Source of the DNA: an uncultured Lachnospiraceae bacterium
GTDB taxonomy: Bacteria > Bacillota > Clostridia > Lachnospirales > Lachnospiraceae
Length of the DNA: 64,000 nucleotides
NCBI GenBank assembly: GCA_934437985.1
Contig: CAKSBI010000007.1
Coordinates: 1 to 64,000, forward strand
Direction of reading: 5' to 3'
This document shows, one piece after another, positions 1-64,000 of this stretch. A model generated the notes under the pieces. It was not told the origin of the DNA. It saw only the letters and a program-made list of their open reading frames with translations, and searched no databases. Position 1 is the stretch's first letter; every line of letters starts with the position of its first letter. Made by a program: the position numbers and the translations under genes.

Positions 1-29
1 TTGTTCTCTCTCTTGCGGCAACGAAATTT

Positions 30-58
30 ATAATACCAAACGTTTCGCTGCTTGTCAA
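30..58 (-). promoter_or_regulatory. Stable-RNA-type promoter reading off the left edge
   Basis: On the minus strand TTGACA (53-58), a 17-base spacer and TATTAT (30-35). The bases before the -35 (AAAAAAAGGTGTTGACAA) are the same as those before the tRNA promoter at 26896-26924. The transcript would leave the window at once. By analogy it probably serves a tRNA or rRNA operon, which is inference. Confidence 0.6.
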
Positions 59-90
59 CACCTTTTTTTATTTTTTTGATTGTGATATTT

Positions 91-3000
91 TTAACTATCA
101 TTTCCTGTTTTATGAGATTTTAAACATTGCTCTCTTATTACTTCAAATAATAATGAAATATCAATAGGCTTTGCTATATGTGCGTTCATTCCTACCTCAA
201 ATGCATGCTGCTTGTCTTCCTCAAACGCATTTGCCGTCATAGCTACAATTGGTATCCGAGACTTTTCAGGATCTTTAAGCTTCCTTATCCTGCTTGTCGC
301 TTCATAACCATCCATCACTGGCATCTGGATATCCATCAGAATAATATCATATGTACCTGCATCTGAATTCTCAACCTTATCTACAGCAGTCTTACCGTTC
401 TCAGCTGTATCTACACTGATTCCCACTTCATCAAGCAGTTCGCACACTATCTCCCGGTTCAATTCATTATCTTCTGCAAGCAGGACATTAATGCCCAGTA
501 GTTCTTTGCTATATTTTTCCTGTGGTAATACCGGTTCTGTCTCACTTTCCTGCACTTCCTCTCTTTGCGTTATACCTGAGCTTTTTTCAAGTATGCCCTT
601 CAGCTCTGATAGGAATAACGGTTTTGAACAAAATGATGTTACACCAGCCTCAAGTGCCTCCTCCTCAATATCAGTCCAGTCATATGCTGTAAGTATAATA
701 ATTGGCGTCTCTTCACCAATTACTTTGCGTATTCTTCTGACCACCTCTATTCCGTTCATATCAGGCATAAGCCAGTCAATTATGTATACTCCGTATGGGT
801 CATTCTGTTCCTCTGAATACTGCGCCCTTAGAACAGCCTCTCTTCCTGACATTGTCCATTCAGAACGAAGGCCGATCGACACAAGCATCATTGAAACACT
901 TTGGCATATATTGAAATCATCATCAACAACAAGGGCATGTACGCCTTCCAGTTCATGTATATTAATATCAGAAATATCCCCTACTGTCTTTAGCTTAATG
1001 GTAATTGTAAACTCAGATCCGACGCCCTCTTTACTGTCAACTACAATAGTTCCGTCCATCATATCAACAATGCTTTTAGTTATAGCCATCCCAAGCCCTG
1101 TTCCCTGAATGCCACTCACTGTAGATGTTTTCTCCCGCTCAAATGGTTCAAATATATGCTTTTGAAACTCCTCATTCATTCCTATTCCTGTATCTTTAAT
1201 CTTGAATTCATATACTGAACTATCCGAATCTATTGAAGGTTTTTCGTTGATTTTTACACTTACTGTTCCACCATTTCCGGTATACTTGATCGCATTACTT
1301 ATGCAGTTAAGCAGAACCTGGTTAAGCCTTAAGCGGTCGCAATATACATTTTCATGTGTTACCTCAAGCGTGTCGAAGAAAAATTCAAGCTGTTTTGCCC
1401 GCACGTCAGTCTGCACTATAGTCTTAATATCCTGCATCATTTCGGACAGCGAGCATTCTTTTTCTTCTATATTGACTTTACCGCTTTCTATCCGGCTCAT
1501 ATCAAGGATATCATTAATAAGGCTAAGCAAATGATTACTTGATGACTGTATCTTCTTAAGATAATCAAATACTCTGTTCTCATCTTTAATATGTGTAGCT
1601 GCAAGTGCTGTATATCCGATTATTGCATTCATTGGTGTACGTATGTCATGCGACATATTTGACAAAAATATAGTCTTTGCCCTGTTTGCGTGCTCAGCCT
1701 GCGCAAGGGCATCCCTCAGCACCCTTGTCTTTTCCTGTTCCTCACGCATCATTTTATCAACAATTGCAAAACCTAAGACTATATGCCGGAGCTCCTGCTC
1801 ATTATCAACCTTCGCAGCCCTTAGCTTTGCATATACAATTTTATTATCTCTTTTAATTCTGTACACTTGTGTGAATACACCGTTTTCCTTAAAACGCTCA
1901 TTCAAAACAGATGCATCACAGTACTTTATCATTTCTGCTTTATCCTCTTCAACCACTACATTGTTAACATAATAACTGTATAATTTATTAAAATCATATT
2001 TTTCTTCAACATCCAGTCCCAGCAGATCATGTAAAGCCTCTGAAAGACGGTATGGGATTGCCTGGTTTTTTATGATATCCACATAATATACGGAGGTATA
2101 ATCCTTACTGAGAATATTAAGAATCGCATCATGTCTGTGGGACAGCTTTTCTTCTTCCAGCAGCCTGGTCTGAAGTTCAAGCTTTTCACTTATGGCACGC
2201 TGTTCCTGTTTTAAAAACTCAGCTTTTTCCCTCTCATGCCTTGCATGACGGTTTTGAAGCACGATCCTTGATGTCAGCATGCATACAGCCGCCATTGCTG
2301 CAACGACGATTATAAGCTGAAGCATATACGCACGAAAAACCTTATCATTAAGACTTGATATCTGTGTACTGAGCACGCTCTGTCTCATAAGAGAGGTCAG
2401 AACCCAGTCAGTTCCCGGAACCGGCTTGTAATACACGTAAGATCTTCCCGATTCAGGCATATCATACACAAAGTACCCTTCCTTCCCCGAAGCCCAGTCA
2501 TCTTTGAGCTTATTAAGACTGTATCCATCCGCAAATACAGCCTTTTTAGCATATACAGCAAACAGATTCTTATTATCAGGATATTCACCTTTTATAGACA
2601 GAAGGTTTTCCCCCTCTTTTGAAAACAGTCTGCAGTAAACCTGGTTCTCCTCACCCTGCACACGGATTGATGATATAATTTTTTCAACATCCATTGTCGC
2701 AAAGCATGCTACAATATCCTTTCCATTAAACCTTTTTCCCTCTACAGGGATAGCTACCATAACCATTGGATTTGAATCAGTATCCGCAATTGTTGATATT
2801 GTTGTGTCGGCAATATTTTTGCCAAGGAAATCAAACCTGTCTATCTCCTCATGTGTAATCTCATCTGTATAGATTTTATTGTCTGAATCCACCAGTGCAA
2901 ACATATCAATTCCATTAACATTCTGAATTGCGGATATATAACTCTGAAGCGATTTTTCACTCTCAAGATAATCAACCCTGAGACCTGATATGGCCTTTTC

Positions 3001-3240
3001 CATATCAGACACTTTATTATCAAAGCACCTCTTTACTTCACTTACATTTCTTGCCGCAATATCATCCAGATATAGTTTACCAATAGAATTAACACTTTCC
3101 TCAGATGTCCTGTCAGCATAATCATTAATAACTATTGTTGATATTATAAGCAGAATTGCAATAACAACTATTCCTATCATAGGAAACATACTGTTATACA
3201 ACATACTTATACATTTTTTATTATTATCTTTCAACGACAT
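91..3240 (-). CDS. Hybrid sensor histidine kinase with two receiver domains
   Basis: Membrane sensor kinase of about 1049 residues. Order: TM helix (about 13-40), extracytoplasmic sensor region resembling a Cache domain (to about 300), second TM helix, coiled-coil linker, PAS-like segment (about 370-500), HisKA with phospho-acceptor His531 in MSHDIRTPMN, HATPase with an N box (NCISNAIKYT) and G boxes (DTGIGM, GTGLGM), then two REC domains with likely phospho-Asp at 822 (IIDW) and 970 (LMDIQMP). No HPt domain is visible, so the relay partner must be elsewhere. I take ATG 3240; an in-frame GTG four codons upstream is possible and the SD, a G-run, is poor. It has its own promoter and no regulator gene beside it. 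The ligand is unknown. Confidence 0.9.
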   Translation of the reverse strand: MSLKDNNKKCISMLYNSMFPMIGIVVIAILLIISTIVINDYADRTSEESVNSIGKLYLDDIAARNVSEVKRCFDNKVSDMEKAISGLRVDYLESEKSLQSYISAIQNVNGIDMFALVDSDNKIYTDEITHEEIDRFDFLGKNIADTTISTIADTDSNPMVMVAIPVEGKRFNGKDIVACFATMDVEKIISSIRVQGEENQVYCRLFSKEGENLLSIKGEYPDNKNLFAVYAKKAVFADGYSLNKLKDDWASGKEGYFVYDMPESGRSYVYYKPVPGTDWVLTSLMRQSVLSTQISSLNDKVFRAYMLQLIIVVAAMAAVCMLTSRIVLQNRHARHEREKAEFLKQEQRAISEKLELQTRLLEEEKLSHRHDAILNILSKDYTSVYYVDIIKNQAIPYRLSEALHDLLGLDVEEKYDFNKLYSYYVNNVVVEEDKAEMIKYCDASVLNERFKENGVFTQVYRIKRDNKIVYAKLRAAKVDNEQELRHIVLGFAIVDKMMREEQEKTRVLRDALAQAEHANRAKTIFLSNMSHDIRTPMNAIIGYTALAATHIKDENRVFDYLKKIQSSSNHLLSLINDILDMSRIESGKVNIEEKECSLSEMMQDIKTIVQTDVRAKQLEFFFDTLEVTHENVYCDRLRLNQVLLNCISNAIKYTGNGGTVSVKINEKPSIDSDSSVYEFKIKDTGIGMNEEFQKHIFEPFEREKTSTVSGIQGTGLGMAITKSIVDMMDGTIVVDSKEGVGSEFTITIKLKTVGDISDINIHELEGVHALVVDDDFNICQSVSMMLVSIGLRSEWTMSGREAVLRAQYSEEQNDPYGVYIIDWLMPDMNGIEVVRRIRKVIGEETPIIILTAYDWTDIEEEALEAGVTSFCSKPLFLSELKGILEKSSGITQREEVQESETEPVLPQEKYSKELLGINVLLAEDNELNREIVCELLDEVGISVDTAENGKTAVDKVENSDAGTYDIILMDIQMPVMDGYEATSRIRKLKDPEKSRIPIVAMTANAFEEDKQHAFEVGMNAHIAKPIDISLLFEVIREQCLKSHKTGNDS

Positions 3241-3277
3241 AACCCCCCACACACAAAATATGCAACTTCTTCTTTTA

Positions 3278-3307
3278 ATTATACAGTTATTCTACATAAT
3301 ATTACAA
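3278..3307 (-). promoter_or_regulatory. Probable promoter of the hybrid kinase
   Basis: Minus strand TTGTAA (3302-3307), 18-base spacer, TATAAT (3278-3283), 38 bases before the chosen start. Confidence 0.5.
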
Positions 3308-3338
3308 CATATTTTATTTCTTTTTTTATAAATACGTG

Positions 3339-3344
3339 TATAAT
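3339..3344 (+). promoter_or_regulatory. -10 element of the nitroreductase gene
   Basis: TATAAT preceded by GTG; no clear -35. Transcription would begin near 3351, after the upstream ATG at 3349, which supports ATG 3391 as the true start. Confidence 0.5.
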
Positions 3345-3390
3345 ATAAATGTCGCAGATTAATTATTTTCAAGAAAGGAATATACATATT

Positions 3391-3933
3391 ATGGAAGCAA
3401 TTAAATGTATTAAAACAAGAAGAAGTATTCGCAGGTTCAAAGAAAATCCGGTTGACCACAACACCATCAATGCAATCATTGATGCAGCAGCTATGTCCCC
3501 TTCATGGAAAAACACACAGATTGCACGTTATAACATTATTGAGAGCAGGGAAATTCTTGATAATATCGCTGATAATTGCGTGCTTGATTTTGAGTTTAAC
3601 CAGAAAACTATCCACCGTGCCCCACAGTTATGCGTAGTAAGCATGGTTACAAAGCGCTGCGGATACGAGCGTGACGGAAGTTTTTCAACTTCCAAAGAAG
3701 ACCGTTGGGAAATGTTTGATGCCGGAATTGCATCCCAGACATTCTGCCTTGCAGCACATGATATGGGAGTAGGCACAGTTATTCTCGGAATATTTGATGA
3801 GGACAAGGTTGCCGCAGCTATCAATCTTCCTGATGGTCAGAAGGTTGCAGCCCTTATTGTAATGGGATATCCTGACCAGGAATGTGAAGCCCCGAAAAGA
3901 AAGACTGTTGATGAGCTTGTAACTTATATGTAA
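3391..3933 (+). CDS. Nitroreductase family protein
   Basis: FMN-dependent oxidoreductase of 180 residues. The N-terminus MEAIKCIKTRRSIRRFKENPV is the family signature (phosphate-binding RRSIRRF), followed by the AAAMSPSWKNTQ segment and a C-terminal GYPDQE motif typical of the fold. The start is ATG 3391, preceded by AAGAAAGGAA; the ATG at 3349 lies before the likely transcription start. It is monocistronic and convergent with the symporter gene. Members reduce nitro-compounds, quinones or flavins with NAD(P)H, and the substrate cannot be told from sequence. Confidence 0.88.
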   Translation: MEAIKCIKTRRSIRRFKENPVDHNTINAIIDAAAMSPSWKNTQIARYNIIESREILDNIADNCVLDFEFNQKTIHRAPQLCVVSMVTKRCGYERDGSFSTSKEDRWEMFDAGIASQTFCLAAHDMGVGTVILGIFDEDKVAAAINLPDGQKVAALIVMGYPDQECEAPKRKTVDELVTYM

Positions 3934-3939
3934 TAATTA

Positions 3940-3981
3940 CGGACACATACCGGCACGTTCCCATGCTGCCATATGTGTCCG
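3940..3981. terminator. Hairpin between convergent genes
   Basis: CGGACACATA pairs with TATGTGTCCG around a 22-base loop containing further pairing. It has only weak T tracts, so it may serve both convergent genes. Confidence 0.5.
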
Positions 3982-3987
3982 CTTCAT

Positions 3988-5388
3988 TTATTCAAAGCCC
4001 AATAATGCAAGTATTCCTGTCGACTGCAAAAATAAAATTACCATAATGACCGGAACAACATACTTTATCATGATGATATAGAGCCGCTTTCTCCTAAATC
4101 TGTCACCTGTAGATTCCATCTCTTCTATTATCCAATCCGGTTTCATGATCCATCCAATAAGGATTGCTGACAGGATACTGATAAACGGCATCATAAAGCT
4201 GTTACTTATATAATCCATTACATCAAGAAGCTGTCCTCCCTTGATTGCAGGGAATGACGTCTCAAAATAAAATACACTGTATCCAAGTGCAACCACAGCT
4301 GTTGCGCCGAGATATATAACAGTAAGTACTGAGGTTGTCTTCTTACGGTCAGTATGGAATATCTCCATGCAATTAGCAACGATTGACTCAAGCACAGATA
4401 TACATGATGTAAGGGCAGCAAAAACTGTCATCACAAAAAATGCCAGTCCAATATATCTTCCTGCCGGTCCCATTTCAAAAAATACTTTCGGAAGTGATAC
4501 AAACATAAGTCCCGGTCCTTTTGACATTCCATCAATTCCGGAAAATACAAATATTGATGGAATGATCATTACACCTGCAAGAACCGCAACAAGTGTATCA
4601 AATATCTCAACCTGTGATACCGCTTTGTTAAGATTGACATCCTTTTTTACATACGAACCATATGTAATCATTATACCCATGGAAACACTAAGCGAGAAAA
4701 ACAGCTGGCTCATCGCATCAAGCAGCACCTGCAGGAACTTACCAACTGTAAGTCCCTTAAAATCCGGTATAAGATATACACTAAGCCCCTGGATACCTGT
4801 CCTGATATTACCCTCTGCATCTTCCGCACTTAGCGTGAGTGCAAATATTGCTATACCAACCACCATCACAAGAAGCACCGGCATCATTATCTTCGAGCAA
4901 CGCTCTATCCCGCCCTCAACTCCATTGTATACAATAATTGCCGTGACCATCATAAAGATAAGACCATATGCTACTGATGAAGGATCAGTGATAAATTCAG
5001 TAAAATACGTGTCAACCGCCGCATTCTCACAGTCACCTGTCAGGAAAACCATTAAATACTTGGTTATCCAGCCACCAATAACTGCATAATATGTCATTAT
5101 TATTACCGGGACAAAAAATGTGATCACGCCCAGGAACTTCCATTTTTTGCGCATCGATGTATACGCATTGATAGAACTCTGCCCCGTCTTCCTCCCTATG
5201 GCAATATCAGTCGTAAGGAGTGTAAAGCCAAATGTAAGTACAAGAACAAGATATATTATTAAAAACAATCCACCTCCATCCTTGGCAACAAGATAGGGAA
5301 ACCGCCACAGATTACCTACTCCTACAGCACTTCCCGCTGCTGCAAGTACAAAACCTAACTGTCCGCTAAATGAACCTTTCTTTTCCAT
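3988..5388 (-). CDS. Sodium:neurotransmitter symporter family (SNF/NSS) transporter
   Basis: Integral membrane protein of 466 residues with about 11-12 TM segments and the LeuT-type start GQLGFVLAAAGSAVGVGNLWRFPYL, whose glycines and GNLWRFPY form the Na+/substrate site in this family. Bacterial members usually take up amino acids (Trp, Leu, Tyr, Met) with Na+. An ATG five codons upstream (5403) begins the sequence ATGGAGGAGA, which itself supplies the SD, so the ATG at 5388 five bases beyond GGAGG is preferred. The specific amino acid is unknown. Confidence 0.9.
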   Translation of the reverse strand: MEKKGSFSGQLGFVLAAAGSAVGVGNLWRFPYLVAKDGGGLFLIIYLVLVLTFGFTLLTTDIAIGRKTGQSSINAYTSMRKKWKFLGVITFFVPVIIMTYYAVIGGWITKYLMVFLTGDCENAAVDTYFTEFITDPSSVAYGLIFMMVTAIIVYNGVEGGIERCSKIMMPVLLVMVVGIAIFALTLSAEDAEGNIRTGIQGLSVYLIPDFKGLTVGKFLQVLLDAMSQLFFSLSVSMGIMITYGSYVKKDVNLNKAVSQVEIFDTLVAVLAGVMIIPSIFVFSGIDGMSKGPGLMFVSLPKVFFEMGPAGRYIGLAFFVMTVFAALTSCISVLESIVANCMEIFHTDRKKTTSVLTVIYLGATAVVALGYSVFYFETSFPAIKGGQLLDVMDYISNSFMMPFISILSAILIGWIMKPDWIIEEMESTGDRFRRKRLYIIMIKYVVPVIMVILFLQSTGILALLGFE

Positions 5389-5433
5389 ATTCTCCTCCAT
5401 CAATTATCATTTGTCTCACCATAATAATACTTT

Positions 5434-5736
5434 TTACACTTCATAATCCATACACGTTCTTGTTGCAGTATAAGGCCTTACCTTATTATCTGCCACAGCC
5501 ACATGTTCGGGGTGAACTGCATATCCTGCAAGCGCATCTGCATTTTCAAATGTCGAATCAAGCATAACATCTGCATTGGAGCTTTCAAGACATTCAATAT
5601 TAACCCTAATATCGGTCAGACCCGGTATCTTTCCCTTAAGACCCTCAAGCCCTTCCTTGATGCCCCTTTTTACATCTGCCTTCTCAGTCTCACTGAGACT
5701 GTCCTTTAATGTCCATAAAATAACATGCTTTATCAT
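5434..5736 (-). CDS. Dabb (stress-responsive alpha/beta barrel) family protein
   Basis: Small cytoplasmic protein of 100 residues beginning MIKHVILWTLKDSLSE and containing the HPEHVAVAD segment near the C-terminus, both typical of the Dabb ferredoxin-like family. A strong GGGAGG lies six bases before ATG. It stands alone, divergent from the glycosyltransferase. Members are dimeric and of varied or unknown function. Confidence 0.85.
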   Translation of the reverse strand: MIKHVILWTLKDSLSETEKADVKRGIKEGLEGLKGKIPGLTDIRVNIECLESSNADVMLDSTFENADALAGYAVHPEHVAVADNKVRPYTATRTCMDYEV

Positions 5737-5774
5737 AGTCTTCCTCCCTGCGTTTTATTTTGCCTTTAAATTAT

Positions 5775-5803
5775 ATTATACATTTTTTTACCGGAAATAA
5801 CAA
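5775..5803 (-). promoter_or_regulatory. Promoter of the Dabb gene
   Basis: Minus strand TTGTTA (5798-5803), 17-base spacer, TATAAT (5775-5780). Confidence 0.6.
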
Positions 5804-5832
5804 CTGTTATACCAATATTTAGTTGCGTGTGC

Positions 5833-5838
5833 TATAAT
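5833..5838 (+). promoter_or_regulatory. Extended -10 for the glycosyltransferase gene
   Basis: TGCTATAAT gives a TG-extended -10; no convincing -35 is seen. It lies 54 bases before the start. Confidence 0.45.
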
Positions 5839-5891
5839 GGAACAAATAAATACAGCATTTTTACATGATGCACAGCAAAAGGAGACACGCA

Positions 5892-6959
5892 ATGCTTTCA
5901 ATATGTATGATAATAAAAAATGAAGAACGGCTGTTGGACAAATGTCTTGATGCGGTAAGCAGCCTTGGCGCGGAATTAATAATTGTTGATACCGGTTCAA
6001 CCGACGCTTCTATAGATATAGCAGGCAGATATACCGACAGACTGTATGAATATGAATGGTGCAATGACTTTTCCGCTGCCAGGAATTTTGCTGTCAGCAA
6101 AGCCTCTAATGATTGTATTCTTTCACTGGATGCTGATGAAATCCTTGACACCTTTCAGCTCAGCCGGCTTAAAAAATGCATTGAAAAATGCACTGATGAT
6201 ACCACAGATTACCCTCCCCTTGGACGTATAGTGTGTAAAAACCACTATTCCAACAATGGCGAAGAAAATGTCCTTGTCGAAAAACTTCCACGAATTTTTT
6301 CAAAATCCCACTATCATTTTGAAGGAATAGTACATGAGCAGCTTGTTCCCCTTGACCCGGCTGCAAAAAAATCATACATTGATTCGTCCCTGGAATTCAA
6401 TCACTATGGCTACTACGGAGATGAGGATTTTATTAAAAATAAATCAGACCGCAATATCAGCCTGTTAAAAGCAATGCTTGAGGAGACCCCGGACGATCCA
6501 TACATAATGTATCAAATTGGCAAAAGCCACTTTATGCGTGGGGATTATGCTTCATCATGTCAGATATTTGGCGAATGTCTGTACCATGACCTTGACCCAA
6601 AGCTTGAGTATGTCCAGGATCTTGTGGAATCCTATGGATACTCATTACTTAATACCGGGCAGTATGAAGCTGCGCTGGGTCTTGAAGGTGTATATAATGA
6701 ATTTTCAATATCCTGCGAGTTTGTCTTTTTAATGGGCCTTATATATATGAATAATGCCCTGTTTGACAAAGCTGTACGTGAATTCCGCAAAGCAACAGCT
6801 TTTAAAACATGCAAAATCGCCGGAACCAACAGCTATCGTGCTAATTATAATATCGGAGTTATTCATGAATGTACCGGCAATATCAAGGCTGCTAAAAACT
6901 TCTACATAAAATGTAATAATTATGCCCCGGCCCTTAACAGACTTGTTTCCCTGAAGTAA
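5892..6959 (+). CDS. Family 2 glycosyltransferase with C-terminal TPR repeats
   Basis: Cytoplasmic protein of 355 residues. N-terminal GT-A domain with MLSICMIIKNEERLL, the nucleotide-binding VDTGSTD segment and the metal-binding SLDADEI motif; the rest (about 195-350) has tetratricopeptide-like helices (YQIGKSHFMRGDY, YNIGVIHECTGN). This arrangement is shared with SunS-like peptide/protein glycosyltransferases and with many uncharacterised Firmicutes enzymes. The start is ATG 5892 with AAGGAG seven bases upstream; the earlier ATGs lack an SD. No acceptor gene is adjacent, and a strong terminator follows. Confidence 0.85.
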   Translation: MLSICMIIKNEERLLDKCLDAVSSLGAELIIVDTGSTDASIDIAGRYTDRLYEYEWCNDFSAARNFAVSKASNDCILSLDADEILDTFQLSRLKKCIEKCTDDTTDYPPLGRIVCKNHYSNNGEENVLVEKLPRIFSKSHYHFEGIVHEQLVPLDPAAKKSYIDSSLEFNHYGYYGDEDFIKNKSDRNISLLKAMLEETPDDPYIMYQIGKSHFMRGDYASSCQIFGECLYHDLDPKLEYVQDLVESYGYSLLNTGQYEAALGLEGVYNEFSISCEFVFLMGLIYMNNALFDKAVREFRKATAFKTCKIAGTNSYRANYNIGVIHECTGNIKAAKNFYIKCNNYAPALNRLVSLK

Positions 6960-6988
6960 CAGACCGCATGGTTAATCCGCAATTGTTA

Positions 6989-7025
6989 AAAGGCTGCCAC
7001 ATCATCTGACGTGGCAGCCTTTTTG
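6989..7025 (+). terminator. Rho-independent terminator
   Basis: AAGGCTGCCAC and GTGGCAGCCTT form a near-perfect stem around a 10-base loop, followed by a short T run; it ends the glycosyltransferase transcript. Confidence 0.85.
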
Positions 7026-7082
7026 CCTGTCGGACGGACTGTCCCCGGCAGCCCATATCCAATTGCATTTTTCCTTAAATAA

Positions 7083-10000
7083 TTATTTTGATGCTTTAAT
7101 CATTCTCCTATACTTCTTAAGAACAGCCTTCGGAATTATTATTTTGCATTTATTACTAATTTTATAAAACAGCTTCTTACCCATGGCCGTAATTTTCTTA
7201 CCCTTAAATGTAACCGATGAAAGCCTTGTACACTTATAAAATGCCCTCTTACCTATCTTCTTAATGTTGGAACCGATAATTACCTTTTTCAGCTTACTGT
7301 TACCCTTAAATGCATTAGCAGCTATCTCAGTAACTTTATATGTAACTCCATTAATCTTAATTGTTGATGGTATTTTAACACTCTTATAAGTTTTCTTCAC
7401 AGGTCTTACAACCGATACTGTCCGTTTACCTTTTTCATTGGTAAGTACTTTATACCGCAGATTTGAAACCTTTACTATATCCCCGGCTTCCACCACGGAA
7501 TCTGCTCCAGGTGATGGTTCCGGAGACGCCGTTACTGACGGCGCCGGTGTCGGTGTATTGTAATCAAACACATGAAGCTGTATCAGGATAGGAGCAGAGT
7601 ATTCGGCGAAGCCTTCTGAATATATTGCCCTTATATAGTAGTAATATACTGCATTCTCATACTGATTATATGCCTGGATCGAACCGGCATTAATATTTTC
7701 ATTCACCGTAAATGCCGCTCCTGTCACTTCTACCGACTGTAATGATGTCGTATTGCCATCGCATACAGCAACGACATTCCTGACACCATCAATTGTTGTC
7801 GAGTAACTGATCTCATATCCAGCCGCATTATCATTTTTATCCCAGATTAAGTTTATATATTTACCATATGCATCCTTAACAAGGAATCTGTTCACCCTCA
7901 GATCCGGCACAGATGTAGGTGAAGCCGTAGCTTCGGGCGTTCCGGTCGGAGCTGCTGTCGGACCGGATGTTGGATTGGACGTTGGTGAAGGCGTTACTGT
8001 TGGTGTAACAGTTGATCCTGGCGTAGGCTCCGGTGTAGTAACCAGCGTTCCCTTTACCTTAACGCTTACAATATCTGACATGTCGCTGTAAATAAAGCCA
8101 ACACCTACCTTAGCCTGATATCCTCTTACACAGTAATAGTATGTCCTTCCTTCTTCAAGATTGCTGATAGTAAGCGAACATCCTGAAACATCCCTGCACA
8201 GGGTCATATTGTCTCCCGCATTATTGTCAACATTATACACCCTGAACCCTGTTACATTGCCCATATCATCCCACTTAAGATTAACTACACCCTCTTCTAC
8301 GGATTCTGCGGTAAGATTAGTTACCTTTCCATAAGGATTAGGCGTTGCAGTCGGAAGCGGAGTAGGACTCGGCGATGGGGCAGGTGACGACGTGATCATT
8401 ACAAGCAGTCCCTCCGAATAATCACCTAATATATATGTATCATTAGCACTATCCATTATATATGCCACAACATAATAATAATACGGAGTATCAAGCTCAA
8501 TCTCTGTTGTATTAACGTTTGAGCCCTTAATATCATCCCCTGTACGTACACGCTCTCCATCTGCACCTATTGAACGATATACAAAGTATCCGTCTGCTGC
8601 CGGAACTCCGCTCCATCCAATCCTGGCACTGCGCTCATAGAATTCAAGTACAGTAAGATTAGTTGCCTTTCCAACCGGATCCGGCTCTTCAACTACTGCA
8701 TTACCTACAACAGACTTATTAGTAATATCCGAACTGTCACTATATCTCCTTGTGTTCTCGTCTATTATCTCATAAGCCCTTACGAAGTAATAATATCCGT
8801 CATCCGGACCAAGCTCTTTTCCATCATTATGGTCAATATATGAGTTGTCTGTTACCGAACCCCTCTCTTCAACCGCCCCATCAGGTTCTGACTTTCTGCA
8901 CACAAGATATCCGTCAGCTCCCACGACCTTATCCCATGTGAGCTCAATCTCAGTCCCGGCATCATTAACAGCTGCAACCACATTGGCAGGCTTATCAAGC
9001 TTCCAGACAGCATACAATGTAAGGTCTGATTCTACCCTGTAATTATTTCCCGGAACATATTCATAACCCTTACCAAGAGGATCCGTATTCCAGGATACAA
9101 ACGTCCTTCCGGAATACATAAATGTGTTCTGGATTACAGTGACATCGGCACCTGCGATATACTCCATAACAACTTTATCCTCAGTCATATTATTGGCAAT
9201 ATAAGCAATCTTACATTCCTCAAACGTAACATCTATCACCTCAGACCAAGGCTTGTAATACAGAGCATTATCTGTTGTAACATACGCTCTTATAGAATAG
9301 TAATATGTTCCAACACTCTCAACCTTCTCATCAAGATACTCTACCGTATCTCCTGATTCAACCGTGGCAATAAGCTCACCATGCCCATCCTTGTTGCTGC
9401 TCCTGTAAATATAATATCCGCTTACTCCGTCAACCTTATCCCATGTAAGAGACACTGTATCATTTTTTATTGTTCCTGAAAGCCCTGTTACCTGGCCCTC
9501 ACTGACACTGCCGGGCTCAACAGTGACTGTCTCTGATTCTACACCTGCCGACTTAAGCAGTCCTGACGGAAGCTCAATATCCTCATATGCAACGATATAA
9601 TAGTAATACATTGATGTATTATCAATTGCCTCCGTCACATATCTGCTGTCACCTGTAGTTCCAAGATGTTCAAAATTACCATTGAGACCCTTACGCTGGT
9701 ATACATCATAGCCTGTAGCAGAAGCATTACCATTCCAAGTCAGCTCAACTGTGTTGTCATCATTGCGTGATGCCTCAAGCCCTGTTACCGCATTCAGCTT
9801 CCAGCGGGCATTTAATACTACATCTGATTCCAGCACCTCAGCCGATATTGAATCGTTATTACCCTGTTCATCAATATCTGTCTTATAAGATATCTCTGTA
9901 TCATTAATTGTTCCATACCAACCGGTAAACCGATATCCTTCGCGTGTATATGTACAGTCCCTTACCTGAATATCACTGCTGCCCATGATGACATAATCTT

Positions 10001-13000
10001 CAATTATATCTCCCTGGCCTCCATTTGGTCTGTAAGTCAGCTTAACCTTCTCAAATTCAGCCCTGCATGGTTCTGAGTATGCCTTGTAATATACACCATC
10101 CTCATCTTCTACATACGCCCTTACATAATAGTAATATTCACCCGGCATGTAACTGTCAACTGACACATCAAGATACGAATTACCTCTGACATCATCAATC
10201 CTCTCACCATATGAACCTGCCGTATCAGAACGGTAAATGCGGTATCCGGCTGCACCTGCCACTGCATCCCATGTAATTCTTACATACGAACCATGTCCGC
10301 CATCAGGATTAACCTTGCAGCTTACATTCTGCACCTGTCCCTCAGGAGCCGCTGTAGGGGCAACCGTAACTTCATTAGATGCATCACTATATACAGTTAC
10401 ATATCTTCCGGATACAAGCTCATCATTAAGAAATGCTTTGATGAAGTATATGTATGTCATTGATGTGTCAAACTCTCCAATGGTATAACTTTGTGTTGCA
10501 TCCTGGGATGGTACAACCGTATCAACCAGCTCATAATCCCCACCGTTAGTCTGGCGGTATACCTGATAACCGCTCGCAGCACTGTTAGAATTCCATGTAA
10601 GTGTCATCTTTCCATCAAGTATTGCTGCCGCAAGATTAGCAGGCGGATTAAGCTTCCATATTGCATATAATGTTATATCTTTATCAAAATGGCATTCTTC
10701 CTTATCGCTATATGAGGTTCCTGTCTTGTCAGGACTTGTATTCCATTCATCAAATGCAAATCCCTCATTTGTAAATGTATTAGCATCAAGGCTGAATATA
10801 AAATTACGTCCTGTTATCTGCTTTTTAACCTCCATATTGGACTTAATGTTAGAATTAAATGTAACAACAATTGTCCTGATCTCTACAGTAAGTGTTCTTG
10901 AGTACTTACCATATTCTACATTATTTATCTGTCCACTGGTACTATCCTTAATTTCAGTATAGGTTCTGAAATGATAATAGTACGTTCCTTCATTTGGAAC
11001 TTCATCCTCAAATGTGTTATTAACTGAACCATTTACCGTTCCGACAAGTGCTCCATAAGAATCCGCTGAAGATGACCTGAACACCTGGTATCCTGTAACA
11101 CCTCTCTGCTCATCCCAGGTAAGATATACGTTCTTACCTGCAATACCGGTTTTTTCATTGTCATTAACCGCGCCCTTAGTCGTATCAAGGCTCAGCATTG
11201 CCTCTGTTGTAATACTGACTTCATTAGAATCAGTGCTTTCTTCAGAATATGTACCTGAACCCAGTGAAGAATCCCTGTATACCGTTACCTTGTAATAATA
11301 CGTTGTTGATGCCTCAGTTGGCTCAGTCACATACTTAACTGTATCAGCACTCTCTTTTGGTACTGAAGCCATAAGCTTATAATGGCTGTTATCATCCTTA
11401 GAGCAGTATACTCTGTATCCTGTTGCATCTGCTGCCGCATTTTTTGACCATGTAAGCAATACGGCATCATTATCTGTCATTGAAGCATTAAGGTCATTAA
11501 CCGGCGCAAGCTCCCATACGGCATACAGCTCCATATCAGCATCGGCAGTTATCACATCACCCGGCCGGTACATCGTTCCGGCACCATTATCCTGCGTATT
11601 CCATCCTCCAAATACATATCCGTCTTTTGTAAATGTGTTATCTGCAACGGTTACTTCTGTTCCTTTTACAAATTTTACAGGTCCGACTACATCACCGCCC
11701 GTATTTCCATTGCCATTATATGTAAGATTATTGTATTCTACTTTAACACATGCTGCCTCTGAAAATGGTTTAAATACATATGTAGCAGTAGCTCCATTAT
11801 CAACTATTGAGTATGCCCTTATTCCATAATAATAAGTTCCCACTTCAAGGTCTTTATCAACATACGTATACTCTGACTGCGTAACATCTGTAACAGAAAC
11901 TTCATCAATTTTATCCTTCGATGTGAATTCAGTAAATGAATCACCTGCGCTGCGAAGCCTGTATCTGTACACCCAGTAACCGGCCGCATCATCAACAGAA
12001 TCCCATGTAACAGTTGCTGTCCTTCCGCTGACCTCTGCCGATGTAATAACCGCCTGTGTTGAAATCCATATAGCATACAGTGTTGTAGTCTTCTCAATAG
12101 ATATGTGGTCTCCCGGCTGATATGATGTGCCACTGCCATCAGATTCTGTATTCCACTCTACAAAATTATAACCTTCCCTTGAATATCCGGTATCCTTAAC
12201 AACCGGTTTCTCTGACTCCGGAGTTTCCGGCAATGTCAATTCATATATAATGCTGTCCATGCTTCCTTCCGCATCACTGCAGTTAGCATCATAAGTAAGC
12301 TCATATTCAGGATAAGGCTCTGTATCAGTTGTCTCGGTGTAATGGGTCCCCGAAAGCTTTGGATATGAACCTGTATTAAATACCCATGTCAGGTACCTGG
12401 CATTAGAAGGATCATTACCAAGCCCATCTCCCGAACTCTTAATCCAAGCATTAAGTGCTTTATTAACAGTATTACATTCAAGCACCGGCATAGGCAGCGA
12501 ATAACTGCTTCCCGCAAATAACGCCGTATTATTAATATACATATCATCGCAATTATTCTTACCACATGCTGCAGAAGCTGAATACGTATAACAGACAGTT
12601 CCGGGTGTGTTCTTATACTTCTGCCTTGTAAGGCCTTCATACATTGTATAAGCACCATCACTTATTCCGTTAACCCCGGCAATACTTCCTGATGTACCTC
12701 CACTTACTGCGGCCTCATTATACACGTTTGTAATTGCACCACCAAAATTATAACCTGCTATACCACCGGTATACGAACCTGTACCACCGGTTACATTACC
12801 TCTGTTATAACAATTGGCAATAACTCCAAATACATCGGCAAAGCCCTCAATACAACTCTTACCCTCTGATGCATTCTCACCGGCTATACCACCTGCAAAT
12901 GAAGCAGAGCCACCGCCGCTTACATCTGCCATATTGTATGTATTAATTATTGACGTACCATAGTTACGTCCACAGATACCACCAATTGCTTTTGCATTAC

Positions 13001-15182
13001 CACGGACAGTTGTCTGTTCCGTTGTATTACACTCGTCAATTATGTTACCATATCCACTGTAACCGGCGATACCTCCGGCATATCCTGCCCCATATACGTC
13101 TCCACCATATGATGAACCAAATATCTTATGATTTTCTTTGTACGAACCATCCTGCTCAAGTGGTGCATCAGCAGCATAACCCGTTATACCTCCGACATAT
13201 CCCTCAGCAGTAGATGCAGCTATTGAATCTGTAATATTACATCTGCTTACATTACCATTAAGATATCCGGCCACAATGCCTGTATAACCACGATCTGATG
13301 ATACTGCAACACTATCTTTTATATTAACATCAGCTATATTAACACCATCCGCATATCCAAACAGACCTGCATACATATAGTTCTCTATAAACAATCCTGA
13401 TATTGTATGGCCCCTTCCGTCAAAGCTTCCGGCAAATACCTTATTAGCAGTTCCTATCGGTGTCCACGGGTTAATTATTCCTGCATATGAGCCTGACTCA
13501 TAGCCCGATAATCCTAAAATATACCATTTGCCTTTAACGCTTGGTGTTGTATCAAACTGACTGTTACCTGCGGAATCATCACCCTTAATTCCGGTACCAT
13601 AATATGCCTCGTTAATTCCATCACTTACATGAATAAGACCTGTATCCTGATCATATACAAATGATTCGTCATTTAACACGATATCTGATGCAAGTACAAA
13701 GTGGTCCCCGCTATATGCATTGCCACCGTTAACCTGATTAGCCAGGAACTTAAGCTGTTCCCCATTGGTAATTCTGTATGGTGAGCCTGCGCTTCCATCT
13801 CCGCCGCCATAAGAGGTTGCCGCATTACCATTCCATGTATCTGCTGCCTCGCTGGCAAATACAGGTCCGCCACTACCTGCTGTCCATCTTGCAATTCCCA
13901 CTTCCTTTGAACCACAGTTCTTAGCCTGTGTCCACTTATCAAGCGCATCAGCAAGCCTGTCGGCAGTTTCTGAACTCTCATCTATTGTAAAATCTACTCC
14001 GGTCCGTGCATCTGAAACAGTGTACAACGTATAATCACTGCTATACTTACGGCATGTAGCTTCGGTAAATGTACCCTCCCCTGTATATCCTACAGGTTCT
14101 GACGGACTGATATCATTTTTCCAGTAAGAATATGAAACCTTTCCACAGGAATCGAATCCTGTCCTTTCAAGTGCCCCTGCGACCGTACCACAGTAACCAC
14201 CATTCTGGCTCACCGTAACATTACCCTGGTTATAACAGTTAACAATACCACCAAGGTTCGTTCCGACAATACCACCGGCATAATTAACTGCTGCAACTTC
14301 ACCCCTGTTGTAGCAGTTCCTGACAGCTCCTGCCTCCCTGCTGTTACAGCCCGCAATACCACCTGTACCATACTGTGACGGACTGACCCTGCCAATGACA
14401 CCTTCATTGTAGCAGTTGAGCACTGTATTCAGGTTAGTTCCGGTAACACCACCTGATACGCCGACACCGTCAACTGTACCTGTGTTATGCGAATATGTAA
14501 CTGCACCTGTATTGGTGCCTGCAACTCCACCGGCACTTCCGGCTTCAATATTAGATGCATCTGCCCATACACTGACTATTGAAGCGGCGTTGCTGCAATC
14601 AGTAACAGTACCATCATTCTTACCAACAATACCACCAACACCATACCCGCTTCCTTCGATGTATGACTTTTCAACATTGACGTTCTTAATAACACCGGTA
14701 CTATATCCGAATAATCCGTTGGTTGTTCTTGTGCATGTCCACAAACCACTGACCGTATGTCCTTCTCCATCAAATGTACCTGCAAATGGTCTGTTATCAT
14801 CAGCTGACTTATATTCACCAATCGAATTCCAGCTGTTAAGACCCTCTGTTGACGAAGACCATGTATCCCATGGAGTATCGGGATCTGTAACCGAATTAAG
14901 TAAAATATCCCCGGTCAACACAAAATACCTGTTCTTGTATGTCTCTCCATTACGCACATTCTGCGCAAGGTATGCAAGCTGCGACCCCCACCTTATCTGA
15001 TAAGGGTTGTCCTTTGAGCCATCACCTGCATCATAAGATGTGGCAACATAGCCATTCCATGCAGCTGCAGCCGATGCCACTTTCCCGGTTAACGGAATAT
15101 TACCTGTCATGCCGGACAGCATCACAACTGCCATTATCCATGCCACACATTTTTTCATTCTTCTACTTATTGGCATATTCAT
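7083..15182 (-). CDS. Giant secreted modular protein (GLUG, InlB-type, FN3, LRR)
   Basis: About 2699 residues. Signal peptide (MKKCVAWIMAVVMLSGMTGN), then about 900 residues of GLUG-like beta-helix repeats (GGIAGYN, CYNRGNV variants), then alternating InlB B-type repeats (GYxFxxWNT...LYAIWK) and FN3 domains (VxLTWDxVxGxxGYxVYR...TYYYxxRAY), Thr/Pro linkers (about 2250-2470), and a C-terminal BspA-like leucine-rich repeat (AANAFKGNSKLKKVIIG) ending in a basic tail. No LPXTG motif is seen. The start is ATG 15182 with GGAGGAG six bases upstream; an ATG ten codons earlier has no SD. Families built this way are cell-surface adhesins or glycan-binding proteins; no catalytic domain is recognised. 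Confidence 0.85.
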   Translation of the reverse strand: MNMPISRRMKKCVAWIMAVVMLSGMTGNIPLTGKVASAAAAWNGYVATSYDAGDGSKDNPYQIRWGSQLAYLAQNVRNGETYKNRYFVLTGDILLNSVTDPDTPWDTWSSSTEGLNSWNSIGEYKSADDNRPFAGTFDGEGHTVSGLWTCTRTTNGLFGYSTGVIKNVNVEKSYIEGSGYGVGGIVGKNDGTVTDCSNAASIVSVWADASNIEAGSAGGVAGTNTGAVTYSHNTGTVDGVGVSGGVTGTNLNTVLNCYNEGVIGRVSPSQYGTGGIAGCNSREAGAVRNCYNRGEVAAVNYAGGIVGTNLGGIVNCYNQGNVTVSQNGGYCGTVAGALERTGFDSCGKVSYSYWKNDISPSEPVGYTGEGTFTEATCRKYSSDYTLYTVSDARTGVDFTIDESSETADRLADALDKWTQAKNCGSKEVGIARWTAGSGGPVFASEAADTWNGNAATSYGGGDGSAGSPYRITNGEQLKFLANQVNGGNAYSGDHFVLASDIVLNDESFVYDQDTGLIHVSDGINEAYYGTGIKGDDSAGNSQFDTTPSVKGKWYILGLSGYESGSYAGIINPWTPIGTANKVFAGSFDGRGHTISGLFIENYMYAGLFGYADGVNIADVNIKDSVAVSSDRGYTGIVAGYLNGNVSRCNITDSIAASTAEGYVGGITGYAADAPLEQDGSYKENHKIFGSSYGGDVYGAGYAGGIAGYSGYGNIIDECNTTEQTTVRGNAKAIGGICGRNYGTSIINTYNMADVSGGGSASFAGGIAGENASEGKSCIEGFADVFGVIANCYNRGNVTGGTGSYTGGIAGYNFGGAITNVYNEAAVSGGTSGSIAGVNGISDGAYTMYEGLTRQKYKNTPGTVCYTYSASAACGKNNCDDMYINNTALFAGSSYSLPMPVLECNTVNKALNAWIKSSGDGLGNDPSNARYLTWVFNTGSYPKLSGTHYTETTDTEPYPEYELTYDANCSDAEGSMDSIIYELTLPETPESEKPVVKDTGYSREGYNFVEWNTESDGSGTSYQPGDHISIEKTTTLYAIWISTQAVITSAEVSGRTATVTWDSVDDAAGYWVYRYRLRSAGDSFTEFTSKDKIDEVSVTDVTQSEYTYVDKDLEVGTYYYGIRAYSIVDNGATATYVFKPFSEAACVKVEYNNLTYNGNGNTGGDVVGPVKFVKGTEVTVADNTFTKDGYVFGGWNTQDNGAGTMYRPGDVITADADMELYAVWELAPVNDLNASMTDNDAVLLTWSKNAAADATGYRVYCSKDDNSHYKLMASVPKESADTVKYVTEPTEASTTYYYKVTVYRDSSLGSGTYSEESTDSNEVSITTEAMLSLDTTKGAVNDNEKTGIAGKNVYLTWDEQRGVTGYQVFRSSSADSYGALVGTVNGSVNNTFEDEVPNEGTYYYHFRTYTEIKDSTSGQINNVEYGKYSRTLTVEIRTIVVTFNSNIKSNMEVKKQITGRNFIFSLDANTFTNEGFAFDEWNTSPDKTGTSYSDKEECHFDKDITLYAIWKLNPPANLAAAILDGKMTLTWNSNSAASGYQVYRQTNGGDYELVDTVVPSQDATQSYTIGEFDTSMTYIYFIKAFLNDELVSGRYVTVYSDASNEVTVAPTAAPEGQVQNVSCKVNPDGGHGSYVRITWDAVAGAAGYRIYRSDTAGSYGERIDDVRGNSYLDVSVDSYMPGEYYYYVRAYVEDEDGVYYKAYSEPCRAEFEKVKLTYRPNGGQGDIIEDYVIMGSSDIQVRDCTYTREGYRFTGWYGTINDTEISYKTDIDEQGNNDSISAEVLESDVVLNARWKLNAVTGLEASRNDDNTVELTWNGNASATGYDVYQRKGLNGNFEHLGTTGDSRYVTEAIDNTSMYYYYIVAYEDIELPSGLLKSAGVESETVTVEPGSVSEGQVTGLSGTIKNDTVSLTWDKVDGVSGYYIYRSSNKDGHGELIATVESGDTVEYLDEKVESVGTYYYSIRAYVTTDNALYYKPWSEVIDVTFEECKIAYIANNMTEDKVVMEYIAGADVTVIQNTFMYSGRTFVSWNTDPLGKGYEYVPGNNYRVESDLTLYAVWKLDKPANVVAAVNDAGTEIELTWDKVVGADGYLVCRKSEPDGAVEERGSVTDNSYIDHNDGKELGPDDGYYYFVRAYEIIDENTRRYSDSSDITNKSVVGNAVVEEPDPVGKATNLTVLEFYERSARIGWSGVPAADGYFVYRSIGADGERVRTGDDIKGSNVNTTEIELDTPYYYYVVAYIMDSANDTYILGDYSEGLLVMITSSPAPSPSPTPLPTATPNPYGKVTNLTAESVEEGVVNLKWDDMGNVTGFRVYNVDNNAGDNMTLCRDVSGCSLTISNLEEGRTYYYCVRGYQAKVGVGFIYSDMSDIVSVKVKGTLVTTPEPTPGSTVTPTVTPSPTSNPTSGPTAAPTGTPEATASPTSVPDLRVNRFLVKDAYGKYINLIWDKNDNAAGYEISYSTTIDGVRNVVAVCDGNTTSLQSVEVTGAAFTVNENINAGSIQAYNQYENAVYYYYIRAIYSEGFAEYSAPILIQLHVFDYNTPTPAPSVTASPEPSPGADSVVEAGDIVKVSNLRYKVLTNEKGKRTVSVVRPVKKTYKSVKIPSTIKINGVTYKVTEIAANAFKGNSKLKKVIIGSNIKKIGKRAFYKCTRLSSVTFKGKKITAMGKKLFYKISNKCKIIIPKAVLKKYRRMIKASK

Positions 15183-15258
15183 ATACGTCTCCTCCCAAGC
15201 ATAAATATACATTTTATATCAGCATGCTACCCTGATATTTAATTTCTGTTTAATATCT

Positions 15259-15322
15259 ATTTTACTTTAATTTATATAATAATGTCAATTAAATTGACAC
15301 AAAGTCCGTAATTCACTATACT
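15259..15322. promoter_or_regulatory. Overlapping divergent promoters within a 17-bp palindrome
   Basis: TGTCAATTAAATTGACA (15283-15299) is a perfect inverted repeat holding the -35 of both promoters. Plus: TTGACA (15294-15299), 17 bases, TATACT (15317-15322), for the flavin reductase. Minus: TTGACA (15283-15288), 18 bases, TAAAAT (15259-15264), for the surface-protein gene. Confidence 0.65.
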
Positions 15323-15352
15323 TATATTATAGATACAAATCGGAGGTGCGAT

Positions 15353-15868
15353 ATGCATACATTTCAACCATTAGATATTAAAGATGCAGATATTAATCCA
15401 TTTAACATGATAGCTTCAGACTGGTTTGCGCTTACTGCCGAAGCAGATGGAAAGGTTAACTCCATGACCGCCGGCTGGGGAGGCTTTGGTGTAATGTGGG
15501 GTAAAAATGTTGTGTTCGTTGTCGTGCGTGACAGCCGATACACCCGTGAAATCATGGATAAGGCAGATACATTTTCAATGACCTTTTTTGATATGAAGAA
15601 TAAGCAGAACCGTGTTATCCTTAAGTACCTCGGCGGTGTATCCGGACGTAATGAGGATAAGATCAATAATATTTCCCTTACCATAGACCATATCGGAGAG
15701 ACACCTTATATCGACGAAGGCAATATAGTGTATATATGTAAGAAGCTCTCTAAGACACCGGTTAACCCGGATTCTTTTATTGATCCGGATATCGATGCCA
15801 GATGGTACGCTGACAAAGATTATCACAATCTCTACATTGCAGAGATTACAGAGATGCTTGTAAGGTAG
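15353..15868 (+). CDS. Flavin reductase-like domain protein
   Basis: 171 residues resembling FMN-binding split-barrel flavin reductase proteins: NPFNMIASDWFALTAEADGKVNSMTAGWGGFG carries the usual start of the FMN-binding barrel, followed by FVVVRDSRYTREIMDKADTFSMTFFD, equivalent to the R-x-T-x-x-x-I segment of the family. CGGAGG lies six bases before ATG, and a consensus promoter is present. It is divergent from the giant surface-protein gene. The electron acceptor is unknown. Confidence 0.85.
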   Translation: MHTFQPLDIKDADINPFNMIASDWFALTAEADGKVNSMTAGWGGFGVMWGKNVVFVVVRDSRYTREIMDKADTFSMTFFDMKNKQNRVILKYLGGVSGRNEDKINNISLTIDHIGETPYIDEGNIVYICKKLSKTPVNPDSFIDPDIDARWYADKDYHNLYIAEITEMLVR

Positions 15869-15870
15869 GT

Positions 15871-15913
15871 TAATATAAGACAGCCTGCCGCCAGTGCAGG
15901 CTGTCTTATATTA
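15871..15913. terminator. Bidirectional terminator
   Basis: TAATATAAGACAGCCTG and CAGGCTGTCTTATATTA form a perfect 17-bp stem with a nine-base loop, shared by convergent flavin reductase and folA genes. Confidence 0.8.
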
Positions 15914-15920
15914 ATCAGAA

Positions 15921-16430
15921 TTATTTTCTTGTATATTTCACATAAGTATAAGGAATCTTCCCCTGGTGATATTCCTCTATTTCTTTATCAAATAAGGCTT
16001 CATCGAATTCAGGGAAAAATACATCCCCCCGGATGCGGGCATCTACCTCTGTTATATACATGACATCGACAATATCAACTGCACGGCGGTACAGTGCTGC
16101 ACCACCGGCAATAAAAATGGTTTTATCCGCGCCATGTCCTGACATTATCATCCGGCACTTATCCATTGCTTTTTCAAATGAACCGGCAATATACAACCGG
16201 CCCTCTATCTCTTTTTCAGCAGTTGTCGTGGATACAAGCACAGTAATTCGGTCAGGCAGCGGGCCGCCAAGCTTTTTCTTAATCTCATCAAACGTCTTTC
16301 TTCCCATTATTACTATATTACCTGTAGTAAGTTCCTTAAAACGCTTCTGTTCACCTTCAATATTCCATGGAATATGTCCGTTATTCCCAATCACCCTGTC
16401 GGGGGTATATGCTGCAATAAGTGCTGTCAT
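15921..16430 (-). CDS. folA: Dihydrofolate reductase
   Basis: 169 residues, the usual size of bacterial DHFR, which reduces dihydrofolate to tetrahydrofolate with NADPH. Visible motifs are MTALIAAYTPDRVIGNNGHIPWN (substrate/cofactor loop with the IPW signature), VIMGRKTFDEI (NADPH binding) and FIAGGAALYRRAVD (glycine-rich cofactor motif). The start is ATG 16430 with AAGGAG seven bases upstream. The frame stays open a further 37 codons to 16541, into an upstream hairpin; that stretch is not part of the family and is left out. It lies downstream of aspS on the same strand. Confidence 0.93.
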   Translation of the reverse strand: MTALIAAYTPDRVIGNNGHIPWNIEGEQKRFKELTTGNIVIMGRKTFDEIKKKLGGPLPDRITVLVSTTTAEKEIEGRLYIAGSFEKAMDKCRMIMSGHGADKTIFIAGGAALYRRAVDIVDVMYITEVDARIRGDVFFPEFDEALFDKEIEEYHQGKIPYTYVKYTRK

Positions 16431-16527
16431 AGCCGGTCTCCTTACATAAAATGTATTTTTATCTTTAATTCCAAAGTCATATATCAGCTTTTCCTTAGTA
16501 CTGTCATTGTCCGGCACAGGAACAGGA

Positions 16528-16569
16528 AGCCCCAAAGACAACCATATCCAGGCTGTCTTTGGGGCTTTT
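16528..16569. terminator. Hairpin between aspS and folA
   Basis: AGCCCCAAAGACA (16528-16540) pairs with TGTCTTTGGGGCT (16554-16566), a perfect 13-bp stem. The T run follows it on the plus strand only, so its strength as an aspS terminator (minus strand) is uncertain. Confidence 0.5.
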
Positions 16570-16588
16570 GAATTCTATTATCAGTTAA

Positions 16589-18340
16589 TCAGTCCCTGAC
16601 CTTAATATGAACCTCACGGAGCTGCTGCTCTGTTACTTCATTAGGTGCGCCACACATAAGATCCTGTGCAGTTCCACTCATCGGGAATGGAATTACCTCA
16701 CGGATGTTCTCCTCGTTACGCAGAAGCATTATCATACGGTCAACACCAGGTGCCATTCCTGCATGCGGCGGTGCTCCGAACTGGAACGCATTGTAGAGAG
16801 CCCCGAACTTCTGTTTAAGAACATCCTCATCATATCCTGCAATCTCAAATGCCTTAACCATTATCTGCATATCATGGTTACGGACAGCTCCTGATGAAAG
16901 CTCAACACCATTACATACGATATCGTACTGGTATGCCTTAATCTCAAGCGGATCCATATTGTTAAGGGCATCAAGTCCACCCTGTGGCATAGAGAATGGA
17001 TTATGTGTGAATCCTATCTTCTTCTCTGTCTCATCATACTCGAACATCGGGAAGTCATTAATATAACAGAACCTGTATGCATTCTTTTCTAACAGGTCAA
17101 GCCGGTTAGCAAGCTCGGTTCTGATCTGTCCTGCATAAAGGGCAGCTGCCTTTTCCTTGTCTGCTATGAAGAAGATTGTATCACCCGGATTAAGTCCTGC
17201 AAGTTCCGCAAGCTCACCCTTCATATCATCCGGAATAAACTTATCGATAGGCCCCTTATATGACCTGTCCTCAAGTACCTCAAGATATCCAAGTCCACCC
17301 ATTCCTATGCCCTGTGCGAACTTGAGCATCTTCTCATGCTGGCCCTTTGAAAGCTTGGCATGAACATTAATTGCCCTTACAGTCTTCCTCTGGAACGGCT
17401 TAAATGTACATCTGTCAAAGAATTCCGATACATCTATAATCTCAAGCGGATTACGGAGGTCAGGCTTGTCCGTTCCATACTTAAGCATTGCATCTGCATA
17501 ACTGATGATCGGATAAGGTGCCTTAGTCACTTCATAGCCTTCCGGTGCAAACTTCTCAAATACTGCTGTAAGAACCTCTTCACCCACTGCAAATACATCT
17601 TCCTGTGTAGCAAAGCTCATCTCAAAGTCAAGCTGATAGAACTCTCCCGGCGAACGGTCTGCCCTTGCATCCTCATCCCTGAAGCATGGGGCTATCTGGA
17701 AATATTTATCAAATCCCGACACCATAAGAAGCTGCTTATACTGCTGTGGTGCCTGCGGAAGGGCATAAAACTTTCCTTTATACTTTCTTGATGGCACAAT
17801 ATAGTCTCTCGCACCCTCCGGCGATGATGCACAGAGAATAGGTGTCTGGATCTCAAGGAACCCAAGCTCTGTCATCTTCTCACGAAGAAAGCTTATAACA
17901 TTAGATCTGAATATCATATTATCCTTAACCTTACGGTTACGAAGATCAAGATAACGGTACTTAAGACGGACATCCTCCCTTACTTCCTTAGATGTTGTTA
18001 CCTCAAACGGAAGGTCTGTGTATACTCTTCCAAGTACATCAACCTTATGAGCCTCTAACTCAATTGTTCCGGTAGGAATCTTAGGGTTGTATGTCTCTTC
18101 ATCCCTCTTCTGTACTACACCTTCAATAGAAAGACACTCTTCCCTTCTGATTCCCGCAAGAAGCTCTGTGTCCCTCATAACTACCTGCATTACACCATAC
18201 ATATCACGCAGATCAATAAATGATACACCTCCATGATCCCTGATATTCTCAACCCATCCGGCAATCCTGATCTCAGAATCAATATCAGCTTCACTAATGC
18301 CGCTCATTATCTTGGTTCTGTACATAGTTCCTAATTCCAT
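16589..18340 (-). CDS. aspS: Aspartyl-tRNA synthetase
   Basis: 584 residues, class II synthetase of the bacterial type. N-terminal OB-fold anticodon-binding domain (IRIAGWVENIRDHGGVSFIDLRD), catalytic domain with motif 2 (FRDEDARADRSPGEFYQLDFEMSF), the bacterial GAD insertion, and motif 3 (GMAPGVDRMIMLL). It charges tRNA-Asp and, if non-discriminating, tRNA-Asn as well. The start is ATG 18340, seven bases after GGAGG; upstream in-frame ATGs lack an SD. Expression is controlled by the T-box leader described separately, whose specifier reads AAC rather than GAC. Confidence 0.95.
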   Translation of the reverse strand: MELGTMYRTKIMSGISEADIDSEIRIAGWVENIRDHGGVSFIDLRDMYGVMQVVMRDTELLAGIRREECLSIEGVVQKRDEETYNPKIPTGTIELEAHKVDVLGRVYTDLPFEVTTSKEVREDVRLKYRYLDLRNRKVKDNMIFRSNVISFLREKMTELGFLEIQTPILCASSPEGARDYIVPSRKYKGKFYALPQAPQQYKQLLMVSGFDKYFQIAPCFRDEDARADRSPGEFYQLDFEMSFATQEDVFAVGEEVLTAVFEKFAPEGYEVTKAPYPIISYADAMLKYGTDKPDLRNPLEIIDVSEFFDRCTFKPFQRKTVRAINVHAKLSKGQHEKMLKFAQGIGMGGLGYLEVLEDRSYKGPIDKFIPDDMKGELAELAGLNPGDTIFFIADKEKAAALYAGQIRTELANRLDLLEKNAYRFCYINDFPMFEYDETEKKIGFTHNPFSMPQGGLDALNNMDPLEIKAYQYDIVCNGVELSSGAVRNHDMQIMVKAFEIAGYDEDVLKQKFGALYNAFQFGAPPHAGMAPGVDRMIMLLRNEENIREVIPFPMSGTAQDLMCGAPNEVTEQQLREVHIKVRD

Positions 18341-18437
18341 CTTTTTACCTCCAAATCGACTAAGTATCTTACTTTTGTCCCGGTACATATCTGCCGGGGC
18401 TATATTGACCTACAGTAAAGCAACTCCACTATAAATC

Positions 18438-18712
18438 AAAAAACTGTCCATCCTGAACTTATAATGCTCAGGACGAACAGTAATTAATCATACTATCCGC
18501 GGTACCACCTGAATTATTGCATATGCAATCCCTCACCGGTCAGTTAACCTCTCTGACTGTCGCGCAGAATACGGATCACCTACTTGCAATTGCTTTCAGG
18601 TCACGGCTGAATGTACATATTGTACTGGAGTGTTATTCACACTGATTCATTTTACAGGACTCTCAGCAACGCCTGCTCTCTGTGAACGATAATCTGTGTT
18701 ACTTCTCTCCGT
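18438..18712 (-). promoter_or_regulatory. T-box riboswitch leader of aspS
   Basis: On the minus strand: Stem I with AAGTAA (18699-18704) opposite GAATAACA, enclosed by GGAG/CTCC; the T-box GGTGGTACCGCGG (18497-18509); and a terminator stem CTGTTCGTCCTGA/TTCAGGATGGACAG with a T6 run (18438-18480). T-boxes sense uncharged tRNA and then favour the antiterminator. Aligning the loop as GAA-N-NNN-A puts the specifier at 18632-18634 and reads AAC, the Asn codon. Confidence 0.92.
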
Positions 18713-18734
18713 CATTGCCCTCATATATATGTGA

Positions 18735-18763
18735 ATTATATTATATGAAATATAATTTGTCAA
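18735..18763 (-). promoter_or_regulatory. Consensus promoter of the T-box-aspS transcript
   Basis: Minus strand TTGACA (18758-18763), 17-base spacer, TATAAT (18735-18740): a perfect sigma-A match. The leader is then about 390 bases long. Confidence 0.85.
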
Positions 18764-18819
18764 ACTGATTATCAATAGCTCTGCCTTCCACTTCTATACC
18801 AAACCATCGCATGAAAATG

Positions 18820-20232
18820 TTAATTTTTTAACAAATCTGACAGGTTAAAACATCTGACATCAATCCACATCTGATTAATCTTTTCATTAGTCTCATCATC
18901 AAAATAATTCATTACGGCACATCTTCTTATAACATCAAGTGTCGGATACTGGGCACCAAGTGCCCCATACTCCTGTCCCTGCTCTGCAGTAACGATATAT
19001 TCCCCGCCGGCATTTTCTTCACCCTCAAAAAAATACGATATATCATAATCTATAGTCTCTTCTGCATCATCATCCGCCCCATAATACCAGTTGGCATAAT
19101 CATACATGGTAGAATCCTCACAGCCCGCAATTACTGAGGTGTAACCTATGTAGTACATATTCCTGACAGCATTTTCAGGTATTGACAGATAATTAATAAA
19201 CGCTTCAGCCGCATGCTGCCTGCGCGCATCCTCATTAATGCCGTCTTTCAGCATCACCCATCCGTCAAACCAGAGATTACCGCACTCCCGGGGCACCTCA
19301 TAATATAACTCAACACCATCCTCCGCAGCCTGCTCTATCGTATATACCCCATCACCTGACCACTGGTAATTAGCAAGCACCTTGCCTGTTACCATATCAG
19401 CCTTGCCACTGTCAGTCTCAAGTGAATATGCATTTTCCCTGAACTGGCGCAGTATCTTCTCAACAGACTTAATCTCTTCATCAGATGTGTCATTCATCTC
19501 AAGTGCAAGCTTTTCCTCATAATCATCACTATTAATAAAATTCTCCGAAAGCAGCTTGTCTCTTTTACTTATTGCAAGTGCCGCAAAATACGAATCCCTG
19601 ACATTATCCTTGATTGTAACCCTTCTATAAAATTCCGGGTCTCGTAAGATGTCCCAGTTAGATGCCTGCTCGCGAGTAACGTACTCCGGATTGTATACAA
19701 CACCTGTTGTCCCCCACATATATCCTGCCGAATACTTGCTCCACGCTTCTCCATTTATCCTGTTATTATCAAATATTTTCTTGATATAAGGAGACACACC
19801 CCTTGTGTAATAATTATCCTTATTATCTTTATCAAAAAAATCATCCGAAAACGGAGTAAGCTTATCCTCTGCCATCAGCTTCATGATCATATAATCAGAA
19901 GGACACACAAGGTCAAACTTATCACCTATCGTAAGCTGGTTATACAGGTCTTCATTAGTACCAAAGCACGAATATTCAACCTTTACCTTAACCCCATATT
20001 TTTTGTAGTACCAATCTTCAAATTCCTCATACTCGGGCTTAACCCCAAGAATCCTGCTTCCATTGTCAAGCTCTATCAGCTCATCCCCATCCCAGTCACC
20101 TTCATCAATATATTCCTCCCAGTTACATACACGGAGGACAACTTCATCTCCCGCTTTCTCACCAGAGCACGCCGGCATCAAAAATACGATTACAGATAAT
20201 AGAATCAGAAACTCAATCCTTTTCATTATCAT
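18820..20232 (-). CDS. potD: Polyamine ABC transporter substrate-binding lipoprotein
   Basis: About 470 residues. Signal sequence MKRIEFLILLSVIVFLMPAC with a lipoprotein-like Cys, then VLRVCNWEEYIDEGD, the PotD/PotF opening, SCFGTNEDLYNQLT, and a ligand-cleft region with DLVCPSDYMI and YMWGTTGVVYNPEYV. It is longer than Gram-negative PotD (about 350), with acidic insertions near the N- and C-terminus. It binds extracellular spermidine/putrescine or a related cation for PotABC. ATG 20232 and ATG 20226 both follow AAAGGAG; the start overlaps the end of potC, so translation is probably coupled. Confidence 0.88.
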   Translation of the reverse strand: MIMKRIEFLILLSVIVFLMPACSGEKAGDEVVLRVCNWEEYIDEGDWDGDELIELDNGSRILGVKPEYEEFEDWYYKKYGVKVKVEYSCFGTNEDLYNQLTIGDKFDLVCPSDYMIMKLMAEDKLTPFSDDFFDKDNKDNYYTRGVSPYIKKIFDNNRINGEAWSKYSAGYMWGTTGVVYNPEYVTREQASNWDILRDPEFYRRVTIKDNVRDSYFAALAISKRDKLLSENFINSDDYEEKLALEMNDTSDEEIKSVEKILRQFRENAYSLETDSGKADMVTGKVLANYQWSGDGVYTIEQAAEDGVELYYEVPRECGNLWFDGWVMLKDGINEDARRQHAAEAFINYLSIPENAVRNMYYIGYTSVIAGCEDSTMYDYANWYYGADDDAEETIDYDISYFFEGEENAGGEYIVTAEQGQEYGALGAQYPTLDVIRRCAVMNYFDDETNEKINQMWIDVRCFNLSDLLKN

Positions 20233-21013
20233 AAGTCTCCTTTCCCCCTGCAATATTCATTACTATAACAACAATCACAACCACGGCAAATATAACCGTC
20301 GATAACGCCCATAGCGCTGTCTTGATATTAGTCTGTGCACCCTTTGTCGCATTAACAACATATGTACTTATCGTGTCAAATGTAGCAGGCTTTGTGTATG
20401 TTGCAATAAAATAATCATCAAGTGACAGCGTTACAGCCATAACGAATCCCGACAGTATTCCGGGTATGATCTGTGGCAGGACGACCTTAGTTAATGCCTG
20501 GAACGGAGTCGCACCCATATCAAGTGCAGCTTCATATATGCTGTCGTCCATCTGCTTAAGCTTCGGAACTACTGACAGATATACAAATGGGGCAGACAAA
20601 AGTACATGTCCGATCACAAGCGGAACATAAGTATCCTTGCGCATATTAAGCACAACAATAAGAAATATGCATATTGAAAACCCGGTTACAACATCCGCAT
20701 TGACAACAGGGATCTGGTTCATGCCATCTATAAATGTCTTCGGAAGCTTTTTTGAATAAAATGCTCCTACTGCACCTGTTGTCCCAAGAACAGTAGCAAT
20801 AACAGCCGACACCAGTGCAAGTGTAAATGTACCTATTATAAGCCCGGTAAGTGCCGGCGTAGTAAACAGCGTTTTATAATTCTGTAATGAAAATTCACGA
20901 ATAGAGCCAAGCTGTGGCGATGTTGTAAAGCTGAATACCGCAAGAATCATTATCGGTAAATATATAAACAGCAGAACAAGAATTATCCACGCAATTGAAA
21001 AAAACTTTTTCAA
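20213..21013 (-). CDS. potC: Polyamine ABC transporter permease
   Basis: 266 residues, six TM helices, with the binding-protein-dependent permease EAA loop (EAALDMGATPFQALTKVVLPQIIPGI) that docks the ATPase. Start TTG 21013 overlaps the TGA of potB (TTGA), with GGGAGG eight bases upstream. It forms the translocation pore with PotB. Confidence 0.9.
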   Translation of the reverse strand: MKKFFSIAWIILVLLFIYLPIMILAVFSFTTSPQLGSIREFSLQNYKTLFTTPALTGLIIGTFTLALVSAVIATVLGTTGAVGAFYSKKLPKTFIDGMNQIPVVNADVVTGFSICIFLIVVLNMRKDTYVPLVIGHVLLSAPFVYLSVVPKLKQMDDSIYEAALDMGATPFQALTKVVLPQIIPGILSGFVMAVTLSLDDYFIATYTKPATFDTISTYVVNATKGAQTNIKTALWALSTVIFAVVVIVVIVMNIAGGKETYDNEKD

Positions 21014-21804
21014 AGCACTGCCCTCCCACCTACAGAGTCAGCCTCTGTAAATCTATTAGTTAACAATGTTGCAGCGAATACTATAACAAGCAGAACTATG
21101 GAGATCATTGAACCTCTGTTCCAGTTATACGCACTAAAATAACTTCCAATAAGACTTCCCATTATATACGTACTGTTGTAAAGCATATCAAGTATTACAT
21201 AATTGGTCATTGCCGGAAGGAATACCATCATTATCCCACTTATTATTCCCGGCACGGACATCGGCAGAGTAATCTTCAAAAATGTTACCACCGGATCAGC
21301 TCCAAGATCTGCCGCCGCCTCCGCAAGACTTTTGTCCATTTTAATAAGTGTTGTGTATAATGGCAGTATCATAAACGGAAGGAAATCATACGTCTGGCCT
21401 ATTACAGTGTTAATAAACGGATAATAAGCAAGATTGCCCTCTATAAAACTAAGCACCTCCTTAAGTGCCGTAAGCCTGAGGGTAAAGTTAATCCACATCG
21501 GGATAATAAACAGAAGAAGTAATATATTTTTTCTGCGCATTTTTGAATTGGCAAGTATATACGCTACAGGATATGCCATAAGCAGGCATACTATTGTCAC
21601 TGTAGCTGCGATAACTATACTGTAAAGCAGCGTTCCAATTGTATTACCCGACGTAAAAAAGCTGACAAGATTGTCAAAGGATATATGCCCTGTTCCATCC
21701 GTAAATGCATAATAGAGCACGACTATAACAGGTGCTACAACGAACAGTATCAAAAATAATGCGTAGGGTATACACAGGTTTTTTCTTGAAAAATGTATCT
21801 GCAT
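21010..21804 (-). CDS. potB: Polyamine ABC transporter permease
   Basis: 264 residues, six TM helices, EAA loop EAAADLGADPVVTFLKITLPMSVPGI. The in-frame ATG at 21804 lies nine bases after GGAGG, which overlaps the last codons of potA; an out-of-frame ATG closer to the SD is ignored. It pairs with PotC. Confidence 0.9.
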   Translation of the reverse strand: MQIHFSRKNLCIPYALFLILFVVAPVIVVLYYAFTDGTGHISFDNLVSFFTSGNTIGTLLYSIVIAATVTIVCLLMAYPVAYILANSKMRRKNILLLLFIIPMWINFTLRLTALKEVLSFIEGNLAYYPFINTVIGQTYDFLPFMILPLYTTLIKMDKSLAEAAADLGADPVVTFLKITLPMSVPGIISGIMMVFLPAMTNYVILDMLYNSTYIMGSLIGSYFSAYNWNRGSMISIVLLVIVFAATLLTNRFTEADSVGGRAVL

Positions 21805-21808
21805 TGCA

Positions 21809-23260
21809 TTATACCTCCATATCACATAGCGAAAGCTTAATCGAATCACGAGGTATAACAATACTTACATAGTCATTCTCATTCCACAGATATTCATCAT
21901 TAAGCACATAATCGTATCCGCTCTTCGTCTTAATAAGATAATGGTAATGGTCTCCCTTATATATAAGGTTGTTGATGTGTCCGCATACACCACCCTCATT
22001 TTCATCATCACTCATTGTAAGGTCTGCAACCGGTATCTCAACCTTTACATCCGTTCCTGCAATATCAATGATCTCTCCATCCGCATCCACAAGGTTGCCG
22101 TACTCATCAATAACTGAACCCGGATACAACATCGTAATATCACAGTCAAATTCACCGTCACCAAACTCAACCGTATTACGTTTTGTGATAACACCATCAA
22201 AACGGTTAACCGGCTTACCGCTTGGCATACAGTGAATTGCATCAGGCTCAATATACATGCATACGGTATCACCGGCTTCAGCAGCCTTTGTCCTCTGGAT
22301 GATAATCTCATTTTTGCCGCACTGTACAGTAATCTCATAATGTATTCCCTTGAATATTACAGATATAACCTCTCCCGTAAGCTGTCCCTCACCATCCGGG
22401 ACTATAACTATATCCTCCGGCCTTACGACAACATCAACCCGTGTATCTTTCGGGTAATTATCAAGGCACTCAAATTCCCTGTCACAGTAGGTAACCTTAA
22501 GCGGACCTGTCATTACACCGTTAAATATATTAGATTCGCCGATAAAATCTGCCACAAAAGCGTTGCTTGGTTCATTATATATCTTCTCAGGAGTTCCAAT
22601 CTGCTGTATATGTCCGTTGGCCATTACTACAACCTTATCAGACATTGTAAGCGCCTCCTCCTGGTCATGGGTTACATAGATAAATGTTATCCCAAGGCTT
22701 TCATGCATCTGCTTAAGTTCAAGCTGCATCTCTTTTCTCATCTTAAGGTCAAGGGCTCCAAGCGGTTCATCAAGAAGCAGTATCTCAGGTTCATTTACGA
22801 TAGCCCTTGCAATCGCAATCCTCTGCTGCTGTCCACCTGACAAGGTTGAAACCTTTCTTTTCTCGAAGCCCTCCATATCAACAACATCAAGCACCTTCGC
22901 AACCTTGATATCTATCTCAGTTCCGGTAAGCTTTTTAAGCTTAAGCCCAAATGCAATATTTTCATATACATTCAAATGTGGAAACAGGGCATATCTCTGA
23001 AAAACAGTATTGATTGACCTCTTATAGGGAGGCATAGTACTGATATCTTCACCATTAAGAAGTATCTGCCCTTCCGTAGGTATCTCAAATCCCGCTATCA
23101 TTCTGAGAGTTGTAGTCTTACCGCATCCTGATGGGCCAAGCAGTGTAACGAATTCCCCACGTTTTACGGTAAGATTAATATCCTCAACAACAGCTTCACC
23201 ATCAAAACATTTTCTAATACCCTTAAGCTCAATAATATTGTTTTCCATCTCTTTGTTCAT
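21809..23260 (-). CDS. potA: Polyamine ABC transporter ATPase with two TOBE-like regions
   Basis: 483 residues, over 100 longer than usual PotA. ABC domain with Walker A GPSGCGKTT, Q-loop, signature LSGGQQQR, Walker B ILLLDEPLG and the H-loop THDQEEA. The C-terminal part holds one TOBE-like region (GEVISVIFKGIHYEITV) and then, after an acidic insertion, a second similar strand pattern (GHINNLIYKGDHYHYLIKT). TOBE domains sense ligand or regulator, so the doubled tail may add regulation. ATG 23260 follows GGAAGGG by eight bases. It lies 25 bases after mraY. Confidence 0.9.
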   Translation of the reverse strand: MNKEMENNIIELKGIRKCFDGEAVVEDINLTVKRGEFVTLLGPSGCGKTTTLRMIAGFEIPTEGQILLNGEDISTMPPYKRSINTVFQRYALFPHLNVYENIAFGLKLKKLTGTEIDIKVAKVLDVVDMEGFEKRKVSTLSGGQQQRIAIARAIVNEPEILLLDEPLGALDLKMRKEMQLELKQMHESLGITFIYVTHDQEEALTMSDKVVVMANGHIQQIGTPEKIYNEPSNAFVADFIGESNIFNGVMTGPLKVTYCDREFECLDNYPKDTRVDVVVRPEDIVIVPDGEGQLTGEVISVIFKGIHYEITVQCGKNEIIIQRTKAAEAGDTVCMYIEPDAIHCMPSGKPVNRFDGVITKRNTVEFGDGEFDCDITMLYPGSVIDEYGNLVDADGEIIDIAGTDVKVEIPVADLTMSDDENEGGVCGHINNLIYKGDHYHYLIKTKSGYDYVLNDEYLWNENDYVSIVIPRDSIKLSLCDMEV

Positions 23261-23285
23261 TTCATATCCCTTCCGTATTATATAC

Positions 23286-24266
23286 TCACATTCTTCCACT
23301 ATTAATAACATATATCATATATATTGCTGCAACAGATATAATTATCTGGATTATCGCAAACCTGAACACTGTCTGTGTATTGGACCATCCGTCAACCTTA
23401 CGCACCTGGTCATGGAGCGGGGTCCTTGTATTCTTAAGAATATGAATCTTAAGGAATCTCAGCAGAAATACTTTGATAAGTCCAAGTCCGCCATCAAGTA
23501 TAAGTACAGCTGCAACAAAAAGATACATTACAGGACTTCCGGTCTTGAGTATTGCGATAGCAATAAAGAGTCCCATTGCCCTTGAACCCGCATCACCCAT
23601 AAGAAGCCTGCTTGGCGTTGCATTATACCACAGATAACCAAGTATACACACTACGAACAGTAATATTATGTAATTCATATCACTGCCGGTGCCAAGAATC
23701 TGGTTAAGCACATATATCGACATTACGGTTATAATTGCAAGTGTTCCCGAAAGACCATCCACACCATCTGCACAGTTAGTCACATTGATAGATGCCCACA
23801 CAAGAACAACGATAAGAATTCCATACATGATCACTGGAATTGTAACCTTCACATCAAGCATTGCAAAATACACAGTGTTATCATTATATTTCAGATAGGA
23901 TATTGCCACTACAATGGCAATAAGCAGGTCTAAAAATCCCTTCTTATATTCACCCCACGGTGCCTTAGCCGCATCATCAAGAAATCCTGTCATCATTGCA
24001 GCGAACAACAGGATAAGATATATCACAATCTCCATCTTAATATCACCAAACAGCAGCACGCTTCCAAGAAATACCAGTATAAATATAAAGCCCGCTCCCC
24101 TAGGCTTTCCTGCCGAAAGCTTACCGTCGTGCGCAAAATCCCTTCCAATATCCTTCGGAAGATATTGATTGAACTTGCCAATAAAAAAACACGTTGCAAG
24201 AAATGCAAACATAATCCCTATAAATGCGACTAATGGAATGTTACTTCCCGAAATGTAATTAAACAC
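23286..24266 (-). CDS. mraY: Phospho-N-acetylmuramoyl-pentapeptide-transferase (MraY family)
   Basis: 326 residues, about ten TM helices. Family motifs: GFLDDAAK (catalytic Asp pair), NCADGVDGLSG, NATPSRLLMGDAGSRAMG and TPLHDQVRK, equivalent to the MraY HHHxE loop. MraY moves phospho-MurNAc-pentapeptide to undecaprenyl phosphate to make lipid I. Start is GTG 24266 with GAGAGG upstream. Other mur genes are not adjacent; it heads the pot operon instead. The divergent first motif (GKPRGAGF) and the location leave room for a related UndP sugar-phosphate transferase. Confidence 0.78.
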   Translation of the reverse strand: MFNYISGSNIPLVAFIGIMFAFLATCFFIGKFNQYLPKDIGRDFAHDGKLSAGKPRGAGFIFILVFLGSVLLFGDIKMEIVIYLILLFAAMMTGFLDDAAKAPWGEYKKGFLDLLIAIVVAISYLKYNDNTVYFAMLDVKVTIPVIMYGILIVVLVWASINVTNCADGVDGLSGTLAIITVMSIYVLNQILGTGSDMNYIILLFVVCILGYLWYNATPSRLLMGDAGSRAMGLFIAIAILKTGSPVMYLFVAAVLILDGGLGLIKVFLLRFLKIHILKNTRTPLHDQVRKVDGWSNTQTVFRFAIIQIIISVAAIYMIYVINSGRM

Positions 24267-24365
24267 AATATTACCTCTCTTCTACTAATATTTGATCACC
24301 CATTTTTACTAGTCTATATTATATAATTCCCTGTCAAATGTAAATATGTTTATCTGTTTTTACGT

Positions 24366-24407
24366 AAAAAAATACGCCCTATATACTTTATTCGTATATA
24401 AGGCGCA
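24366..24407 (-). terminator. Rho-independent terminator
   Basis: Minus strand TGCGCCTTATATAC and GTATATAGGGCGTA form a stem followed by a T7 run; it ends the secreted Ig/CBM-like gene. Confidence 0.8.
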
Positions 24408-24447
24408 TTAGTAGTTATATTAAACTATAATTTGAATCTTTTATTAA

Positions 24448-26109
24448 TCATTCAACAGATGCAGCAGCCCCAACCTTCTCAAGAATTACCTTCTTAATTG
24501 TAAGCGTTGAGAACTTATTACCATATGAATCTACTTTAATAAGCACACTATTTGATGGTCCTGTTGCGGTCATTACTCCTTCAAATGAAGTCTTAGCTTT
24601 TTCATCCTTATTTAACTGGTTTGATGAAGCTACATCAACACCATTTGTAAGGTATGCACGAGCTGACTTACTTGTTCCATCACATTCGTAAACCAACTTA
24701 ATCTTGAATGAATCACCTTCCTTGCATTCAGCCGGGAGCGGAATGAACACTCCGTCAAATGCGTCTGCCGTAAATGTTACCGAACCATCATCGTTAATCT
24801 GCTGTGTTGAGCCATTAGCATTAAACTTAACTGTCTTAAGATCAAGTCCTGCCGGCTCATCCGGATCAACATCAATTGCACCACCGGTCACTTCACCTGT
24901 TCCCGGATTATCTGTTGTAGAACCAACCGGCTCGCCATTAATAGCAGTTACATAGATATTCTTAACAATAAGTCCATTGATATTCTGTCCGATAACTCCC
25001 TTAAGTACGAACTTAGAGAAATCACTTACACCATCTGTCTTAGTATCATCCTGACTTGTTCCTGCCTTAAGGTTAAATGTTACGTCAAACTTGCCTGTTG
25101 TTGCATCTGCACCAAGAAGCATCTGGTTAAGCTTTGTCTTACCATTAGTTGATTCTCCGCTTGCTCCTACAATCTCAGCACCTATTGCACCATCCTCGCC
25201 AGCTTCATAGCAGGCAGGATACTGATGTTCACCCATATCACGGCCCTCATCAATTGTCTTGCAGAGCTCGACCGGTGTACATCCACCGCTTCCGTCTTTA
25301 CCAATCCAGAATCTTACGATATTATCACCCTTGAATACACCCTGTACACGGAATGATACTACATCACCTACATTAACCTTAACGTTCTCTGGCATAGCCC
25401 ATGCTCCATGTGTCTGGTTCTCAGGATCATTAACCTCTACATAATCCTTATCAGCCATATACTTTGAGTTACCCTCAATCATTGCATAAGATGCATTATC
25501 AATCCTTACACCATCTGCCTTCTCAAAATCAAGATTATCAGCAGGCATCTGTGTAGGCTCCGGAGTCTTGGTTGGCCTTGGAGTCTTGCTTGGCTTAGGA
25601 GTCTTGTTAGGATCCTCTGTTGGTGCTGCAGGCTTAGTTGGCTCTGTTGAATTACTTGGTGATGATGAGGCAGCTGCTGATGCAGATGCTGACGCCTTTG
25701 CTGATGCAGCAGGTGTATTGGCTGTTCCTGCCGGAGCATTAGTAGCTTCTGCAGCACCGGCCTTCTTAACTGTAACCTTACATGTGGCCTTATAGCTCTT
25801 CTTACCTGCCTTGATCACTGCTTTGATCTTCGCGGTACCCTTTTTAACACCCTTGACAGTTGCTGATGCCTTGGCACCTTTCTTAACCTGCTTTGTAATC
25901 TTAGCAACCTTCTTGTTACTTGTTGACCACTTTACAGTTGTCTTCTTAGTTGCATTCTTAACCTTAACAACTACTTTTTTGCCAACCTCTACCGAGGTCT
26001 TCTTGGCAATTGACGGCTTCTTGGCAGCATCTGCATTGTTAGCAGGGGCTGCTGTAACTACCATTGCTGCCGCAAGAGCAATAGCAATACTCTTTTTCAT
26101 AAGCTTCAT
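24448..26109 (-). CDS. Secreted protein: Ig-like (Big_2) domain plus two carbohydrate-binding-like modules
   Basis: 553 residues. Signal peptide ending ANNADA, lysine-rich Ig-like domain (about 30-118; VKWSTSNKKVAKIT, GTAKIKAVIKAG), a low-complexity Ala/Ser/Pro/Thr linker to about 190, then two beta-sandwich-like modules (about 195-400 and 425-545) with the look of CBM4/9-type or CBM-like domains (VKVNVGDVVSFRVQGVF). No catalytic motif is seen. GGGAGG lies eight bases before ATG. The Ig module resembles the C-terminal module of the secreted GH127 at 32315-35530. The glycan bound is unknown. Confidence 0.75.
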   Translation of the reverse strand: MKLMKKSIAIALAAAMVVTAAPANNADAAKKPSIAKKTSVEVGKKVVVKVKNATKKTTVKWSTSNKKVAKITKQVKKGAKASATVKGVKKGTAKIKAVIKAGKKSYKATCKVTVKKAGAAEATNAPAGTANTPAASAKASASASAAASSSPSNSTEPTKPAAPTEDPNKTPKPSKTPRPTKTPEPTQMPADNLDFEKADGVRIDNASYAMIEGNSKYMADKDYVEVNDPENQTHGAWAMPENVKVNVGDVVSFRVQGVFKGDNIVRFWIGKDGSGGCTPVELCKTIDEGRDMGEHQYPACYEAGEDGAIGAEIVGASGESTNGKTKLNQMLLGADATTGKFDVTFNLKAGTSQDDTKTDGVSDFSKFVLKGVIGQNINGLIVKNIYVTAINGEPVGSTTDNPGTGEVTGGAIDVDPDEPAGLDLKTVKFNANGSTQQINDDGSVTFTADAFDGVFIPLPAECKEGDSFKIKLVYECDGTSKSARAYLTNGVDVASSNQLNKDEKAKTSFEGVMTATGPSNSVLIKVDSYGNKFSTLTIKKVILEKVGAAASVE

Positions 26110-26313
26110 TTTATTATCCTCCCCTTATTGTTTTTGTGGAAAACATACAATACATCTTATTATCCCACGATATCTCCATAATACCACCTTAATCAATTAA
26201 GTCATATTGTAAATCAGTGAATCTACATTGCAAATATTTACTTTAGTCAGTAAATGCGTCAGATACCAAAAGACAGATAAAAAGAAAAACAAAGACCGGA
26301 TACACGTTCCTTC

Positions 26314-26347
26314 ATGCTTCAAATAAAAAAATGCTTCAAATAAAAAA
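26314..26347. repeat. Tandem 17-bp repeat
   Basis: ATGCTTCAAATAAAAAA twice head to tail, directly abutting the 3' end of the first tRNA-Gly. On the minus strand it puts T7 right after the tRNA, possibly as a terminator. Confidence 0.8.
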
Positions 26348-26418
26348 AGCGGGTGATGGGAATCGAACCCACGTACCTAGCTTGGAAGGCTAGTGTTCTA
26401 CCATTGAACTACACCCGC
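26348..26418 (-). tRNA. tRNA-Gly (anticodon UCC), copy 1
   Basis: 71-base cloverleaf; acceptor GCGGGTG/CACCCGC, anticodon loop CTTCCAA, T-loop GGTTCGATTCC, discriminator U. CCA is not encoded. Identical in sequence to copy 2. Confidence 0.97.
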
Positions 26419-26536
26419 ATAATCTTGTACTGATAACCTGTTAAAAAGTACATGAATTATTAAATTATACTAATATTAAACAAATATAATAATATTAAAC
26501 AAACCATATAGAATAATAACTATATTATATTAAAAA

Positions 26537-26611
26537 TCGGGGTGACAGGATTCGAACCTGCGACCTCTTGATCCCAAATCAAGCACTCTAGCCAAACTGA
26601 GCCACACCCCG
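26537..26611 (-). tRNA. tRNA-Pro (anticodon UGG), copy 1
   Basis: 75-base cloverleaf; acceptor CGGGGTG/CACCCCG, anticodon loop TTTGGGA, T-loop GGTTCGAATCC, discriminator A, no encoded CCA. Identical to copy 2. Confidence 0.97.
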
Positions 26612-26666
26612 TTATTCCTTCGGAGACCAGCCCTTACCGGTTTTCCTGTGACATACCCAAAAACAA

Positions 26667-26737
26667 AGCGGGTGATGGGAATCGAACCCACGTACCTAGC
26701 TTGGAAGGCTAGTGTTCTACCATTGAACTACACCCGC
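26667..26737 (-). tRNA. tRNA-Gly (anticodon UCC), copy 2
   Basis: Same sequence as the gene at 26348-26418; cotranscribed in the order Pro-Gly-Pro-Gly on the minus strand. Confidence 0.97.
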
Positions 26738-26770
26738 ATGATACCATAACAATAACATGCTATATTAAAG

Positions 26771-26845
26771 TCGGGGTGACAGGATTCGAACCTGCGACCT
26801 CTTGATCCCAAATCAAGCACTCTAGCCAAACTGAGCCACACCCCG
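26771..26845 (-). tRNA. tRNA-Pro (anticodon UGG), copy 2
   Basis: Same sequence as the gene at 26537-26611 and first in the tRNA transcript. The flanks 5' of both Pro copies are also similar (GACCAGCCCTTACCGG against GGCCAGTTTCTTACTGG), pointing to a segmental duplication. Confidence 0.97.
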
Positions 26846-26895
26846 TCTTACTGTCGGTGGCCAGTTTCTTACTGGCTTTCCGTGACGCAAGACAT

Positions 26896-26924
26896 ATATT
26901 ACATCACTCCCGGCAGTTTGTCAA
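26896..26924 (-). promoter_or_regulatory. Promoter of the tRNA cluster
   Basis: Minus strand TTGACA (26919-26924), 17-base spacer, TAATAT (26896-26901), preceded by an A-rich stretch AAAAAAAGG shared with the promoter at 30-58. Confidence 0.75.
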
Positions 26925-26995
26925 CACCTTTTTTTAATTTTCTATACCAATTTCTATGCCATATATGCCTTTCATTGTGGCTGCCACCGTAGCCA

Positions 26996-28069
26996 TCAGG
27001 CTGTCCGGCTGTATTGTGCAATTATGCCTTCAAGCTTTTCCATAAACTCTGCCATCTCTTCATCAGTCCCGATGGTAATCCTCAGGTAATTATCAATGCG
27101 CGGGGAATTAAAGTATCTTACGTATATGCCCTGTGCACGCAGTTCCTCAAATATATATTTTGCCGGAACGGTCTTATGGCTTGCAAACAGGAAGTTAGTT
27201 CCCGAAGCAGGCATTGCAAAGCCCAATTTTTCAAGTGCTGCTTTAGTCTCATTTCTTGTAGATACCACTTTATTAATTGTTGACCTGAAATATTCTTCAT
27301 CCTTAACAGCTTCCGTTCCGAGAATTATCGAAGGCATATTCATCGTATAGGAATTGTAGGATAATTTAACACTCTTAAGCGCATTGATAAGCTCCACATT
27401 ACCTACCGCATAACCTATCCTGAGACCTGCCATTGACCTGGACTTTGAAAATGTACGCACAACGAGTACGTTATCATATTTATCCACAAGCGAAAGTGCG
27501 CTCTCCCCTGCAAAGTCTATATAAGCCTCATCTATTATTACAACCGATGCCGGATTAGCCTTAACTACCTTTTCAAGTGCTTCTACAGGCTCATATATCG
27601 ATGTCGGTGCATTAGGATTAGCAATAACAATCCCGCCATTCTGCCTGGTATAATCATCAAAGTCTATCCTGAAATCATCTTTAAGCGGAACAGTCTCATA
27701 AGGAATCCTGAACAGCCCCGCCCAGACCTTATAAAATGAGTATGTAATATCCGGGAATAATACCGGCTTGTCCGAGTTAAAAAATGTAAGGAATGACATT
27801 GCCAGAACATCATCAGAGCCTACCCCTACAAACACCTGCCCTTCCTTTACGCCATGATAAGCTGCAAGTCCTGCTGAGAGCATATGTACATCCGGATCAG
27901 GATACAGCCTGAACTTTTCCGTATCCATTCCTGCCGCAAGCTTTGCAACTTCAGGTGCAGGCGGATAGGGATTCTCATTAGTATTAAGCTTTATAACTCT
28001 GCCATCCTGTGGCTGTTCTCCCGGCACATACGGTTCTGTAGCACGGAGATTTGACTTCCATTCCAACAT
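26996..28069 (-). CDS. hisC: Histidinol-phosphate aminotransferase
   Basis: 357 residues, PLP-dependent fold type I. N-terminus with RVIKLNTNENPYPPAPEV, the HisC signature; PLP lysine in VVRTFSKSRSMAGLRIGYAVG; NPNAPTS and IIDEAYIDF upstream of it; C-terminal Arg in YLRITIG. It converts imidazole-acetol phosphate and glutamate to histidinol phosphate. The start ATG 28069 follows GGAAGGAG by seven bases. No other his gene is near; it is probably cotranscribed with the aminotransferase upstream. Confidence 0.9.
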   Translation of the reverse strand: MLEWKSNLRATEPYVPGEQPQDGRVIKLNTNENPYPPAPEVAKLAAGMDTEKFRLYPDPDVHMLSAGLAAYHGVKEGQVFVGVGSDDVLAMSFLTFFNSDKPVLFPDITYSFYKVWAGLFRIPYETVPLKDDFRIDFDDYTRQNGGIVIANPNAPTSIYEPVEALEKVVKANPASVVIIDEAYIDFAGESALSLVDKYDNVLVVRTFSKSRSMAGLRIGYAVGNVELINALKSVKLSYNSYTMNMPSIILGTEAVKDEEYFRSTINKVVSTRNETKAALEKLGFAMPASGTNFLFASHKTVPAKYIFEELRAQGIYVRYFNSPRIDNYLRITIGTDEEMAEFMEKLEGIIAQYSRTA

Positions 28070-28143
28070 ATTAAAACTCCTTCCAGGGTCAGTTATTGTA
28101 TTCAATGTTCTGTCACAAATGTATATACATCTGTCTGCACGCG

Positions 28144-29325
28144 CTATCTGTATGCGGCTGCAAGCTTCTCAAATGCCGGTATAGCTCTCTTAATCATATC
28201 GTAATCAACGCAGTATGCGATTCTCACATAACCCGGTCCATGGAAAGTTGAACCCGGAACCAGGAGAAGGTTGAACTCTTTTGCCTTTGCCGCAAATGCC
28301 TTATCATCCTCTTCAAGTGTCTTAACATACATGTAAAATGCGCCCTGTGGCTTAATGCACTCAAATCCAAGTCTTGTAAGCTCAGTATACAACAGCTCTC
28401 TGTTCTTATTATATATATCAACATCAACCTCAGCATCAAGACAGCGTGCAACAGTTCTCTGGATAAGCGAAGGTGCATTTACGAATCCAAGAATCCTGTT
28501 AGCAACATTGGCCGCCTGCACCACATTTTCATAATCATCCACCTCATCAGGAATAACAAGGTATCCGATACGTTCTCCAGGGAGTGACAATGACTTGCTA
28601 TATGAATATCCGACAATGGTATCGTCATAATATTTTGTAAGGTAAGGCACATCAAGCCCATCATATACAAGCTCCCTGTATGGTTCATCCGCAATAAGAT
28701 ATATTGCCCTTCCATACTCCTTCTCTTTATCACGCATCACATCCGCAAGTGCCCTGATATCATCCTCTGAATATACTACACCTGTAGGATTATTAGGATT
28801 GTTAATGATAACCGCTTTTGTCTTATCTGTTATTGCAGCCCTGAAGGCTTCCGGATCAGGGATAAATGTATCCGTAGGAGGTACAACCTTAAGCACTCCC
28901 CCAAAGTTCCTGACATAATTAGCATACTCGCCGAAGAATGGTGCAAATACAACAACCTCATCTTCAGGATCAAGCAATGTCTTAAGTATTACATTGAGGC
29001 CTCCTGCCGCACCTACCGTCATAAGTATATTATTCCCATCAAATGATGTGCCAAACTTCTTATTAAGCGAGCCTGCAATTGCAGCCCTTACATCCTCATA
29101 TCCTGAATTGTTCATATAACCATGGACAAGATTAGCATCCTCATTTTCGAGAATGTCTATCATTGCCTCCTTAACACCGGCAGGTGGAAGTACACTTGGG
29201 TTGCCAAGGCTGAAATCATACACATTCTCTGCCCCATACCTTGCAGCCATCTGCTTTCCTTCTTCAAACATAGCCCTGATAACCGAGCTTCCTTTTACAT
29301 AATCAACCATGCTTTTAGCTATCAT
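28144..29325 (-). CDS. PLP-dependent aminotransferase, class I
   Basis: 393 residues, aspartate aminotransferase family fold type I. Motifs: DFSLGNPSVLPPAGV, MTVGAAGGLNVILKTL, NNPNNPTGVVYS, IADEPYREL and the PLP-lysine segment YSYSKSLSLPGERIGYLV. Substrate is not clear; relatives act on aspartate, alanine or aromatic amino acids. GGAGG lies six bases before ATG 29325. It is upstream of hisC in the same direction, with its own promoter. Confidence 0.88.
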   Translation of the reverse strand: MIAKSMVDYVKGSSVIRAMFEEGKQMAARYGAENVYDFSLGNPSVLPPAGVKEAMIDILENEDANLVHGYMNNSGYEDVRAAIAGSLNKKFGTSFDGNNILMTVGAAGGLNVILKTLLDPEDEVVVFAPFFGEYANYVRNFGGVLKVVPPTDTFIPDPEAFRAAITDKTKAVIINNPNNPTGVVYSEDDIRALADVMRDKEKEYGRAIYLIADEPYRELVYDGLDVPYLTKYYDDTIVGYSYSKSLSLPGERIGYLVIPDEVDDYENVVQAANVANRILGFVNAPSLIQRTVARCLDAEVDVDIYNKNRELLYTELTRLGFECIKPQGAFYMYVKTLEEDDKAFAAKAKEFNLLLVPGSTFHGPGYVRIAYCVDYDMIKRAIPAFEKLAAAYR

Positions 29326-29372
29326 AACAAACCTCCATATTAATCGTATTATTACCTCAGACGTTCCTGAAT

Positions 29373-29419
29373 ATTTTACAACCCCTGCAAGTATATTGTC
29401 AACCTTGCACATGACAATA
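29373..29419 (-). promoter_or_regulatory. Promoter and inverted repeat before the aminotransferase
   Basis: Minus strand TTGACA (29397-29402), 18-base spacer, TAAAAT (29373-29378). The -35 lies inside an inverted repeat, TATTGTCA-N10-TGACAATA (29394-29419), which may be an operator. Confidence 0.6.
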
Positions 29420-29519
29420 CACAAAAAGAGTGTTTAGGTATCAAAACGTTATATTTTACTCAAATTACATTGACTATTCAGCTATATATGTGTCAAAATG
29501 TCATTAGAGAGGTGACAAA

Positions 29520-30380
29520 ATGGATTATCATTACATTGCCATCGACAAACCGGTTGATTATCACATGACCGGTAAGTTTGAAGCCCTTTCAGAGGATTGG
29601 AAGCACTCCTTTCTCCTGCTTGAGGATTACGAATTATTCGTCATGACAAAGGGAACTTTATATCTCGAATATAACAGCAGGCAGTACACGGTTACTGAGG
29701 GTGAGATGCTGTTACTCCCACCGGTAGCCCCCCCTTATAATACAAGAAAAGGGTACGAAAGCTCTGCCTGTTCATTTTATTGGATGCATTTCGGGGTTCC
29801 TCCGGTTCCACCGCCGCCGGCTCTGATAAGCACTATATCGATACCCGGACAGGCACGGCTTGCCTACCCCGAGAAGATAGTAATATTAATGAAGCAGCTG
29901 CAGGATATGTCACGAGGCGGCGCATCGGCACACACACTGAACTATATGACAAGCTCAATCCTGTGTCAGGTATATGACGACATCGCAGCCGCATATGCCG
30001 GCCAGAATGCACATTCTGTATCTGCAGCATCGAAAAAGCCACGTTCCCAGCTGTACAATGACATTGTTGATTATGTTGTCCATAATATCCATTCTAATGT
30101 TACTGTTTCACAGGTTGCAAGACATTTTGGATATAACGACAAGTATCTCTCCCATATGTTCAGGGAGATTGGCGGCGTAACACTTAAGCAGTTTATACTA
30201 CAGAAAAAGGCAGAAGAAGCGAGCTTTTTCCTTACAGACACCAACCTAAGTGTTGAAGAGATCGCCTACAGGCTTGGCTACAGTGACAGCCATAATTTCA
30301 CAAGAAATTACAAGCGTGACACCGGTTTTTCACCCACGGCATACCGCAACGCATTTTCAAAAAGGGTACTTAATCACTAA
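29520..30380 (+). CDS. AraC-family transcriptional regulator
   Basis: 286 residues: N-terminal cupin-like sensor (about 1-150; LYLEYNSRQYTVTEGEMLLLPP) and C-terminal pair of helix-turn-helix motifs (VSQVARHFGYNDKYLSHMFRE; IAYRLGYSDSHNFTRNYKRDTGFSPTAYR). GAGAGGTGA lies before ATG. It is 16 bases upstream of the first GH127 gene, so it most likely activates the two arabinofuranosidase genes in response to an arabinose-containing sugar. Confidence 0.92.
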   Translation: MDYHYIAIDKPVDYHMTGKFEALSEDWKHSFLLLEDYELFVMTKGTLYLEYNSRQYTVTEGEMLLLPPVAPPYNTRKGYESSACSFYWMHFGVPPVPPPPALISTISIPGQARLAYPEKIVILMKQLQDMSRGGASAHTLNYMTSSILCQVYDDIAAAYAGQNAHSVSAASKKPRSQLYNDIVDYVVHNIHSNVTVSQVARHFGYNDKYLSHMFREIGGVTLKQFILQKKAEEASFFLTDTNLSVEEIAYRLGYSDSHNFTRNYKRDTGFSPTAYRNAFSKRVLNH

Positions 30381-30396
30381 ACGGAGGTATTATTAT

Positions 30397-32259
30397 ATGA
30401 AAACAAATAACATTCCCGCAACACTGACTGACGGTGAACTCATCAGAAGAAGAAATGATAACCGTGAATATCTTATGTCCCTTACAGACCGCAATCTTGT
30501 ATACAACTACGAGCTTGAGGCCGCAGTCACACATGATGCCTGCATCCCACAGGATATGCATGGGGGCTGGGAGTCCCCAACATGCCAGCTAAGAGGACAC
30601 TTTTTAGGACACTGGTTATCAGCCGCTGCAATGCTTATTAATGACACAGGCGACAGGGAGCTTAAGGCAAAGGCAGACACAATTGTGGAACGCCTTGCAG
30701 TATGCCAGGAAGCCAATGGCGGACAGTGGGCAGCATCGATTCCCGAAAAGTATCTTCACCACATTGCACGAGGCAGGGGAATCTGGGCGCCACATTACAC
30801 AATCCACAAGACATTTATGGGGCTTGTGGATATGTACAGGTTCACAGGCAATAAGCAGGCACTTGGTATTGCAGATAATTTTGCCGACTGGTTTGTTAAC
30901 TGGACAGATAATTTTGACAGGGAACAGCTGGATAACATCCTTGATTTTGAGACCGGCGGAATGCTTGAGATATGGGTGCAGCTCTATGACGTTACAGGTA
31001 AAGAGAAGTATCGCACACTTATGGAGCGCTATTACCGCAGGCGGTTATTTGAGCCGCTTCTTAATGGGAATGATCCACTCACCAATATGCATGCTAACAC
31101 TACCATCCCGGAGGTTCTCGGTGCAGCCGCAGCTTATGAGGTTACCGGCGAGCAGGTCTACAGGGATATTGTAATGGCATACTGGAAGGAGGCTGTTACA
31201 GAGCGTGGAATGTACGCAACCGGAGGTCAGACTAATGGTGAGATATGGGGACCTAAGATGTCTCTCCGTGAAAGAATGGGAATGAAGACCCAGGAGCACT
31301 GCACGGTATACAATATGATGCGCCTTGCTGATTACATGTTCAGATGGACAGGAGATGCCCGGTATGCAGATTATATTGAACGTAACCTGTACAATGGCGT
31401 CATGGCACAGACATACTGGCACTGGGAATACACCAACGGATATACAACTGATAAACCGTCTGAGGGGCTTATTGCATATTTTCTACCTATGAGGGCAGGT
31501 TCGCACAAGGGCTGGGGAACAAGAACTGACAGCTTCTACTGCTGCCACGGCTCCATGGTTCAGGCAAATGCATTACTTAATAATTACATATATTATCAGA
31601 ATGCTTCTACGGTATATGTTAACCAGTATCATGATTCCGAAGCTTCGTTTTCAATTAATGGAAATAACGTCCGTTTGATCCAGAAACGTGACCCGCTTAC
31701 CGGAAGCTTCCATCTGTCAAGTACAAGCAATGGCAAACAGACTATTGACAGAACTGCTGCAATGTATCCGCATAATCCTGATACCGTACAGGTATTTTTA
31801 CAGATTGAAACCGCCAGGGATACAGCTATGGAGATTAAGGTACGCATACCTTGGTGGATCAGCACCCCGGCAACAGTTGAAGTCAACAATTCCATGATTG
31901 CATCAGCTTCAGAAGGCGGCTGCTATGTAACGGTTAACAGAACATTTTCTGATGGAGATGTTATATGCGTTACAATGACCAAGGGTATAACAACATACCC
32001 TCTTCCCGACGAACCTGATATGGTTGCATTTATGTATGGACCTGAAGTACTTGCAGGACTATGCGATGACGAACGTACACTATACTGCGATATGGAGCAT
32101 CCTGAAGATATTCTTATCAATGACAATGAGCGTGAATGGGGAAGCTGGAAAAGCGAATTCAAAACCACAGGCCAGGAGCACGGAATCAGGTTTATTCCAC
32201 TTAATAAGATCGGCCACGACAACTACTGTGTGTATTTTCCAATTAAACCAAGGAAGTAA
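30397..32259 (+). CDS. GH127 (DUF1680) beta-L-arabinofuranosidase, intracellular
   Basis: 620 residues, no signal peptide. GH127 enzymes release L-arabinofuranose with a Zn-thiolate active site: here E300-x-C302 (EHC) and C382-C383 (YCCHG) match the Glu/Cys ligands and nucleophile of the founding enzyme HypBA1. The N-terminal domain is an (alpha/alpha)6 barrel (GHFLGHWLSA, THYTIHK-like segment PHYTIHKTFMGL), followed by beta-sandwich domains. ACGGAGG lies before ATG 30397; the frame open further upstream overlaps araC. It probably acts on oligosaccharides brought in after extracellular cleavage by the neighbouring enzyme. Confidence 0.9.
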   Translation: MKTNNIPATLTDGELIRRRNDNREYLMSLTDRNLVYNYELEAAVTHDACIPQDMHGGWESPTCQLRGHFLGHWLSAAAMLINDTGDRELKAKADTIVERLAVCQEANGGQWAASIPEKYLHHIARGRGIWAPHYTIHKTFMGLVDMYRFTGNKQALGIADNFADWFVNWTDNFDREQLDNILDFETGGMLEIWVQLYDVTGKEKYRTLMERYYRRRLFEPLLNGNDPLTNMHANTTIPEVLGAAAAYEVTGEQVYRDIVMAYWKEAVTERGMYATGGQTNGEIWGPKMSLRERMGMKTQEHCTVYNMMRLADYMFRWTGDARYADYIERNLYNGVMAQTYWHWEYTNGYTTDKPSEGLIAYFLPMRAGSHKGWGTRTDSFYCCHGSMVQANALLNNYIYYQNASTVYVNQYHDSEASFSINGNNVRLIQKRDPLTGSFHLSSTSNGKQTIDRTAAMYPHNPDTVQVFLQIETARDTAMEIKVRIPWWISTPATVEVNNSMIASASEGGCYVTVNRTFSDGDVICVTMTKGITTYPLPDEPDMVAFMYGPEVLAGLCDDERTLYCDMEHPEDILINDNEREWGSWKSEFKTTGQEHGIRFIPLNKIGHDNYCVYFPIKPRK

Positions 32260-32314
32260 GTATATATATACTATCATTAATATTATTCATTTTTAAATTA
32301 AGGAGGAGTTTACA

Positions 32315-35300
32315 ATGAAAAATTTCAAAAAAGCAATTGCTATCACAACTGCAACAACAATGCTTGTGACTGCACTTCCCGGCGGGCATTTTGCCCATGT
32401 GGCAGAGGCTGCTGCAGCACCGGAGAACATCAAGGCATTCACACTTGATGAGGTCAGCATTACTGATGAGTATTACAGTGCTGCTGAAGCTTCCGACATT
32501 GAGTTTTTATGCAATTTTGATGCCGACAGGCTTCTTTCAAGATTCAGGGAGACAGCAGGTCTTGACACACAGGGTGCGAAGCCATACCAGGGCTGGGAAG
32601 ACAGTTATCTTGGGGGCCACTGCGTAGGCCACTACCTTACCGCAGCTGCACAGGCTGTTAAAGCAACCGGGAACACAGACCTCAGGGAAAAGCTTGATTA
32701 TATGATCGATGAGCTTAAGGTATGTCAGGATGAGCTTGGAACAGGATTCATCTTTGGTGCTAAGATCCAGGATAAGAATAATGTTGAGAAGCAGTTCAAT
32801 ATTGTAGAAGGAAAAGATTCAGGTGATACATGGGTACCATGGTACAATATGCACAAGGTTTTATACGGACTTATTGATGTATACAAATGTACAGACAATG
32901 AAAAGGCTCTTGACATAGCAAAAAATCTTGGCACATGGGTATATAACAGAGCTACAGGCTGGGATAAGGGAACACAGAACCGTATCCTCGGCACAGAGTA
33001 CGGCGGAATGAATGATGTTATGTACGAGTTATACAGCATTACAGGTGATGACAGATATGCCGAGGCCGCACATATGTTTGATGACCCTAATCTATATAAG
33101 ACTATCCTTTCAGGCAAAGAAAATACCTTATCAGGAAGACACGCTAATGCAACTATACCAAAGTTCCTTGGAGCCCTTAACAGATACAAGACTATGGGTG
33201 ATGAGGAATATCTTGAATATGCAGAAGATTTCTGGAAGCTTGTAATCTCAAAGCATTCCTATGCAACCGGCGGCGTAAGTGATATGGAGCATTTCCGCCC
33301 GGACGAAGCACTTGATGCTACACGTACACAGTGCAACTGCGAGAGCTGCTGTGTGCACAACCTCTTAAGAATTACAAGGGATCTGTTCATGATAACAGGC
33401 AATGTAAAATATGCGGATTATTATGAAACTACATTAAGAAATGCCATTATGGGTGCTATCAATACTGAAAATGGTACTACATCATATTTCACACCTATGG
33501 CAACCGGATACTTCAAGTTCTTCGGTCAGGAAGACCCTGCCAAGAATATGTTCTGGTGCTGTACAGGTACCGGAATGGAGAATTACACAAAACTTGGCGA
33601 CAGTATCTACTTCCATAACGATAATTCGGTAATCGTAAACCAGTATGTAGCTTCTAACCTTAACTGGAAGGAAAAGGGATTCACACTTACACAGAAGAGT
33701 GACGTTACCAGATCAGATGTTGCCACATTTACTGTGGGAACTAATGGCAGTGCAATGGATATGAATATCTATCTCCGTGTTCCTGAATGGATATCAGGTA
33801 ACCCATATGTAACGGTTAATAATACTCCTGTTGAAGGACTTAACACCGAAAGCGGATATGTATGCATCAGCCGCCCATGGAATAACGGCGACACTATCTC
33901 AATCAAATATCCAATGACAGTACAGGCAACAGGACTTCCTGACAATGATACTGTATATGCATTCCGTTATGGTCCAACCCTCCTTGCTGCAAAGCTTGGT
34001 GACAAGTATATGGACACAACTAAGTCAGGCAATCTCACATGGGCAGGCGCCAACCTCAGTGCCCCATACTACAAGGTAGTAGGTTCAGAGGAATGCAAAT
34101 TGTCAATTAATTACAATGCAACTGCAAGACAGATACTTGGTTCTGAAACACTTGCCATCGAGGATTCTTCACTCGAACAGTTCATGAATAACATCGCAGA
34201 TTACATGGTTAAAAATGAAGCTTCTGCCACTCCTGAATTCAAGCTTACAGGCACAGATGCAGATGACAACTTTGATGGCGGACTTACATTTGTTCCATTT
34301 AATACACTCAACAATGAGCGTTATGGTATCTACTGGTATTTCAGTGCATTATCACAGGAGCAGCTTGAGGCAACGATCAAGGCTAACAAAGAAGAAGGCC
34401 GTCTGGCTAACACAATGATCGACTCTATCATGCCGGGATATGGACAGTACGAAAAGGATGCCCTCCATGACCTTAAGGAATCAGACTCAGTTGCTGATAC
34501 AGATTCACAGGGTAAGAGTACACGTCATGCCAAGGCCGGAGGATACTTCTCTTATAACATGAAGATTAACACAGAGAAGACTAACTCTGTTCTCTGCCAG
34601 TTCCCTAAGGCTGACAGCGGCAAAACAATCAAGATATCTGTCGGCGGTACCGTTATAGCAGCAGAGACACTGGATTACACCGGAGATGCTGATATGTTCA
34701 GGGTATCATATGAGATTCCTGCCGATGTTGTTAATGCTAATAAGACTGAGCGTGAGATTACAACAGACTCAGGGGAAAAGGAGAAGGTAACGACTGTTAA
34801 CATCAGGTTTGAGAGCAATGATGGCAATGACAGTGCAAGACTTATTGATGGTCTGTACATGACGATTAACTACAACAACAACGCTTCTATTACTTCAATT
34901 GTACCAAACACAGGTGTAATAAGTAATCAGGGTGACGTATACACACTTGCCGTTCCTGATGGAACACAGGTTGTTAAAGCAACAATTACGCTTGGTGATA
35001 AGTTCGGTCTTCTTTATATCAACAATCTTCTTGTAAATGACGGTAAAGCTCAGACATTTACAGTTAATGGAGAGAATAAGACTTACGAGCTTACTGCATA
35101 CGCAGAGGATCACACAACATCAAAGAAATATACATTAAAAATTGAGCAGACACTTCCAAAAACCGATCCGTCTGATAACAAACCGGCAGCTCCGGATACT
35201 ACTACACCGGCTCCTGCAGCTACACCGGCAGCCGGTGGAACTGTTAACCCAACACCTGCTCCATCAAAAGCTTCAGCAACACCAAAAAAGGGCAAAAAGG

Positions 35301-35530
35301 CTAAAATAACCATCTCCGGTAAGAAGACGGTTAAGGTTGGCAAAACAATCAGGCTTAAAGCAAAGCTCAAGAATGTAAAGGGAACTGTAAAATGGAGTGT
35401 TAATAAGAAAAAGATTGCAAAGATTAACGCTAAGACAGGAAAGCTTAAGGGTCTTAAGGCCGGCAAGGTAAAGGTTACTGCCAAGGTTAAAAAGGTTAAG
35501 GCTTCAGTTACGGTCAAGGTTAAAAAGTAA
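32315..35530 (+). CDS. Secreted GH127-family enzyme with C-terminal Ig-like module
   Basis: 1071 residues. Signal peptide (MKNFKKAIAITTATTMLVTALPGG...AEAAAA), GH127 barrel with GGHCVGHYLTA, E343-S-C345 and C415-C416 (FWCCTG) as Zn-thiolate residues, C-terminal beta domains (to about 850), a cadherin-like or Ig module (about 855-945), a Pro/Thr/Ala linker, then a lysine-rich Ig-like (Big_2) domain (about 985-1071; KWSVNKKKIAKINAKTG). GGAGGAG precedes ATG. It likely removes L-arabinofuranose from plant polymers outside the cell, held at the wall by the basic tail; the latter is inference. Confidence 0.88.
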   Translation: MKNFKKAIAITTATTMLVTALPGGHFAHVAEAAAAPENIKAFTLDEVSITDEYYSAAEASDIEFLCNFDADRLLSRFRETAGLDTQGAKPYQGWEDSYLGGHCVGHYLTAAAQAVKATGNTDLREKLDYMIDELKVCQDELGTGFIFGAKIQDKNNVEKQFNIVEGKDSGDTWVPWYNMHKVLYGLIDVYKCTDNEKALDIAKNLGTWVYNRATGWDKGTQNRILGTEYGGMNDVMYELYSITGDDRYAEAAHMFDDPNLYKTILSGKENTLSGRHANATIPKFLGALNRYKTMGDEEYLEYAEDFWKLVISKHSYATGGVSDMEHFRPDEALDATRTQCNCESCCVHNLLRITRDLFMITGNVKYADYYETTLRNAIMGAINTENGTTSYFTPMATGYFKFFGQEDPAKNMFWCCTGTGMENYTKLGDSIYFHNDNSVIVNQYVASNLNWKEKGFTLTQKSDVTRSDVATFTVGTNGSAMDMNIYLRVPEWISGNPYVTVNNTPVEGLNTESGYVCISRPWNNGDTISIKYPMTVQATGLPDNDTVYAFRYGPTLLAAKLGDKYMDTTKSGNLTWAGANLSAPYYKVVGSEECKLSINYNATARQILGSETLAIEDSSLEQFMNNIADYMVKNEASATPEFKLTGTDADDNFDGGLTFVPFNTLNNERYGIYWYFSALSQEQLEATIKANKEEGRLANTMIDSIMPGYGQYEKDALHDLKESDSVADTDSQGKSTRHAKAGGYFSYNMKINTEKTNSVLCQFPKADSGKTIKISVGGTVIAAETLDYTGDADMFRVSYEIPADVVNANKTEREITTDSGEKEKVTTVNIRFESNDGNDSARLIDGLYMTINYNNNASITSIVPNTGVISNQGDVYTLAVPDGTQVVKATITLGDKFGLLYINNLLVNDGKAQTFTVNGENKTYELTAYAEDHTTSKKYTLKIEQTLPKTDPSDNKPAAPDTTTPAPAATPAAGGTVNPTPAPSKASATPKKGKKAKITISGKKTVKVGKTIRLKAKLKNVKGTVKWSVNKKKIAKINAKTGKLKGLKAGKVKVTAKVKKVKASVTVKVKK

Positions 35531-35556
35531 TCCCAGGTTACGAATACAGGATATGT

Positions 35557-35606
35557 GAAAGCCCATAGCATCCGGACACAGGAAGCTATGGGCTTTCTAT
35601 ATATTT
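35557..35606 (+). terminator. Rho-independent terminator of the araC-GH127 operon
   Basis: GAAAGCCCATAGC and GCTATGGGCTTTC form a perfect 13-bp stem, followed by TATATATTTTTTT. Confidence 0.85.
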
Positions 35607-35644
35607 TTTTACAAAGAAGAGAAGTAAGACCCCTTGTTATACTT

Positions 35645-36676
35645 TTATTTATTGTATACATGCACCCCGGACGATTCCCTTATCATAAGATGGCACGGCA
35701 GCTCCGTTCTCATATATTCCCGATGTCCGCCACATAATCTGTCCTTTAACATTAACACAGCCACATGGACCATATCCTCCTTCGGGATATGTACGGTCGT
35801 AAGCATTGGTGACACCTGCACAGCCATATCAATATCATCTATGGATATAACAGCAGGTCTGTATACTCCTTTTTTCTTACGCCCATTCTTATCCTTCATT
35901 CTCTCTAAAAAACCAACAGCCGTCACATCATTTGCACAAAACACTGCTGTCGGCGGGTTATCAAGGCTGTTAAGTCTGTCATATGATGCATAACCTTCTT
36001 CACGTGTCTGGCCTGTTGACATAACATACTCGTAATACAATGGGATTTTGTTACGGAGCAGGCACTCATAATAACCCATATATCTTGATTCCATATTACA
36101 ATCACCTATATAGGCTATTCTCCTGTGCCCCAGCTCACACAGGTACTCCACAGCTATTCCGGCTGCTTTTGCACCGTCACATACAACCTCATCCATCTCA
36201 TATTCAGTAGGATTACGGTCGATTGCAACCACAGCCTTATAACTGCGCTGCAATCTGTCAACTATCCCTGAAGAACACTTGCCAAGTACAATAACCCCGT
36301 CAGCCCTGTCATGTACACTCCTGCCGGCAAAAGCAGGAGATGCGATGTCCGGTGCCTTTAACAGGCTTCCGGACAGACACTCCTGCTTTATAAGCTCCGT
36401 CTCCAGGTATCTGTACACCTCATCAAAAAACACATCCTCCCCAAGTGAATTGAATCTGGATAACAGTATATCAACCTTATAGCCCTTACGTTCTCCTGAA
36501 ACACCTTTTTTCAGCATTCTCGCATTAGGGTCAGGTATGTACGCAAGCGTTCTTGCTGCCTCAAATATACGTCCCCTTAACCCTTCATCCTTACAATTAT
36601 ATTCCGGGTTATTAAGGACACGCGAAACCGTTGCAACCGATGTTCCTGCCATTTCAGCTATTTTTTTAAGCGACAT
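35645..36676 (-). CDS. LacI-family transcriptional regulator
   Basis: 343 residues: N-terminal HTH MSLKKIAEMAGTSVATVSRVLNNP with hinge, then a periplasmic-binding-protein-like effector domain (DGVIVLGKCSSGIVD; VVAIDRNPTE; GHRRIAYIGD). GGGGAG lies eight bases before ATG. It sits between the convergent GH127 genes and the importer genes, in the direction of the latter but after a hairpin. Regulated genes could be either neighbour; two cre/LacI-type sites lie upstream of the importer. Confidence 0.92.
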   Translation of the reverse strand: MSLKKIAEMAGTSVATVSRVLNNPEYNCKDEGLRGRIFEAARTLAYIPDPNARMLKKGVSGERKGYKVDILLSRFNSLGEDVFFDEVYRYLETELIKQECLSGSLLKAPDIASPAFAGRSVHDRADGVIVLGKCSSGIVDRLQRSYKAVVAIDRNPTEYEMDEVVCDGAKAAGIAVEYLCELGHRRIAYIGDCNMESRYMGYYECLLRNKIPLYYEYVMSTGQTREEGYASYDRLNSLDNPPTAVFCANDVTAVGFLERMKDKNGRKKKGVYRPAVISIDDIDMAVQVSPMLTTVHIPKEDMVHVAVLMLKDRLCGGHREYMRTELPCHLMIRESSGVHVYNK

Positions 36677-36736
36677 ATACTATTCTCCCCTTAGTGGACT
36701 ACCACCCATTGTCTAAAGCACACGCTTTTTTATAAT

Positions 36737-36781
36737 ATGCCCGGGCTGTACAGCCGGCATTATACCTTACACAGCCCGGTC
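36737..36781 (-). terminator. Hairpin after the importer genes
   Basis: Minus strand CCGGGCTGT and ACAGCCCGG close a long imperfect stem; the T tract is poor, so read-through into the lacI gene is possible. Confidence 0.5.
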
Positions 36782-37553
36782 ACACAAGTCCCCTCTTACG
36801 AAACATACGATTCTCCACCTGCATAAATATACCTTTATCAACTATAATGCCAAGTGCGATTATAACAAGCATTACGGTCATGACCTGATTAATATCGGCA
36901 AGGTCCCTTCCAAGGATAAGCGTATATCCAAGACCTACAGAAGCTGACATTACTTCCCCTGACATAAGTGCACGCCATGCGAATGACCAGCCCTGCTTTA
37001 AGCCTGATACGAAAGCCGGAAGTGCTGCCGGGAATATAACCTTTCTATACAGGTCAAATGTACCAATTCCCATTGTCTGTGCAGCCTTAATATATACCGG
37101 TGGTACATTTTTAACCCCACTCTCTACTGCAAGCGCAATACTGAAAGCAGAACCCATCACTACCACAAATACTATTGCACTCTCCCCAAGTCCGAACCAC
37201 AGAATCGCAAATGGCACCCAGCATATACTTGGCAGTGTCTGTATTCCGAGTATAACCGGTTTCAGGTTACGGCACATATATTCAGAATTAATTATTATTA
37301 TACCAAATACCGTTCCAATTACAATCGCAATCGCAAAACCCGTAACCGCACGCAGAAGGCTTTTAGCCACTGCCGCAAACAACGTTCCATCAGTAACAAG
37401 CCTTACAAGGCTTTTCCATACGCCAATGGGCGACGGCACTGCATATGACTTAATTACACCAAACCACTCCGTTCCGGCTGTATATAAAATCTGCCACACA
37501 GATATCAATATTACACCAAACACTATACTCCCCGCTATTTTTCTGACATTCAT
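36780..37553 (-). CDS. ABC transporter permease, SsuC/TauC type
   Basis: 257 residues, six TM helices, EAA-type loop KAAQTMGIGTFDLYRKVIFPAALPAFVSGL and GWSFAWRALMSGE typical of nitrate/sulfonate/taurine permeases. ATG 37553 is preferred, with AAAGGA about ten bases upstream; an in-frame TTG at 37589 overlapping the ATPase stop is the alternative. It forms the channel with the ATPase upstream. Confidence 0.88.
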   Translation of the reverse strand: MNVRKIAGSIVFGVILISVWQILYTAGTEWFGVIKSYAVPSPIGVWKSLVRLVTDGTLFAAVAKSLLRAVTGFAIAIVIGTVFGIIIINSEYMCRNLKPVILGIQTLPSICWVPFAILWFGLGESAIVFVVVMGSAFSIALAVESGVKNVPPVYIKAAQTMGIGTFDLYRKVIFPAALPAFVSGLKQGWSFAWRALMSGEVMSASVGLGYTLILGRDLADINQVMTVMLVIIALGIIVDKGIFMQVENRMFRKRGLV

Positions 37554-37582
37554 AAACTGTGCATTCCTTTCTATTACAATAA

Positions 37583-38362
37583 TTACCAATCACTGTCATC
37601 AAGCTCATTCTCCATACTTTTCTTAACACCGGCCTTAACGCTCTGCAATATATGTGTCCTCAGTTCAAGGAATTCCTTATTCTCAATGTGCCTTGGGCGC
37701 TGAAGCCCAACCGGGATTATCTCACGTATCCTTCCCGGGTTCTCTGACATTACCACTACCCGGTCTGCAAAATATATCGCCTCTTCAACACTATGCGTAA
37801 CATATATTATTGTCTTCCCTGTCTTTTCCCAGATTGCTTCAAGCTCCTCACGCAGCACATTGATCGTCTGCTTGTCAAGGGCTGAAAATGGTTCATCCAT
37901 AAGCAAAATCTTACTGTCCATTGCCAGAGCCCTTGCAAGTGCAGTACGCTGCTTCATCCCACCACTTATCTGGTGAATCCTGTAATGTCTGTGCTCCCAT
38001 AGCTTTACCATCTTAAGATACTTCTCTGCCCTTTTCCTCTGCTCAGCCTTCGGAAGTCCTGCCACCTCAAGTCCAAACATTACATTCTGGAGCACATTAA
38101 GCCACGGATATAATGCAGCCTCCTGAAACATCATAACCCTGTCTGCCCCGGGTTTTACAATCTGCCTGCCATCAAGCATTATCCTGCCCGAACTCGGTTC
38201 AGTAAGGCCAGCCACAAGATTAAGCAGTGTTGACTTGCCGCAGCCTGACGGGCCGACTATACATATGAATTCACCTTCACTTACATCAAGATTAATCTGC
38301 GAGAGACTTTCCTTATCAGTATTATCAAATGTCTTGCTAATTTCCTGCAGTTGTAAATACAT
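37583..38362 (-). CDS. ABC transporter ATPase, SsuB/TauB type
   Basis: 259 residues. Walker A GPSGCGKST, Q-loop MFQEAALYPWL, signature ISGGMKQR, Walker B ILLMDEPFSALD, H-loop THSVEEA. ATG follows GGAGG by six bases inside the end of the binding-protein gene (26-base overlap), so the three genes are translationally coupled. Confidence 0.92.
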   Translation of the reverse strand: MYLQLQEISKTFDNTDKESLSQINLDVSEGEFICIVGPSGCGKSTLLNLVAGLTEPSSGRIMLDGRQIVKPGADRVMMFQEAALYPWLNVLQNVMFGLEVAGLPKAEQRKRAEKYLKMVKLWEHRHYRIHQISGGMKQRTALARALAMDSKILLMDEPFSALDKQTINVLREELEAIWEKTGKTIIYVTHSVEEAIYFADRVVVMSENPGRIREIIPVGLQRPRHIENKEFLELRTHILQSVKAGVKKSMENELDDSDW

Positions 38363-39332
38363 CTTCCACCTCCGGTACAGACTCGATGAAGCCTGCCTCT
38401 TTACTTATATTACCAAATTCCATTATTGCGTCTTTATTTAATTCTGAAGTAATTGTCATCCTCTCAAATGCGCCCTTAATCACATCTTCATTAAGTGATT
38501 TTCCGGTTGCATTTTCAATCTCAGAATTAACTACCGATATTGCTGCATCCTTATTGCCGTTAATATAGACTGTTGCCTCCTCATGTGCCTCAATAAAATC
38601 TTTTACAATGTCCGGATGTTTTTTATTGAAGTCTTCACTTACAACCACAACCGCTGTAGGATAATTTCCACCTGCTATCACTTCATCATAATCAAGAAGC
38701 ACCTCTGCATTACCATTTTTTTCAATTGTAGTTCCCCACGGTTCAGGGACAAGCGCAGCATCCACACTTTTGTTATCGATAAGATTGACAATGTCTGCAT
38801 TAGCACTGGCACTTACGGTTACATCCCCGCCCTGGTCAGTAGTTTTAAGATTATTATCAGCAAGAATCTTAAGCAGGCACAGATGCTGGGTATTACCTAA
38901 CTGTGGTACGGCAACCTTTTTGCCGGCAAGATCAGCTACAGAATCTATTCCCGAATCCTTTCGCTTAAGCAGGACAGCTCCGGCATCAGTACTGTTGGAT
39001 ATGATCTTAACTTCCCCATTTGACTTTGCATTAGCACTCAGGGCAGGCACAGGGCCTATGTATCCAAGATCTATCTCTCCTGCAAATATTGCTTCCATCT
39101 CTGCCGGACCCGCATTAAATGAAGTCCATGTTACCTCGCAGGAATCACCCCACTTATTCTCAAGTGTCTTCTGGTTCTTCATTACAAGTGCCTGCGAATG
39201 TGTTATATTAGGAAAATAAGCAACTCTCACTGAAGTTTTGCTATCCCCACCGGAGCTGCCGCAGCCACCCAGTCCAAAAAGCATTGCTGCTGTCAATACC
39301 ACCGCTGTTAATTTTTTGTATAATGTTTTCAT
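38337..39332 (-). CDS. ABC transporter substrate-binding lipoprotein, SsuA/TauA type
   Basis: 331 residues. Lipobox FGLGGC (Cys24), then VRVAYFPNITHSQALV, AGPAEMEAIFAGEIDLGYIGPVPAL and GKKVAVPQLGNTQH, all typical of the NMT1/SsuA binding-protein fold. Substrates in the family include sulfonates, taurine, nitrate, pyrimidine precursors and guanidine-related compounds; nothing here fixes which. First gene of the importer operon, preceded by a structured leader and two cre-like sites. Confidence 0.88.
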   Translation of the reverse strand: MKTLYKKLTAVVLTAAMLFGLGGCGSSGGDSKTSVRVAYFPNITHSQALVMKNQKTLENKWGDSCEVTWTSFNAGPAEMEAIFAGEIDLGYIGPVPALSANAKSNGEVKIISNSTDAGAVLLKRKDSGIDSVADLAGKKVAVPQLGNTQHLCLLKILADNNLKTTDQGGDVTVSASANADIVNLIDNKSVDAALVPEPWGTTIEKNGNAEVLLDYDEVIAGGNYPTAVVVVSEDFNKKHPDIVKDFIEAHEEATVYINGNKDAAISVVNSEIENATGKSLNEDVIKGAFERMTITSELNKDAIMEFGNISKEAGFIESVPEVEDVFTTAGN

Positions 39333-39388
39333 ACTATCAACCTCTTTTCCATATTAATCTTACAAATTATAGTCTCATAAATATAATC

Positions 39389-39447
39389 GTACGCCCGCGG
39401 AGCGAAAACTATTAAGAGGCATCCCTTCTTAAGCGGGTTCCTCTTAT
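39389..39447 (-). promoter_or_regulatory. Structured leader upstream of the importer operon
   Basis: Minus strand AAGAGG...CCTCTT with inner CCC/GGG pairing, followed by a short CGC...GCG hairpin, 60-110 bases before the binding-protein start. It does not match any riboswitch consensus I can recall. Could be a riboswitch, an attenuator-like element or nothing. Confidence 0.3.
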
Positions 39448-39492
39448 GCGTTATATCTTAGCAGAGATTGCACATTATTATTGTGATAATTT

Positions 39493-39506
39493 CGCAAACG
39501 TTTTCT
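39493..39506. promoter_or_regulatory. cre/LacI-type operator 1
   Basis: CGCAAACGTTTTCT shares AAACGTTTTCT with the second site 97 bases away; three mismatches to the CcpA cre consensus TGWAANCGNTNWCA. Confidence 0.45.
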
Positions 39507-39589
39507 TGTTTTATAGCCACATATAATCAGTGTTTTGTAGTGTCGGATCGTGATTGTTTTAATTATTTTCAAAGTATTACAGACTTTTG

Positions 39590-39603
39590 TGTAAACGTTT
39601 TCT
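39590..39603. promoter_or_regulatory. cre/LacI-type operator 2
   Basis: TGTAAACGTTTTCT matches 13 of 14 positions of TGWAANCGNTNWCA. It lies about 260 bases upstream of the binding-protein gene. Confidence 0.55.
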
Positions 39604-39655
39604 CTATGCACACAGTCCTAATCATCCCCACCTGCCTTTAATCCCACCCACCTGC

Positions 39656-39675
39656 CCATGTACAGTTGTACATGG
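39656..39675. repeat. Inverted repeat CCATGTACA-GT-TGTACATGG
   Basis: Perfect 9-bp arms with a 2-base centre, in the gene-free stretch 39333-39804. Size suits a dimeric regulator; no T run follows, so it is not a terminator. Confidence 0.5.
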
Positions 39676-39713
39676 ACACATTCTCATTTTTGATGTATTT
39701 TTATTTTCAAAAT

Positions 39714-39752
39714 ATAAAAACCACCCAATTTACACCATAGTAAACCGGGTGA
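39714..39752 (-). terminator. Rho-independent terminator of the five-gene operon
   Basis: Minus strand CACCCGGTTTAC and GTGTAAATTGGGTG pair, followed by GTTTTTAT. Confidence 0.75.
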
Positions 39753-39804
39753 CTTCCCACAATCTATATTTTTTCTTTTTCCGTTCCTTTTAAATACATG
39801 AAGA

Positions 39805-40878
39805 TCAGTGTCTTACTTTTGAGGAAACAACATTAATTATATTCTTAACCTTTGACCTGCAGAACCTGAAACACATTGCCAGATATGGAATAACGCATAC
39901 AATTATACATACAATACATACAATTCTGAGTATCAGTTCCAGTACAAGCATATCCTCAATACGCCTGCATTCATTTTCCCAGAACGGATAAATTATACCG
40001 TCCGTATGCGATGAGCGCTCACCATACGAGCATAGCACACTCCATATATTACTTATACGGAACCTGGTATTCATATTAACAACATCTATATTATTATCAT
40101 CCGTTACACCCGATTCCGTGACATCAGTTCCGTCATCACTAAGCCCCAGTGTTTTACGGAGGGTCTTGTATGCAAAATTAGTTATCATATCCGGATATAT
40201 AATCTCATAGCATGTTATCTTTGCGTCCTGATTAATCTTACTGAATGCATCATATGACATATATATCCTGTTACGAGAACCATAGGTCTTTTCTGACGTC
40301 TTTGAATCCGGAGCCTGTACAACCCCTGCTATGTAGAATCTGTCATTTCCAATCATCAGACTCTTTCCAATTATATTACTGCTGCCATACAAAAACCAGG
40401 CGGTACCCTCATCGACTACAACCCTGTCCTTCATAAGGTCATCATCACTGATATAGCTTCCATATAACAGCCTCATCGGGTGAATAAAATAATAATCACC
40501 GCCTACTGCGGTTACATTAACCGTTGAGGTATTACTGCTTCTGTCACTATATATATCAGCATTACCGGAGGCACTGTATGCATCCACATATCCTCTCGTG
40601 CCTTTACGGACCTCAACCGATGCCTCTGTAAGTGCAGTATCAAGGCTGCCTCTGTAGCTCTGTATGGAATCTGTGGCCACACCCTCATTTTCAGCATAAT
40701 ACGCAGCCACATATCCATATTCCGTACTATCTGCCGACCATCTCTCCCATGGCTTATCTGTAGATACCGAAGCGACCATATTGTGTCTGACAATAAGTCC
40801 GGCAAATAATATTATTAAAGCAGCAAGCGTGGGGGCAAGTCTTTTATTCCGACTTAATATATTGCGCAAGCTATCCAC
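39805..40878 (-). CDS. MacB-like extracytoplasmic domain protein without FtsX core
   Basis: 357 residues. One N-terminal TM helix (about 15-32), an extracytoplasmic domain of about 270 residues resembling the MacB periplasmic core (YYFIHPMRLLYGSYISDDDLMKDRVVVDEGTAWFLYGSSNIIGKSLMI, FYIAGVVQ), and one C-terminal TM region (about 310-340) with a basic tail. The usual FtsX four-helix permease and ATPase are missing, so it cannot be a normal MacB transporter. Last gene of the operon, nine bases after the adaptor gene. Perhaps a partner of that adaptor. Confidence 0.65.
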   Translation of the reverse strand: MDSLRNILSRNKRLAPTLAALIILFAGLIVRHNMVASVSTDKPWERWSADSTEYGYVAAYYAENEGVATDSIQSYRGSLDTALTEASVEVRKGTRGYVDAYSASGNADIYSDRSSNTSTVNVTAVGGDYYFIHPMRLLYGSYISDDDLMKDRVVVDEGTAWFLYGSSNIIGKSLMIGNDRFYIAGVVQAPDSKTSEKTYGSRNRIYMSYDAFSKINQDAKITCYEIIYPDMITNFAYKTLRKTLGLSDDGTDVTESGVTDDNNIDVVNMNTRFRISNIWSVLCSYGERSSHTDGIIYPFWENECRRIEDMLVLELILRIVCIVCIIVCVIPYLAMCFRFCRSKVKNIINVVSSKVRH

Positions 40879-40887
40879 CCACCTTTC

Positions 40888-42591
40888 TTATTCCTTAAGC
40901 TTAACCTGTTCACCCGGAGTAAGTGCCTCGGATGCCGTCATGATAACATACTCATATCCATACAGGTCACTTGTTATTGCCGCATGGACATCATCCTCTG
41001 CAAGAACCGTAACATCATGGCGTGTTGCAATATACCTCTCACCAAGCGGTGTATTCTTACTGTCCAGCGTAAGAACAAATTTACCGTTGTTATCTTCATA
41101 TATACTGCTCTTAGGAACAATGACATCATATGACTTTTCTTCGCCGCCAATGGATATTGAAAGATTATCCCCTTCATTAATATTTTCCCCATTTACAACA
41201 AATGTAAGAACAACATTACCCGGATTCTCAGTATCCCCTGCGACAGAAGAAAGCACTGCTGTTATGTCACCATACCAGTAGTTATCAACAGTTGCATTCT
41301 GGCCGACCTTTACCTTTGCAGCCTGCTCCTTTGTAACAGATACCTTAACCATATAGCCCTTATCCTCTGATGATATTACTGCAAGGGGCGTATCAGGCTG
41401 TGTTATATCTCCTGCCGCACAGCTGATATTTGAAATCTTACCAGCAACAATTGCCTTTACTTCAGTCTGGCTGGCAGTCTCCATGAGATTCTCAACAAGC
41501 TTCTTCTGTACAATAAGCTTTTGTTTTATTGAATTAAGCTCAATCTTGTCAGTCTCGATTGTATGGTCATCCTCGCTTTTCTTAGTTTCAAATTCAGCAA
41601 CAAGTGTATTCCATGCATTTTCTTTTTCATCGACTGCTGCCTTTGCCTGTTCTTTTGTCCCGATCTCTGCCTTAAATGTCTCTATATTGGTTGTAAGTAC
41701 CTGCTGCTTATTCTTATAATCCGTAATTGATGCAGATGCTTTATCTTTTTCAACCTTGCTCTTCTCTATCTCAGAGGCATTAGCCTTAGCAGTATTAAGT
41801 GCTGCCTGCGCAGTATTAACATCAGCCTCAGCATTGGTAACCTCAACACCCTTATTCCTTACCTCTCTGTCCTTCGCCGTAATATCTCCGGCCGGAGCAC
41901 CTGCACTCTTAAGTGCCGCAAGGTCTGATTCAAGGTCCTGTTTTTCATTCTGCAGTGTCACCAGTGCCCTCTTCTTTGCGGTAAGGTCAGACTGGCATGT
42001 ATCAACATCCGGCTTTGCTCCAAGCTCTGCAATCCTTGCATCATATGCTGTAACATTACCCTCTAATGTTGCAATCTTTTTGTCATAAGCAGCCAGCTTT
42101 TTATTCATTCTCTCAAGCTTCTTATTCTTGGTATCAATAGCATTATAATCATCAAGTGCTTTTTCATACTCTTTACGTGCGTTCTCTATTGCCTGTTTAT
42201 CCTTGCTGTAATTATAATCATTGCCAAGAAGCTTCTTCTGGTATTCAGCCTGAAGCTCAAGATAAGTATTCTTTGCCGTGTCAAGGTCTGTACTGTCACC
42301 GGTCTCAAGGGTAAATAACACATCACCCTCTTTTACCTCCTGTCCAACCTTAACATTAACAGACCTGATAGTTCTGCTGGTCTCAAGCTTAACCTGGCAG
42401 GCCTGATTAACCTCTACGCTGCCACTGCCTCTTACAACCTCCCTTATCTTTCCGGCAGATGCAGCTTCAGTAGATACCTCCGGCAGGTACATATTCATAA
42501 TCGTATCTGAGCAGAATGTCAGTATAAGCATTACCACCAAAAATATAATTATTGCATTTTTAATCCATTCTTTCCGTTTCTTCTTATCCAT
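40888..42591 (-). CDS. MacA/HlyD-type membrane fusion (adaptor) protein
   Basis: 567 residues. N-terminal TM helix (about 12-30), a biotinyl-lipoyl-like segment (GSVEVNQACQVKLETSRTIRSVNVKVGQEVKEGDVLFTLETGD), a very long coiled coil rich in Lys/Glu/Ala (about 110-365), the second half of the lipoyl fold (VKAIVAGKISNISCAAGDITQPDTPLAVI) and beta-barrel domains. Adaptors of this type normally couple an export ATPase-permease to the outside. Here it follows two importer permeases, with only a reduced MacB-like protein after it. Confidence 0.85.
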   Translation of the reverse strand: MDKKKRKEWIKNAIIIFLVVMLILTFCSDTIMNMYLPEVSTEAASAGKIREVVRGSGSVEVNQACQVKLETSRTIRSVNVKVGQEVKEGDVLFTLETGDSTDLDTAKNTYLELQAEYQKKLLGNDYNYSKDKQAIENARKEYEKALDDYNAIDTKNKKLERMNKKLAAYDKKIATLEGNVTAYDARIAELGAKPDVDTCQSDLTAKKRALVTLQNEKQDLESDLAALKSAGAPAGDITAKDREVRNKGVEVTNAEADVNTAQAALNTAKANASEIEKSKVEKDKASASITDYKNKQQVLTTNIETFKAEIGTKEQAKAAVDEKENAWNTLVAEFETKKSEDDHTIETDKIELNSIKQKLIVQKKLVENLMETASQTEVKAIVAGKISNISCAAGDITQPDTPLAVISSEDKGYMVKVSVTKEQAAKVKVGQNATVDNYWYGDITAVLSSVAGDTENPGNVVLTFVVNGENINEGDNLSISIGGEEKSYDVIVPKSSIYEDNNGKFVLTLDSKNTPLGERYIATRHDVTVLAEDDVHAAITSDLYGYEYVIMTASEALTPGEQVKLKE

Positions 42592-42608
42592 AACGAACCT
42601 CCTTATGT

Positions 42609-43520
42609 CTATCCCTTTAATCCACCGGAATATGCTATCCCCTCTACAAGATAATCCTCACAATACAGGAACAATAATATACACGGTATCATATATACTG
42701 ATGCAACCGCAAATGCAAGTCCGATCTCTCCCTGGTTAATCTTAGAAAGAAACACACTCAACGGATGCATATCCTGATCCGGCAGCATTATAAGCGGCTG
42801 CTCAACCATGTTCCAGTAATCAATAAATACAAGCAATGCAACCGATACGATCGTTCCCTTACATAAAGGTGCGTATATCTTAGTAAAAATCTGCCATTCC
42901 CCGGCACCATCGATCATAGCAGCCTCTGTATATGATGAAGGAATCCTCCTCATATATTTTGTTAATATAAATACACTGAATGGCGAGAATATTCCCGGAA
43001 GTATTATTGACCAGTTAGTTCCCACAGTTCCCATCCAGTCTGCAACAAGATAATTAGGAACAAGCGTTACCTGATATGGCATCAGCATAAGTATTATATA
43101 CAGGAAAAACATCAATTCCTTAAGTCTCCCCGAAAATCTTGCAAAGCTGTATGAAGCCCCCAGCGCAACCAGAATCTGGAATATAAGTATTGGCAGTGTA
43201 AGCTTAACAGAATTCCAGAACTTAAACAGATACTCCGGACTTTTAAATAACACATCTGCATATTGTGAAAATGTGATCCGGTTAGGTTTTATCTTGATAA
43301 ACACTTTATCATTCTTGTATGTATTATCCTTAGACTGCGAAGTATCCCACCAGTCCCTCTGCTCCTTCTGGCTGAATACTTTACCATAATGTGCATTAAT
43401 TTCATTTGCAGACATAAACGAATCTGCTAACGTAACTATCGTCGGATATATAAAGATCAATGCAAATATGACCGCAATTACCGAGCCCATTATTCTGAAC
43501 ACTTTTTTCTTACGTCTCAT
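42609..43520 (-). CDS. Sugar-type ABC permease (MalG-like)
   Basis: 303 residues, six TM helices, EAA loop EAAMIDGAGEWQIFTKIYAPLCKGTI. The first extracytoplasmic region (about 35-80) is longer than usual and charged. The start is directly adjacent to the stop of the upstream permease gene. C-terminal VEGIAYSGGLKG resembles the MalG end (GLTAGAVKG) that contacts the ATPase. Confidence 0.88.
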   Translation of the reverse strand: MRRKKKVFRIMGSVIAVIFALIFIYPTIVTLADSFMSANEINAHYGKVFSQKEQRDWWDTSQSKDNTYKNDKVFIKIKPNRITFSQYADVLFKSPEYLFKFWNSVKLTLPILIFQILVALGASYSFARFSGRLKELMFFLYIILMLMPYQVTLVPNYLVADWMGTVGTNWSIILPGIFSPFSVFILTKYMRRIPSSYTEAAMIDGAGEWQIFTKIYAPLCKGTIVSVALLVFIDYWNMVEQPLIMLPDQDMHPLSVFLSKINQGEIGLAFAVASVYMIPCILLFLYCEDYLVEGIAYSGGLKG

Positions 43521-44399
43521 CTATTCCTCCACTTCCTTTCCGAACTTATCCTCAACAAGGAATAGAATTCCAATAATTATAACCATAACAATACTCATTA
43601 TAACTGCTGCCGTTGAAAGCTTCTGGTAGTCAAGCTTTTCAAACTGGTTATTCATAAAATGCTGCATATAGTATATATTACCGTATGGATATCCACCTGT
43701 GAGAAGATACACCTCCCTGAATATCTTAAAGGAATTAATAAGCGATAATATTGCAACAAAAAATATTGTCGGCGAAAGATACCTCATCTTAATCTTCCAG
43801 AATACTTTCCAGGAGCCTGCGCCCTCAAGCTTTGCAACCTCAATAAGGTCATTAGGCACATTTCCGAGCCCTGCCATAAACAGGATCATATTGTATCCCA
43901 GATTTTTCCACAAAAATAATGTCAGTACAATAAGCTGGTTATAATCCGAATCCAGCCAGTCAACAGGTGAGCACCCAAACATACCAATAATCTGGTTAAG
44001 TGCACCATTGGTATCAAACATTACCTGCCACACAAGTATTACCGATGCAACAGGAACCATAAGCGGACTTAAGAATATAGTCCTCAACTGGCTCTTGAAT
44101 GGTATCCTGCAATCAAGAAGCAGCGCAAGAAGAAGCGACAGGATTACTGCCGATGGTACCGCGATCAGTGAAAAGATAAGTGTATTAAATGCTGCACTCT
44201 GAAATGCCGAATTGGTAATAAGCGACTTAAAATTGTCAAGCCCGACGAAATTCTTCTGGATAGGATTATCAAGAAGACTGTAATATATTATTACAATAAA
44301 TGGAACGACAAAGAAAGTCAGCACTCCCAGCCCGCTTGGGGCCAGGAAAGCTAATGACTTAAGTCTTTCTTTTTTTAATAGCGTATGTGTTTTATTCAT
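43521..44399 (-). CDS. Sugar-type ABC permease (MalF-like)
   Basis: 292 residues, six TM helices, EAA loop EVAKLEGAGSWKVFWKIKMRYLSPTIFF. It pairs with the MalG-like gene downstream and follows the binding protein by 26 bases. No ATPase gene is present; in many Firmicutes a shared MsmX-type ATPase serves such importers. Confidence 0.88.
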   Translation of the reverse strand: MNKTHTLLKKERLKSLAFLAPSGLGVLTFFVVPFIVIIYYSLLDNPIQKNFVGLDNFKSLITNSAFQSAAFNTLIFSLIAVPSAVILSLLLALLLDCRIPFKSQLRTIFLSPLMVPVASVILVWQVMFDTNGALNQIIGMFGCSPVDWLDSDYNQLIVLTLFLWKNLGYNMILFMAGLGNVPNDLIEVAKLEGAGSWKVFWKIKMRYLSPTIFFVAILSLINSFKIFREVYLLTGGYPYGNIYYMQHFMNNQFEKLDYQKLSTAAVIMSIVMVIIIGILFLVEDKFGKEVEE

Positions 44400-44425
44400 G
44401 TTATCATCCCATCCTATAAAACTGC

Positions 44426-47065
44426 TTACTTATTCTCGTTAACGTACTTACTCATCTTATCCTGAATAACCTTAACTGTTTCATCAAGAGACTTCTTACC
44501 ACTAAAATATGATGTAACATCATCCATAAGCATCTCCATTGCCGAAGAATTATATGAATATGTTCCGTTTGCACGCTTAATCATATCACGTATTGTCTGT
44601 ATCTCATCCTCGGTAGCAGGTGTTATCTTAACTGTATACTCTTCAGTTTCAGAACCTATTGTATATTCTGTGTTATTAGGCTCTACCTTATTGCCATTAT
44701 CGTCTGTATAAGCCTCGGTAGCTGTATTTTTCTTAACCATATCTTCAAACTGGCTGGATGAAGCCGGGAATGATGACATATAATTCGTAACATTATCTTC
44801 AGGAGACATAAGGTCCTTAAGGATATCCCATGCAGCTTCCTTATTCTTAGAGCCTGAACATATTCCGAGTGCATTATTAGGAAGGATATATGTTCCAAAT
44901 CCCTTTTCACAAGGATAACCGACAAACATAAAATCATTCTTATATAATGACTTGTTAACCTGAAGCTCCTCATATGAACTAAGATATATTGAATCGAGAA
45001 GAATCTTGCCATTCTTATATCCGTTCTTAGTATCAATATTATCATAATTGACATCTTCATCATTCGGGAACTTATTACAGAACTCCAGTGCATCCTTGAA
45101 ATCTTTTCCATCAAACTTTACTTCACCTGTAGTCCAGTCAATGTAATTGCTTATATCATGAAGTACAAAGTTATTCAGGACACTGCTCTTACTGTCGCCG
45201 GTAAGCAGGCTTGTTCCCTCAGGCTTGCTGTTATAATAATTAATAACATCCTTCGTTGTCCAGCCATCCTTGAACTGCTTTAGCTCAGACTCTTTTCCGG
45301 CGAGTGAAACTATTGAGAAGTAATCCGGTATGAAGTACAGCTTACCATCTTCTCTTATCGCATCAAGTAATCCGTCAACGAAGTAGCTTTCGTTCATTGT
45401 ATCATCATTTTTAACAAATGTATTAATATCCTCAAGTATACCCTTTGCAGCATAATTCTTATAATCAACACTCTGTACATCTAATATATCAGGGATATTA
45501 CCGGATGTTATCTCGTTGTTGATCTTAGTCATAGGATTATCATCATTATCAAATGTAACATACTCGACCTTGTACTTGTCACTCTGCTTATTATACTCAA
45601 TTATCCTCTGCTGCAGATCTGACGAGCTGTAAGCAGCCATTACCTTGATTACCTGCTTTTCACTGTCCTTGCCATCACCTTCAACGAGGAATCCTGCAAC
45701 AGTAGCAGCGCTCTTACTGTCAAACTTATCATATGCACAGAATATACGTCCATCATCAAGCGGTACAACCGCATTGACAGAATCACCAGGTATTCCTGCA
45801 TCCATCCAGTCAAGAATCTTAGTAATCTTATCAGCTTCAAAATCATATGTATAATATGACTTACTGTCCTTAAGAAGTAATGGGAATGATGCTGCCCCAT
45901 CCATAAGTGTATAAGACATTGATGTTCCCTTTTCTCCACTAAGTCCTTCTATCTTACTACCCATCTTGGCATTCTTCACATCGATTTCAGCATAATATGT
46001 TCCGTCTTTTCCATAACTGCATGCAATTACCCTGCCATCAGTAGTAACTGCAATACTGTCAATATAATCCTCAGACTTTATCTCACTCTTAACTTCACCC
46101 TTATCTGTAACAACCTTAAACAAACCCTCGCCTGCGCCAATCAGGTATGTTCCATCACCAACGATCTTAAAATTATTGATATATTCGCCCTCTTCCTCTT
46201 TAAGGTCAAGCTTATCCGTTATATCAATTGAATCCTTTTTTTCGCCATCCGGTGAATAACTTTCTAAAATGTACCTATTCGTAGACGTATCACTTTTCTC
46301 ATCATAATTATAGTCATTAAGAAGCATCACAATACTGCCATCTTTATTGATACCATAATCATTAACTGATATATTATCCTGTTCAAATGTACATAAGTCA
46401 GTTGTTTTCTTACTCTCAATATCATACTTGCAAAATGAAGTTATAATCTTATAATCGGCATACTTTTTCTCAAGCTCCTCATATGTCATTGTATCCTTGT
46501 TATCAGAGCCGCTGTTATCCGCGCCTGACACATCCGAACCGCCATTGTCATCTTTATTGCCGGTGTCGCCTTTGCTGCCTTTATCAGCATTATCCTTACC
46601 TGAATCATCACCAAACAAATCATCAATGTCGCCTAAAAGCTCATCATCCGATACATCATCACTCTTTTTCTGTGAATCAGAAGCATCACTTTCCTTATCC
46701 TTTTTAACAGTAGTGTCTGAACTGTCTGCTGCAGTATCGTCTGACACGTCCCCTTCCCCGGCATAAACAGATGTATCATCATTAATCTTATCCAGGTCAT
46801 CATAATACTCCTGTGGATAATCAGGCACCTTACTGTACATATAATATACTGTACCATTACCATACTTCATCTGTGATATGTTATCTTCCTCTCCCATATC
46901 ATCCCTCAGGGTTGTCTCTTCAAACTTATAGCTGTCATATATAACAGCCCCGCCTGTTGAAGTCTTACCCTTGTCATCACTGCCTTTGCAGCCGGCTAAT
47001 ACGGATACAACCATTAAGCCTGCCATTAATCCGGCAGTCCTTCTCCTGAACTTCTTAATCTTCAT
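44426..47065 (-). CDS. Very large solute-binding lipoprotein (propeller-like region plus SBP domain)
   Basis: About 879 residues, twice the family norm. Lipobox VLAGC (about residue 26). The first half (about 40-470) contains an acidic low-complexity stretch (about 95-190) and repeated sensor-like beta segments (SIAVTTDGRVIACSYGKDG, VNAVVPLDDGRIFCAY) suggesting a beta-propeller. The second half (about 475-870) is an extracellular solute-binding domain (IIEYNKQSDKYKVEYVTFDN; INNEITSGNIPDIL; AAWDILKDLMSPE). The ATG at 47065 is nine bases after GGAAGG; an ATG three codons earlier abuts the SD. Ligand unknown. Confidence 0.8.
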   Translation of the reverse strand: MKIKKFRRRTAGLMAGLMVVSVLAGCKGSDDKGKTSTGGAVIYDSYKFEETTLRDDMGEEDNISQMKYGNGTVYYMYSKVPDYPQEYYDDLDKINDDTSVYAGEGDVSDDTAADSSDTTVKKDKESDASDSQKKSDDVSDDELLGDIDDLFGDDSGKDNADKGSKGDTGNKDDNGGSDVSGADNSGSDNKDTMTYEELEKKYADYKIITSFCKYDIESKKTTDLCTFEQDNISVNDYGINKDGSIVMLLNDYNYDEKSDTSTNRYILESYSPDGEKKDSIDITDKLDLKEEEGEYINNFKIVGDGTYLIGAGEGLFKVVTDKGEVKSEIKSEDYIDSIAVTTDGRVIACSYGKDGTYYAEIDVKNAKMGSKIEGLSGEKGTSMSYTLMDGAASFPLLLKDSKSYYTYDFEADKITKILDWMDAGIPGDSVNAVVPLDDGRIFCAYDKFDSKSAATVAGFLVEGDGKDSEKQVIKVMAAYSSSDLQQRIIEYNKQSDKYKVEYVTFDNDDNPMTKINNEITSGNIPDILDVQSVDYKNYAAKGILEDINTFVKNDDTMNESYFVDGLLDAIREDGKLYFIPDYFSIVSLAGKESELKQFKDGWTTKDVINYYNSKPEGTSLLTGDSKSSVLNNFVLHDISNYIDWTTGEVKFDGKDFKDALEFCNKFPNDEDVNYDNIDTKNGYKNGKILLDSIYLSSYEELQVNKSLYKNDFMFVGYPCEKGFGTYILPNNALGICSGSKNKEAAWDILKDLMSPEDNVTNYMSSFPASSSQFEDMVKKNTATEAYTDDNGNKVEPNNTEYTIGSETEEYTVKITPATEDEIQTIRDMIKRANGTYSYNSSAMEMLMDDVTSYFSGKKSLDETVKVIQDKMSKYVNENK

Positions 47066-47121
47066 ACTCTTCATCCTTCCTATATTTTGTAACTTACATG
47101 ATGCTTACTATACAGTACACT

Positions 47122-47139
47122 TGTAACAGAGTTGTTACA
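47122..47139. promoter_or_regulatory. Palindromic operator candidate before the five-gene operon
   Basis: TGTAACA-GAGT-TGTTACA, perfect 7-bp arms, 57 bases upstream of the lipoprotein start and just downstream of an AT-rich -10-like TATAAA on the minus strand; well placed for repression. Confidence 0.55.
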
Positions 47140-47254
47140 TTATTTATAAAATAATATTACGATATATATATAAGACAATTATCCCACACAAAATGTTACA
47201 GCATTTGTATTAAATATTGCTAAATATCATTAAAAAACTATAATGTCTTTGCCC

Positions 47255-48952
47255 TCATTCCCCAAGCCTGACAAATGAAGAATATATATCTAATCTGCCC
47301 CAGCCCCAGCTCTTATCGGGAACTGCCAGCCCCTCCTTATCAGCACCCCTTATAAGATAATTCTTCGCAGTCGTATTATTGACAGGTATATTCCTTCTTC
47401 CCCACTCTGCTATTAACGCCACTGCACCTGCCCCAACTCCTGCTGCTATACTTGTTCCGGTCACTTCTGTAAATCCGCCAAATCCATTTGCTGTATACAC
47501 ATTTACTGCCGGTGCAGTTATGTCCGGCTTTACCCTTCCATTTCTTGTAAATCCCCTGCTTGAATTAACATAGAGACTGTCACCTGAAACAGAACTGCCC
47601 CCAAATGTTATCACTCCCGATGCATTACCCGGCTCACATACAGTGATATCCGGATCCGGTGCAAGAAATACTACTGAACTTCCCGCAAAATTTTCCATTG
47701 GAAGCCACATATCAAATACACCCGGCTGGGGGCTCTGCTGAATTACCCTTATTGTCCACAAGCCCGGTGCCGGATTAATAAATCTGAAAAACAGCAGTTC
47801 ATCCCCGGAGTTTCCCTCAATTATCTCAGAAGATACTTCTAAGGTTGTATTGTTAAGAATAAAGTTAAGAGTGCGCTGCTCACCAAATCTTGCCTCAATA
47901 ATTCCCGTATATTCCCCAATCGGAGGCCTGACGGCAACTGCAAACATAGTTGCAGGACCGCCCCACAGCTCTGCCGTGAATCCACTTACACCCCCCTCAA
48001 CAGATATCTCCACGTCCTGTGATTCTTCATATAATAATGGCCTGCTTCTGAAATGATGCGCCCTTCCGGTCTCATTTCCTGCTGCCGCACATACATAAAT
48101 TCCCGGATTATATGTTATCAGATTAATATATTCTGCAAGTGGCCCGGTTCCGTTATGATCCCCCTGGTTAGTTCCGATTCCCAGACACAATACCAGCGGT
48201 TTACGCTGCTTTTTAACTACTTCAAGTACATATGTAATAGCCAGTAATATATCATTTTCCTGATAAGCTTCCACATTACCGTTAATCCCATAATAATCCC
48301 TGTACACCTGTTTGGCCTTTTTCAGCTTTACAACAATCAGCTCGGCAAGCGGGGCCGCCCCTGAAAAATCAGCTTCCTCCACCTCGCGCCCTGCCGCCAC
48401 AGCCGCTATAGCTGTTCCATGGTCACTGTCTTCTGCAAGAGATTCAATACCATCACTTGACACAGGTCCATTCCTTAGAGCCTCATTAATGTCCTGCACC
48501 GTATACTCCGTACCATAAGCAATCCCCTCGGGCGGGCTGCCGCTTCTGTCTTCCTGATTCCATGCAGCAACTATTTTAGTTGTATTGTCCTCCCTCACGA
48601 AGGCAGGATGCCTGAAATCAATGCCATTATCAATCACTGCAACAAGCACATTTTGTCCATACAGATTCAAAAAGGGCTGCCTCCGCAGCCTTAATATCCC
48701 TGTTTGCTGCAAAACCTGCATATCAAGCAGCCCATAGCATTTTGGAAGCGCCCTGTATCCCATCCTGCTTACAAGAAACCTGTCCGTATCAAATGGTTCA
48801 TATACTATTGCCTGCAGCTCATTGACGTATTGCACACATACATCTTCAAATCTCCGCTGAAAATACTCACTGTCCGCATTATAATCCACAATATAGTCAA
48901 TATAATCCTGTGAATATATCTGCTCCTCACACGCTCTTCCGGTTATTGGCAT
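47255..48952 (-). CDS. Subtilisin-family (S8) serine protease
   Basis: 565 residues, no signal peptide. Full catalytic triad: Asp108 (AVIDNGID), His178 (DSDHGTAIA) and Ser501 (TGTSIAAG). A long insertion between His and Ser (about 290-450) forms a beta-rich domain as in the Csp/CspB-type clostridial subtilases; the N-terminal about 90 residues look like a prodomain. Relatives include germination proteases and many uncharacterised cytoplasmic or surface subtilases. It is divergent from the AgrC-like kinase, with 147 bases between. Confidence 0.85.
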   Translation of the reverse strand: MPITGRACEEQIYSQDYIDYIVDYNADSEYFQRRFEDVCVQYVNELQAIVYEPFDTDRFLVSRMGYRALPKCYGLLDMQVLQQTGILRLRRQPFLNLYGQNVLVAVIDNGIDFRHPAFVREDNTTKIVAAWNQEDRSGSPPEGIAYGTEYTVQDINEALRNGPVSSDGIESLAEDSDHGTAIAAVAAGREVEEADFSGAAPLAELIVVKLKKAKQVYRDYYGINGNVEAYQENDILLAITYVLEVVKKQRKPLVLCLGIGTNQGDHNGTGPLAEYINLITYNPGIYVCAAAGNETGRAHHFRSRPLLYEESQDVEISVEGGVSGFTAELWGGPATMFAVAVRPPIGEYTGIIEARFGEQRTLNFILNNTTLEVSSEIIEGNSGDELLFFRFINPAPGLWTIRVIQQSPQPGVFDMWLPMENFAGSSVVFLAPDPDITVCEPGNASGVITFGGSSVSGDSLYVNSSRGFTRNGRVKPDITAPAVNVYTANGFGGFTEVTGTSIAAGVGAGAVALIAEWGRRNIPVNNTTAKNYLIRGADKEGLAVPDKSWGWGRLDIYSSFVRLGE

Positions 48953-49031
48953 ATATATTTTCCTTATTATACTTTATTATTAATAACTATATTAAATAAT
49001 TACAGCCAATATACCGGCGGCTTAAAATAAT

Positions 49032-49060
49032 TTGACATCTTTATACATATAAAATATAAT
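49032..49060 (+). promoter_or_regulatory. Consensus promoter of the kinase-regulator pair
   Basis: TTGACA (49032-49037), 17 bases, TATAAT (49055-49060), a perfect sigma-A match 40 bases before ATG 49100. Confidence 0.8.
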
Positions 49061-49099
49061 TAAATACAATAATTGACATTTTTCCAAAAGGAGTTTTCA

Positions 49100-50401
49100 A
49101 TGACAACATTTATAAGAGCATTAGAGCTCATTACATATATAATACTTGCATTCGGATGTTTTGGACTTAAACCCCGCATAACACTGTTGTCGGTCAGCAC
49201 GTCCATTATTCTGCTGACAGGCTGGAGCATCTACGCACTATCAGCTGCCACCCCATTTCCGGTAACATTCGTACATATAGCAGTTATATGTGTCCTTATT
49301 AAAGAAAAATTTTATATAAGCTTATGTACCGCTGTTGTTTCGTCCCTGGCTATGAATATAATATCCTGTTTTATTTCCTTTATTATATATGTTTTTTTCC
49401 AGCCACAATCCTCCGGTACATCAAATATCATTTACATATCTTCAATTATTGCATTACTGATCCTGATTGCAGCGTCATTCACCGCACACATCAGATTCCA
49501 TTCATTAACATCCATTGTAAGGGAATTAAGTCTGTGGCAGTGCATTGCAATTACATGTCTGTGCCTGTTTGATTTTTTTCTCTCTTCAATCACCTCTGTG
49601 CTAATGGAGCAGGATCTGAACCGACCTGGCCGTTATCTTATAATCACCACAATATACCTGACCATAATAACGAGCCTTGTCATTCTGGCATTGTACCTCA
49701 GGCTTCACAGACTTAATAAGTTATTAAACGAAGCTAATAATACCAATATGAAGCTGCTGAAGCTTGAAGAGAATCATTTTATGACTCTTCAGAATAAAAA
49801 TATGGATCTGAGGGCATTCAGGCATGACTACAATCACCATATACGCGCCTTACAGAAGCTGGTATCAGACTCTCCTGATAAGCTCGTCCATTATATTGAA
49901 AATATGGCAGAGATTAAAGAGTATACACACTATATCAGCTGTAACAGCCTTGTAGCAGATTCTGTTGTTAATTACTATTATGAGGAGTTCAGGAATATTA
50001 AGGCAGCATTTCAAGTTACCGGTATGCTCCCGGAGCATATTGCAATCGAAGACAGTGATCTGTGTGTCATATTGTCCAATATGCTTAGCAATGCATATGA
50101 TGAAATGATACGTATTGCTTACGATAAAACCAATACACCTGTTGTATACTGCTCAATATTCATTCTCAATAACTATATTGAAATATGTGTTGAAAATACA
50201 TCACATGAATATGCAGGCACATCAATAACAGGTACATCAAAAGCTGATACCATTAATCATGGTTTCGGACTAAGGAATATCGAAAAAGCAGCAAAAAAAT
50301 ATAACGGCAGCCTGCACGTTGACTATTCAGATAACAGGTTCAGGACATCTGTCAGGCTGCAGTACCGGCCATCTGCCACACAGCAGACTTATGGGAGGTG
50401 A
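49100..50401 (+). CDS. AgrC/GHKL-type sensor histidine kinase
   Basis: 433 residues: six or seven N-terminal TM helices (about 1-205) forming a membrane-embedded sensor with almost no outer domain, a dimerisation helix with His242 in RHDYNHHIRAL, and a GHKL ATPase domain (LCVILSNMLSNAYDEM; HGFGLRNIEKAAKKY). This architecture is used for peptide pheromones (AgrC, ComD, BlpH). The ATG at 49100 follows AAGGAG by six bases; the in-frame TTG at 49073 is rejected. No agrB/agrD is seen nearby, so the ligand is not identified. Confidence 0.88.
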   Translation: MTTFIRALELITYIILAFGCFGLKPRITLLSVSTSIILLTGWSIYALSAATPFPVTFVHIAVICVLIKEKFYISLCTAVVSSLAMNIISCFISFIIYVFFQPQSSGTSNIIYISSIIALLILIAASFTAHIRFHSLTSIVRELSLWQCIAITCLCLFDFFLSSITSVLMEQDLNRPGRYLIITTIYLTIITSLVILALYLRLHRLNKLLNEANNTNMKLLKLEENHFMTLQNKNMDLRAFRHDYNHHIRALQKLVSDSPDKLVHYIENMAEIKEYTHYISCNSLVADSVVNYYYEEFRNIKAAFQVTGMLPEHIAIEDSDLCVILSNMLSNAYDEMIRIAYDKTNTPVVYCSIFILNNYIEICVENTSHEYAGTSITGTSKADTINHGFGLRNIEKAAKKYNGSLHVDYSDNRFRTSVRLQYRPSATQQTYGR

Positions 50402-50407
50402 TGTGCA

Positions 50408-51079
50408 ATGCAGATAGGTATATGCGATGATAATACAGATGAGCTTAATAATATAAAAGATATCTGTGTTGATCTGGGATATTCTTCCATTGTATCGTTT
50501 TCATCAGCCGGTGATTTACTTGGAAATAATATCATTTATCCGGATCTATTATTTCTTGACATAGAAATGGATGGAATCAACGGCATTAACCTCAAAAATC
50601 ATTTTGAAAAAAATAACATACCAACCCTGATTGTATTTACAACCAGTCACACAGAATTAATGCCTGATGCCTTCGGGAAAAATGTCATCAGTTTTCTGCC
50701 AAAACCATGCTTAAGACATTCCGTTGCCATGTGTATTGAACGTGCGGAATTTCTGCTGCGTGACTACTACCGCATTCAGACCGATAACGATATTACACTT
50801 ATAAGCCGTGATGTTCTGTATATGTCAGCCGAGCAGAAATATACAATTATATACACAACTTCCAGCCGGTTTTTTCATTCCAGAAAGCCAATCATGCAAT
50901 GGTTCAGTGAGCTTGAACAGATAGGTTACTGCCAGATATCAAGATCAATCATCATCAATATGGTGTATTGTAAATGCATCATAAAATATGAAGCCATATT
51001 AACTGATGGCACCAGGCTCAGGATAAGCAGAAGATACCTGCCACTCACCCTGGCTGCAAAAAAAGCAGGTCTTCTATGA
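50408..51079 (+). CDS. LytTR-type response regulator (AgrA-like)
   Basis: 223 residues: receiver domain (MQIGICDDN acid pocket; phospho-Asp51 in LFLDIEMDG; FLPKPC Lys) and C-terminal LytTR DNA-binding domain (about 120-220; YIIYTTSSRFFHSRKPI, ISRSIIINM, LRISRRYLP). GGAGG precedes ATG 50408. Six bases after the kinase gene. LytTR regulators bind paired 9-bp repeats and in Gram-positives commonly control bacteriocin and virulence genes. The last codons overlap the stem of the terminator of the opposite cassette. Confidence 0.9.
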   Translation: MQIGICDDNTDELNNIKDICVDLGYSSIVSFSSAGDLLGNNIIYPDLLFLDIEMDGINGINLKNHFEKNNIPTLIVFTTSHTELMPDAFGKNVISFLPKPCLRHSVAMCIERAEFLLRDYYRIQTDNDITLISRDVLYMSAEQKYTIIYTTSSRFFHSRKPIMQWFSELEQIGYCQISRSIIINMVYCKCIIKYEAILTDGTRLRISRRYLPLTLAAKKAGLL

Positions 51080-51105
51080 ACAAAGTATATACAGAAGACC
51101 TGCCA
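51056..51105 (-). terminator. Terminator of the peptide/helveticin/BspA cassette, overlapping the regulator gene
   Basis: GCAGGTCTTCT and AGAAGACCTGC pair; the T run (CTTTTTTTG) lies on the minus strand, so it ends the cassette. One arm lies in the last codons of the LytTR gene. Confidence 0.7.
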
Positions 51106-51133
51106 TCACACAATCAGCAATAACCTGGCAATC

Positions 51134-52579
51134 CTACCGTATCACAACCTTCCTCTTGCAATGCCACCCCCCAAGAGGTTCCTCATAGTCCTCTGAATCC
51201 TCCATATACGTATCCAGGTATCTTGTGATCTCCACATAGTATGTCTTACCCTTTTCCAGCTTTTTTGACAGGCCCTTTCCATATGGTGCTGTGTAGAGGG
51301 CAAGGTCAAAGTCTGACATGTCCTTATTTTCTGAATAGCGGTAGAAATACGCATCTGTATCCCTGTCATATCCCTTTTTGCCATAATCAGAGGATTTTAC
51401 TGTCACCATGATCCTCCCGTTCTTCGATGTCACACTGTACTTCTTAAATATTGCTTTTGCCCTGATATCACCGAACAGCTTGCCGGGTATTGCTTTTGGG
51501 AATATCTCCCAGTCATTCTTCGCACTGATGTTCCACCCCACAAAGGTATATCCCTTTTTCTTCACATTCCTTGGCAGCCTGGTATCTGAACAGTATGTAT
51601 GCTTCTTCGGTCTCTTACCGTATATCCTGCCACCATCCAGGTTATATGTAATATTGTAGCTCCGGTACACTGCCTTTGCCTTCCTGCCCGGCTTCAGCGA
51701 GGAGACCTTTTTACCATCGACATACCAGCTCCGCCTGCCCTTTAACGTATCAAGGGGCACGCTTGTCCCTGAGTTATTGGCCACGGTCTTTAGTGAAGTA
51801 CAGTCAGCTATAAAATTCTTCGGTATCTCCTTCACTGACCTGCCAATTGTAATCTTCTTAAGGCTGTAACAGTCTGAGAAGGCATACCTGTTAACCTTTT
51901 CTACCGAATCGGGAATTGCTACCTCCTTTAGCCTCTTACACCCAATGAAAGCCCCAAACCCGATCTCACGGACATTTTCCGGCCATACAATGGTCTCAAG
52001 CCTTTGGCATAATATGCATATCGTGGTCGGTATCACCTGCATGTTTGATGGGAATGTTATCTTTCTGATACCTGTGTCTTCAAAAACACTCCTGCCGTAA
52101 TACTCAACTGATTCCGGCAATACTATCTCCTCCCCGATGTAGTTCCGGCAAAAACCATATCTGTCAATCCTCTTTAGGTTCGGCGGCAGGACAATATTAT
52201 TAGTTGCCGAGCTAAAAAATGAATGGTCGCCAATCTCCTGTAAGCTTGAAGGGAACACCACCTCCTTCCACGGCTCACTTTTATCATGTCTCCATAGTCT
52301 CTCAAAACATCTGTCACCGACTTTTTCTATGCCCTCACTTATGACAATCCTTATGATCTTATCACCTATCTCTTTATCTTCCGTGAACTGCTTAGTAATA
52401 GTCCCCTTTCCGCTTATCGTAAGCGTACCGTCCTGTGTAAGGGTGTAACTGCATTCGGGGCCACATTCACCACTTGCGATTACCTCATCCGCCAGACAGT
52501 GCACAGGCCTCATGCTGCATAATATCATTATACTGATTAAGCATAATGACGCCGTTAATATAATATTTCTTTTCATCAT
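51134..52579 (-). CDS. Secreted BspA-like LRR protein with InlB-type repeat
   Basis: 481 residues. Signal peptide (MMKRNIILTASLCLISIMILCS), BspA-type leucine-rich repeats (about 70-265; ISEGIEKVGDRCFERL, VAIPDSVEKVNRYAFSDCYSLKKITIG), one InlB-type repeat (ITYNLDGGRIYGKRPKKHT...VGWNISAKN...AKAIFKKY, about 305-385) and a C-terminal FN3-like tail. No cell-wall anchor motif is seen. Its ATG overlaps the stop of the helveticin-like gene (ATGA), so the two are translationally coupled. LRR proteins of this type bind host or glycan surfaces. Confidence 0.85.
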   Translation of the reverse strand: MMKRNIILTASLCLISIMILCSMRPVHCLADEVIASGECGPECSYTLTQDGTLTISGKGTITKQFTEDKEIGDKIIRIVISEGIEKVGDRCFERLWRHDKSEPWKEVVFPSSLQEIGDHSFFSSATNNIVLPPNLKRIDRYGFCRNYIGEEIVLPESVEYYGRSVFEDTGIRKITFPSNMQVIPTTICILCQRLETIVWPENVREIGFGAFIGCKRLKEVAIPDSVEKVNRYAFSDCYSLKKITIGRSVKEIPKNFIADCTSLKTVANNSGTSVPLDTLKGRRSWYVDGKKVSSLKPGRKAKAVYRSYNITYNLDGGRIYGKRPKKHTYCSDTRLPRNVKKKGYTFVGWNISAKNDWEIFPKAIPGKLFGDIRAKAIFKKYSVTSKNGRIMVTVKSSDYGKKGYDRDTDAYFYRYSENKDMSDFDLALYTAPYGKGLSKKLEKGKTYYVEITRYLDTYMEDSEDYEEPLGGWHCKRKVVIR

Positions 52580-54729
52580 TTTGACCTCTTTTTATATTGG
52601 CTTTCCTGCATATATTTTGTTGGGATGGAGCACAGGTATTGACGTGACTTATCTGTCCCTTTCCCATTATTAGGTGCTATAATAAATATAATATTTTTAC
52701 CCTCAATATGCAAACTCTCTATTTCCCTGGCAATCTTTTTACCACCAAAATTCACCTTTTGGGGGTTTACACGCAGCTGCGTCCTGTAGCTTCCATTTTT
52801 AGTAAGGTCTTTTGTGCTGTTCCTGCTTATCGTCATCATGCTTATATAGAGAGGCTTCTTCTTGTGCTCATCCCCTGATGTGAAATAAACCTTATTCTTC
52901 TTAATTGTGCCCCCTTTTTTATCTTTCACCCCGTATGTATCAGACACCTCTATCCCCTGGTTTGACCCGCCGGGTCTTATAAGCTGCGTCTTTTCTTTCT
53001 GTTCACAGCTGTAATTACACCACTTTTTTTTCATAGACTTGAATGACAATGATTTTGCATCAGGGTTGTCCTCAAAATATTTTATTATCTTTGGCATGCT
53101 GTAACACGCTATCTGGATTTTCGTTGTCTTTATCTTTTCGTCATCATCACCATTGATATCATTTGCAAACCATACACACAGCGTCCTGTTATCCTCGGAT
53201 AATGCGGCATCTATCCTTCCCACCCTTGCAAAGTACTTCCTTTTCTGATTGGCATAGGCAAGCTTGGTTATACGTTTCATCCCAAAGTCAGTTTCATTAT
53301 TGTTTTTCCCGGTATTTAAAACAGTACATGCACTATATTTAACCAGTGCCAGCGACTGCGAGAATTCCTTCCTTACATTTGCACCTAAGAGCATATACAT
53401 CTCACCGTTGCAGCTGACAAATTCAAATGTCTGTCCATGTGCAAACCCCTTCAGGCGCATGGTACTTTTTTCATCAAAGTTCAGTACCTTATTATCCTGG
53501 CTGTCGACTGAACAGGTGGATATATATATATCATTTCCTTTCCTCTGCGCTATATAATACTTATCCCCAAGCTTTGCATAGGACTGTAGGGCAGTTGGAC
53601 TTAATGTTTTAGGATTATTAGTGTCAAGGTCTTTTTCTAGCTTAATCCCTTTAATCTCAAATTCAATCCCCTTATCCCCCATTGTAACCTTTCCCGGTCG
53701 GAGGGCAGGCCGTGCATATCCCTTTTTATCATCACCTGTAGGCTCTATAACTTTTTTACCTTTCAATAATGCGGCCCTGACCATTATATATGCCCGGTAT
53801 TCTTCCTCCGTATCAAACTCATCCTCATCCCTTTCATATCCGTCCCCAACCTCACCTTCAATCTCCGTCTCTTCATCAGCAAGCTCCATCATATCATACA
53901 GGTAATATTCATCTATCCCTGCATCACCTTCCGCTTCGCCAATAAATCCAAATGAGACTGTTCCCCCCGGTGCGATTGATGCATTATGGCAGGAATTATT
54001 CAGGTATATATAATGGTCATCACTTTCCTCAACAACTGCGTTCCAGACCTGCTCCATCTTTATCCCGGTTTCAAGCTCCAGCTTCCAGTCATCAATAATC
54101 CTGTCAGACAGGTTATGTATCGTTATCTCACCATTAACCTTATTGCCATCCCACCTGCTGTATTCTTTATATGTCACATCATACTCATCAAGAACCTCTG
54201 CAGCTTCTTTTGTAAGGTATGCAGTATCAGGGAACTCCACATCATCCCGGTAACTGATAGTCATTCCGAATGATGCCGTGCCCCCACACGCAATATCCTG
54301 GTTCCAATACACATTCTTTATTGTATATGTATTGCCTTCTTTTTTTGTTATCTGCGCATTCCATATATTCTCAATCTCAGCATCCATGTCAAACCTGATC
54401 TCCCAATCCTCAATGTCCTCCTCCATGGAATTGGTCAGTGTCACCTCAACATTGCTGTGGTCCTGCCAGGAAGCCAGCACCCTGAAGCATGTATCAACCT
54501 TATTCTCTGTTAAGATATCAAGGGCTTCCTCATAATCTTCATCCGTTATATCATCAATTACATATTCCTCATTCTCATCCGGTTCTTCAAACTCCATGTC
54601 ATCATAATCCTCATCGTCCTCAAACACATCACCTTCACGTAATTCAAATGCCTGTGCAGAGCCTGCATTACATATTATGGCATTAAATACAAATACCATT
54701 ACCATTACATATGCTATAAATCTTCTCAT
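52576..54729 (-). CDS. Secreted CBM2-like x2 plus helveticin J-like (class III bacteriocin) protein
   Basis: 717 residues. Signal peptide (MRRFIAYVMVMVFVFNAIICNAGSAQA), acidic stretch, two tandem CBM2-like domains (FRVLASWQDHSNVEVTLTN... / GEITIHNLSDRIIDDWKLELE...WNAVVEE), then about 370 residues that follow helveticin J motif by motif: KGNDIYIS, KGFAHGQTFEF, LALVKYS, the RVGRIDAALSEDNRTLCVWF segment, SNQGIEV, and EIESLHIEG. Helveticin J is a heat-labile large bacteriocin of Lactobacillus. ATG 54729 follows GAGG by eight bases; another ATG at 54783 lies in this frame but overlaps the small ORF. Whether it kills, binds cellulose or adheres is unknown. Confidence 0.78.
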   Translation of the reverse strand: MRRFIAYVMVMVFVFNAIICNAGSAQAFELREGDVFEDDEDYDDMEFEEPDENEEYVIDDITDEDYEEALDILTENKVDTCFRVLASWQDHSNVEVTLTNSMEEDIEDWEIRFDMDAEIENIWNAQITKKEGNTYTIKNVYWNQDIACGGTASFGMTISYRDDVEFPDTAYLTKEAAEVLDEYDVTYKEYSRWDGNKVNGEITIHNLSDRIIDDWKLELETGIKMEQVWNAVVEESDDHYIYLNNSCHNASIAPGGTVSFGFIGEAEGDAGIDEYYLYDMMELADEETEIEGEVGDGYERDEDEFDTEEEYRAYIMVRAALLKGKKVIEPTGDDKKGYARPALRPGKVTMGDKGIEFEIKGIKLEKDLDTNNPKTLSPTALQSYAKLGDKYYIAQRKGNDIYISTCSVDSQDNKVLNFDEKSTMRLKGFAHGQTFEFVSCNGEMYMLLGANVRKEFSQSLALVKYSACTVLNTGKNNNETDFGMKRITKLAYANQKRKYFARVGRIDAALSEDNRTLCVWFANDINGDDDEKIKTTKIQIACYSMPKIIKYFEDNPDAKSLSFKSMKKKWCNYSCEQKEKTQLIRPGGSNQGIEVSDTYGVKDKKGGTIKKNKVYFTSGDEHKKKPLYISMMTISRNSTKDLTKNGSYRTQLRVNPQKVNFGGKKIAREIESLHIEGKNIIFIIAPNNGKGTDKSRQYLCSIPTKYMQESQYKKRSK

Positions 54730-54755
54730 AATATAATCCTCTTCCTTCCTGCTGC

Positions 54756-54812
54756 CTACTTTCCGAACAACTTTTTCAGCCATTCATAAAAACTAAAACC
54801 TGACAGATACAT
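54756..54812 (-). CDS. 18-residue peptide ORF with a strong ribosome binding site
   Basis: Too short for routine prediction. ATG 54812 is seven bases after GGGAGG, the best SD in this cassette, and the frame runs MYLSGFSFYEWLKKLFGK to TAG at 54756. The peptide has six aromatic residues and a net charge of about +2 and could form an amphipathic helix. It ends 26 bases before the helveticin-like start. It may be a pheromone, a leaderless antimicrobial peptide or a translated leader. There is no adjacent processing gene. Nothing here proves that it is made. Confidence 0.5.
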   Translation of the reverse strand: MYLSGFSFYEWLKKLFGK

Positions 54813-54912
54813 AATGCCACCTCCCTTTCACGATATCAGACTTTCGTCTTTTTCATGTTATCATTCAGGTGCATTATTATCGATAAATATGCGACGAACG
54901 GTAAATTGGGTG

Positions 54913-54951
54913 CAAAAAAGCACCTGTCATTGTATTTGACAGATGCTTTTT
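54913..54951. terminator. Bidirectional terminator upstream of the cassette
   Basis: AGCACCTGTCA and TGACAGATGCT form a near-perfect stem with T runs on both strands. It insulates the cassette from clpX. The cassette promoter would lie in 54841-54900, with a poor -10 (GATAAT). Confidence 0.75.
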
Positions 54952-55020
54952 GTATTACTTAATAATTATTACCGGAAGTCTGTATACCTACCGGCTCTCC
55001 CATTCTTTACTTCCTTATTT

Positions 55021-55170
55021 TTACTTTTTCGTTATGCTCCACTTTCCGTAAATTTTGTTTTTTCCACTTGTTTTATATGCACGGATCCTGACAAAATATG
55101 TTTTTTTCTTTTGTAATTTTATCTGGCACGTCTTTTTCTTATTTTTTACCCATTGGGATTTTGCCTTTTT
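55021..55170 (-). pseudogene. 3' remnant of an FN3/lysine-rich secreted protein gene
   Basis: A 49-codon open frame with no start runs from after a TGA at 55171-55173 to TAA at 55021: KKAKSQWVKNKKK...KKKTYFVRIRAYKTSGKNKIYGKWSITKK. The TYFVRIRAYK...YGKWS pattern is the end of an FN3 domain, as at the C-terminus of many Lachnospiraceae surface proteins. No upstream part of the domain is found before clpX, so it looks like the stump of a deleted gene. Confidence 0.6.
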
Positions 55171-55183
55171 TCAGTATTTGTTA

Positions 55184-56590
55184 TTATCCCTCTAGCAAAA
55201 GGTTACCCCTCATTTCAATTCTTGGAGCTCCTTTCTTTTCAATATAGTCAGCTGTAATTGTTACACGACCGATCATATCATCTTTAGGTATCTCATACAT
55301 AATGTCTAACATATATTCTTCAATTATTGCACGCAGTGCCCTTGCACCAATCTTTTTCTCTGCAGCCCTGGAAGCAATAAGCTTCAACGCCTCATCATCA
55401 AATTCAAGGTCAACCTCATCCATCCTGAGAAGCTTCTGGTACTGCTTAAGTATCGCATTTTTCGGCTCAACAAGCACACGGACCAGCATATCTTCAGTAA
55501 GCTGCTGCAGTGAACATATGATCGGCAGTCTTCCAAGGAACTCCGGAATCATCCCAAATTCTCTTAAATCCTCTACGGTTACCTTCTCAAGCAGTGCCGG
55601 GTCATCCTTATAATGATCCTTAAGCTCTGAGCCAAATCCCATTGAGCCTGTGGAATTAAGTCTCCTTGCAATTATATTATCAAGCTCCGGGAATGCCCCA
55701 CCACATATGAATAAGATGTTAGATGTGTTAATTGTGTATAAAGGAACCATGGCATTCTTACTTGTAGCTCCGACAGGAACTTCAACCTCACTGCCCTCAA
55801 GCAGCTTAAGCAGTCCCTGCTGAACTGATTCCCCGCTTACATCTCTTGAATTGGTATTACGTTTCTTGGCAATCTTATCAATCTCATCAATGAATACTAT
55901 CCCATGTTCAGCCCTGTCAACATCATTATCTGCTGCCGCAAGAAGCTTTGAAAGTACACTTTCCACATCATCACCGATATATCCTGCCTCTGTAAGCGCA
56001 GTTGCATCGGTTATTGCAAGCGGAACCTTAAGCATCCTGGCAAGTGTCTTTACAAGATAAGTCTTACCGCAGCCTGTCGGACCAAGCATAAGGACATTAG
56101 ACTTTTCAATCTTAACATCTTCATCCGCATTCTGGTCAAATACTCTCTTATAATGATTATATACAGCAACTGACAAGACCTTTTTAGCCTTTTCCTGTCC
56201 TATAACATGCTCATCAAAATGCTGCTTAATAATATGGGGTGCCGGAAGATTTGCAAGTGTAAGAACCTCCTCATCCTTCTTTTTATCCGGTTCTTCTTTC
56301 CTTTTCTTAATCATCCGGCGTTTTTTCATGTTATTCTGGATCTCTTCCATATTAGGCATATCCATCATATTCATATAAGGCATGTTATTAAAATTCATCT
56401 GGTTAAATGTAGTCTGCATACAGTCAGCACATATACATATATTATTCGGTATCTTGATCATCTTACCGGCCTTACTCTCCGGTCTGTGACATATAAAGCA
56501 TACATCCTCATATCTATTATCATTATTATTGCTGCTATTATTATTGTTGCTATTATTATTATTGTTGTTGTTCTGATTATCTGTTCCCAA
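55184..56590 (-). CDS. clpX: ATP-dependent Clp protease ATP-binding subunit ClpX, Asn-rich N-terminus
   Basis: About 468 residues. Start judged to be TTG 56590, seven bases after AGGAGG; the ATG six codons earlier overlaps that SD. An unusual poly-Asn/Ser stretch (residues about 4-25) precedes the zinc-binding domain (CFICHRPE...ICICADC). AAA+ domain: Walker A GPTGCGKT, Walker B VFIDEIDKI, sensor LNST and ARR. The IGF loop that docks ClpP appears as IICSL/similar and is not clear-cut. Unfolds substrates for ClpP. A glutamine/Asn-rich spacer of this kind is not in the family norm. Confidence 0.92.
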   Translation of the reverse strand: MGTDNQNNNNNNNSNNNNSSNNNDNRYEDVCFICHRPESKAGKMIKIPNNICICADCMQTTFNQMNFNNMPYMNMMDMPNMEEIQNNMKKRRMIKKRKEEPDKKKDEEVLTLANLPAPHIIKQHFDEHVIGQEKAKKVLSVAVYNHYKRVFDQNADEDVKIEKSNVLMLGPTGCGKTYLVKTLARMLKVPLAITDATALTEAGYIGDDVESVLSKLLAAADNDVDRAEHGIVFIDEIDKIAKKRNTNSRDVSGESVQQGLLKLLEGSEVEVPVGATSKNAMVPLYTINTSNILFICGGAFPELDNIIARRLNSTGSMGFGSELKDHYKDDPALLEKVTVEDLREFGMIPEFLGRLPIICSLQQLTEDMLVRVLVEPKNAILKQYQKLLRMDEVDLEFDDEALKLIASRAAEKKIGARALRAIIEEYMLDIMYEIPKDDMIGRVTITADYIEKKGAPRIEMRGNLLLEG

Positions 56591-56720
56591 AATTGTACCT
56601 CCTGTCATTTTAGCGTTTATCCATACAATTCATTTTTCGATAATTATTAACATTATACATAACTTTATTATTTTAGGCAAATCGTAAAATTCCCACCGCA
56701 TACCAGTCATTTTTATGCAA

Positions 56721-56760
56721 CAAGAAAACCAGGCCTCCATTACGGAGAACCCGGTTTTCC
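56721..56760 (-). terminator. Terminator of the htrA-like gene
   Basis: Minus strand AAAACCGGGTTCTCC and GGAGGCCTGGTTTT form a stem with CTTG after it; a modest T tract. Confidence 0.6.
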
Positions 56761-56789
56761 TATATAAATAATTGAAAGAGGGGGCAATT

Positions 56790-58598
56790 TTACCAGTTGA
56801 AGAAGTCGTCGAATCCGTTGCCAAATCCATTGCTGCCGGAATCTCCATTTCCTTCATTACTGTCTTCATCCTGTCGCTTAGAATTATCAGATGAAGAATT
56901 ACTGTCACTATTAATTCCTGCTTCTTCTGCTGTTGCAAGTGTAACCTTTATCTGCTGCTCATCATATCCCTTGCCTGATGCACTCTGTCTGTATACTGTC
57001 AGCGTTATCTCGGAACCTGCACGGCAGCTTCCAACCTTTGATGTTGCCGCAGAGCTTGAAGCAACCTCTGTATCATTTATCTTAGTTATAATATCGCCCT
57101 GTTTAATACCGGCTTTTTCTGCCGGGCTGTCCTTCATTACCTCTGTTACATAAGCACCTGACGGAACTCCATACTTTTCAACAGCCTCACTTGATACGTC
57201 TGATAATGATACACCCATATATCCTTTTTCTTCTGCTGTCAATGTCTCACGGTTCATAAGCTCATTGATAATCGGAATTGCCGTTGATATCGGAATTGCA
57301 TAGCACATTCCTTCAATCTGTGTATCACTTATCTTGGCACTGTTAATTCCTACTACCTTTCCTGATACATCAAGAAGAGGTCCGCCACTGTTACCACCAT
57401 TGATGGCAGCATCTGTCTGAAGGTATTTCATCTTCATTGTCTTGCCCGTTGATTCATCAGCAATCTCAAGCTCTCTGTCCTTTGCACTTATATATCCAAC
57501 TGTTACAGACTGTCCCATGCCCTTGGCATTACCAATTGCAACTGCCATCTGGCCAACCTTAACCTCGTCAGAGTCACCAAGCACTGCAACTTTAATCTTG
57601 CCTAATGTATCATCACTGATATCACTCAGCTTGACTGCAACTACTGCAAGGTCTGCATCTGCATCAGTACCCTTTATAACTGCCTCTGCAGTTGTTTCAT
57701 CATTAAACGTAATCTGGATTGCCGTGGAATTCTCAACAACATGGTTGTTAGTAGCCAGAAGTAATTCCTTATCGTTCTTACCAACTATAAATCCGGTTCC
57801 GCTTGCATTCACTTCCTGCTCATACTGCTGGCCGAAGAATGAATATCCCTTTACCGACGTAGTACTTATAATAGATACAACACTTGGCATTACTGAATCA
57901 ACAATACCCGATACATCGTTAACTGCTGTAGCCTGTGAACTTCCCTGGTTAACTGTAACAGGCTCTGTTGTTGCTACTGCATCATCTGAACTGTTCTTGT
58001 CCTTGTTATCTGATCCGGAATCTGAATCATTCCATGCAATCTCATTTTCATCTACCTTCTTGTCAATACCGGCCAGAACATTAGTCATGAGGGTCGCAAG
58101 CACCGCCGTCATTATAAGTACAGCAACTGCACCACATACGATTGCTACAATCTTAGAAGTTTTTCTGCCGTTCCTGTTATGGTTGTTACCATAGTTATTA
58201 TTGCCGTTTCCATACATATTATTGCCATTTCCATAGCCGGCATTGTTGTATCCGTAGCCGTTATTACTGCCTCCGTAGCTTTCATTACTGTTACCATAGC
58301 CATTATTGCTGCTTCCGTAACTGTCGTTACTGTTACCCTGGCTGTTATTGCTGCTTCCGTAGCTGTCGTTACTGTTACCCTGGCTGTTATTGCTGCTTCC
58401 GTAGCTGTCATTACTGTTACCATAGCCATTATTGCTGTTACCATAGCTGTTATTACCATAGCTGTTATTACCATAGCTGTTATTACCACAGTTGTCGTTA
58501 TTTACATTACTGTCATTATTTTCAAAGCCATAATCACTTCCATTTACCTGATCATTCTGAACCGGTTCACCAAACTCATTCTTGTGTTCATTATCCAT
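56790..58598 (-). CDS. HtrA/DegP-like membrane serine protease with Asn/Gly/Ser/Tyr-rich tail
   Basis: 602 residues. Cytoplasmic N-terminal tail (1-140) of repeats on SYGxxNN, one TM helix (about 145-175), then trypsin-like protease domain with triad His286 (ATNNHVVEN), Asp316 (DADLAVVAVK) and Ser404 (GGNSGGPLLD), and one PDZ domain (about 465-550; GAYVTEVMKDSPAEKAGIKQGDIITKIN). GAGG and AAGGAG precede ATG. HtrA proteins degrade misfolded exported proteins; they are usually induced by envelope stress. The downstream gene is clpX, also with an Asn-rich tail. Confidence 0.9.
   Translation of the reverse strand: MDNEHKNEFGEPVQNDQVNGSDYGFENNDSNVNNDNCGNNSYGNNSYGNNSYGNSNNGYGNSNDSYGSSNNSQGNSNDSYGSSNNSQGNSNDSYGSSNNGYGNSNESYGGSNNGYGYNNAGYGNGNNMYGNGNNNYGNNHNRNGRKTSKIVAIVCGAVAVLIMTAVLATLMTNVLAGIDKKVDENEIAWNDSDSGSDNKDKNSSDDAVATTEPVTVNQGSSQATAVNDVSGIVDSVMPSVVSIISTTSVKGYSFFGQQYEQEVNASGTGFIVGKNDKELLLATNNHVVENSTAIQITFNDETTAEAVIKGTDADADLAVVAVKLSDISDDTLGKIKVAVLGDSDEVKVGQMAVAIGNAKGMGQSVTVGYISAKDRELEIADESTGKTMKMKYLQTDAAINGGNSGGPLLDVSGKVVGINSAKISDTQIEGMCYAIPISTAIPIINELMNRETLTAEEKGYMGVSLSDVSSEAVEKYGVPSGAYVTEVMKDSPAEKAGIKQGDIITKINDTEVASSSAATSKVGSCRAGSEITLTVYRQSASGKGYDEQQIKVTLATAEEAGINSDSNSSSDNSKRQDEDSNEGNGDSGSNGFGNGFDDFFNW
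58190..58500. repeat. In-frame tandem repeats in the htrA-like gene
   Basis: Direct repeats of about 36-45 bases encode SYGSSNNSQGNSND-type units; two copies are near-identical (58312-58400), with degenerate copies on both sides and short SYGNN (15-bp) repeats at the end. Confidence 0.8.
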
Positions 58599-58768
58599 AA
58601 ATCCTCACTCCTTATCTTTTCTCCCTTTGATGTGACCAATTATAGATACGATTTGTGTTCACTTTGTGAATATGAAAAGTTTATATTGTGAAATTCTTAG
58701 TAATCGGTTATCATGTAAATTGAGTAAATTGTACATAATATATATATATGTTGAAAGGATGATTTTCT

Positions 58769-60199
58769 ATGATTAAGGAAAACCAGCGTTTACTTAATAT
58801 AATTCATCTTATTATAGATGCGCTTATAATGGTCGGTTCTTTTTTACTGGCTTATTTCTTACGTTTTGATGTGGAACACAGTCCGCTTCTTCTTATGGAT
58901 ATTATTGAGCACCCACGCGGACGGTATCTTGACATCAGGGAATATATGGAGATGCTTGTATACCTTGTTCCATTTTATATAGTTTCTTATTATATATTCC
59001 ATCTTTATGATCCAAAAAGAACACGAAGCAGGCGTGTCGAAATATGGTCACTCATCAAAGCAAATGCCGTTGGCCTGTTATATTGCACCACGTTATTATA
59101 TTTTATGAACTTTACTTATTATGCACGTCTGTTCCTTGCCATATTCTTTATTTCAAATATAATATTTGATTTTCTGTTCAGACATATTGTATCAAAAATA
59201 CTGAAAAGAATGCGCAGAAGCGGCAAGAACCTTAAGCACGTACTGCTTGTCGGGTACGGACGTGCAGCTGAGAGCTACATCAACAGACTTCTTGCACATC
59301 CTGACTGGGGATATTATATCCACGGAGTCCTGGATGATAACACAACTCCCGGGACAAGCTACAGAGGGGTAGAGATTATCGGGTCAATTGCCGACCTTCC
59401 TGCACTCCTTGAGACAAACCAGTATGATGAGATTGTTATCACACTTAACATTGAAGAATACAGCAAGCTTGAGGGTATTGTTGTTATAACGGAAAAAAGC
59501 GGTGTCCACACCAAGTTCGTTCCTGATTATAATAACATCATTCCAACAATTCCCTATACCGAGGATCTTGACGGGCTTCCTGTAATACATGTACGCAATG
59601 TTCCTCTTAGCAGTCCGGTCAACCGCATACTCAAAAGAGCCATGGATATATTCGGTTCTATTGTATGCATTATAATATTTGCAATTCCAATGCTGTTTGT
59701 CGCAGCCCTTGTTAAGTTCACGTCAAAGGGTCCTCTTATATTCAGGCAAAAAAGGGTAGGGCTCCATAACAGGGAATTCAATATGTACAAGTTCCGTTCC
59801 ATGCGTGTCCAAAACGAAGCGGAAGAAAAGAAAGCCTGGACAACCGAGCATGACCCGCGTGTAACACCTGTCGGAAGATTTATCCGCAGTACCAGTCTTG
59901 ATGAACTTCCACAATTTTTCAATGTCCTTAAAGGGGATATGAGCCTTGTCGGCCCCCGCCCCGAAAGACCTTACTACGTTGAAAAGTTTAAAGAAAATAT
60001 TCCACGGTATATGATAAAGCATCAGGTCCGCCCCGGTATAACAGGATGGGCACAGATTAATGGCTACAGGGGTGACACATCCATTGAGATGAGAATCGAA
60101 TGTGATATATATTATATAGAAAACTGGACCCTCAGCCTTGATTTTAAGATTCTGTTTCTAACATTATTTAAGGGTTTTATTAATAAGAACGCTTACTAA
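58769..60199 (+). CDS. Undecaprenyl-phosphate sugar phosphotransferase (polyprenyl glycosylphosphotransferase)
   Basis: 476 residues: four or five N-terminal TM helices (about 10-130), a Rossmann-like CoA-binding fold (about 150-260; [15 protein letters not shown]), another TM helix (about 290) and the C-terminal sugar transferase domain with [58 protein letters not shown] and [18 protein letters not shown]. It starts exopolysaccharide or glycan repeat synthesis by moving a sugar-1-phosphate (often glucose or galactose) to undecaprenyl phosphate. AAAGGA is about nine bases before ATG. No other glycan genes follow except the LCP gene. Confidence 0.9.
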
Positions 60200-60229
60200 T
60201 TATCCACATCAGTATTGGAGGTATGATAC

Positions 60230-61225
60230 ATGACAGCACCAAAACGTACCCGACGCACCAGGTCAATACTATTCATAGAGATAATACTAATCATAGCAGC
60301 ATTATTCATTGCTGCTATTGTTTATATGTCCGGCAAAATGAAACGTATCACCTGGAAGGACAGCGACATATACATGAATGATGTTAATGATGATAATATG
60401 TCCGGCTACACTAATATTGCCCTTTTTGGCGTAGACTCAAGAGAAAATGAGCTTACTAAAAAGACAAGGAGTGATTCAATCATCATTGCAAGCATCAACA
60501 ATAAAACGCATGATGTAAAACTTGTATCCATATACCGTGACACATTCGTATATATTCCAAAGCATGGCTACACAAAGCTAAACCATGCATACGCATATGG
60601 CGGTCCCAAGCTTGCAATAGAGACAATCAACCGTAACTTTGATATGAATATCACCGATTTTATAACAATTAACTTCAGTGGTCTTACAGACGTTATTGAT
60701 GCCCTTGGCGGCGTAACTATCAGGATAAAAAAAGATGAGTTAAAATATGTCAACAGATACGCAAAAGATGTTGCTAATATCAACAAAAAAGAATGGTCTG
60801 AAATTGAAGCTCCCGGCGAACAGCTGCTTACCGGTGTGCAGGCAACCGGGTATTCACGCGTCCGCTATACAAAAGGCGGTGATTTCAGACGTACCAACAG
60901 ACAGAGGACCGTTATCAACGCAATTCTTGACAAAGCAAAACACTCCGGCCCTGTTAAGCTTACAAAAGCTGCTAATGCAGTTCTCCCCCAGACATACACA
61001 AGTCTTGATGGCATGGAATTTGCCCGCCTGTCCCTCTATCTGCCGTTCTATGATATAGAGGAACAAACCGGCTTCCCATTTAACTGCACTCCAAAGAAAA
61101 TCAATGGTGCAGATGTTATTGTATGCAATACTTACGTATCCAATGTCACGGAATTACACCAATACCTTTTTGGTACTGATAACTACAAACCATCAGACAC
61201 TGTCAGGTCACTTAAGCAGCACTAA
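60230..61225 (+). CDS. LytR-CpsA-Psr (LCP) family protein
   Basis: 331 residues: N-terminal TM helix (about 13-33) and an extracytoplasmic LCP domain (NIALFGVDSRENE; RSDSIIIASINNKTHDVKLVSIYRDTFVYIP; ITDFITINFSGLTDVIDALGGVTI; GEQLLTGVQATGYSRVRYTKGGDFRRTNRQ), with the Arg and Asp residues that hold the polyprenyl pyrophosphate. LCP enzymes attach wall teichoic acid, capsule or other glycans to peptidoglycan. GGAGG precedes ATG. Cotranscribed with the sugar transferase, 30 bases apart, so both probably build one surface glycan. Confidence 0.9.
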   Translation: MTAPKRTRRTRSILFIEIILIIAALFIAAIVYMSGKMKRITWKDSDIYMNDVNDDNMSGYTNIALFGVDSRENELTKKTRSDSIIIASINNKTHDVKLVSIYRDTFVYIPKHGYTKLNHAYAYGGPKLAIETINRNFDMNITDFITINFSGLTDVIDALGGVTIRIKKDELKYVNRYAKDVANINKKEWSEIEAPGEQLLTGVQATGYSRVRYTKGGDFRRTNRQRTVINAILDKAKHSGPVKLTKAANAVLPQTYTSLDGMEFARLSLYLPFYDIEEQTGFPFNCTPKKINGADVIVCNTYVSNVTELHQYLFGTDNYKPSDTVRSLKQH

Positions 61226-61238
61226 AACAAATGGCTGT

Positions 61239-61991
61239 TCAGTCTTCCACCGACCCTGTACAGGCTGCAAATGAAAACTCTATATTAGTGCATACCTTTT
61301 CATCTTCATCCTCATACACAACAAGCATCCGGTCACTGTACTTATATATCTTAGGGATAAGCACGTCACCCAGGTAAACCTGCTTTTTATATTCTGCCCG
61401 GATTCTGCTTACCGGTCCTGCACTGCCCATTATAGCCGGAATATACCCTGCTGCCATATGAACATACCTGCCATTATTAACATGGTTATTAGTATCAATA
61501 TGGCTTTCCGTTATAGTAACCGTTTCCAGTGTTATACACTCCATATCCCTGGGTGCCCGAAGCTTCTTAGAACAATATTCCATATCTATCTTATCATCAA
61601 TTCCATATGCCATTATCATTGCATCATCCACACGCTCCGGTCTGAGTGTTCCCATGTTAATATATGTCCACACCGAATTTGCCCTTGCATATTCAATATC
61701 TTTATCAGCATTTCTTACAATAAAACATCTGCATCCCACAAAGCCCCTAAATTGGTATGGAAGTGTTTCAACAACAATATTATCTCCAAATGCCGGAAGC
61801 TCACTAATATCAAGCTGCCATGAGGCCAGCAGCCACGCCGTACCATTATTTTCCATATATCTGACGCCATACCCTGTATCCTCCGTATGAAATATTGCAC
61901 AATCCTGCAGATAATCTAACAATGCTGCCTCAGTAAGCTTTCCTGTCTTATCACATTCACTATACCTGACTCTTGACCTAAAACTATACAT
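61239..61991 (-). CDS. Acyl-ACP thioesterase
   Basis: 250 residues, tandem hot-dog fold of the FatA/bacterial TE family. First half MYSFRSRVRYSECDKTGKLTEAALLDYLQDCAIFHTEDTG; second half with the catalytic-site segment ESHIDTNNHVNNGRYVHMA (Asn and His in the usual motif). It releases fatty acids from acyl-ACP. GGGAGG is upstream of ATG. It follows the MATE gene, 19 bases apart. Convergent with the LCP gene. Confidence 0.85.
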   Translation of the reverse strand: MYSFRSRVRYSECDKTGKLTEAALLDYLQDCAIFHTEDTGYGVRYMENNGTAWLLASWQLDISELPAFGDNIVVETLPYQFRGFVGCRCFIVRNADKDIEYARANSVWTYINMGTLRPERVDDAMIMAYGIDDKIDMEYCSKKLRAPRDMECITLETVTITESHIDTNNHVNNGRYVHMAAGYIPAIMGSAGPVSRIRAEYKKQVYLGDVLIPKIYKYSDRMLVVYEDEDEKVCTNIEFSFAACTGSVED

Positions 61992-62010
61992 GTATCACAA
62001 TCCTCCCGGT

Positions 62011-63363
62011 TTATCTCAACTTCTTCCATATTCCAGAGAAAAAATACACAGCCCCCGGAATTGCAGTTCCATAAGTTGCAAGTCCATATCCAAGGAAGAA
62101 CCCATACAATCCAAGATCCAACACAATTCCAAATACATAACTGAATACAATCCTGAACACAAATCCATCCAGTATTGCAAATATAAGGCTAAGTCTTGCA
62201 TTTCCTATTCCCTGAATAAATCCATTACTACCACGCATTATAACCATTGCAGGGTAATTCCATACAATAGCATTAACATATACCCTTGCAAGATTTATAA
62301 CATTTATATCATCCGTAAATAAGCCAAACATCATTTCTGCGCGGGCAAAATAAAGTATTACATATGTCACGTAGCACACGATACTTATCCCCCACGCACT
62401 GAACACTACCTTGCGCACCCTCTTATAATTGCCTGCCCCATAGTTTTGCCCGACCATCGACGATGCCGCAAACGTAATACCCTGTGTAAACTTATTGACC
62501 AGGTCATCTACCTTAAGTCCGACACCAAATGTTGCTGATGCGTATACTCCAACGCTATTGACAAGACTATTTACAAACATCATGGATATGTTGATTGCAC
62601 AACTCTGCAATGCAAAGGGTATGCCAAGCCTGAACAGCTCCTTAAGTGATTCGCTATGTATCCTGAAGCTCGACAGTTTGAAATCAAACCCAAAATCCTC
62701 TTTATTGCGTTTAAGAAAAATTACAGCCCCGATAAATGAAAATGCCTGTCCCATAATCGTAGCAACCGCCGCACCCGCAACACCAAAACCAAAAACGCCC
62801 ACAAACAGCAGGTCAAACACAATATTAATTACTGATGCTGCCACAATAAGCACAAATGGGTGCTTTGAATCCCCCATTCCCCTTAGAACAGCGGAAAGCA
62901 TATTATATCCATATGTAAATATGATTCCCAGACTGCACACTACAACATAGGAAAATGCCATACTCTCCGACTCCGAAGGTGTATTAAGCAGCTTAAGCAC
63001 CGGCTTTGCCATAGCAAGTCCCACACATGTCATAATAAGTGCTATACAACCAAGAATTGTAAACAACGTTCCTATTGTATGGTTAAGTTCACAATTTTTT
63101 CCCTGTCCAATCTTATGCGATATGCTTACCTGACCCCCGGTTGAAAAGCCTATGCACAGCATTGTCATGAACGTAAATATCTGACTTGCAATTGAAACCG
63201 CCGACAGCCCCTCCGGACCAACAAAATGTCCCACAACTGCCATATCAGTCAGTGAGTAAAATACCTGCATCATGTTAGACAACATGAATGGTATTGCAAA
63301 CTTAATCATCTGTTTCACAACATTGCCTTCAGTAAAATCCGTAATTATCTTCCCATTCTTCAC
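62011..63363 (-). CDS. MATE-family efflux transporter
   Basis: 450 residues, twelve TM helices in two six-helix halves. FAIPFMLSNMMQVFYSLTDMAVVGHFVG is the typical MATE opening, and GSNGFIQGIGNARLSL the second-half motif. It exports cationic drugs or other compounds with Na+ or H+. Start GTG 63363. It follows the histidine phosphatase by 29 bases, and the three genes run in the same direction. Confidence 0.9.
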   Translation of the reverse strand: MKNGKIITDFTEGNVVKQMIKFAIPFMLSNMMQVFYSLTDMAVVGHFVGPEGLSAVSIASQIFTFMTMLCIGFSTGGQVSISHKIGQGKNCELNHTIGTLFTILGCIALIMTCVGLAMAKPVLKLLNTPSESESMAFSYVVVCSLGIIFTYGYNMLSAVLRGMGDSKHPFVLIVAASVINIVFDLLFVGVFGFGVAGAAVATIMGQAFSFIGAVIFLKRNKEDFGFDFKLSSFRIHSESLKELFRLGIPFALQSCAINISMMFVNSLVNSVGVYASATFGVGLKVDDLVNKFTQGITFAASSMVGQNYGAGNYKRVRKVVFSAWGISIVCYVTYVILYFARAEMMFGLFTDDINVINLARVYVNAIVWNYPAMVIMRGSNGFIQGIGNARLSLIFAILDGFVFRIVFSYVFGIVLDLGLYGFFLGYGLATYGTAIPGAVYFFSGIWKKLR

Positions 63364-63392
63364 CTTTACTACACCTGTTTCTATAATTATCC

Positions 63393-64000
63393 CTACAAAC
63401 TGAATGCTTCAGCAAAATATCCCGAAGATGAAACGGGTTCACCTGCCATATACAGATGTGATGTATCACCAATTACCTGACATCTGAAATATGCAAGGTC
63501 ATCTACTCTCTCTTCTGAATTAAGCACGGTAATTGACGAAGGTGCCATAAAGCACCCCTGCAATAATACCGGTGCCGAAACTCCAAGTATCCTTGACAGC
63601 ATAACCATAGATACGCCAAAATGGCAAAATATTACAATTGTGTCATCATTGTGTTCCTTAACCTTATAATATGCCCCATATCTCTCATATCCATGCTCTG
63701 CCATAATATTATCAATGCCATCATATACCTTACGGCATTCCTCTGATACGTCATTAGTGCTTGTCCGCATAATATCAGACCCGGCCCAGTTATTACGGTC
63801 ATACATTCCCTCATCTGCAGTCCAGTGATCCGGCATCAGATCCCAGCATATATGGTCATATCCTGTAACGGTATTCGTTACATGTCCCTCAAATTCACGT
63901 AACCAGGGATACATTACTGCCTCCCTGTCCATCAGCTTCAAAGTACAGGAAGCTGTATCCCGTGCTCTTCCAAGCGGTGACACATAAAACTGCTTAACAT
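63393..64000 (-). CDS. Histidine phosphatase family protein, 5' part outside the window
   Basis: Partial: the frame continues through the right edge (VKQFYVSPLGRARDTA), so the N-terminal RHG motif is not visible. Family features seen are SPLGRARDTA, the VIFCHFGV segment with the second catalytic His, and a C-terminal beta strand. Such enzymes act on phosphosugars or other small phosphate esters. The GTG at 63983 is not taken as a start because the family fold needs more sequence before it. Confidence 0.8.
   Translation of the reverse strand, partial: VKQFYVSPLGRARDTASCTLKLMDREAVMYPWLREFEGHVTNTVTGYDHICWDLMPDHWTADEGMYDRNNWAGSDIMRTSTNDVSEECRKVYDGIDNIMAEHGYERYGAYYKVKEHNDDTIVIFCHFGVSMVMLSRILGVSAPVLLQGCFMAPSSITVLNSEERVDDLAYFRCQVIGDTSHLYMAGEPVSSSGYFAEAFSL

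Follow-up and report, generated by a model that had tools for sequence, protein, structure and literature searches.

The window, by which is meant the whole 64,000-nucleotide stretch of DNA that was analysed, carries a coding sequence for a 717-residue protein (52576..54729, minus strand), delineated from the open reading frame, Pfam matches, the predicted structure and profile alignment. From N- to C-terminus this protein comprises a signal-type N-terminus, an acidic linker, two CBM2 modules, a helical linker and a helveticin-like, five-bladed propeller whose fold is predicted. An alternative in-frame ATG lies upstream at 54783, and the hydrophobic signal-type sequence begins at 54729; as read by eye it occupies residues 1-27 with an A-x-A motif at 25-27 (54649..54729, minus strand), residues 2-22 being helical in the predicted model, and the protein is probably exported. 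The family PF00553 (CBM2) matches in two stretches, above the curated cut-off (E 1.3e-31, 109.3 bits against 24). The first module, residues 82-168 (54226..54486, minus strand), was placed by Pfam and by alignment to 1exg, a CBM2 chain of C. fimi with whose tryptophans W88, W123 and W142 pair; the second, residues 186-269 (53923..54174, minus strand), was placed by alignment to 2rtt (ChiC), in which W193 and W229 pair with tryptophans and a histidine occupies the third tryptophan position. In CBM2 modules a triad of surface aromatic residues forms the contact with polysaccharide. The pair of CBM2 modules with retained tryptophans recalls the CBM2-bearing cellulases and chitinases, but here the modules sit N-terminal to a propeller and the Pfam scan detected no glycoside hydrolase domain in the protein. 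No killing or toxin domain was found in it by Pfam, NCBIfam and PADLOC scans, and its C-terminus matched nothing in the same three scans.

The propeller gene overlaps by 4 bases a gene for a 481-residue protein (51134..52579, minus strand; Pfam) with BspA-type LRR_5 and List_Bact repeats and, by eye, a signal-type N-terminus. Its match to PF13306 (BspA-type LRR) reaches 126.8 bits against a cut-off of 27.7, and its NCBIfam match to the HupY/LrrG adhesin falls far under the cut-off. The BspA-type LRR family includes adhesins. Propeller and LRR_5 genes form a conserved two-gene unit: the LRR partner is present at 32 of 44 propeller loci and absent at 12, and since six of the 32 seeded the LRR model, the count excluding seeds is 26 of 38. 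Left out of the 44 were six places out of 36 (a gene's second piece, a contig end or the lack of a locus), two of eight further places (L078 and L080), duplicates of counted places, and L032 and L038, which were set aside as spurious, their ORFs looking unrelated; a "44 aa" LRR match at L082 is a fragment and went uncounted, and 35 of the 44 loci make up the linkage subset. The two genes have also diversified together, with r 0.902 (0 of 2000 permutations) in a mirror test of 18 gene pairs without internal stops, the permutations ignoring relatedness. The propeller genes have multiple paralogues, some of them partly broken.

Convergent to this pair lie genes for a GHKL sensor histidine kinase (49073..50401, plus strand) and a LytTR response regulator (50408..51079, plus strand). 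An agr/LytTR regulator stands beside the two-gene unit in some loci. Response regulator and kinase together occur at four of 18 CBM2-type loci, three of these being seeds of the regulator models and only L090 independent, at none of five loci lacking the CBM, and at none of 35 short loci, whose flanks extend little past the gene. No LytTR-type direct repeat was recognised in the window or at L046; a possible one was seen at L001 only.

It had been predicted originally that two CBM2 modules precede a helveticin J-like C-terminal domain, and this architecture is borne out. The domain spans approximately residues 345-712 (52594..53697, minus strand), as placed by predicted structure and profile alignments, and hhalign of nine window-family C-termini against 42 helveticins returned Prob 98.2 and a score of 106.7 over 261 columns, compared with 17.0 for the reversed control and 24.1 for the best of 40 column shuffles. 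The helveticin motifs recur in the order claimed, AHGQTFE, RIDAALSED and REIESLHIEG of the window family aligning in the profiles with GHTQTWE, HAEAAVSPD and SEVESIQIIG, together with a further pair that had not been listed, GSNQG with NSIQG. The expected profile match to the helveticin family stood only in part: the single-sequence Pfam scan gave no PF17312 match to the window protein at E<=1, so that the protein is filed as a distant Helveticin_J relative and not as a member, but the more sensitive profile-profile comparison, with its clean controls, overrides this result. On the evidence of the profiles the C-terminal domain is homologous to helveticins, and the likeness, although real at that level, lies below single-sequence detection. 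Among the 46 A1 members, window protein included, PF17312.8 at E<=1 matches one, P0022, at 21.5 bits and below the 25.5 cut-off. Precomputed database tags for PF17312.10 stand on three of 69 homologues in one search and two of 17 in another, and those of P0028, P0042 and P0073 were not reproduced with PF17312.8 at E<=10. The nearest named relatives of the window propeller are annotated as bacteriocins. Searching 398 genomes from the phylum with PF17312 gave no match and is uninformative, its controls being likewise silent; a match at L005 in G001 (E 0.17) was discarded as chance.

The CBM-less propellers of Clostridia (A8, nine rows) match the helveticins at profile-profile Prob 99.9, and one of the relatives, the L009 protein, exceeds the PF17312 cut-off at 36.0 bits. 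Helveticin J, the class III bacteriocin of lactobacilli that typifies PF17312, resembles the window protein in its homologous C-terminal domain, its predicted fold and its conserved site, and a gene for a surface-type protein often neighbours both helveticin and Clostridia propeller genes. The window protein differs in falling below the PF17312 cut-off, in its signal-type N-terminus and in its two CBM2 modules; the helveticins aligned here, most of which run to some 300-350 residues, carry no CBM2 tag. It pairs with an LRR_5 protein, whereas helveticin J pairs instead with SlpA/SLAP proteins, a gene of this type adjoining the helveticin gene in six of the seven plasmid loci read (8 records matched).

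The window C-terminus and helveticin J are alike predicted to fold as five-bladed beta-propellers, which is not the unrelated fold that would have told against the original prediction. For both models the top structural matches are the phage propeller platform (PF21311: phi11 Gp45, 80alpha gp61, P68 fibre), a domain termed receptor-binding in the phi11 paper (PMC4901313). VIA-align Z for the window model is 22.7 with phi11, 22.5 with 80alpha, 21.3 with P68 and 19.2 with NF5, the next propeller scoring 13.7; the model of helveticin J (pLDDT 95.3) gives 22.9 with 80alpha, 22.7 with phi11, 21.4 with P68 and 19.9 with NF5, the next scoring 15.8. The window protein lacks the stem and tower domains of the phage platform and falls under the PF21311 (Phage_RBD_prop) cut-off, with no match at E<=1. 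Among its relatives, L031 exceeds that cut-off of 23.7 with 31.4 bits and L037 falls just under it, as does L009 (22.1 bits), which scores for both PF17312 and PF21311. Profile comparison of A8 with seven phage receptor-binding proteins (RBPs) gave Prob 97.2 over 247 columns, and reversed and shuffled controls for the A8 links gave nothing comparable. The full-length register depends on the single row L031, the most RBP-like: once it is dropped, the link persists over about 100 columns with Prob 94.6 and a score of 62.5, where none of 40 shuffles exceeded 23.0, and further subsets of rows yield Prob 89-94, again over about 100 columns. Compared directly with phage RBPs, helveticins score weakly (Prob 1.6 and 2.7) and the window family middlingly (29.2 and 45.7); the link of both to the RBPs goes by way of A8 and the predicted fold. 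Searching phages by tblastn with the window C-terminus, helveticin P0080 and L036 returned no relative, only one chance-level match (E 4), and no phage structural genes were recognised by eye among the window ORFs. A PDB sequence search with the window C-terminal profile found no match; two matches to the helveticin profile (E 0.21 and 0.9) were regarded as chance. What had been predicted from the locus included neither the propeller fold nor its link to phage RBPs, and neither the LRR_5 partner nor the agr/LytTR neighbours. A curated assignment of PF17312 to the propellers may already exist in the Pfam clans.

A candidate site is shared along with the fold. By alignment, equivalents of phi11 Gln165, His209, Gln330, Glu385 and Glu387 are kept, in the same order, in four families. 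In the window protein Gln382 (53584..53586) corresponds to phi11 Gln165 and helveticin J Gln27, Gln591 (52957..52959) to Gln330 and Gln227, and Glu669-x-Glu671 (52717..52725) to Glu385/Glu387 and Glu293/Glu295; in His431-Gly432-Gln433 (53431..53439) the histidine is invariant and Gln433 stands at the Thr211 position of phi11, all on the minus strand. The pocket proposed for phi11 comprises Gln165, Thr211 and Gln330, and its GlcNAc site is described as modelled only, soaking and cocrystallisation having been unsuccessful (PMC4901313). Of that pocket the window family keeps both glutamines and exchanges the threonine for Gln (38 of 46) or Asp (8 of 46).

These features suggest, with a probability of roughly 0.6, a two-headed secreted glycan-binding protein in which a CBM2 pair and a wall-docking propeller are joined and which is encoded in one unit with the LRR_5 protein. 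The CBM2 pair, given its homology and retained tryptophans, would anchor the protein to insoluble polysaccharide, and the propeller would probably use the Gln/His/Gln/Glu-x-Glu site to dock a sugar found in the cell-wall glycopolymers of Gram-positives; the protein's likely role would be to recognise Gram-positive neighbours at the surface of fibre, in the service of either attachment or antagonism. Recognition of wall glycan is judged somewhat better than an even bet, and if it holds, attachment has even odds, antagonism a substantial chance short of even, and some other role a slim one. That the likeness of helveticins and phage RBPs is mere convergence of generic propellers is very improbable: five-bladed propellers are common, the direct helveticin-RBP score is weak and the A8-RBP alignment shrinks without L031, but A8 ties to both groups with clean controls, survives removal of rows, includes a single protein scoring for both families, and the same five residues reappear in order. 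It is decidedly doubtful, too, that the invariant His, the Glu-x-Glu and the two Gln make up a catalytic centre for cleaving or modifying wall glycopolymer, in the manner of five-bladed propellers of the GH43/GH62 type, since enzyme propellers score far under phage RBPs in VIA-align with both models and the phi11 paper describes the domain as receptor-binding (PMC4901313).

The adhesin held on polysaccharide that was originally proposed fits the anatomy of the protein, and its pure form, in which the CBM2-propeller and LRR_5 pair has no antibacterial effect and fastens cells, the producer's own or those of partners, to fibre and other Gram-positives, is tentatively entertained. The failure to find a toxin domain, the BspA-type partner and the predicted phage adhesin fold argue for it; the bacteriocin annotation of the nearest named relatives and the quorum-type regulators at some loci argue against, and display on the producer goes unexplained because neither protein has a C-terminal wall-sorting motif evident by eye. 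The companion proposal of a class III-like toxin, class III bacteriocins being heat-labile proteins inhibitory to bacteria, is not borne out: the protein misses the PF17312 cut-off, lacks a detectable killing domain, and the domain it has in common with helveticin J resembles phage adhesins. A bacteriocin-type antagonist, whose propeller would bind the wall glycopolymer of competitors and halt growth while the partner, LRR_5 in Clostridia or of S-layer type in lactobacilli, either shields the producer or makes the activity complete, is rather unlikely. Helveticin homology, partner linkage in Clostridia, the SlpA/SLAP-type neighbours of helveticin genes, the agr/LytTR neighbours and the partly broken paralogues, which may resemble the turnover of antagonism genes, point towards it. 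Both partners, however, appear secreted, unlike the usual immunity proteins, 12 propeller loci have no partner, and no membrane immunity gene is evident by eye next to the pair in the window. To our knowledge the immunity mechanism of helveticin producers is undescribed.

For the two-headed glycan-binding protein, the fold and site in common with phage RBPs would supply a candidate target for helveticin (wall glycopolymer), named residues and a candidate partner gene; the shared recognition domain would make helveticin J a lectin-type bacteriocin. The text available on helveticin-M reports wall and membrane damage and leaves the receptor unnamed (PMC8538875), and a helveticin homologue is described as having been modelled with AlphaFold for docking. 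No literature was found that pairs helveticin with a propeller, a receptor binding protein or a cellulose binding domain, or that joins class III bacteriocin, receptor binding domain and phage tail. More speculatively, and at less than even odds, helveticins, secreted Clostridia propellers and staphylococcal phage RBPs would form one superfamily, a recognition module common to bacteria and phages, with a universal Gln/His/Gln/Glu-x-Glu site for a wall-glycopolymer feature, two-gene units in which the LRR_5 or S-layer-type partner is immunity protein or co-receptor, and a CBM2 fusion acting as fibre-surface weapon or trap. A parallel drawn from description, not sequence, is offered by the UmbA umbrella-toxin lectins of Streptomyces, secreted propellers that reportedly aim antagonism through wall teichuronic acid and include five-bladed versions, but which form part of large toxin particles whose toxin domains are separate (PMC13274773). 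A phage-type recognition domain is here seen to serve in Clostridia proteins with signal-type starts and to be fused to fibre-binding modules.

The gene at 52576-54729 on the minus strand encodes a protein of 717 aa in which a hydrophobic, signal-type start and an acidic stretch are followed by two CBM2 modules, a helical linker and about 370 residues predicted to fold as a propeller. The two CBM2 domains that the original prediction placed ahead of the C-terminus were both recovered by Pfam scan (109.3 bits against a cut-off of 24), and on sequence their identity is beyond doubt. When aligned with 1exg from C. fimi, the first module retains all three Trp positions, and the second, aligned with 2rtt, retains two of three; we take these positions to be binding residues. 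CBM2 was matched in all 46 members of the window family, and the four named loci recovered with the window C-terminus lie in Eubacteriaceae, Clostridia and Lachnospiraceae genomes. The distribution of the family is patchy, with representatives in 15 of 39 genomes of the genus of G001, a genome with several paralogues, some broken, and in 5/299 of its family sample. Propeller genes at L040, L084, L093-L095 and L004/L017 are fragmentary or split across reading frames.

The claimed resemblance of the C-terminus to helveticin J was not visible to a single-sequence Pfam scan, which returned no helveticin match for the window protein and a sub-threshold PF17312 match in one of the 46 members (window included), but it was borne out by profile-profile comparison, in which nine diverse C-termini aligned with 42 helveticins at Prob 98.2 over 261 columns (hhalign). 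Because pairwise hhalign E-values lack database calibration, reversed and shuffled-profile controls were used, and these were clean: the observed score was 106.7, compared with 17.0 for the reversed helveticin profile and 24.1 for the best of 40 column shuffles. The starting helveticin query sequence was verified, and subsequent work used database proteins throughout.

Nine CBM-less Clostridia propeller proteins aligned both with the helveticins (Prob 99.9, score 236.9) and with seven phage receptor-binding protein (RBP) propellers (Prob 97.2, 247 columns, score 84.4); the reversed controls scored 15.3 and 18.9, respectively, and neither observed score was reached by any of 40 shuffles. One Clostridia row, L031, itself exceeds the PF21311 cut-off (31.4 bits). 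Since the link to the RBPs survives its removal (Prob 94.6 with a score of 62.5, the highest among 40 shuffles being 23.0), the homology is independent of L031, although the full-length register depends on it, as the alignment then comprises 100 columns; with other rows taken out, Prob was 89-94 and the aligned length about 100 columns. The related protein L009 scores 36.0 bits with PF17312, over the cut-off, and 22.1 bits with PF21311, just under it. Direct comparison with the RBPs was weak for the helveticins (Prob 1.6 and 2.7) and middling for the window family (Prob 29.2 and 45.7), with all four motifs in register in the last of these alignments. The name 'major teichoic acid biosynthesis protein C', which a number of phage RBP propellers carry in their annotation, was probably transferred and is misleading.

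Equivalents of Gln165, His209, Gln330, Glu385 and Glu387 (phi11 RBP numbering) are kept in 46/46, 46/46, 43/44, 43/43 and 43/43 window-family rows with a residue there, and all five in every helveticin (42/42), phage RBP (7/7) and Clostridia protein (9/9). In the phi11 report, Gln165, Thr211 and Gln330 line a cavity where GlcNAc was placed by modelling, soaking and cocrystallisation having been unsuccessful (PMC4901313), and the 80alpha paper restates an earlier suggestion that the propeller binds wall teichoic acid GlcNAc (PMC7048315). At the site of Thr211, Gln is found instead in 38 of 46 window-family members, 41 of 42 helveticins and eight of nine Clostridia rows.

A gene for a BspA-type LRR_5 protein with a signal-type start (51134-52579, minus strand) lies downstream of the propeller gene and shares four bases with it. 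Using a model derived from seven partner proteins of this kind, an LRR_5 gene was detected within 1.5 kb downstream at 32 of 44 propeller loci (26/38 without six seed loci). LRR_5 is common in four such genomes (53, 5, 22 and 76 matches), but an upstream partner occurred at just 1 of the 44 loci, and genome-wide abundance therefore does not explain the downstream position. Among 35 loci, the partner accompanied all 18 with CBM2 in reach and 7 of the 15 CBM-less loci having at least 800 bases upstream. Propeller and partner distances were correlated (r 0.902, 18 pairs; 0/2000 permutations), as expected from joint inheritance as one unit. The CBM-less propeller gene at L043 is flanked not by LRR_5 but by other genes (6839-7975 and 9819-11549, minus strand), of which the latter matches DUF5050 and the former has no significant Pfam match.

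In lactobacilli, a SlpA/SLAP-type surface-protein gene, identified by Pfam for four proteins and by annotation for two, adjoins the plasmid helveticin gene in six of the seven records read (all but H98 of eight that matched), which are non-independent, three being from one species; at L101 it lies upstream. The propeller is therefore coupled with a surface-type partner in both groups, which may serve as immunity protein, anchor or co-factor. At L099, L101 and L103, the surroundings of the plasmid helveticin gene include genes with the annotation 'phage holin, LLH family', one confirmed as PF09682.

The domain composition, the homology and the gene pairing are shown by these data, and the fold is a prediction. 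The CBM2-propeller protein would be secreted and anchored on polysaccharide, and could act against or towards neighbouring Gram-positive cells, its conserved site presumably binding sugar. Umbrella toxins follow a comparable logic, their propeller lectins binding wall teichuronic acid (PMC13274773). No killing domain was found in the window protein, and the case for antagonism is thus drawn from the relationship to helveticins and from the genes nearby. A search of open-access journal papers found none joining helveticin with a propeller, receptor-binding protein or cellulose-binding domain, and a curated Pfam clan assignment of PF17312 to the propellers may exist; the helveticin-phage propeller link is unusual and testable.

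Of 18 CBM2-type loci, four (those of the window, L001, L046 and L090) have genes for a GHKL kinase and a LytTR regulator in their flanks, against none of five CBM-less loci; as the first three seeded the regulator models, L090 is the one independent find. The L001 set is agr-like, comprising AgrB (PF04647), LytTR, an AgrC-like kinase and, just upstream of the CBM2-propeller gene, an AgrD peptide (TIGR04223, 34.1 bits against a cut-off of 19), which hints at density control there, not general to the family. At L044, a 41-aa peptide (4179-4301, minus strand), AgrD-like by eye and lacking an NCBIfam match at E<=0.1, precedes another CBM2-propeller gene. An 18-codon ORF in the window (MYLSGFSFYEWLKKLFGK; 54756-54812, minus strand) with a strong Shine-Dalgarno lies just upstream of the CBM2-propeller start, and no similar peptide was seen at 12 other gene starts scanned. 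Between the agr-type kinase and CBM2-propeller genes of L001 (8520-8550) lies a direct repeat, ATTCGTGAAC/ATTCGTGTAC, with 21-bp spacing, whose shape we take to be that of a LytTR/AgrA box.
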